Shown: piece by piece, positions 1-23,090 of the stretch
How the letters are laid out: each line of letters starts with the position of its first letter
Position numbering within the stretch: the first letter of the stretch is position 1
From: a virus
Virus record (IMG/VR): IMGVR_UViG_3300009506_000214
Coordinates: 1 to 23,090 of that record
DNA: 23,090 nt
Direction: 5' to 3' (one strand)
The notes under the pieces: model-generated
Told to the model about the DNA's origin: nothing
The model's input: only the letters and a program-made list of their open reading frames with translations
Database searches by the model: none
Translations under genes and position numbers: made by a program

Positions 1-588
1 CCCTTCCTCGATGTTGTTGCCTGTTTCACCACAGCTTCTGGACTCCGTATTGGTAGATAATCCATTGTGTTCGGAGTAGCCCATGATAAAGATTCTTTTT
101 CTTCTGTGTGGTGCACCAACTTCTTCCGCTGAGAATATGCCCCACGTTGTAATGTAACCCATTTCTTCCAAGTCTGAGATAACTGTGGAGAGTCCCAACG
201 TAATGTGTCCTTCAACATTCTCAAAGAAACAAATTTGTGGCTGTACTTCTCTAATAATTTTTCTAATGTCATTCCACAAATGTCTTTCATCATGCTTTCC
301 TTTTCTTTTTCCAGCAACTGAAAATGGTTGACAGGGGTATCCACCAGTAAGGATGTTAACTTTTCCTCGAAACGGTTTTCCATTGAAGGTTTCAACATTC
401 GTCCAGATAGGTGCTGTAGCCAGTTTACCTTTTTCAATCTTCTCAACCAAGTTTTGGATTGCGAAAGATTCCCTCTCCACGTAAGCGAGGATTCTGCAAC
501 TTCCGAAAATTCTCTCGATGCCAAGCTCGATTCCAGCATATCCTGTGCAAATACTGAGTATAGTTGGTGTGTCTTTGGTATTATCCAC
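1..588 (-). CDS. C5-cytosine DNA methyltransferase, partial (C-terminus beyond window)
   Basis: This gene transfers a methyl group from S-adenosylmethionine to carbon 5 of cytosine in DNA. The visible 196 codons hold the N-terminal catalytic half: motif I (ICTGYAGIELG), the catalytic motif IV loop (GGYPCQPFS, with Pro-Cys), motif VI (ENVE) and motif VIII (GAPHRRKRIF). The target-recognition domain lies beyond base 1. There is no in-frame ATG; the likely start is the GTG at 588, two bases inside the TGATG that ends the upstream membrane-protein gene, with a GGAGAGG ribosome site at 607-601. GC content is clearly higher than in the rest of the left arm (three sampled 60-base lines gave 29, 19 and 28 G+C), which suggests recent acquisition. 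A phage enzyme of this kind usually protects against host restriction. The family call is secure; the target sequence is unknown. Confidence 0.93.
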   Translation of the reverse strand, partial: MDNTKDTPTILSICTGYAGIELGIERIFGSCRILAYVERESFAIQNLVEKIEKGKLATAPIWTNVETFNGKPFRGKVNILTGGYPCQPFSVAGKRKGKHDERHLWNDIRKIIREVQPQICFFENVEGHITLGLSTVISDLEEMGYITTWGIFSAEEVGAPHRRKRIFIMGYSEHNGLSTNTESRSCGETGNNIEEG

Positions 589-590
589 AT
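1..590 (-). CDS. Open alternate frame fully overlapping the C5 methyltransferase
   Basis: A second frame opens with ATG at 590, overlapping the stop of the upstream gene (TGATG), and stays free of stop codons for all 196 codons to the window edge. The ribosome site GGAGAGG (607-601) lies 10 bases upstream, slightly better spaced for this ATG than for the GTG at 588 that starts the methyltransferase. The third frame of the strand is interrupted by a stop. Late in the frame it reads SLSWATPNTMDYLP, which resembles a W-x-TP-x-TMD motif I associate from memory with proteins near phage C5 methyltransferases; I cannot verify that. It could be a real overlapping gene, the 5' part of a gene that continues alone downstream, or an accident of codon bias in the main frame. 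Confidence 0.3.
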   Translation of the reverse strand, partial: MWIIPKTHQLYSVFAQDMLESSLASREFSEVAESSLTWRGNLSQSKTWLRRLKKVNWLQHLSGRMLKPSMENRFEEKLTSLLVDTPVNHFQLLEKEKESMMKDICGMTLEKLLEKYSHKFVSLRMLKDTLRWDSPQLSQTWKKWVTLQRGAYSQRKKLVHHTEEKESLSWATPNTMDYLPIRSPEAVVKQATTSRK

Positions 591-766
591 CAATACTTAG
601 CCTCTCCAGCAAGCATCCAACATACCATAAATATTAGTAAAAAAGATAAAATCACTCCTATTATCGGATAGCTTACTAATAAAATAAGAAAACCAAACAA
701 TAAGCCAGTTGCTACCACTATGATAGACATTATAAATAAAGTTACTAAAAATCTATGTAAAAGCAT
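590..766 (-). CDS. Small membrane protein (58 aa)
   Basis: The 58-residue product begins MLLHRFLVTL and has two hydrophobic stretches (about residues 5-31 and 33-52) separated by a Ser-Tyr-Pro turn, so it is probably a two-helix hairpin in the inner membrane. It starts 3 bases after the stop of the PD-(D/E)XK gene, with AAAAGG just upstream, and its TGA is shared with the start region of the C5 methyltransferase, so the three are translated as a unit. No family is recognised. Confidence 0.72.
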   Translation of the reverse strand: MLLHRFLVTLFIMSIIVVATGLLFGFLILLVSYPIIGVILSFLLIFMVCWMLAGEAKY

Positions 767-769
767 TTA

Positions 770-1294
770 TTACCTTTTATCCTTTATTAATTCTTCATGT
801 ATGTAAAATAATGAAAATCCAATTAATTCATCCTGTATCATAACATATGCTGGTTTTTTTAAATGATAGTCCACTCTCTCTTCTACTATTAAATTTCCGT
901 AAGGTGTCCAGCCTCTAATAGTATATGTTGGAAATTTTCCAGTAACTAAGATATATGCATCAACAACATTCATATTATCTTCCTTAGTTACCATTAGCTT
1001 ACCATGTTCTCTTTCAGTAGTTTTAATATCTATCTTATTACCTAATAAAATTACATCTGCACCACCAGACCTAACATGTGTAGAAAGGTCTGGATAAAGA
1101 TTTAAAGCTTTAGCTACTATTAACTCTCCACAAAAACCATTTAATTCAGCTCTTTTACTGCCTTCAAATCTTAGTAAACCAGATTTTGTACCCATATCTC
1201 TATTTGCTTTAGTACGTTTCTTGGCAATTAATATAGCAATTTCCTGCTCTGTCTCATTCAATGTAACTTCAATATTTTTTACTGCATCATTCAT
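770..1294 (-). CDS. PD-(D/E)XK-fold protein, probable nuclease or recognition protein
   Basis: The 174-residue protein shows the layout of the restriction-endonuclease fold: a helix with GFCGELIVAKAL (Glu57), then GGADVILLGNKIDIKTT with Asp80 and the Asp89-Ile-Lys91 end of the active site. These three acidic residues and the lysine would bind the metal and cut phosphodiester bonds. Three ATG codons stand in tandem at 1300, 1297 and 1294; an AGGA site at 1305-1302 is properly spaced (7 bases) only for the third, so 1294 is preferred. It overlaps the end of the small basic protein upstream. It may serve in DNA processing or host DNA breakdown; the substrate is unknown. The fold call comes from the motif pattern only. 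Confidence 0.72.
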   Translation of the reverse strand: MNDAVKNIEVTLNETEQEIAILIAKKRTKANRDMGTKSGLLRFEGSKRAELNGFCGELIVAKALNLYPDLSTHVRSGGADVILLGNKIDIKTTEREHGKLMVTKEDNMNVVDAYILVTGKFPTYTIRGWTPYGNLIVEERVDYHLKKPAYVMIQDELIGFSLFYIHEELIKDKR

Positions 1295-1463
1295 CATCAT
1301 ATCCTAATTCTAATAAAATCTGTTTTATCCTTCTTTCTTTTTTAATCTGTTCTTCCTTTAATTTTTTCTGTTGTTCCGATGCTAATGCATTTGGGTTATG
1401 TTTCTTTAGTTTTCTTTTACTAATTTTATTGTCTCGTCTAACTGCTTTGTCTATTCTAGGCAT
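1287..1463 (-). CDS. Small basic coiled-coil-like protein (58 aa)
   Basis: The 58-residue product starts MPRIDKAVRRDN and is dominated by Lys, Arg, Glu and Gln, with a central helix-forming stretch (about residues 28-52) and an acidic end (GYDDE). Its ATG at 1463 overlaps the end of the upstream zinc-binding gene and its TGA at 1289-1287 overlaps the start of the PD-(D/E)XK gene, a chain of overlaps typical of co-translated phage genes. The charge suggests nucleic acid binding, but no family is recognised. Confidence 0.65.
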   Translation of the reverse strand: MPRIDKAVRRDNKISKRKLKKHNPNALASEQQKKLKEEQIKKERRIKQILLELGYDDE

Positions 1464-1800
1464 TTAAAGCTTCCTCATAATGTTCATCACACAAAGTTTT
1501 AATCCAGCTAAGTTTTCTAGGTTCACCACTTTTACCACAAATTTCACAAATTTTAAAGCTTCTTTCTTCAGCATAATCTATTAGGTCTTCTATTACATTA
1601 GTCCAATTATAATTATAATTAAAATCATCAGCTGGTGCATTATAGTAATAAAATCTAAGACCGCCAAACTTTTCTTTTACTTGAATTACAGTTATCTTTA
1701 GACCAGAAGCTTCTTCAATTAGCTCAAGATTATATACTAGTCTTCTGAGCAGTGACCACCAGCCTTGTCCAACTGAGTTATATACAAAACTACAATCCAT
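1456..1800 (-). CDS. Conserved phage protein with C-terminal zinc-binding motif
   Basis: This 114-residue protein has an N-terminal helical region containing WSLLRRLVYNLELIEE, a central IQVKEKFGGLRFYY segment, and a C-terminal metal site built from ICEICG (two Cys), a Trp-Ile-Lys-Thr-Leu-Cys stretch and a nearby His (CDEHYEEAL). I recognise the combination of V-K-E-K-F-G-x-L-R-F-Y with a terminal C-x2-C/C-x2-H site as a widespread phage protein of unknown function. It overlaps its neighbours on both sides, so it is part of the same message. A DNA- or RNA-binding role is a guess. Confidence 0.8.
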   Translation of the reverse strand: MDCSFVYNSVGQGWWSLLRRLVYNLELIEEASGLKITVIQVKEKFGGLRFYYYNAPADDFNYNYNWTNVIEDLIDYAEERSFKICEICGKSGEPRKLSWIKTLCDEHYEEALNA

Positions 1801-2008
1801 ATACTAACTCTCCATAACTTTCATCAGGTAATTCCCAACCACAATCATAACATTCTGTGTCTAATTCATCATTATCACAACCACACACTGGGCAAATCCA
1901 ATAAAATTCATCATCATCAAAATCATATTCGATAGTTGCTAGCATATTTTCTTCTCCGTCTAAATCTTCTAACATCGTCCTTTCCTCTTGGAAACTCTTC
2001 GGGTACAT
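1790..2008 (-). CDS. Acidic zinc-ribbon protein
   Basis: The core is YWICPVCGCDNDELDTECYDCGWELPDE, a double C-x2-C zinc ribbon, preceded by a strongly acidic stretch (YDFDDDEF). Three in-frame ATGs (2008, 1975, 1945) each have a plausible ribosome site (AGAGAGG, GAGG and GGAG), so the true N-terminus is uncertain; the shortest form (51 aa, from 1945) would overlap the upstream gene least. It shares 86 bases with the upstream gene in another frame if the longest form is used. Such ribbons are common in small phage accessory proteins. No specific function is recognised. Confidence 0.68.
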   Translation of the reverse strand: MYPKSFQEERTMLEDLDGEENMLATIEYDFDDDEFYWICPVCGCDNDELDTECYDCGWELPDESYGELVYGL

Positions 2009-2144
2009 CTTTTAACCTCTCTATATTATTACCTACAACTAGTTTATAATAAATCATACATCTATCACATAAATAATATAAGTGTGCTTTATAAGGCATC
2101 AATGTAAGGCAACCACCACACTCTAAACATGTTCTTCTCTTCAT
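1923..2144 (-). CDS. Small zinc-finger protein, basic C-terminus
   Basis: The protein starts MKRRTCLECGGCL and carries CLECGGC followed by CDRC about 17 residues later, a four-cysteine zinc site, and ends in an arginine-rich tail (RRFRRRRK). An in-frame TTG at 2171 would add nine residues, but neither start has a clear ribosome site. The arginine-rich tail lies in the overlap with the acidic zinc-ribbon gene, so it could be a mirror of that gene's acidic codons. A strong promoter-like sequence (2143-2171) overlaps the start; a message from it would begin after the ATG, so this gene would need read-through from upstream. Confidence 0.55.
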   Translation of the reverse strand: MKRRTCLECGGCLTLMPYKAHLYYLCDRCMIYYKLVVGNNIERLKDVPEEFPRGKDDVRRFRRRRKYASNYRI

Positions 2145-2171
2145 AATATCATATAATCCAGTATTTGTCAA
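2143..2171 (-). promoter_or_regulatory. Extended -10 promoter in front of zinc-ribbon genes
   Basis: TTGACA (2171-2166), 17-base spacer ending TGA, then TATTAT (2148-2143). One mismatch to the consensus -10. Transcription would start near 2136 and serve the genes from about 2008 leftward. Confidence 0.65.
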
Positions 2172-2182
2172 TAGTAATTAGA

Positions 2183-3214
2183 TTAGAGTTTCTTAAGTGT
2201 ACCATTTCCTACCTCTGCAAAGAATGGTTCGTTGTTATGTAATTCTTCTATAGATGATACATTAAGATAAGTAAATGCAGACTTAATTCCATAAGTAAAA
2301 TCTTTTATAAAGTCTTCTAGTGGCACAGTCTTGGTAATATCTATACCTTCTACTGATTTAGTAGTATGATAATATTCTTCTTGGTGTCTCCTACTAGCCA
2401 TGCCATAAATAGTACCATTATGTGAAGACTCATATACATTACCTAGTAAAGAACCTAGCATTACCAAATCAGCACCAACAGCAAAAGCTTTTACAGCATC
2501 GCCTGAATTTTTAATACCACCATCAGCAACAATATAGCGTGGTGCTATCTTTTCATCAGTAACTACTACTTTATCTTCTTCTTTATATTTAAAATATGTA
2601 CGTGATTTTATTTTAGCACATTCATTGATAGCTGTCAATTGCGGTAAACCTACGCCAGTTACATTTCTAGTAGTACATAAACCACCAGAACCAATTCCAA
2701 CTCTAATTAAGTCAGTACCATTACCAGCTAAATCTAGTGCACCAATGTCAGTAACAACATTTCCAGACATTATCAAACAGTCATAATTATTATCATATAT
2801 GAAATTATATATTTCTAGTACTCTCTTCTTTACAGATTCTAAATAACCATTAGCTACATCAATACAGATTACTTTTGCACCCATATCTAAAGGATATTCA
2901 TAATCTAAATCACCACTTAATCCTATAGAAAAACCCCAATTAGTACAAGTTTTGGATATTTCATATATATCAAATTTCCAGTCACTAATATCTTCATACC
3001 ATCTATGTAAAATACCTATACCACCTAAATGTGATAATTTTACAATCAACTGTGGATTTACGATTCCAATCATTGGAGAAGCTATGATTGGTATTTTTAA
3101 CTTTAAAAATTTACTTAACTCTATAGAAATATCTACATCTTCTCTAGAATTAACTTTGGAAGGGGTTGGTATTAATAGTAAATCATCATAATCATAACAT
3201 TTAAAAATTTTCAT
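2183..3214 (-). CDS. GMP reductase / IMP dehydrogenase family enzyme
   Basis: This 343-residue TIM-barrel enzyme belongs to the IMPDH/GMPR family. It shows YDYDDLLLIP at the start, IPIIASPM and GGIGILHR, the catalytic cysteine loop GIGSGGLCTTRNVTGVG (Cys180), the phosphate-binding VADGGIKNSGD and GADLVMLGS segments, and YGMAS. It lacks the inserted CBS domains of most IMP dehydrogenases and has GMP reductase length; TGVGLPQLTAINECA and YGMAS also look more GMPR-like, while the N-terminal GGIG stretch resembles IMPDH. GMPR reduces GMP to IMP with NADPH; IMPDH oxidises IMP to XMP with NAD. In an AT-rich phage, turning guanine nucleotides into the adenine branch would fit, but direction of catalysis is inferred. 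It follows the small acidic gene with a short gap. Confidence 0.85.
   Translation of the reverse strand: MKIFKCYDYDDLLLIPTPSKVNSREDVDISIELSKFLKLKIPIIASPMIGIVNPQLIVKLSHLGGIGILHRWYEDISDWKFDIYEISKTCTNWGFSIGLSGDLDYEYPLDMGAKVICIDVANGYLESVKKRVLEIYNFIYDNNYDCLIMSGNVVTDIGALDLAGNGTDLIRVGIGSGGLCTTRNVTGVGLPQLTAINECAKIKSRTYFKYKEEDKVVVTDEKIAPRYIVADGGIKNSGDAVKAFAVGADLVMLGSLLGNVYESSHNGTIYGMASRRHQEEYYHTTKSVEGIDITKTVPLEDFIKDFTYGIKSAFTYLNVSSIEELHNNEPFFAEVGNGTLKKL
2610..2638 (-). promoter_or_regulatory. Possible promoter inside the GMP reductase-like gene
   Basis: TTGACA (2638-2633), 17-base spacer ending TGC, then TAAAAT (2615-2610), one base off the -10 consensus. It has the same architecture as the stronger sites but lies mid-gene and could be chance. 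Confidence 0.35.
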
Positions 3215-3259
3215 TACCTATCCTTTATATGTTTTTGGATAAACATTCGCTATAAAATC

Positions 3260-3502
3260 CTACTCAAACCCTACAATTTCATTACCATCCATGATGGCAT
3301 ATTTATTAACCAGAACATTCATTAATGCTACATTAATATCTGATTCTGAAAACCCACGAATAATAGCTTCGTTATATACATCACCGACGGTAAAATCATA
3401 CTCAGTTGGTGACTTATCAACTAAGATAATAGTCTCAGCTATTTCTAAAGGGTCAGCATACTCGTCTTCAACAAGCCACTTACCAATATAATCAGTATCC
3501 AT
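3260..3502 (-). CDS. Small acidic protein of unknown function (80 aa)
   Basis: The product (MDTDYIGKWLVEDEYADP...) is acidic and has no cysteine motif or membrane segment. An upstream ATG at 3535 is open, but the promoter at 3542-3570 would start transcription almost on it; the ATG at 3502 has GGAAAGGA eight bases upstream and a message leader of about 30 bases, so it is the better start. This is the first gene of the promoter, ahead of the GMP reductase-like gene. The helical pattern (SESDINVALMNVLVNKYAI) resembles a small winged-helix or helical adaptor, but this is weak. Confidence 0.65.
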   Translation of the reverse strand: MDTDYIGKWLVEDEYADPLEIAETIILVDKSPTEYDFTVGDVYNEAIIRGFSESDINVALMNVLVNKYAIMDGNEIVGFE

Positions 3503-3541
3503 AGTATATATCCTTTCCAGCGAATGTTTATCCATATTTAC

Positions 3542-3570
3542 ATTATAGCATACAATATGGGGTTTGTCAA
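3542..3570 (-). promoter_or_regulatory. Consensus extended -10 promoter
   Basis: TTGACA (3570-3565), exactly 17 bases ending TGC, then TATAAT (3547-3542): both hexamers are perfect. It lies in the 41-base gap between the holin-like gene and the small acidic gene and would drive the latter and the GMP reductase-like gene. Confidence 0.85.
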
Positions 3571-3576
3571 GCTTTA

Positions 3577-3870
3577 CTAATCTTTCTTTAAGAATAAAGC
3601 ATACGTACCCTGATTGCCAGCTAGGTAAGTGACAAATGATAGAATAGCTACCTCACCGCCAGCCCAATCACATGAGAACGTATTGACACCAAACAGCTCT
3701 CCACATGATAGACCAAACGCACCCCCTACGACCACAGCACCAGCACCTACCATGAATAGTCTCTGATATTTGTCTGAAAGGTTATTATACCAATCATGTA
3801 AACCAGGTACATACTCAAACAGTAAGGAAATAACAATACCCGACACTGTAGCAATTAACTCAGGTTTCAT
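3577..3870 (-). CDS. Small membrane protein, holin-like
   Basis: The 97-residue protein has three hydrophobic segments: residues about 3-22 (ELIATVSGIVISLLFEYVPG), 38-55 (LFMVGAGAVVVGGAFGLS) and 70-92. The segments are joined by LHDWYNNLSDKYQRL and a short loop with two cysteines. The order SYVPGL-W-(loop)-YKRL-TM-C-TM with a final NQxTY is one I recognise from phage holin-like or conserved membrane proteins next to lysis or tail genes. A holin would open the inner membrane at lysis, but here the neighbours are nucleotide enzymes, so the function stays open. It is more GC-rich than its neighbours. Start ATG at 3870 lies two bases before the dNMP kinase stop region. Confidence 0.7.
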   Translation of the reverse strand: MKPELIATVSGIVISLLFEYVPGLHDWYNNLSDKYQRLFMVGAGAVVVGGAFGLSCGELFGVNTFSCDWAGGEVAILSFVTYLAGNQGTYALFLKKD

Positions 3871-3871
3871 C

Positions 3872-4522
3872 TTAAGCCTCCTCTTCTAATTTATCTAAAA
3901 TATTATCTATAAGAGGACGTACTATCCTCTTATCCAATTCATCTAAGTTATTATTTCTATTAGATATAAACCAATCATAATAACCAACTAAATCTAATTC
4001 TTTATCTTGACCAGTCCAACCAATCTCAGGTAGTGATGTTTCTGATATATCATAATATTCTGGTGAATCTACTAAAGTTTCTCTTTCAGGCGCATAGACT
4101 CTAATCTTTATAACTTTATATATGTCTCTTACAATTTCAAAATATTCAGCTTCGTTAGGAAACCTCCAATCATCGACAATAATGAAATTAGGTGGCACAA
4201 CACTATCTGCATATACTCCCATCAAGGCATCAGCTACCCATAAGTAATCATTATATTCTCTACCTGTATTTCCTATATTTTGAAGCAGTTTTCTACCTTT
4301 GGAATCCTTTCTACCATCCCAACCAAAGCATTTAATTGCTGTACGTTTTACATTATCTGCAAAGCTAACTTTAAATACACCATTATAGCCAAGATTTTCT
4401 CTTAAATATAGCTCCATAAAATTAGCTATAGTTGTTTTACCTACCCCTGCCTTACCTGATAATAGTATAACTATAATATACTTATCTATAGCACTATATC
4501 TTGAATCCTCTTGCTGGTTCAT
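3872..4522 (-). CDS. Deoxynucleoside monophosphate kinase-like P-loop protein
   Basis: This 216-residue protein carries a P-loop (GKAGVGKT, residues 23-30) and a later IIVDDWRFPNEAEYF stretch, the D-x-R-x-x-N-E signature of phage dNMP kinases related to T4 gene 1 and of adenylate-kinase-like folds. It would phosphorylate dNMPs with ATP to supply dNTP precursors in the cytoplasm, feeding the polymerase encoded at the head of the same gene block. AAGGAG stands upstream of the ATG, which overlaps the end of the zinc-binding gene before it by 29 bases. The specific base preference cannot be read from the sequence. Confidence 0.82.
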   Translation of the reverse strand: MNQQEDSRYSAIDKYIIVILLSGKAGVGKTTIANFMELYLRENLGYNGVFKVSFADNVKRTAIKCFGWDGRKDSKGRKLLQNIGNTGREYNDYLWVADALMGVYADSVVPPNFIIVDDWRFPNEAEYFEIVRDIYKVIKIRVYAPERETLVDSPEYYDISETSLPEIGWTGQDKELDLVGYYDWFISNRNNNLDELDKRIVRPLIDNILDKLEEEA

Positions 4523-4766
4523 CCTTTTCTAACTCCTTATCTCCCTGCCATCCAGAAACATCTACTCCTAAATCTTCAAAGTCAGCTTGTTCAAGTGGTT
4601 CTTCTGGTACTTCATCAAATAACTCTAAGCACTTTTCACACATATCTTCAGAATCAAACATTAAAGTATCGTCAGAAGCCCATGATTCTCTAATACCTAA
4701 ACCACAAAGAGTCTTATCATCTTCACCTATAAAGTGAATCTTTCCAGTTAAAGTTTTAACTAGCAT
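4494..4766 (-). CDS. Small acidic protein with four-cysteine zinc site
   Basis: The 90-residue product starts MLVKTLTGKIHFIGEDDKTLCGL and contains TLCG followed by DMCEKC, a pattern common to small phage proteins with one structural zinc. The C-terminal half is rich in Glu and Asp (LFDEVPEEPLEQADFEDLG). Base composition is more GC-rich than the flanking genes. It overlaps the dNMP kinase gene. No function is assigned. Confidence 0.75.
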   Translation of the reverse strand: MLVKTLTGKIHFIGEDDKTLCGLGIRESWASDDTLMFDSEDMCEKCLELFDEVPEEPLEQADFEDLGVDVSGWQGDKELEKDEPARGFKI

Positions 4767-4774
4767 TTTACCTC

Positions 4775-4984
4775 CTAGTAACTTTTATCTAAATAATATT
4801 CTTCTAGAATACCTTCTAAAACTTTTGGACTCATATACTCATTTACAACCAAATATCTTATTAAATAAGATAATGTAGGTATACCTATAACTATACCATC
4901 ATTAGTAGATATAAATGTTTTATCATCTTTATCTTTTTGTATAGAAATTGCATTAAGTCCTTTGAGTTTTATTATTCTAATCAT
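4775..4984 (-). CDS. Small protein of unknown function (69 aa)
   Basis: The likely product starts at ATG 4984 (MIRIIKLKGLNAISIQKD), overlapping the TAG stop of the adenine methyltransferase (ATGATTAG). A longer form from ATG 5023 would overlap that gene by 47 bases and is less likely. Alternating hydrophobic residues suggest a small beta-rich N-terminus followed by helices (PTLSYLIRYLVVNEYMSPKVLEGILEEYY). No cysteine or membrane motif is seen and no family is recognised. Confidence 0.62.
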   Translation of the reverse strand: MIRIIKLKGLNAISIQKDKDDKTFISTNDGIVIGIPTLSYLIRYLVVNEYMSPKVLEGILEEYYLDKSY

Positions 4985-5612
4985 AATTCCAATCCAACCA
5001 ATGTAATGTAGTAACCATTTCATGTTTATTAGTAGCTAAATGCCGTGGTATAAATCTCTTATTCCATAAATAAATAGCGTATGCAGTAGCGTCTGTTTTA
5101 CCATCCCCTGTAAAAGATGGTCTTCTAACAGAAACATAAACATGATTAGGTTTACTTAAATTACTTTTAAATAAATTATCGTAACGTTGTTTACTTTCTA
5201 AAAATGCTAATCTTAGCAAAAATACTAACCAACCACCAGGTGCTAACATTTCAAAGCTTTCAAAAATAAATTTTTCAGCAAGTTTATAAGGTGGATTACC
5301 TATAATTATATCATAGCTAAATGGTTTTTTGCTAAACTCCAGAAAATCTGTATTAGGATGCCAAAAAGTATACGGTTTTGGATGTGGCAAATCTCTTATT
5401 TCAACACCTGAAATAGTGCAGTATTTATAACGTTCTCTAACAGCTTCACCCCAAACACCACTACCAGCACCTGGGTCTAATACATGTAGAGATGTTCTTT
5501 TCCAATTATCAGGAAGAAGATTGACAACTGCCCTACACAATTCTATAGGTGTAGGATAAAAGTCAAATTCATCTCTTTTTCTTAAAGGTTTATCAGTTTG
5601 TATAATTGGCAT
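4977..5612 (-). CDS. N6-adenine-type DNA methyltransferase
   Basis: This 211-residue enzyme has the SAM-binding motif I (VLDPGAGSG, about residues 44-52) followed by catalytic motif IV NPPY (106-109), the order typical of gamma-class N6-adenine methyltransferases. The N-terminus (DFYPTPIELCRAVV) is the usual phage-type lead-in. There is no obvious separate target-recognition domain, so it is a compact phage enzyme that probably methylates adenine in short sites to block restriction or mark replicated DNA. It overlaps both neighbours. It is unrelated in layout to the second methyltransferase at 10110-10727. Confidence 0.88.
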   Translation of the reverse strand: MPIIQTDKPLRKRDEFDFYPTPIELCRAVVNLLPDNWKRTSLHVLDPGAGSGVWGEAVRERYKYCTISGVEIRDLPHPKPYTFWHPNTDFLEFSKKPFSYDIIIGNPPYKLAEKFIFESFEMLAPGGWLVFLLRLAFLESKQRYDNLFKSNLSKPNHVYVSVRRPSFTGDGKTDATAYAIYLWNKRFIPRHLATNKHEMVTTLHWLDWNYD

Positions 5613-5874
5613 CTTCTAGTCTTTCTATATCAAATAAATTATAGTCATTAGCCTTTAAATATTCAACTACAGATAATGTAGCTGACGCTAATGCTCTCTC
5701 CATACTTCTATCATGAGCTGTCATAGATACATTCTCTTCTTCTAACTCAGATAATGGAGTTAATATTCTCTTTTGTACAACTTTATATGTAACCTTCCAA
5801 TACTTATTTTCATCTCTCTCTAATGTAGTTATAGTTTGAGTTTCAAATAAAGCCCAATTTTCAAATTCTACCAT
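5593..5874 (-). CDS. Small protein of unknown function (93 aa)
   Basis: The start at ATG 5874 (MVEFENWALFETQT) overlaps the TAA of the exonuclease gene (TAATG) and has GGAGAAG six bases upstream; an ATG at 5895 is in frame but has no such site. The first half looks beta-rich (TITTLERDENKYWKVTYKVVQKR) and the second helical (RSMERALASATLSVVEYLKAN). No motif is recognised. Its position between exonuclease and adenine methyltransferase suggests a DNA-metabolism accessory. Confidence 0.65.
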   Translation of the reverse strand: MVEFENWALFETQTITTLERDENKYWKVTYKVVQKRILTPLSELEEENVSMTAHDRSMERALASATLSVVEYLKANDYNLFDIERLEDANYTN

Positions 5875-6557
5875 TATATACTTCTCCGTATCCATTTTCT
5901 AGTAAAGTCTAAAGTGTCATGTAATTTTTCTAAGATAACAACATCTCCTTTATTATGTTCTAACACAATACTCAAAGCCTTTTTGTCACCATATTTTGCC
6001 TTTCTCCAAACTTCCCTTTGGATGGGTGTTTTACCTTTTATATTCAAATAATCACATGCATTATCCAATGATTTTCTAGAAAGCCTTAATTTAGATTTAA
6101 CAGTATAATATAAATCCCAATGATAAATATCTCCATAACTAGGAAAATCCAAACCATAATGTAAAGCTTTAGCTCTCATATATGGTAAATCAAAGTTAGT
6201 TGAATTATATCCTATAAGAATATTATATTTATTAGCTTCATATACAAACTCTTCAATTAAGCGTATATCTAAATCTCCAGAAAATATTTCTTCTTTTGTA
6301 ATTACAGATGAAGTAATATCACCATCTTTCAATTTGATACACCAGCTAAGCACCGTACCAAAGTCTGCAAATAAATTATCAGTTTCTATATCAAAATAAC
6401 CTATTTTATATCCTGGAAACTGATACCAAGGTATACCAGTAATCCTTTCAAATTCCCTATCATCCTTAAAATCATATTTTATTAACCCCTTTACAAAACA
6501 TGCTGGATGTTCCTCAATAGTATGTCTATGTATACATCTTAAAATTTTATTTTTCAT
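5874..6557 (-). CDS. DEDD-type 3'-5' exonuclease (RNase H-like fold)
   Basis: This 227-residue protein shows the exonuclease motifs: YFDIETDNLFADFG (Asp56, Glu58), YNSTNFDLPYMRAK (Asp123) and HNKGDVVILEKLH (Asp205, with His201 four residues before, so DEDDh rather than DEDDy). The middle GDIYHWDLYYTVKSKLRLSRKSLDNACDYLNI matches standalone exonucleases related to the proofreading domain of family B polymerases. It would degrade single strands from the 3' end with two metal ions. The polymerase in this window has its own exonuclease domain, so this second one probably acts in recombination or repair. The start has only a weak ribosome site. Confidence 0.83.
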   Translation of the reverse strand: MKNKILRCIHRHTIEEHPACFVKGLIKYDFKDDREFERITGIPWYQFPGYKIGYFDIETDNLFADFGTVLSWCIKLKDGDITSSVITKEEIFSGDLDIRLIEEFVYEANKYNILIGYNSTNFDLPYMRAKALHYGLDFPSYGDIYHWDLYYTVKSKLRLSRKSLDNACDYLNIKGKTPIQREVWRKAKYGDKKALSIVLEHNKGDVVILEKLHDTLDFTRKWIRRSI

Positions 6558-6987
6558 AATATCGTCTTACTTTATGTTTGTAAGCTCCTTTTATATAAGT
6601 TTCAAGTTTGTTTATATGCTTTGTATTTAAATTATATTTATTCACCATATATTCTATATAACCATCGTCAGTAAAAACTCCTCCCAAAGAGTAAGCTATC
6701 TTTTCACAAGTTGTACTAAATATTTTGGAGATAGTCCATCTAGATAGATTAAGTTCTTCACAAATATTTTTAAGGGATTTATTTGTAGACATAGCAGTAA
6801 CTATTTCCAACTCTTTAGGTGCTATTAATCCATCATCAACTAAGTCAGATATTTTCTTTTCTACAACTAATAAATTATTGTAGTCATCATCATCTAAATC
6901 AGTAGTAACAAATAAACCACTACCATTAAAAATATTTTCTCTTACACTATCTTTATAAATTAGAAGGGTCTCCACATACCAACTCAT
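6547..6987 (-). CDS. Helix-turn-helix regulator, sigma region 4/ArpU-like
   Basis: The 146-residue protein has a central helix-turn-helix: IAPKELEIVTAMSTNKSLKN followed by ICEELNLSRWTISKIFSTTC, about residues 55-95. This spacing resembles sigma factor region 4 and ArpU-type late-gene regulators of Gram-positive phages. The N-terminal third is acidic. It could bind promoters of the phage, perhaps at the control region near 17 kb, but this is inference. ATG 6987 has GGAG seven bases upstream within the end of the Cas4-like gene, which it overlaps by 35 bases. Confidence 0.68.
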   Translation of the reverse strand: MSWYVETLLIYKDSVRENIFNGSGLFVTTDLDDDDYNNLLVVEKKISDLVDDGLIAPKELEIVTAMSTNKSLKNICEELNLSRWTISKIFSTTCEKIAYSLGGVFTDDGYIEYMVNKYNLNTKHINKLETYIKGAYKHKVRRYYEK

Positions 6988-7663
6988 TGCTCATCTCCGA
7001 AAAACAGTAGTCCTTGAATGGACACCAATCACATGTTTTATATTTGAATAAACCATCTCTATAATAGTTTTCCTTTTTTATATCCTTTAACATATTTGGT
7101 ATAACTGTTTTAAATAATAAATCTGAATAAAATTCATTAGGTTTATAATATTTAACATTTCCACTAGAAAGATTAGCGTAGGCTATTATTGGATATTTAT
7201 TATATTCCATAATGAAAGCTTTGTGGTACATTATAAATTGAATATCATTTTCCAAAGTTTTGGGTGTGTATTTAGAAGTTTTCCAATCTATGATAAGATT
7301 ACTAGTATGCACAATTCTATCATATTTTCCAACTAAATAAACATCTTTTTTAAGATAAACTTTAAAGTATTTCTCTATTTCATCACTATCTGTATTAAAT
7401 GCTCTAAAATATTTAAAGTAGTTTTCTATAAAATCTGATATTTTATTATGATTAGCAGGGTCTATACCAGCATATTCAGTATTATGATAGAAAAATGCAT
7501 TGCTTTTAGAATCCCAATGTTTTTCTAAAATATCATGAACAGCACTACCAATAAACATAGCGTCTGTTGTAACAGATTGCTCTGGAAAATATCTCCTATA
7601 ATAATATCTTTGCTTACATGAAAGATAATCTTTTATCGCTGAAGCACTTAGATAGACAGACAT
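6953..7663 (-). CDS. Cas4/RecB-like PD-(D/E)XK nuclease with iron-sulfur cysteines
   Basis: This 236-residue protein starts SASAIKDYLSCKQRYYYRRY, typical of the Cas4/RecB nuclease family. It carries His43 (SAVHDILE), Asp115 (VGKYDRIV) and the catalytic IIDWKTSK (Asp126, Lys128). Cys16 and the C-terminal CDWCPFKDYC (Cys211, 214, 220) would hold a 4Fe-4S cluster, as in Cas4 and AddB. The activity would be single-strand exonuclease or end-processing in phage recombination. No CRISPR array or other cas genes are present, so this is a phage recombination nuclease rather than part of a CRISPR system. Confidence 0.87.
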   Translation of the reverse strand: MSVYLSASAIKDYLSCKQRYYYRRYFPEQSVTTDAMFIGSAVHDILEKHWDSKSNAFFYHNTEYAGIDPANHNKISDFIENYFKYFRAFNTDSDEIEKYFKVYLKKDVYLVGKYDRIVHTSNLIIDWKTSKYTPKTLENDIQFIMYHKAFIMEYNKYPIIAYANLSSGNVKYYKPNEFYSDLLFKTVIPNMLKDIKKENYYRDGLFKYKTCDWCPFKDYCFSEMSNELVCGDPSNL

Positions 7664-8019
7664 TATAATACAGCTGCTCTTTCATTAGCGGATAATGTCC
7701 GCCAAATATCAATTCTAGATTTTTCTAAATCAAATAATGACTTATTATACTCTAATTCAGATGAAATTCTAGCCAACTCATTACGCATTGGAATTAATTC
7801 ATCATTGAATCCAGAGTAAGTCCAAGCATTAGTAATATAGGTAATTGCCCTTGGTTTACCCTTTTCAAAGTATTCCTCATTATTAGTAGCTTCTATCATA
7901 ATCTTTTCCTGTTGATTTTTTATTGAAACTTCTAGTAATGATTTTTGATATGCTAAATCCTTAATAACTTCAATCATTCTAACAAGGTCATCAAAATCTG
8001 GTAATTCATTTAGGTTCAT
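7663..8019 (-). CDS. Coiled-coil-like protein of unknown function (118 aa)
   Basis: From ATG 8019 the product reads MNLNELPDFDDLVRMIEVIK and is mostly helical, with heptad-like stretches (residues about 10-45 and 75-110) around a short middle region (GKPRAITYITNAWTYSG). A TTG at 8031 is also in frame. The gene starts within the end of the upstream gene and its stop touches the Cas4-like start. A promoter at 8082-8110 lies just upstream and would begin a message about 55 bases before it. It may be a partner of the nuclease; no family is recognised. Confidence 0.65.
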   Translation of the reverse strand: MNLNELPDFDDLVRMIEVIKDLAYQKSLLEVSIKNQQEKIMIEATNNEEYFEKGKPRAITYITNAWTYSGFNDELIPMRNELARISSELEYNKSLFDLEKSRIDIWRTLSANERAAVL

Positions 8020-8416
8020 AATATTTATCAATTTCCTTTCTTATAATTTCATACTTCTTACATAAATCGTATGCTTTATCTATTATATCATAATTATCAA
8101 CTTTTGTCAATAGGGAATATTCTGTTCTAAAACCATAATAATCTTTTTGTCTTCTGTATATATGCCAAGGATTAACATCTAAATCTCTATACCAACCAGC
8201 AAAATCCAAAAATTCTCTAGTAATATCATCGACATAACTTTGATATTCATATCTTAATAGAGATGCTATTTTACCATTATTTAAACCAGACACACATAGT
8301 CTTAAAGCTTCATCAACCGCTAAATAGTTTACTATATGTTGTGGTATACCTAATTTTTCTTCATAAAAATTTACTACCTCATTCCAAAGGTCTATTGACG
8401 TCTGTGTAGGTTTCAT
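8006..8416 (-). CDS. Conserved phage protein of unknown function (136 aa)
   Basis: The protein has an HTH-like stretch (LRLCVSGLNNGKIASLLRYE followed by YVDDITREFLDFAGW) and then DLDVNPWHIYRR. This G-x-N-x-x-I-A...F-x-G-W-x-x-D-L-D-x-N-P pattern is one I recognise from small phage proteins without known function. It may bind DNA. The start overlaps the resolvase gene by 38 bases, with GGAGGAG in that overlap. It contains an internal promoter near its 3' end. Confidence 0.68.
   Translation of the reverse strand: MKPTQTSIDLWNEVVNFYEEKLGIPQHIVNYLAVDEALRLCVSGLNNGKIASLLRYEYQSYVDDITREFLDFAGWYRDLDVNPWHIYRRQKDYYGFRTEYSLLTKVDNYDIIDKAYDLCKKYEIIRKEIDKYYEPK
8082..8110 (-). promoter_or_regulatory. Consensus extended -10 promoter within a coding region
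   Basis: TTGACA (8110-8105), 17 bases ending TGA, then TATAAT (8087-8082): both hexamers are perfect. Transcription would begin near 8075 and feed the coiled-coil, Cas4-like, regulator and exonuclease genes. Confidence 0.78.
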
Positions 8417-8834
8417 ACATTCTTATTAGCTCCTCCTCCATATCATCTACATATCTTACTAGCTCTAAAAAAGTATCAAAATCAAAAGCTATAAAATATT
8501 GTGTTCCCTCTGCTTGTCTAGCACCAGAGAATTTGCAAGCTAAAGCTGGTATGGAGTATCTAGATAAAGCTTCAGCTTTTATTTTATCAAACCATTCTCT
8601 CTTAATAGTTAGTTGTTTAGAACCACCATAACCTGTTTTACATTCAAATATAAAATCCCTTTGAAAGCCATCTATTCTAGCTGTAACATCTCCCATTAGT
8701 AATGGTTCTTCCAGAGTAGTACCTAAAGCACCACTACCAGCAACTCTTTTAGCATGTAAACCGTTATCTAATAATAAGTTTACAAAATCTCTTTCCCAAC
8801 GTGAGCCTTTCTCTTTTTGTCTATTTGGTGTCAT
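8379..8834 (-). CDS. Holliday-junction resolvase-like endonuclease (Hjc/PD-(D/E)XK)
   Basis: This 151-residue protein matches the phage/archaeal Hjc-type nuclease layout: KGSRWERDFVNLL (Glu14), KRVAGSGA, GDV (Asp49) and FIFECKTGYGG (Glu64, Lys66), forming the metal-binding active site. It probably cuts branched DNA such as Holliday junctions or replication forks before packaging. ATG 8834 overlaps the helicase stop (TAATG) with AAAGG seven bases upstream, so it is co-translated with the helicase. Other branched-DNA nucleases of the same fold cannot be excluded. Confidence 0.83.
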   Translation of the reverse strand: MTPNRQKEKGSRWERDFVNLLLDNGLHAKRVAGSGALGTTLEEPLLMGDVTARIDGFQRDFIFECKTGYGGSKQLTIKREWFDKIKAEALSRYSIPALACKFSGARQAEGTQYFIAFDFDTFLELVRYVDDMEEELIRMYETYTDVNRPLE

Positions 8835-10120
8835 TATGCATCCTTTATTAAATTTGTATCCTTTTCAAATCTAAGTGGAATCATTCCTAAAGGACCATTT
8901 CTATGTTTCTTTATTTCAAATTCCATTAGACCTTTATTTGGTGTATTTTCATCATATAACTCATCCCTATATAAAAATGCTACTATATCAGCATCCTCCT
9001 CAAGATTACCAGACTGCCTTAAATCAGATAGATTAGGACGTTTAGAATCCCTATACTCAACTCCTCTATTTAATTGTGATAATGCTATACTAGTTATATC
9101 TAATTGAGTTGCTAAGATTTTTAATTCTCTTGACATTGTTCCCAACTCATGTACCATATTACTTGTACGTTCTACCATTAATTGTAGATAATCTACAAAA
9201 ATTAAATCTATCTTATACATTCTATGATATTTTTTGGTAGTCATTTTTAGATAGTCTATATCAGAACCATATGTGGTATCTATATAGATTGGTAACTCTT
9301 TGAATAATTTTAAAGCGTCGCTCATTTTATCTAAATTTTCTTGTGATAAATTGCCACGCCTTATTTCTATAATAGGTATTTCACACTCTATTGCTAAAAA
9401 TCTCTCCATTAGCATTTGCTGACTCATTTCATGTTCAAATATGATACTTTTTACACCCCTTTTAGCACTATTTAGAACAGAATTGCACATCCAAGCTGTT
9501 TTTCCCATACCAGGTCTACCAGCTACTAAAACTAAATCAGTTTTTTGATAACCACCCGTCATCATATTTATATTATTAAAACCAGTATCTATACCACTAA
9601 TACCTTTACTTTCTATTCTTTTATTTATTTCAGACCATACATTTGATAGTATATCAGCTATTACTACAGTACCTTCACCACCAAATTCTCCAGTTAATGA
9701 ATCTAGTGCACCCTTTAGTTTTCCAATAGATGTATCAACATCTGATGTTTTATTAATTATATTTGGTATTGATGTTGAAATACTAATTAATTGTCTAGTC
9801 TTATATGCATCTTTTACTAATTTTACAAACTCTTGTAAATTATTTTCATTATATTCAAAAGATTGTAAATATGATAAATAATCATTAGAACCTACATCTT
9901 CAAACTTACCAATAGCTTCCAAATACATTTTAACCATGCTAGTATCTGGTGTTTGTCCTTGTAAATGTAAACTTGTTATAGTATCATAAATTATTTGATT
10001 GGATTCAGAAGAAAACATCTTCTTATTAAGATTACGTATATCATAAATCTTATCAGGATTTTTAAGTAATATACTCAATACCGCTAATTCAGCGTCTGTA
10101 TTAAACTCATTACTCTGCAT
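8834..10120 (-). CDS. dnaB: Replicative DNA helicase, DnaB family
   Basis: This 428-residue protein has the DnaB two-domain plan: an N-terminal helical domain (DAELAVLSILLKNPDKI onwards) and a RecA-like motor with Walker A GRPGMGKT (201-208), FEHEMSQQMLMERFLA, Walker B LIFVDYLQLM (about 306-315) and the C-terminal ALSQLNRGVEYR...SDLRQSGNLEEDADIV segment with its arginine finger region. It would unwind DNA 5' to 3' as a hexamer at the phage replication fork. No primase or clear helicase loader is seen in the window, though the 140-aa gene two places upstream is a possible loader. Length is slightly short of the bacterial enzyme (about 450-470), as is usual in phages. Confidence 0.95.
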   Translation of the reverse strand: MQSNEFNTDAELAVLSILLKNPDKIYDIRNLNKKMFSSESNQIIYDTITSLHLQGQTPDTSMVKMYLEAIGKFEDVGSNDYLSYLQSFEYNENNLQEFVKLVKDAYKTRQLISISTSIPNIINKTSDVDTSIGKLKGALDSLTGEFGGEGTVVIADILSNVWSEINKRIESKGISGIDTGFNNINMMTGGYQKTDLVLVAGRPGMGKTAWMCNSVLNSAKRGVKSIIFEHEMSQQMLMERFLAIECEIPIIEIRRGNLSQENLDKMSDALKLFKELPIYIDTTYGSDIDYLKMTTKKYHRMYKIDLIFVDYLQLMVERTSNMVHELGTMSRELKILATQLDITSIALSQLNRGVEYRDSKRPNLSDLRQSGNLEEDADIVAFLYRDELYDENTPNKGLMEFEIKKHRNGPLGMIPLRFEKDTNLIKDA

Positions 10121-10727
10121 ATAAGTTAAATCCTTTATTTCTATCTAGTATTTGATTAATATGCTCTTGATTCTTCTCAATACCTATAAAACTCCTATTA
10201 GTCCTGATACAAGCTTCTAAAGTAGAGCCACTACCACAAAATGGGTCTAATACCAAATCACCTTCATTAGTATGATTTAAAATTAATCTTTCCAAAAGTG
10301 ATACTGGTTTTCTAAATGGATGTAATTTAGAATTATCTACTAAATCTGTAGCAACATTAGTATATTGACTCCAATGCCTATCAGTATTCCATACTGCATT
10401 TGCATATTGATAAATAAAAATCATTTCTACAAATCTACTATAATTTTTAGAGGTATTCTTAGTAGAAATTGGCTTTATCCAAAACATGTATTGATTACAC
10501 GGCTGTATCCATTGGTTTTCAGGTGGACTGAAAACTATTGTAGTACCCTTTGCAATCCTATCGAAATGATTTTGTAATTCTAATTGCTCTGAAATACCCA
10601 AATCATAAGGTGGGTCTGTTAAAATTAATTGTACAAAGTCCTCTCCTACTTGTCCTAATAATTCAAAGCTGTCATTACAATATAATAAACCAAACAAACT
10701 ATCATTCTTATTTACTTTTATATCCAT
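10110..10727 (-). CDS. DNA methyltransferase, N4/N6 beta class
   Basis: Here catalytic motif IV comes first (LILTDPPYDLGI, DPPY at 38-41) and SAM motif I is near the end (LVLDPFCGSGSTLEA, about 158-172), followed by FIGIEKN. This permuted order marks the beta class, which methylates the amino group of adenine (N6) or cytosine (N4). With 205 residues it is compact. It lies between the helicase and a 133-aa gene and overlaps both, so it is expressed with the replication genes. The base methylated cannot be decided from sequence. Confidence 0.9.
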   Translation of the reverse strand: MDIKVNKNDSLFGLLYCNDSFELLGQVGEDFVQLILTDPPYDLGISEQLELQNHFDRIAKGTTIVFSPPENQWIQPCNQYMFWIKPISTKNTSKNYSRFVEMIFIYQYANAVWNTDRHWSQYTNVATDLVDNSKLHPFRKPVSLLERLILNHTNEGDLVLDPFCGSGSTLEACIRTNRSFIGIEKNQEHINQILDRNKGFNLYAE

Positions 10728-11125
10728 TATTCATCCTTTCCATCTTCAAATGGGTTTTCAAAAACAAGATTTTCATCCTTTCTTTTTTCCATTTCCTTGT
10801 TAACTCTTTTAATTTCTTTAGATAAATCGGTATGACTACCACCACTACCATTTGTTAGTTTATTTTTCTTGTTACTAACTATTATTTTCTTTATGAGTCC
10901 ATAAGGTCTTGAATTTAAATCTAAATTTGGAATATGTGGTAATTCAAAAGCTATAGCATAAAATACATCTTCTCTACCATATAGTTTAATAAACTTATTA
11001 AACATAATAATATCACCCTTATTAGGCTCTAAAGAAAATATTTCCCAATAAAATTTAGCGATATGATTGCCTGGTTTTGTAGTTGTATGCAATGTTTTAT
11101 AGTAATAATCCACCAAATTTTCCAT
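10727..11125 (-). CDS. Protein of unknown function, charged C-terminus (132 aa)
   Basis: ATG 11125 (MENLVDYYYKTLHTTT) overlaps the TAA of the zinc gene upstream (TAATG) and is preferred over an ATG at 11149. The first 90 residues are probably helical and contain IAKFYWEIFSLEPNKGDIIMFNKFIKLYGREDVFYAI; the last 40 are low-complexity and charged (SGGSHTDLSKEIKRVNKEMEKR). A small helical domain plus a flexible charged tail, directly before methyltransferase and DnaB genes, would suit a helicase loader or replisome adaptor, but no loader motif is seen. Confidence 0.65.
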   Translation of the reverse strand: MENLVDYYYKTLHTTTKPGNHIAKFYWEIFSLEPNKGDIIMFNKFIKLYGREDVFYAIAFELPHIPNLDLNSRPYGLIKKIIVSNKKNKLTNGSGGSHTDLSKEIKRVNKEMEKRKDENLVFENPFEDGKDE

Positions 11126-11379
11126 TACTGTTTTCTCTTTTTCCACCAATATTTAGGCTTATGTGGTGGTATACTATGTTTAATACAACAACCATCATGA
11201 CACATCTTAACACTACTTAAAAGTCTACGTTTACATTTAGGACAAGTCATTCGTATTCTCTTTAAATTTTTTTTATCTTCTGGTCTGCGATTAGTCCAAG
11301 GAAAATCCCAAGCAAAGCCCTCATTAACCTTAGCTAGTACAACAATTTCAGCAGTACCATCACACATTATTTTTCCCAT
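11125..11379 (-). CDS. Small basic zinc-finger protein (84 aa)
   Basis: The product has an N-terminal segment (DGTAEIVVLAKVNEGFAWDFPW), then TCPKCKRRLLSS and CHDGCCIKH, five cysteines and a histidine that would bind one zinc, and a Lys/Arg/Trp-rich end (KPKYWWKKRKQ) able to contact nucleic acid. Its ATG touches the stop of the upstream gene. It is a typical phage zinc protein with no specific role assigned. Confidence 0.74.
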   Translation of the reverse strand: MGKIMCDGTAEIVVLAKVNEGFAWDFPWTNRRPEDKKNLKRIRMTCPKCKRRLLSSVKMCHDGCCIKHSIPPHKPKYWWKKRKQ

Positions 11380-11735
11380 TATTCACCCAAGCTAATTTCT
11401 AATATTGCTGGATTTAGAATAGCACCTTCTTCATTAGCTTTTTCACCCTCAGTACCTATTTGAGTTTGTAGATTGTGCCACTTTCTAAGCTGTTCACCAT
11501 GTTCCCAAACTTTATATAAAACAACTACAGCAGCTCCGTACATAAATCCTGTAATGCCTTCTGTATCAGCTTCTAAACTAGTATCATAAGCAATATCTTC
11601 CAGCTTTTCACCACTTTCAATCCTAGTTTCCATAAGATTAGCCCAACATTCAGCATATTCAATAACACCTTTACCATAAAAACCAGTATTATTTTCTACA
11701 TACTCATTCCAAACCTTTTCATTTATTACCTTCAT
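11379..11735 (-). CDS. Conserved phage protein of unknown function (118 aa)
   Basis: The sequence contains ADTEGITGFMYGAAVVVLY, WEHGEQLRKWHN and GEKANEEGAILNPAILEI, a set of motifs I recognise from many tailed phages under the label of hypothetical protein. It is mostly helical and has no catalytic motif. AAGGAGA stands just upstream of the ATG. It lies in the small-gene stretch near the tmRNA-like RNA. Confidence 0.8.
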   Translation of the reverse strand: MKVINEKVWNEYVENNTGFYGKGVIEYAECWANLMETRIESGEKLEDIAYDTSLEADTEGITGFMYGAAVVVLYKVWEHGEQLRKWHNLQTQIGTEGEKANEEGAILNPAILEISLGE

Positions 11736-11737
11736 CT

Positions 11738-11932
11738 TTATTTCTCCTTATAACTTCTCCACTTAAGATTTTCTTTATCATATTTAAGCATCATTCTTAC
11801 AGTTATTACACTATATACTATATTCCAAATTAATAAAACAAATAAAAATATAGTATATCCTAGAGTACCATGCAGCTCTCCTCTAAATAAAACTCCTAAT
11901 ACATACCCTATTGGTACATTCAATAAATACAT
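11738..11932 (-). CDS. Small membrane protein (64 aa)
   Basis: The protein has two hydrophobic stretches (about residues 3-17 and 25-47) and a basic C-terminal tail (KYDKENLKWRSYKEK), suggesting a two-helix inner-membrane protein with a cytoplasmic tail. It begins 14 bases after the 3' end of the tmRNA-like element, so cleavage of the RNA there would leave a short leader that still contains the ribosome site TTAGGTGAGG. No family is recognised. Confidence 0.68.
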   Translation of the reverse strand: MYLLNVPIGYVLGVLFRGELHGTLGYTIFLFVLLIWNIVYSVITVRMMLKYDKENLKWRSYKEK

Positions 11933-11945
11933 AACCTCACCTAAG

Positions 11946-12034
11946 TGGAGCTGGCAGGAGTCGAACCTGCGTCCTGATTAACACTAGGAACGTACCTAGC
12001 TTATAAAGTTAATCAGTCTATACCCGTCAGCCCC
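11946..12034 (-). ncRNA. Mini tmRNA-like RNA with tRNA-like ends, no tag frame (89 nt)
   Basis: The 5' end (12034-12028, GGGGCTG) pairs with 11953-11947 (CAGCTCC) in a seven-base acceptor stem with the third pair G-U (12032 with 11949), the alanine identity element of tmRNA and tRNA-Ala. The T arm (11970-11954) has a five-pair stem and a TTCGACT loop. Both ends resemble tmRNA: GGGGCTGA and GGACGCAGG ahead of the T loop, ending CCAGCTCCA. Instead of an anticodon arm there is a nine-pair stem (12016-12008 with 11982-11974) enclosing a five-pair hairpin (11999-11995 with 11988-11984). CCA is not encoded. It is far too short for tag codons or pseudoknots. It begins five bases after a stop codon and would be released from the operon message by RNase P and Z. 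Confidence 0.75.
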
Positions 12035-12039
12035 ATAAC

Positions 12040-12225
12040 CTATTCATCTATTTTTTTATTCAGAGTATCAATTACATATTTGTCTATGATACCTTGAGTA
12101 ATAGTTAAAGTATCTTGTAATCTATTTAACATCTTACGCTCACCAATACTATAACCCAATACAAATACAAAAATATTTATCGTAATCATAGATACTATAA
12201 GCATTACTATATCAAGTGTACTCAT
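12040..12225 (-). CDS. Small membrane-anchored protein (61 aa)
   Basis: A hydrophobic N-terminal segment (residues about 4-27, LDIVMLIVSMITINIFVFVLGYSI) is followed by a charged helical tail (GERKMLNRLQDTLTITQGIIDKYVIDTLNKKIDE). This suggests a single-pass anchor with a cytoplasmic domain. The ATG overlaps the upstream stop (ATGA) and the gene ends five bases before the tmRNA-like RNA. No function is recognised; a role in superinfection exclusion is only a guess. Confidence 0.65.
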   Translation of the reverse strand: MSTLDIVMLIVSMITINIFVFVLGYSIGERKMLNRLQDTLTITQGIIDKYVIDTLNKKIDE

Positions 12226-12431
12226 TCGCTACCTTCAAGTACTTGTGGGTCTTTAAATATATATCTGCTTGGGTGCTGATTTAATCTATATTCACCAAAT
12301 ACATCGTTAAATTTATTGGTATCTTCAAATAATAAATTATCAAAATGTAATCTATCTGCAACTGGAATAAGATAACAATGCGAATCATCATCCCATTTAA
12401 ACATCCAATAACCTATCTCATAAACACTCAT
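12222..12431 (-). CDS. Small soluble protein of unknown function (69 aa)
   Basis: The sequence starts MSVYEIGYWMFKWDDDSHCYLI and is mixed in character with aromatic residues and no metal motif or membrane helix. It overlaps both neighbours (ATGA junctions), so it is translated with the two membrane proteins. No family is recognised. Confidence 0.65.
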   Translation of the reverse strand: MSVYEIGYWMFKWDDDSHCYLIPVADRLHFDNLLFEDTNKFNDVFGEYRLNQHPSRYIFKDPQVLEGSE

Positions 12432-12580
12432 GTTTCAGTCTCCATATCCACAGCTGCTAATACTCCTGTTATCAAAATTATTATAAATCCAATTATAAAA
12501 CAATAAATTATTTTTTGTAATGCACCAAACATAATCATTGAACCACCAATTATCCCTAAAAATGCAATTAAAAGTGACAT
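12428..12580 (-). CDS. Very small membrane protein (50 aa)
   Basis: The 50-residue product (MSLLIAFLGIIGGSMIMFGA...) is almost wholly hydrophobic, with two segments (about residues 2-20 and 24-44) and a short acidic end (DMETET). It starts directly after the zinc-ribbon gene (stop and ATG are adjacent, with AGGGAG upstream) and its TGA overlaps the next ATG. The tight coupling and strong ribosome site support it as a real gene. No family is recognised. Confidence 0.68.
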   Translation of the reverse strand: MSLLIAFLGIIGGSMIMFGALQKIIYCFIIGFIIILITGVLAAVDMETET

Positions 12581-12790
12581 TTAGTAATCATCTCCCTGTC
12601 CCCATGAGCAGTTTTCATCCTCTAATTCACGGAGTCTACGCTCAGCTTCCTCAGCTCTAGCCTCTGGTGTACCTTCTGTATATCTAATTGAATGGGATTC
12701 TACATAGCAACTTGGGCATTTATGACCACCCCATTTGTTATTGAATGTGAAGCCACACCGATTACAAGTATATCTCTTTGGTTCACTCAT
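12581..12790 (-). CDS. Zinc-ribbon protein (69 aa)
   Basis: The N-terminal half is a rubredoxin-like zinc ribbon (YTCNRCGF ... HKCPSC), and the second half is a charged helix (EARAEEAERRLRELEDE) ending in an acidic tail. The ATG has AAAGGAG upstream, inside a possible 12-residue reading frame that follows the tRNA-like RNA. Function is unknown. Confidence 0.75.
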   Translation of the reverse strand: MSEPKRYTCNRCGFTFNNKWGGHKCPSCYVESHSIRYTEGTPEARAEEAERRLRELEDENCSWGQGDDY

Positions 12791-12825
12791 CTTTTACTCC
12801 TTTTCTCTTGATTAAACTCTCTCAT
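12787..12825 (-). CDS. Possible leader peptide (12 aa)
   Basis: ATG 12825 has AGGAG eight bases upstream and encodes MREFNQEKRSKR, ending in a TGA that overlaps the ATG of the zinc-ribbon gene. The layout fits translational coupling just after the tRNA-like RNA is cut away. At 12 codons it could be chance. Confidence 0.3.
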   Translation of the reverse strand: MREFNQEKRSKR

Positions 12826-12840
12826 AATTTTATCTCCTAT

Positions 12841-12958
12841 GGAGGCGGTCAGGATTCGAACCTGATACTTATAGCTTTGCCAGCTTTCGCCGCACGGGGC
12901 TTGTTTCCGTTACCGCTATAATAGTTAGTCCAGCGTGTTCCCACCACGCCGCCGCCTC
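12841..12958 (-). ncRNA. tRNA-like RNA with atypical central domain (118 nt)
   Basis: A perfect seven-pair acceptor stem (12958-12952 with 12848-12842), a D-like arm of five pairs (12949-12945 with 12937-12933, loop GTGGGAA) and a T arm of five pairs (12865-12849, loop TTCGAAT) form the tRNA ends. In place of an anticodon arm there is a seven-pair stem (12921-12915 with 12875-12869) enclosing about 39 bases with a four-pair hairpin capped by GAAA (12892-12881), a GNRA tetraloop, and a possible ACGG/CCGT stem. I found no five-pair stem with a seven-base anticodon loop. The discriminator position is C and CCA is not encoded. It lies seven bases after the stop of the ssDNA-binding gene. Confidence 0.68.
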
Positions 12959-12965
12959 ACTTATC

Positions 12966-13745
12966 TTACGAAAATACGCTAGCTACTTTATCTGCAATTT
13001 CAGATTCTTCTTCATCAGATAAAACATCTGAAGTTTCAGACTCAGCACGCCTAGCTGCAAAAATATCTTTTAATGAAACTCCTCTAACAATTTGTTCCAT
13101 TTCTTCAGTAGTAAGCTTGATTGCTGATTTAGAAAGGTCAAACAATTCATAATCATCAAGATTAACTTCATCCTTATTCTGAGAAGGGATAGCAAAAATC
13201 TTTCTATTTCTACCAGTACCCTGTACATTCAGAATAATATCAAAACTAGTTAGACCAATTGGGTCTCCAGAATCATTCAAAAATGATTTTTCCAAGGCAT
13301 TAAATTGGTCAAACAATGTACGCCCACCAGATAAAATTCTTACTTTATTTAATGGTTGTGGTTCTAATTTGCTAACATTTGTACCACATTTGGGACAAAG
13401 CATAGGAAATTGTCCATCCATACTTTTTACATCAAAGTCACATTCTGGACAAGATTTAGCAACGGTTTTATCTAAAACATTAACCCAACCACGCTGTTGT
13501 GGTGTACGATAACCCTTAATATCCTTATAAGTATCAGGATTTTCTAATCTAATACGCTTGTTATTATTTCTAATAGGGTCATCTTCATCGGGAGAAAGTA
13601 CATAACCACTCCCTAACCAATAGCAAAAACTTGTAAAAGCTTCCTCATCCAAAACCCTAATAATATGCTGTCCAGGCGTAAACTGGAAATATACTGGTCT
13701 AGTAAACGTAGACGTTTCTGTATCCTTAAAATTTGCGAATGGCAT
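12966..13745 (-). CDS. Probable single-stranded DNA-binding protein with zinc site
   Basis: The 259-residue protein has an N-terminal PGQHIIRVLDEE strand pair typical of phage ssDNA-binding proteins, a zinc site from CPEC and CPKC (Cys99, 102, 117, 120), a likely oligonucleotide-binding core (NKVRILSGGRTLFDQFNALE ... FDIILNVQGTGRNRKIF), and an acidic, helical C-terminus (VLSDEEESEIADKVASVFS) of the kind that recruits partners. It resembles T4 gp32-like proteins in plan: zinc in the core and an acidic tail. Its place between the RecA-like gene and the helicase block supports this. The call is by architecture, not by a full family match. Confidence 0.75.
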   Translation of the reverse strand: MPFANFKDTETSTFTRPVYFQFTPGQHIIRVLDEEAFTSFCYWLGSGYVLSPDEDDPIRNNNKRIRLENPDTYKDIKGYRTPQQRGWVNVLDKTVAKSCPECDFDVKSMDGQFPMLCPKCGTNVSKLEPQPLNKVRILSGGRTLFDQFNALEKSFLNDSGDPIGLTSFDIILNVQGTGRNRKIFAIPSQNKDEVNLDDYELFDLSKSAIKLTTEEMEQIVRGVSLKDIFAARRAESETSDVLSDEEESEIADKVASVFS

Positions 13746-13746
13746 T

Positions 13747-14058
13747 TTATTTATCCTCCGTCTTTAATAAGTCTTTTAATATTTCTTTTAGCTTTTCAAT
13801 AGTATCTGTTTCTAACTCTGTAATAGCCTGAATTTTCTTCTCATCAGTATCATAATCAGTATTTAGAATTTCACTATTGTAGCTATAACTATAATAAGCT
13901 TTCTCAATACCTAGAAGCTGTAAGCCTCTAATCAACTTAATAGCTTCTGGATTAAGGTCAAGCTTTTCGATGGGTATTTCGTTAATGTAATCCGTAATTC
14001 TCAAACTTCTATAATCACCAAGATGATAAACCCGTTCCACACCTAAGCTTCGATTCAT
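13747..14058 (-). CDS. Conserved phage protein of unknown function (103 aa)
   Basis: The start MNRSLGVERVYHLGDYRSLRITD followed by a helical C-terminus is a pattern I recognise from hypothetical proteins next to phage recombination genes. There is no metal or catalytic motif. Its ATG overlaps the RecA-like stop (ATGA) and AAAGGAGG stands upstream. A consensus promoter inside the recA end (14100-14128) would start transcription about 35 bases before it, so this gene and the ssDNA-binding protein can be expressed on their own. Confidence 0.74.
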   Translation of the reverse strand: MNRSLGVERVYHLGDYRSLRITDYINEIPIEKLDLNPEAIKLIRGLQLLGIEKAYYSYSYNSEILNTDYDTDEKKIQAITELETDTIEKLKEILKDLLKTEDK

Positions 14059-15038
14059 TCAACTTCCTCCTTTCTTTTAGGATTTTCAATTTCAAACTTA
14101 TTATAACACAATTCTACTATTTTGTCAAGGGTATTCTCATTTTCCTCTAAGTATTTCACAGTATTATTCATCCCTTGTGCCATAGTTTCACCTTCAAAAG
14201 TATAATAAGAGCCTCTCCTGTTAATTATTTCCCAAGTTGATGCAAAATCTATAACATCTCTTACATAATCAACTCCTTTATTAAATAAGATTGGCAAATA
14301 AAAACTTCTAAATGGCACACCCAGCTTATTTTTCTTAATTGTAAACTTTGTACTAATACCTATAGTTTCATTATCTTGTTTTATTTCAGTACCTTTTGAT
14401 AAAAACACAATGATTGATGCAAAATGTTTTAAAGCGTAACCACCTGGAGTTGAATAACCACCATGATAAGCACCTATATTAGCTCTTACTTGATTTATAA
14501 ATACAAAAGCTACGTTGCTTTTCTTTATCTCAAATGCATTTCTAGAGCAGAATTTTCTTAAATGTCTAGCTGTTAGTGCTACATTTGTATCAGTAAAATC
14601 ATCATCCATTTCTTTTTCAGGCAATAATGCACCAATAGAATCAAAGATTATCAAACCAAATTTACCAGAAGTAATGCCTCTTTCAGCCATTTCAAAACAA
14701 TCTTCAGCTGTTTTAGGTTGTAGTAGATAAAATTCCCCTTTTTCAAAGTCTCCAATTATCCTTTTAGCATATTTATAATCAACACCAATTTCAGGGTCTA
14801 TATATAAAATATTATCACCAGCTTTGTGTGCCTCTTTAGCAATATTTAAACATAATGTAGTTTTACCAGAGCTTTCAGCACCATAAATTTCAGTAATTCT
14901 TCCCTTTGGTATACCTCCTGTACCTATAGAAATATCTAATGACAATGAACCTGTACTTATAACATCTATATCCTCATTATCATCATCAACCAATACATCA
15001 TTTCTAAAATCTTCTATATCAACTAGAAATTCGCTCAT
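14055..15038 (-). CDS. recA: RecA/UvsX-family recombinase
   Basis: This 327-residue protein has Walker A GAESSGKTT (residues 53-61), the catalytic glutamate in YIDPEIGVD (Glu83), Walker B IIFDSIGALLPE (about 130-141), and the DNA-binding and filament segments FINQVRANIG and TPGGYALKHFAS. These mark a RecA homologue that coats single strands and catalyses strand exchange with ATP. At 327 residues it is close to bacterial RecA but shorter at the C-terminus. It lies between the polymerase and the probable ssDNA-binding protein. A promoter sequence is embedded in its 3' end without harming the reading frame. Confidence 0.95.
   Translation of the reverse strand: MSEFLVDIEDFRNDVLVDDDNEDIDVISTGSLSLDISIGTGGIPKGRITEIYGAESSGKTTLCLNIAKEAHKAGDNILYIDPEIGVDYKYAKRIIGDFEKGEFYLLQPKTAEDCFEMAERGITSGKFGLIIFDSIGALLPEKEMDDDFTDTNVALTARHLRKFCSRNAFEIKKSNVAFVFINQVRANIGAYHGGYSTPGGYALKHFASIIVFLSKGTEIKQDNETIGISTKFTIKKNKLGVPFRSFYLPILFNKGVDYVRDVIDFASTWEIINRRGSYYTFEGETMAQGMNNTVKYLEENENTLDKIVELCYNKFEIENPKRKEEVE
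14100..14128 (-). promoter_or_regulatory. Consensus extended -10 promoter within the recA-like gene
   Basis: TTGACA (14128-14123), exactly 17 bases ending TGT, then TATAAT (14105-14100): both hexamers perfect. Predicted start near 14093, about 35 bases before the 103-aa gene. Confidence 0.8.
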
Positions 15039-15048
15039 AAATTCTCCT

Positions 15049-16911
15049 CTATTTAGTCCAATAATTGTCTATCTTATAATCTACTTTTGCTGGTATTACT
15101 CCTAGAAATGGTTGTTCAGCTTCTTCCATAGAGTTAGTAATAAATTCAACCCCATCATCAAGAATACTTTCATGTACCTCAGCTACCAATTCATCATGTA
15201 CATTCATCAATACCCTTAGTTTATCATCAAATGGATTATTATAAAAAATATTATTTATAGCTATCTTTAAAATGTCTGCTGAACCACCTTGTATAATATG
15301 ATTGACACCTTCACGCATAACTTTTTTCTTGTACCACTCTAATTCTTTGTAATCAGCATAATATGGTTTATCCTCAAAGAATCTTATTCTACCTAAAGGT
15401 GTTTTAGAATATTTTAATTCCCAAACCTTTTCACCAGCTAACTCAATAAATCTTGCTAATTTATTATAACCTAAAAAATAATTCTTTAAATATTCAAATG
15501 CATCTTCTAACGGGATTCCTAGATTATAATATAAACCATAAGCTGAAGTACCATAAATTACTGCAAAGTTAACAGTTTTACCATTAAATCTATCATCATC
15601 TGTAACGTTTTCTAACTTTTTATCATAAATTAGTGATGCTGTTAATCTATGAATATCAGTACCATTTAGATAAGCTTCTATGATTTTAGGTTCACCACTA
15701 ACTGCACCCATTAATCTTAATTCAGCTTGACTATAATCAGATGTAACTATCTTAAATTCTGGTCTAGCTACAAAACAATTTCTGTATCTATTGTCTCTAG
15801 GTTGGTTATGTAAGTTAGGTTTAGAGCTGCTAAATCTACCTGTAGTAGTACCAACCTGATTAAAACTACTATGTATCCTATTTGTCTTAGGATTTATAAC
15901 ACTAATTACTTTTTCACCATAAGTTGATATTAGCTTATCATAACTCTTATATTCTAATATATTGCTTATTATAGTTTCTTTCTTATAATCCTTTAATATT
16001 TTCTCATTTACACTATCTACAGGTATACCAACTAAATTCAATGCTCTAGTTAACTGTTTATAGCTACTGATGTTAAATAAATTTGTGAAAACATTTGCTA
16101 CGGAGTCAAAATCAGTAATTTCGGAAAGTGCTGTCCTATCACGTTTTGTCTTTACTGGTATATAAAAATCATCACAAACTTCCAAAGCTGTTTTATTTTC
16201 ATAAAGTTTCTTATTCTTATATACCAGCTCTGATAGAATTTCGTTGGAGAAATATTCTTTTTGTTTCTCATTATCTTTGATAATATTTCTCCACTTATCA
16301 ACATCTAATAAAACACCATCATACTCCATCTTAGCAACAGCTGGCACTAATTTTAATTCTAAATTAACTACTTTTTCTAATTTTAAATTTTTTATTCTTT
16401 CTTCCTGTAATCTTTTAATCTCTCTCAAATATTTTACATCTAGTGAAGCATATATCAACATTTCTTGTGTTACCACAGTAGCATTGATAAATTCGTCACG
16501 TATATCTTTATCAATAATAACTTCTAGATAATTATTACACAATTCTTGATAAGAATATAGATAATTACCTATACCAGCTGTTAATAAAGATTCTATTAAC
16601 ATAGTATCATATACTCTAGTTAATAGAATATCAGTATTAGCTAGTAATACATTAATATCATATTTAGCATTATGTATTACTACTGCTTTATTAGTATTAT
16701 TAATTAAATTAATTAAATATTTTAAATTCTTTTTACCAAAACCAATAACATCAATGATATAAATATTTCCACAAACTTCTAGCTGAACGAGTAGAAGTTT
16801 GTCATTATAATAATCCAAACCAGCACTTTCAGTATCCAAAGCTATTTCATCACACTTTTGTAAGTCTGTCAATAAATTTTCAGCATCGCTCAGGCTTTGT
16901 AAAATATTCAT
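15049..16911 (-). CDS. polA: DNA polymerase, family A, with 3'-5' exonuclease domain
   Basis: The 620-residue enzyme has a DEDDy proofreading domain (Asp26 and Glu28 in ALDTESAG, Asp85 in HNAKYD, Tyr154 and Asp158 in YASLDVKY) and a Pol I palm: motif A SDYSQAELR (392-399), motif B with Lys445, Phe449 and Tyr453 (NGKTVNFAVIYG) and motif C NVHDELVAEV (571-574 VHDE). The phenylalanine in motif B predicts discrimination against dideoxynucleotides. There is no 5'-3' exonuclease domain, as in phage Pol I-like replicases. Motif A has Ala where most have Ile (DYSQIELR). ATG 16911 has AAGGAG upstream, and the gene is first in the left block, about 56 bases after the start predicted for the promoter at 16974-17002. 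Confidence 0.96.
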   Translation of the reverse strand: MNILQSLSDAENLLTDLQKCDEIALDTESAGLDYYNDKLLLVQLEVCGNIYIIDVIGFGKKNLKYLINLINNTNKAVVIHNAKYDINVLLANTDILLTRVYDTMLIESLLTAGIGNYLYSYQELCNNYLEVIIDKDIRDEFINATVVTQEMLIYASLDVKYLREIKRLQEERIKNLKLEKVVNLELKLVPAVAKMEYDGVLLDVDKWRNIIKDNEKQKEYFSNEILSELVYKNKKLYENKTALEVCDDFYIPVKTKRDRTALSEITDFDSVANVFTNLFNISSYKQLTRALNLVGIPVDSVNEKILKDYKKETIISNILEYKSYDKLISTYGEKVISVINPKTNRIHSSFNQVGTTTGRFSSSKPNLHNQPRDNRYRNCFVARPEFKIVTSDYSQAELRLMGAVSGEPKIIEAYLNGTDIHRLTASLIYDKKLENVTDDDRFNGKTVNFAVIYGTSAYGLYYNLGIPLEDAFEYLKNYFLGYNKLARFIELAGEKVWELKYSKTPLGRIRFFEDKPYYADYKELEWYKKKVMREGVNHIIQGGSADILKIAINNIFYNNPFDDKLRVLMNVHDELVAEVHESILDDGVEFITNSMEEAEQPFLGVIPAKVDYKIDNYWTK

Positions 16912-16973
16912 AAAACTCCTTATAGTATGTTTAAGCTTAATAATATATTTGCTTCCCCTTCTTGTGCATTAAA

Positions 16974-17002
16974 ATTATACCACACAAGTATTGTTTTGTC
17001 AA
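16974..17002 (-). promoter_or_regulatory. Consensus extended -10 promoter for the polymerase block
   Basis: TTGACA (17002-16997), 17 bases ending TGTGTGG, then TATAAT (16979-16974): both perfect. It shares TGTGTGGTATAAT with the plus-strand promoter on the other side. Predicted start near 16967. Confidence 0.88.
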
Positions 17003-17014
17003 TAGCTAAAAGTG

Positions 17015-17034
17015 ATTCTAATGAAATTCTAATG
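17015..17034. repeat. Phased direct repeat, possible regulator site
   Basis: ATTCTAATG occurs twice (17015-17023 and 17026-17034), 11 bases apart, about one helical turn, placed between the divergent -35 elements. This is a common layout for a regulator that binds as a tandem pair; it is short and could be chance. Confidence 0.4.
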
Positions 17035-17044
17035 TTTAAAGTAC

Positions 17045-17073
17045 TTGACATTGGTGTAAATGTGTGGTATAAT
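17045..17073 (+). promoter_or_regulatory. Consensus extended -10 promoter for the rightward block
   Basis: TTGACA (17045-17050), 17 bases ending TGTGTGG, then TATAAT (17068-17073): both perfect. Predicted start near 17080, so the leader to the first gene is about 80 bases and begins at the palindrome. Confidence 0.88.
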
Positions 17074-17084
17074 TAATATACACT

Positions 17085-17104
17085 ATAAGACAAGTATGTC
17101 TTAT
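17085..17104. promoter_or_regulatory. Perfect 8-bp inverted repeat, possible operator or 5' hairpin
   Basis: ATAAGACA (17085-17092) and TGTCTTAT (17097-17104) flank AGTA. It spans about +5 to +24 of the rightward message and lies just downstream of the start predicted for the leftward promoter at 17122-17150, so one bound protein could block both. It could also fold as an RNA hairpin. Confidence 0.55.
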
Positions 17105-17121
17105 GTATCAATCTGGTATAT

Positions 17122-17150
17122 ATTATATCATAAACAGCAAGATTTGTCAA
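17122..17150 (-). promoter_or_regulatory. Second leftward consensus promoter, facing the rightward one
   Basis: TTGACA (17150-17145), 17 bases ending TGA, then TATAAT (17127-17122): both perfect. Predicted start near 17115; the message would run antisense across the rightward promoter and on to the polymerase gene. Confidence 0.82.
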
Positions 17151-17159
17151 GGAGTATTT

Positions 17160-17342
17160 ATGAGTAAATCACCTGCTATGAAGCTTACTTGGGGTACAAC
17201 CAAAGAAGTTGCTATCAAGAATTTAAAGAAACATCTTGATACAACTTTACGTGATTTGGATTCTGGTAGGGAGGAATTTTTATTTGAAATTAGGGATTAT
17301 TGCAATAATTTAATCAGAAAGGAGTGGTCTAAAAAAAAATGA
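17160..17342 (+). CDS. Small basic protein (60 aa)
   Basis: ATG 17160 has AAGGAG five bases upstream and is preferred to an in-frame ATG at 17103 that lies inside the control region. The product (MSKSPAMKLTWGTTKEVAIK) is basic and helical, ending in a lysine-rich tail encoded by a run of nine adenines (17331-17339) that also leads into the next start (ATGA overlap). As the first gene of the rightward block it might be a regulator or anti-host factor, but no motif is recognised. Confidence 0.72.
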   Translation: MSKSPAMKLTWGTTKEVAIKNLKKHLDTTLRDLDSGREEFLFEIRDYCNNLIRKEWSKKK

Positions 17343-17539
17343 GTAGAAATAATGATGTTACTGTTAGTGGAGGATGTTCTGGTTTTACTAGCCTATTAAC
17401 TATAGCATTTATTGTGTTAAAGTTAACAGGTTATATTGATTGGTCATGGTGGTGGGTTTTATCACCTATTTGGATTAGTATTCTTTTAGCAATATTTATT
17501 ATTTTTATTGCTATAATTGTAGTGGCATTGAGTGACTAA
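17339..17539 (+). CDS. Small two-helix membrane protein
   Basis: The 66-residue protein has two hydrophobic segments (about residues 14-31 and 41-63) around a WSWWWVLSPIWI motif, which I recognise as a widespread phage small membrane protein. A short polar N-terminus with GGCSG precedes them. The start overlaps the upstream stop and follows the A9 run. Function is unknown; holin-like or exclusion roles are possible. Confidence 0.74.
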   Translation: MSRNNDVTVSGGCSGFTSLLTIAFIVLKLTGYIDWSWWWVLSPIWISILLAIFIIFIAIIVVALSD

Positions 17540-17763
17540 TGGCACTAAAAACTAAAAAAGGTAAGTATAAATGTTCATATTGTAATAAAGAGTATGACAA
17601 TCCTACACAAGCTGATACGTGTAGGATTAATCACGATTTAGTATATGTACCACTTTCTAAGGAGGATATAAACAGATTGGCTCAATTTATAATTACCAAG
17701 GAGGAAAAATTATTAACTGAATCTATGGTAAAATCAATATTGAAACATCGGAGAGTAGTGTGA
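17539..17763 (+). CDS. Phage zinc-finger protein (C2H2-like, 74 aa)
   Basis: A single zinc finger (YKCSYCNKEYDNPTQADTC, RINHDL) is followed by YVPLSKEDINRLAQFI and LLTESMVKSI. This exact order of a C-x2-C...C-x3-H finger plus a V-P-L-S-K-E-D-x-N-R-L helix is one I recognise as a conserved phage protein of unknown function, probably a small DNA- or RNA-binding adaptor. Its start overlaps the previous stop by one base (TAATG). Confidence 0.82.
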   Translation: MALKTKKGKYKCSYCNKEYDNPTQADTCRINHDLVYVPLSKEDINRLAQFIITKEEKLLTESMVKSILKHRRVV

Positions 17764-17942
17764 AATGTTTTTACTGCAACGAAATTATAGAGACAGAGTA
17801 TAGAATGATACCATTGGAGAAACCTTATGTAAATTTATTTGTTCACAAATCTTGCTACGAATCTGTGGATATAAGAGCTTATATCTACAAAAATATAGAA
17901 AAAATCTTAAAATATATAGAGGAATTGAATGAAAAACGATAA
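17760..17942 (+). CDS. Small zinc-binding protein (60 aa)
   Basis: The start is a GTG at 17760 that overlaps the upstream stop (GTGTGA), with GGAG six bases upstream. The protein starts MKCFYCNEIIETEYRMI and has FYCN plus HKSCYESV, giving a C-x2-C...H-x2-C zinc site, and ends in a helix (YIYKNIEKILKYIEELNEKR). No specific family is recognised. Confidence 0.72.
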   Translation: MKCFYCNEIIETEYRMIPLEKPYVNLFVHKSCYESVDIRAYIYKNIEKILKYIEELNEKR

Positions 17943-18081
17943 AAATCAACCAAAAGTAGAAAAGTATGATATACTTAATAATGAGGATAGTGAAAAATGT
18001 CCGATTTGTGGCAATAAAGTATTTGTAGAAAGTAAATGTGCTTTTTGTATAGAATGTGGTTGGAGCATGTGTAGCAATTAG
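17929..18081 (+). CDS. Very small zinc-ribbon protein (50 aa)
   Basis: ATG 17929 overlaps the end of the previous gene and has AGAGGA five bases upstream. After a charged N-terminus it encodes KCPICGNKV and CAFCIECGW, a double C-x2-C zinc ribbon, and ends MCSN. It is one of several tiny zinc proteins at the head of the rightward block, consistent with a set of host-takeover or regulatory factors; that role is inference. Confidence 0.72.
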   Translation: MKNDKNQPKVEKYDILNNEDSEKCPICGNKVFVESKCAFCIECGWSMCSN

Positions 18082-18089
18082 GAGAATAC

Positions 18090-18782
18090 ATGGGAGAGAA
18101 GAGGCTATCAACACCTAATAAAGCAAGATTGAGAAATTTAAAGCAATACAAAGATTTATCTGATGAAGAGTTTGATGAATTATGGGCTAAGAAAATTTTA
18201 GATTTAGAGCCAGTTAAAGAGTTTGAACAAAGGATTGAAAGAAAATTAGAAGAGTTTGAAAAAGATTATGACCTATCTGATATGAAGTTTAATGATAGAG
18301 AAACTTTGAGAGCATTGGCACAAACCCTAATTACTTTAGAAGACTATGAACAATTATCTTATAAAATAAGAGGAGAGGGTAACTTACAAGACAATCTTAT
18401 TCAACTAGATAAACTAAATAAATTTATGTCAGATTTAAGGTCTGATATATCTAAAATGCAGGATGATTTAAAAATTTCTAGAAAGGCAAGGAAAGCTAGC
18501 GGTGAGGAATCTGTAATTTCTTTTCTAGAAGAATTGAAGGAAAAATCAAGAGCATTTTTAGAAGAGAAGATGATGTATATCTTCTGTAATAAATGCAACA
18601 TGCTGTTAGCTACAACCTGGTTTTTATATCCAGATAGTGATAAAAATAAAATTACTTTAGTATGCAATAGAAGATTAGATAATGATGAAGTATGTGGTAA
18701 TAAAGTTACAATCACTTCTAAAGAATTATTTGAAATGAATGGTTCTAATAAGCTAGAAATTATGCCTGAAAGTATGAGATAA
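18090..18782 (+). CDS. Phage protein with C-terminal zinc site, possible small terminase subunit
   Basis: The 230-residue protein begins STPNKARLRNLKQYKDLSDEEF, has a long helical middle (LDKLNKFMSDLRSDISKMQDDLKISRKAR region) and a C-terminal four-cysteine site (CNKC at 166-169, Cys192, Cys202). This plan reminds me of small phage proteins sometimes annotated as small terminase subunits, which bind the packaging site and recruit the large subunit. No large subunit lies within the window, so this is tentative. The following gene starts directly after its stop. Confidence 0.6.
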   Translation: MGEKRLSTPNKARLRNLKQYKDLSDEEFDELWAKKILDLEPVKEFEQRIERKLEEFEKDYDLSDMKFNDRETLRALAQTLITLEDYEQLSYKIRGEGNLQDNLIQLDKLNKFMSDLRSDISKMQDDLKISRKARKASGEESVISFLEELKEKSRAFLEEKMMYIFCNKCNMLLATTWFLYPDSDKNKITLVCNRRLDNDEVCGNKVTITSKELFEMNGSNKLEIMPESMR

Positions 18783-18783
18783 T

Positions 18784-19488
18784 ATGTCAATTCTAGGAGT
18801 TATACCAGCAGCTGGTGAAGGTAAGAGATGGGGAGGATATTTAAAAGAATTTCTCCCAATTAATGAAGAAGAAAAAGTTATAGACCATCTAATAAGAAGT
18901 ATGAAATTAGCTGGTGCTACAAAGTTTTTAGTTATATCTAATCCAGAAAAGATAGCAGCTCATTCAAAGTATTTATCTAGTAGATACGATAATATTTTTT
19001 ATATCATGCAAACAAGACAATTAGACATTTGGGGAGCTATGCTAGCTAGTTTACCATTCTCAGAAGATTACAATTTATTTGGTTTTCCAGATACTTATTT
19101 TGATACAGATGCTTATAATTTTAATTACCAAGCTAGGGTATTTGGTAAAGCGGAAAACTTATTTATAGGTATGCATGAGACAAATATGCCTGAAAGGTTT
19201 GGTGTATTGTATAATAACAAGATGGTTGATAAGAGAACAGATTTACCAAAAGATACTTATCTAGCTTGGGGACCATTAATATGGACAAAAAACGTAGCGA
19301 ATTATTGGTTAGAAAGAGATAGAAAAGCACCGATATTACATTATAATGATGCAATAAATTTAGTAATGGATAAGTTTGGTTACAAAATTTTTAAAATAAA
19401 AAGTTATATAGACTTTGCTAGCTGGAAGGACTATTTAATGTTTTTAGAAAGGATAATATGGGATACAGATTCGGACAATTATCAGTAG
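18784..19488 (+). CDS. Sugar nucleotidyltransferase-like protein (RmlA/IspD type)
   Basis: This 234-residue protein starts LGVIPAAGEGKRWGGYLKEFLPI, the G-x-G-x-R-(W)-(x)n-L-K-E signature of enzymes that join a sugar phosphate to a nucleoside triphosphate to make NDP-sugar, followed by VIDHLIRSMKLAGATKFLVIS and the GFPDTYFDTDAYN segment that holds a metal-binding aspartate. It would supply activated sugar donors for the glycosyltransferases downstream. The specific sugar is unknown, and the protein is shorter than full-length RmlA (about 290). Confidence 0.8.
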   Translation: MSILGVIPAAGEGKRWGGYLKEFLPINEEEKVIDHLIRSMKLAGATKFLVISNPEKIAAHSKYLSSRYDNIFYIMQTRQLDIWGAMLASLPFSEDYNLFGFPDTYFDTDAYNFNYQARVFGKAENLFIGMHETNMPERFGVLYNNKMVDKRTDLPKDTYLAWGPLIWTKNVANYWLERDRKAPILHYNDAINLVMDKFGYKIFKIKSYIDFASWKDYLMFLERIIWDTDSDNYQ

Positions 19489-20234
19489 TATTAATGATAT
19501 GGAATAGAAATTATAATAATAGATTATTTCATTTTTTAACTACTTTGGGAAAATTTCAAAGTATTAAACCAGCTGAAATAATTGTAGTTGATACGAGTAA
19601 TAGAAGAGATATACAAGAATCCATAGAAGATGATGTACTAAGATCAGATAATTCATCAGTTTTATTAATAAGAAAAGCTATGGATTTTCCACATAAAGCA
19701 TTGGCTTTAAATATTGGTATAAGAGCAACTGATTCTAGTAGTAATTATATTTTAACTACAGATGTTGATATGGTATTTCCACAGAATTGGATTGAAAATT
19801 CATTTAATTATGTAGGAGAGGATACTTTAGTATTATCAGAACCATCAAAATTACCACAAGAATTTAACAAAGAATTACCTAAAATAAACTGGAATGGAAT
19901 AAATTGGGGTAAATTATATAATCTATCAGTACCTTGGGGAAAAGCTGGTGGACCAGGCAATGGACAAATACTTCCTAGAGACTGGCTATTTGATGTTAGA
20001 GGATATAATGAGATATTCAAAGAAGGTCAAGATGCTTATGATATGGATATGTGGAGGAGAGCTAAGAAAGCTGGCTTGAATATACGCTGGTGGGGTAGAA
20101 GATGGAATCAATTCTTACACTTGTGGCATCCAATCTCTGAGTGGAAGGGTAAAAATCACAAATATGTAAATGCACAATATAATAAGAATGATCCAGATGT
20201 TATAGTAAATAAGGATAACTGGGGTGAGTTTTGA
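19458..20234 (+). CDS. Glycosyltransferase, GT-A fold (family 2/27-like)
   Basis: The protein shows an N-terminal LSVVLMIWNRN strand, EIIVVDTSNRR, then the metal-binding DVD at 102-104 (TTDVDMVFP) and a C-terminal acceptor domain with GGPGNGQILPRDWLFDVRGYNE and DAYDMDMWRRAKKAG, the layout of GT2 enzymes with a GalNAc-transferase-like C-terminal domain. It would transfer a sugar from a nucleotide donor to a growing glycan or protein. It overlaps the nucleotidyltransferase by 31 bases, with AAAGGA before the ATG. Donor and acceptor are not predictable here. Confidence 0.85.
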   Translation: MGYRFGQLSVVLMIWNRNYNNRLFHFLTTLGKFQSIKPAEIIVVDTSNRRDIQESIEDDVLRSDNSSVLLIRKAMDFPHKALALNIGIRATDSSSNYILTTDVDMVFPQNWIENSFNYVGEDTLVLSEPSKLPQEFNKELPKINWNGINWGKLYNLSVPWGKAGGPGNGQILPRDWLFDVRGYNEIFKEGQDAYDMDMWRRAKKAGLNIRWWGRRWNQFLHLWHPISEWKGKNHKYVNAQYNKNDPDVIVNKDNWGEF

Positions 20235-21030
20235 AAAAACAGCCGGTGCTATTATTTGTTTTAATAGACCAGACTATACTAAACAAGTATTAGATTCTTT
20301 AGAAAAATGTGAAGAATCTAAGGACATAGATTGGTATATTTTTCAAGATGGTATAACAAATCCAATAACTGGAAATTCTTATGCAGTTGGGAAAGAAGTA
20401 AAAGCTGTAGAAAATATTGTACTAAATAGTAATTTACCCATAAAAAAGTTTACTCAAAGTGAAACAAATATAAGTATACCCCAACAAAAATATTTAGCAC
20501 ACCAGCTTTTTAATGAGTATGATTTAACCATATTTTTTGAAGATGACTTAGTTGTTAGTCCTTATTATATAAGATTATTATTAATAATGGCTAACCAATA
20601 TCCAGACAAATTAGGTAGTTTATATAGGCAAAGAAATAGAGGAAATAATTTATATAGATTAGAATATTATAGCGGTGCTAGACTGTGGGGTTATTATATG
20701 TCTAGAGATGTATATTCTAAAATAGAGAAAGAGTATACTGAATACTATAATCAAATAAAAAAGATTGATTATAATGTTAGATGGCAAACACCTAATATAA
20801 GAAAAATTTTTACATATCCTACAATAATGCATGATGTTACATTAACAAGAGTATGTAGAAAAGTAGGTGCTAGAAAATTATATCCATACATATCTAGAGC
20901 AACTTATATAGGTAAAAATGGTGCTATAGCGTACAGGTCAGAAAAATTTTGGCATAAAAAAGGTATGCATCTACAGCCTAGTAATATTTTTTATAAAGAA
21001 GATAAGGAATTGAAAGGATTTAAATTATGA
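20224..21030 (+). CDS. Glycosyltransferase-like protein, GT-A fold (EDD motif)
   Basis: This 268-residue protein has FNRPDYTKQVLDSLEKCEES at the start, IDWYIFQDG, and FFEDDLVVSPYY with the metal-binding EDD at 106-108, followed by GARLWGYYMSRDVY and a C-terminal segment (ATYIGKNGAIAYRSEKFWHKK). This matches GT-A transferases related to family 2 and N-acetylglucosaminyltransferase I. It begins with GTG, with AAGGA eight bases upstream, overlapping the previous stop. It would add a sugar in the same pathway as its neighbours. Confidence 0.8.
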   Translation: MSFEKTAGAIICFNRPDYTKQVLDSLEKCEESKDIDWYIFQDGITNPITGNSYAVGKEVKAVENIVLNSNLPIKKFTQSETNISIPQQKYLAHQLFNEYDLTIFFEDDLVVSPYYIRLLLIMANQYPDKLGSLYRQRNRGNNLYRLEYYSGARLWGYYMSRDVYSKIEKEYTEYYNQIKKIDYNVRWQTPNIRKIFTYPTIMHDVTLTRVCRKVGARKLYPYISRATYIGKNGAIAYRSEKFWHKKGMHLQPSNIFYKEDKELKGFKL

Positions 21031-21695
21031 ATGTAGGAGTAATAATTGTAGGTATAGGTCAATGGGAAGAATATACTAAACCATTAGTATTATCAATTAA
21101 AGAACATGAACCTAATGCAACACAGATTATTGTAAATAATGGTTGTAGGTATACTTCAAGTGATATTAAAAATAGTTTAAATGTATTTACTTGTAATGTT
21201 TGGAAAGGTTTAGATACAATAAAACCAGTATCTTATGCTGAAGCTATAAATAGTGGAATAAAGAGAGCTGTAAATGTTTTTAGTTATAAAACTCCAGATT
21301 GGATAATAATTACCAATAATGATGTAATTTGTAATGCACCATTTATAGAATACTTAGAAACATTAGATACAAATTCTTTATATGGAAATAAAATACATAC
21401 TTCTCATAAAGTATTTAAATCTCCTACACCTTGGATAGATGGTTGGATTTACGCTATTCCATATAATATACTTACACATGTAGGTTTATGGGATAAGAAA
21501 TTTAAGATAGCTGGCTTTGAAGATGCTGATTATTGTATTAGAGCTTATTATAAAGGCTTCACCACTAAAAAATCTAATTTACCATTTACTCATTTAGAGG
21601 AACATATACGAAAAAGCTTTGAAGATTATGCTAAATATAAAAGAGAGAATATTGAATATTTGATAGAAAAACATGGACTTGAAAGAGTGAAATAA
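21027..21695 (+). CDS. Glycosyltransferase family 2-like protein
   Basis: The 222-residue protein has VIIVGIGQWEEYTKPLVLSI, YAEAINSGIK, then WIIITNNDVICN (NND at 97-99, the metal site) and FEDADYCIRAYYKGF (164-178), which carries the catalytic Glu-Asp of family 2 enzymes, ending LPFTHLEEH. It is the third transferase in a row, overlapping its neighbour by four bases (ATGA), which suggests a multi-step glycan. The substrate is unknown. Confidence 0.87.
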   Translation: MNVGVIIVGIGQWEEYTKPLVLSIKEHEPNATQIIVNNGCRYTSSDIKNSLNVFTCNVWKGLDTIKPVSYAEAINSGIKRAVNVFSYKTPDWIIITNNDVICNAPFIEYLETLDTNSLYGNKIHTSHKVFKSPTPWIDGWIYAIPYNILTHVGLWDKKFKIAGFEDADYCIRAYYKGFTTKKSNLPFTHLEEHIRKSFEDYAKYKRENIEYLIEKHGLERVK

Positions 21696-21698
21696 ACT

Positions 21699-22319
21699 AT
21701 GGAAGTTAATACTAGATATGGACCTATCCTAATGGATATAAATAATAGCCATTATGATGCACACGCTAATTTAGAATTTGAGAAAAAATTTGTTGAAGTT
21801 ATAGAAAATGATAAGTATGATGTTTTTGTAGATGTTGGAGCTGCTTGGGGTTACTTTAGTATTCCAGCTTCCCACTATTGTAAGGTAGTGTATGCTTTTG
21901 AACCTACAAAGAAAAGATACGATTTATTAAAACAAAATATTGAAGTACTTTCTATAGATAATATCAAATTAAGTAGACGAGCAGTTGGTACTGGTTTATA
22001 TAATTTATATGAAGGTAGATACGCTGGTCCAAAAGGTAAAAGACGTTCTAGAAAATTAGAAGCAAATTGGATTACCATTAAAGAAATATTAGAACCACAC
22101 CTAGATGAAATAACTATAGTGAAAATTGATGTAGAAGGTATGGAATTAGATGTAATAAAAAGTGCTGGAAATTTATCACAATATGATAATGTAACATGGT
22201 TAATTGAGAGACACCAATGGGGATATAGTGAAGAAGAGCTTCGTAATGCTTTAAAACCATTTACTGGAGAGCTAACTGGAGTTAGGAAAAGGACAAGTCA
22301 TTGGATTTTTAGGAGATAG
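21699..22319 (+). CDS. FkbM-family methyltransferase
   Basis: This 206-residue protein has the SAM-binding motif VDVGAAWGYFS (44-54), AFEPTKKRYDLLKQN with the acidic ribose contact, and KIDVEGMELDVIK (142-154), the signature of FkbM O-methyltransferases. Such enzymes methylate sugar hydroxyls on polysaccharides or glycosylated small molecules. Placed after three glycosyltransferases, it probably caps or decorates the glycan. The gene follows the previous stop by three bases. Confidence 0.92.
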   Translation: MEVNTRYGPILMDINNSHYDAHANLEFEKKFVEVIENDKYDVFVDVGAAWGYFSIPASHYCKVVYAFEPTKKRYDLLKQNIEVLSIDNIKLSRRAVGTGLYNLYEGRYAGPKGKRRSRKLEANWITIKEILEPHLDEITIVKIDVEGMELDVIKSAGNLSQYDNVTWLIERHQWGYSEEELRNALKPFTGELTGVRKRTSHWIFRR

Positions 22320-22321
22320 GT

Positions 22322-23038
22322 ATGGATTTAACAAAATTTAAAGATATACATAAAAATAAAAAAGCTTTTCTAGCTGCGTGTGGACCTTCTCTAAATGATG
22401 TTGATGTTTCAAAATTAGAAGATGAAATTGTATTTGGAGTAAGCCTAGCATTTAAAAAAGAAGGTTTGAATATAAAATATCATTTTATAGGAGATATGAA
22501 TATAGCTAGACAGTTTAGTGTTGAAATTTCAGCTAGTAATACTGAAACATTATTTGTATCTAGGGGTATTTATGAATTAGGTATTTTAAATCATCCTAAT
22601 ATGTATTATTTTGAAGGCGGTGGTGACAGAATTTTTCATGAAGATGTTTCAGAAAAAATCTATGGTGGTGGTACAAGTACATTTGTAGCTATGCAGTTTG
22701 CTTATTATATGGGCATTAAAAAACTATTTATAGTTGGTTTAGATCATTATGAAAAAGTACCAAGATTTAAAATTATACGAGCTATTGAAGGAAGGGGTAA
22801 ACCATTAGTTAGTAATATAGAAAAAGATATAGCTCATTTTGTAGAGGATTATTACGGAGAAAATGTTAGATATTTTCTTCCAGATACATATAAGATGCAA
22901 AAATCTTATTACAAAGCTAAACTTGCTTTTGAAAAGAATGGAAGGGAGATATATAATTCTAGTGCTAAAACAGCATTAAGTTCTAATATTTTACCAAGAA
23001 TGAAGTTTGAGGATGCTATTAAAATTAAGGATAGGTGA
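22322..23038 (+). CDS. DUF115/MptE-like protein
   Basis: The protein opens KAFLAACGPSLNDVDVSKLED, with a GPSL nucleotide-binding turn, and later has GGGTSTFVAMQFAYYMGIKKLFIVGLDHYEK, the pattern of the DUF115 family (6-hydroxymethylpterin diphosphokinase MptE-like), which is often found with flagellin- and LPS-glycosylation genes. It could be a transferase for a nonulosonic or similar sugar. AGGAG lies 6 bases before the ATG. The family resemblance is good, the reaction is not settled. Confidence 0.8.
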   Translation: MDLTKFKDIHKNKKAFLAACGPSLNDVDVSKLEDEIVFGVSLAFKKEGLNIKYHFIGDMNIARQFSVEISASNTETLFVSRGIYELGILNHPNMYYFEGGGDRIFHEDVSEKIYGGGTSTFVAMQFAYYMGIKKLFIVGLDHYEKVPRFKIIRAIEGRGKPLVSNIEKDIAHFVEDYYGENVRYFLPDTYKMQKSYYKAKLAFEKNGREIYNSSAKTALSSNILPRMKFEDAIKIKDR

Positions 23039-23040
23039 GT

Positions 23041-23090
23041 ATGAACATAATTATTACTAGTGAACATAGAGTAGGAAGTAGGTGGTTACA
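23041..23090 (+). CDS. Probable sulfotransferase, N-terminus only (cut by window edge)
   Basis: Only the first 16 codons are visible (MNIIITSEHRVGSRWL). The SEHRVGSRWL stretch resembles the phosphosulfate-binding loop (S-x-x-R-S/G-x-S-x-W) at the start of PAPS-dependent sulfotransferases, which would add sulfate to the glycan made by the preceding genes. The start lies two bases after the previous stop, with AGGTGAG just upstream. A longer sequence is needed for certainty. Confidence 0.6.
   Translation, partial: MNIIITSEHRVGSRWL

Follow-up and report, generated by a model that had tools for sequence, protein, structure and literature searches.

Tagless, tRNA-like-domain-only tmRNAs in diverse viruses as possible competitors of host trans-translation

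Introduction

tmRNA is the RNA that rescues stuck ribosomes, and trans-translation is nearly universal in bacteria. The tRNA-like domain of tmRNA is charged by alanyl-tRNA synthetase (AlaRS) and bound by EF-Tu, while SmpB stands in for the anticodon arm (PMC8012679), and a structure has been solved in which a truncated tmRNA, SmpB and EF-Tu sit together on the ribosome (PMC8363625). Of 97,179 sequences in the 2025 tmRNA database, 9 are classed as "standard, no CDS", and, besides that of mycobacteriophage DS6A, tagless forms are known from plastids (two sequences, each of about 65 bp) and from mitochondria, where tmRNAs without a tag frame persist alongside SmpB (PMC11915505). The DS6A RNA is recorded as "TLD only" (Mao et al. 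2009, as cited in PMC4131195 and PMC11915505). A DS6A-like TLD-only molecule is reported to inhibit E. coli tmRNA strongly, whether chargeable or not, perhaps via SmpB titration (PMC4131195).

Here, we analyzed a 23,090-base IMG/VR virus record (the window), whose minus strand carries an 89-nt, tmRNA-derived RNA gene at 12034 to 11946, including the discriminator A. It is another TLD-only tmRNA, and the form was already known, although the author of the initial annotation of this DNA knew of no described phage RNA like it. Like the DS6A RNA as described in those sources, the window RNA is phage-borne, has little beyond the tRNA-like domain and has no tag frame. With the standard one-piece tmRNA (RF00023) it shares the acceptor with its G3.U70 pair, the T arm, the absence of a D stem, the GG...CGAC sequence and the GGAC linker, whereas RNAs of the present kind (mini tmRNAs) have neither the mRNA-like domain nor the pseudoknots, measure 73 to 92 nt, and have a P2 stem capped by a small hairpin. 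Mitochondrial tmRNAs (RF02544; jakobids and oomycetes), compared here from the literature, likewise keep the tRNA-like domain without a tag frame, but they are organellar, usually have a permuted gene, and are accompanied by nuclear SmpB. The permuted two-piece phage tmRNAs (RF04321, RF01850) also provide a phage-borne tRNA-like domain, but in their genes the 3' half lies ahead of the 5' half, whereas both ends of the window RNA stand in normal 5' to 3' order within 89 nt, so that it is not of the RF04321 type. As far as the literature searched shows, what is new is the breadth of the viral family (DS6A is one described phage, whereas TLD-only mini tmRNAs were found here in dozens), the universal alanine pair and a recurring apical motif.

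Results

Identity and fold of the window RNA

In a cmscan search against Rfam, the tmRNA model RF00023 aligned to the RNA end to end (model positions 1 to 374) with its interior deleted, scoring 53.1 bits (E value 1.7e-18), which is above the gathering threshold of 47 bits. When the filters were relaxed in a local search, the permuted tmRNA model, whose threshold is 47 bits, reached only 18.5. No tRNA match was listed for the RNA in the local Rfam search, where the tool omits overlapping lower-scoring matches of the tmRNA/tRNA clan, and ARAGORN called neither a tRNA nor a tmRNA, nor a tag, across the window. Both of these checks had been suggested in the initial annotation, whose proposal of a tmRNA-derived RNA that lacks a reading frame and has an alanine-type acceptor is supported. 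R1, a covariance model based on nine filtered candidates from other viruses, the window not among them, gave the window RNA 55.9 bits. The short-spaced TLD pattern matched once in the window and in none of 100 shuffles, and the GC content of the RNA was 49%, compared to 30% for the window, a value reached by 0.6% of 89-nt stretches.

Read on the minus strand, the RNA is GGGGCUG-ACGGGUAUAGA-CUGAUUAAC-UUUAUAAGCUAGGUACGUUCCUAGU-GUUAAUCAG-GAC-GCAGG-UUCGACU-CCUGC-CAGCUCC-A. The minimum-energy fold was identical to the structure drawn (-35.7 kcal/mol, z = -4.0, with none of 200 shuffles as stable) and consisted of a perfect 7-bp acceptor, a 9-bp stem, an inner hairpin of five pairs plus a G.U, and a 5-bp T arm, without a D stem. 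The acceptor stem is formed by the 5' strand GGGGCUG, which carries G3 (12028 to 12034), and the 3' strand CAGCUCC, followed by the discriminator A (11946 to 11953). The CCA end, which about one-third of the mini tmRNA genes encode, is not encoded by that of the window, where CUU comes next. The D region ACGGGUAUAGA (12017 to 12027) has the tmRNA-like GG...GA in the Rfam and family alignments. It is followed by P2, supported by fold and covariation, with the 5' strand CUGAUUAAC (12008 to 12016) and the 3' strand GUUAAUCAG (11974 to 11982). The tmRNA-typical GAC linker (11971 to 11973) joins P2 to the T arm GCAGG-UUCGACU-CCUGC (11954 to 11970); T stem positions were paired in 98.9% of cases in the family, and GAC was present in 59 of 61 members, most of which came from a pattern that fixed it.

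Between the P2 strands lie 25 nt (11983 to 12007), parsed from sequence and fold as UUUAUAA and a hairpin GCUAGG/CCUAGU with the loop UACGUU, and these occupy the place of the tag frame and pseudoknots in tmRNA. The mRNA-like domain (resume codon, tag frame, and stop) is absent, about half of the 25 nt being hairpin stem. Pseudoknots PK1 to PK4 are absent as well, since there is no room for them and the model interior is deleted in the RF00023 alignment. The single 9-pair stem with a hairpin that the initial annotation had drawn in place of tag codons and pseudoknots thus agrees with the minimum-energy fold. A canonical tRNA fold, named there as one observation that would speak against this reading, was not seen: neither ARAGORN, the fold nor Rfam (RF00005) gave an anticodon arm with a 7-base loop.

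Genomic setting

The window encodes a DnaB, a UvsX/RecA-like protein, a DNA polymerase and a methyltransferase. The mini tmRNA lies between two small co-directional ORFs, both on the minus strand and without a PHROG match: a 61-aa ORF with an N-terminal hydrophobic stretch (12040 to 12225) ends 5 nt before the RNA, and a 64-aa ORF (11738 to 11932) starts 13 nt past it. No ORF of at least 40 aa overlapped the RNA, and no terminator-like site was found near it. A 118-aa ORF at 11379 to 11735 matched PHROG 9822 (unknown function) and showed 69 to 75% DNA identity to ORFs of Bacillus phages (Herelleviridae), a sequence likeness that hints at a Bacillota host for the window phage. When relatives of the window were sought with its 259-aa protein, none came up.

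A family of mini tmRNAs in viruses

Four pattern scans of viral contigs, which required both tmRNA ends at set spacings, gave many candidates, 42 of which were left after a structural filter. Pattern scans and covariance model together yielded 54 distinct sequences of 73 to 92 nt in viral loci, some of them close relatives. Additional cultured Streptomyces phages, which brought these to six, and two genomes of Bacillota were found beyond this set. With R1, permuted phage tmRNAs scored at most 36.7 bits and ordinary full tmRNAs, in the loci tried, up to about 45 bits; since full tmRNAs reach this level, the lowest-scoring members (44.8 to 47 bits) rest on fold and close relatives, not on score alone. 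One partial match (L014, 42.0 bits) was excluded.

Several groups of candidates proved to be something else. Those in phages of Acinetobacter, Alcaligenes, Xanthomonas, Stenotrophomonas, Pseudomonas, Bordetella and Tunturiibacter were permuted full tmRNAs, and those in Bongo and Bacillus phage G were standard full tmRNAs. When contigs of bacterial genomes were scanned with the pattern, the matches listed were for the most part segments of ordinary full-length tmRNAs from actinobacteria. Scans of 247 Streptomyces and 299 Bacillota genomes, in which few candidates were scored for each genome, gave hardly any mini tmRNAs, which is accordingly a weak negative, and a BLAST search of plasmids with the window RNA gave no match. 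The two Bacillota sequences (L263, 1501 to 1577, and L264, 1501 to 1575, both on the minus strand) are mini tmRNA-like RNAs with a AAAGCCGAAG motif that were found by the model only; the first adjoins three tRNAs and a sigma-like ORF and perhaps belongs to a prophage. A second size class of about 107 to 123 nt, in which the two tmRNA ends are present but the lower arm is larger, was represented by six loci (L233, L235, L236, L238, L241, and L242) with model scores of 46 to 60 bits, and possibly comprises intermediates or tmRNAs with a very short tag.

Covariation and the alanine identity pair

In the alignment of the 54 sequences, 95.5% of paired cells were complementary, compared to 70.0% in shuffled alignments and 42 to 56% for slid structures. 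Double-sided changes amounted to 291 cells against a shuffled mean of 101, and the covariation score was 0.604 versus 0.132; none of 500 shuffles matched the alignment. The alignment was fitted to the structure of the model, which somewhat inflates these figures, although the margin is still large. All stems covaried, with double-sided changes at seven of eight P2 pairs. The conservation of the stems in other phages, on which the initial annotation had made its proposal depend, is therefore borne out in 54 viral sequences with strong covariation.

Conservation of the first four Gs, the GGAC linker and parts of the T arm is uninformative, since the scans fixed them; position 70 was left free. 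G3.U70 was present in 54 of 54 aligned sequences, where many pair types occurred at positions 5 and 6 of the acceptor stem, and in 61 of 61 (two of them identical) when the cultured phages and the two bacterial genomes were added. Several of these members came from BLAST or the model rather than from the pattern, and BRock, GiJojo, LuckySocke and Alone3 have U4-A69, yet keep G3.U70. When G3 was replaced by A3 in a matched scan of viral contigs, 4 stretches were returned, all of which lacked the structure, compared to 22 stretches for the G3 scan. The invariance of G3.U70 beside variable positions 5 and 6, together with the A3 scan, argues for selection for alanine charging, as far as sequence comparison can reveal it. 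The GG...CGA of the D region was also retained in most of the 61 members.

The apical arm

The sequence NARRNCC was found above P2 in 27 of the 54 members, compared to 7.2 (standard deviation 2.5) for shuffled lower arms, a descriptive count, as the motif was picked after inspecting the sequences. One example is AAAGCC, after which comes a short hairpin with GGNA or GCA at its end; the window RNA has a divergent version, UUUAUAAGCUAGG...CCUAGU. By eye, the lower arms of family members contained neither a reading frame nor a fixed stop codon. Many members have a stop codon (UAA, UAG or UGA) in the internal loop, but its use as a "resume-to-stop" device was set aside on inspection by eye, since many others lack it.

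Carriers and neighboring genes

The Streptomyces phages Alone3, LuckySocke, GiJojo, BRock, pSt2308 and Shaeky carry the mini tmRNA within tRNA clusters, and in all six it is unannotated as an RNA. In GiJojo, a hypothetical protein has been called over it (L246, 1500 to 1742), and ARAGORN had been used for the tRNA calls in BRock (PMC7453282). Where Alone3 aligns distantly with BRock and GiJojo, the match is essentially limited to the mini tmRNA. At least 16 of 57 loci had tRNAs less than 1 kb away, in every case on the strand of the mini tmRNA; many carriers, including the window, had no tRNA nearby. Several relatives begin 5 to 13 nt past a stop codon, and no neighbor gene recurred except within close groups.

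The tmRNA model detected the mini tmRNA in 48 of 49 carrier records. It revealed no second full-length tmRNA in these records, extra matches being weak (at most 30 bits) and many of them in tRNA-rich records. A Pfam search found SmpB in none of the 49 records, many of which are fragments, and the SmpB used would therefore be that of the host.

In one subgroup (L149, L150, L153, L172, L174, L195, L214, L217, and L223), the whole mini tmRNA falls inside the final portion of a portal-like gene, and an ORF for a ClpP-like protease follows directly downstream, both genes being named by eye. P2 differences in this subgroup are paired changes (CGCCUCG/CGAGGCG versus CGCUUCG/CGAAGCG), so that RNA and protein appear to share sequence. 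Among the phages with other tmRNA types, Tunturiibacter phage Tunturi_4 has two ribosome-rescue genes side by side, a short annotated RF-1 domain protein, possibly ArfB-like, and a permuted tmRNA (L257, 1118 to 1465 and 1470 to 1879). GOLLD RNAs were seen in tRNA-bearing regions of Mesorhizobium phage Cp1R7A-A1 (L256, 764 to 1226) and Mycobacterium phage Bongo (L258, 2305 to 2718), in the latter near the full-length tmRNA.

Discussion

On balance, we lean toward the view that this viral TLD-only tmRNA, in which the features recognized by AlaRS, EF-Tu and SmpB are retained while tag frame and pseudoknots have been lost, acts as a competitor of trans-translation in the host. The RNA would be excised, like a tRNA, from a polycistronic phage transcript, receive its 3' CCA from the host, and be charged with alanine by host AlaRS via G3.U70. 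The charged RNA would then be bound by host SmpB and EF-Tu-GTP and contest SmpB and stalled ribosomes with the host tmRNA. Since it offers no resume codon, peptide tagging would be impossible, and the net outcome would be that trans-translation is dampened or blocked during infection. At the sequence level, competition is supported by the RF00023 match, the covariation, G3.U70 in 61 of 61 members, the recurrence of the RNA and the lack of a phage SmpB in the carrier records, many of them fragments. By analogy, the reported inhibition of E. coli tmRNA by the DS6A-like molecule (PMC4131195) also points this way.

Simple titration of SmpB leaves part of the conservation unexplained, because the reported inhibition needed no charging, yet G3.U70 is invariant. 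It could be, and we offer this as a possibility rather than an expectation, that the RNAs form a class of tagless tmRNAs that is widespread among viruses and under selection, in which alanylation is obligatory and the short apical arm, often NARRNCC...GGNA, replaces the mRNA-like domain and performs a separate task on the ribosome or SmpB, as opposed to passive SmpB titration. The invariant pair suggests that the charged form matters in nature, and tagless rescue is for this reason a real rival to competition, indeed the main one, although we consider it rather unlikely. Here, the charged mini RNA with SmpB would enter stalled ribosomes, take the peptide and aid release or recycling without a tag, so that truncated phage proteins would be spared or ribosomes set free, as has been suggested for mitochondrial tmRNA. 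The universal G3.U70 implies that alanine matters, a truncated tmRNA fits the ribosome with SmpB and EF-Tu (PMC8363625), and the tagless mitochondrial tmRNAs kept together with SmpB suggest, by analogy and against inhibition, that a tagless tmRNA can be useful (PMC11915505). Release would, however, need another factor, there being no resume codon or fixed-frame stop, and a TLD-only RNA is reported to have been inhibitory in E. coli (PMC4131195).

The same-strand tRNAs at some loci (at least 16 of 57) and the copies inside Streptomyces phage tRNA clusters would fit a member of the phage tRNA repertoire that serves as decoy or replacement when host defenses cleave or modify tRNAs or tmRNA. We regard this as improbable; tRNAs are missing from the surroundings of many carriers, among them the window, and we know of no nuclease or modifier that targets the tRNA-like part. 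There is a similarly small chance that the fold serves as processing punctuation, directing RNase P and 3' enzymes to cut a polycistronic phage mRNA, for which the co-directional ORFs at 5 and 13 nt and the relatives starting 5 to 13 nt past a stop codon speak; G3.U70 and the tmRNA-type D region would be unneeded for this, but are conserved. Prophage attachment sites can bear the 3' end of ssrA, and matches to the 3' end only were common among phage records, as a functionless remnant of a decayed tmRNA or attachment site would predict. With both ends present, every stem covarying, and the distant alignment of BRock and Alone3 limited to the RNA, such a remnant is very improbable and is contradicted by the covariation. 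An ordinary tRNA with an unusual arm, which the size, the acceptor and the T arm might bring to mind, is hardly credible, since neither ARAGORN nor the local Rfam search listed one and the fold has no D stem and no 7-base anticodon loop; fold and models contradict it.

Earlier, a tagless tmRNA had been noted in one phage and an inhibitory effect of such a molecule had been reported in E. coli. Standard annotation overlooks mini tmRNAs, and the cultured Streptomyces phages that carry them make the question experimentally accessible. The recurrence of these RNAs in dozens of divergent viruses, together with the invariant pair and the covariation, suggests that control of ribosome rescue by an RNA mimic may be a common viral strategy.
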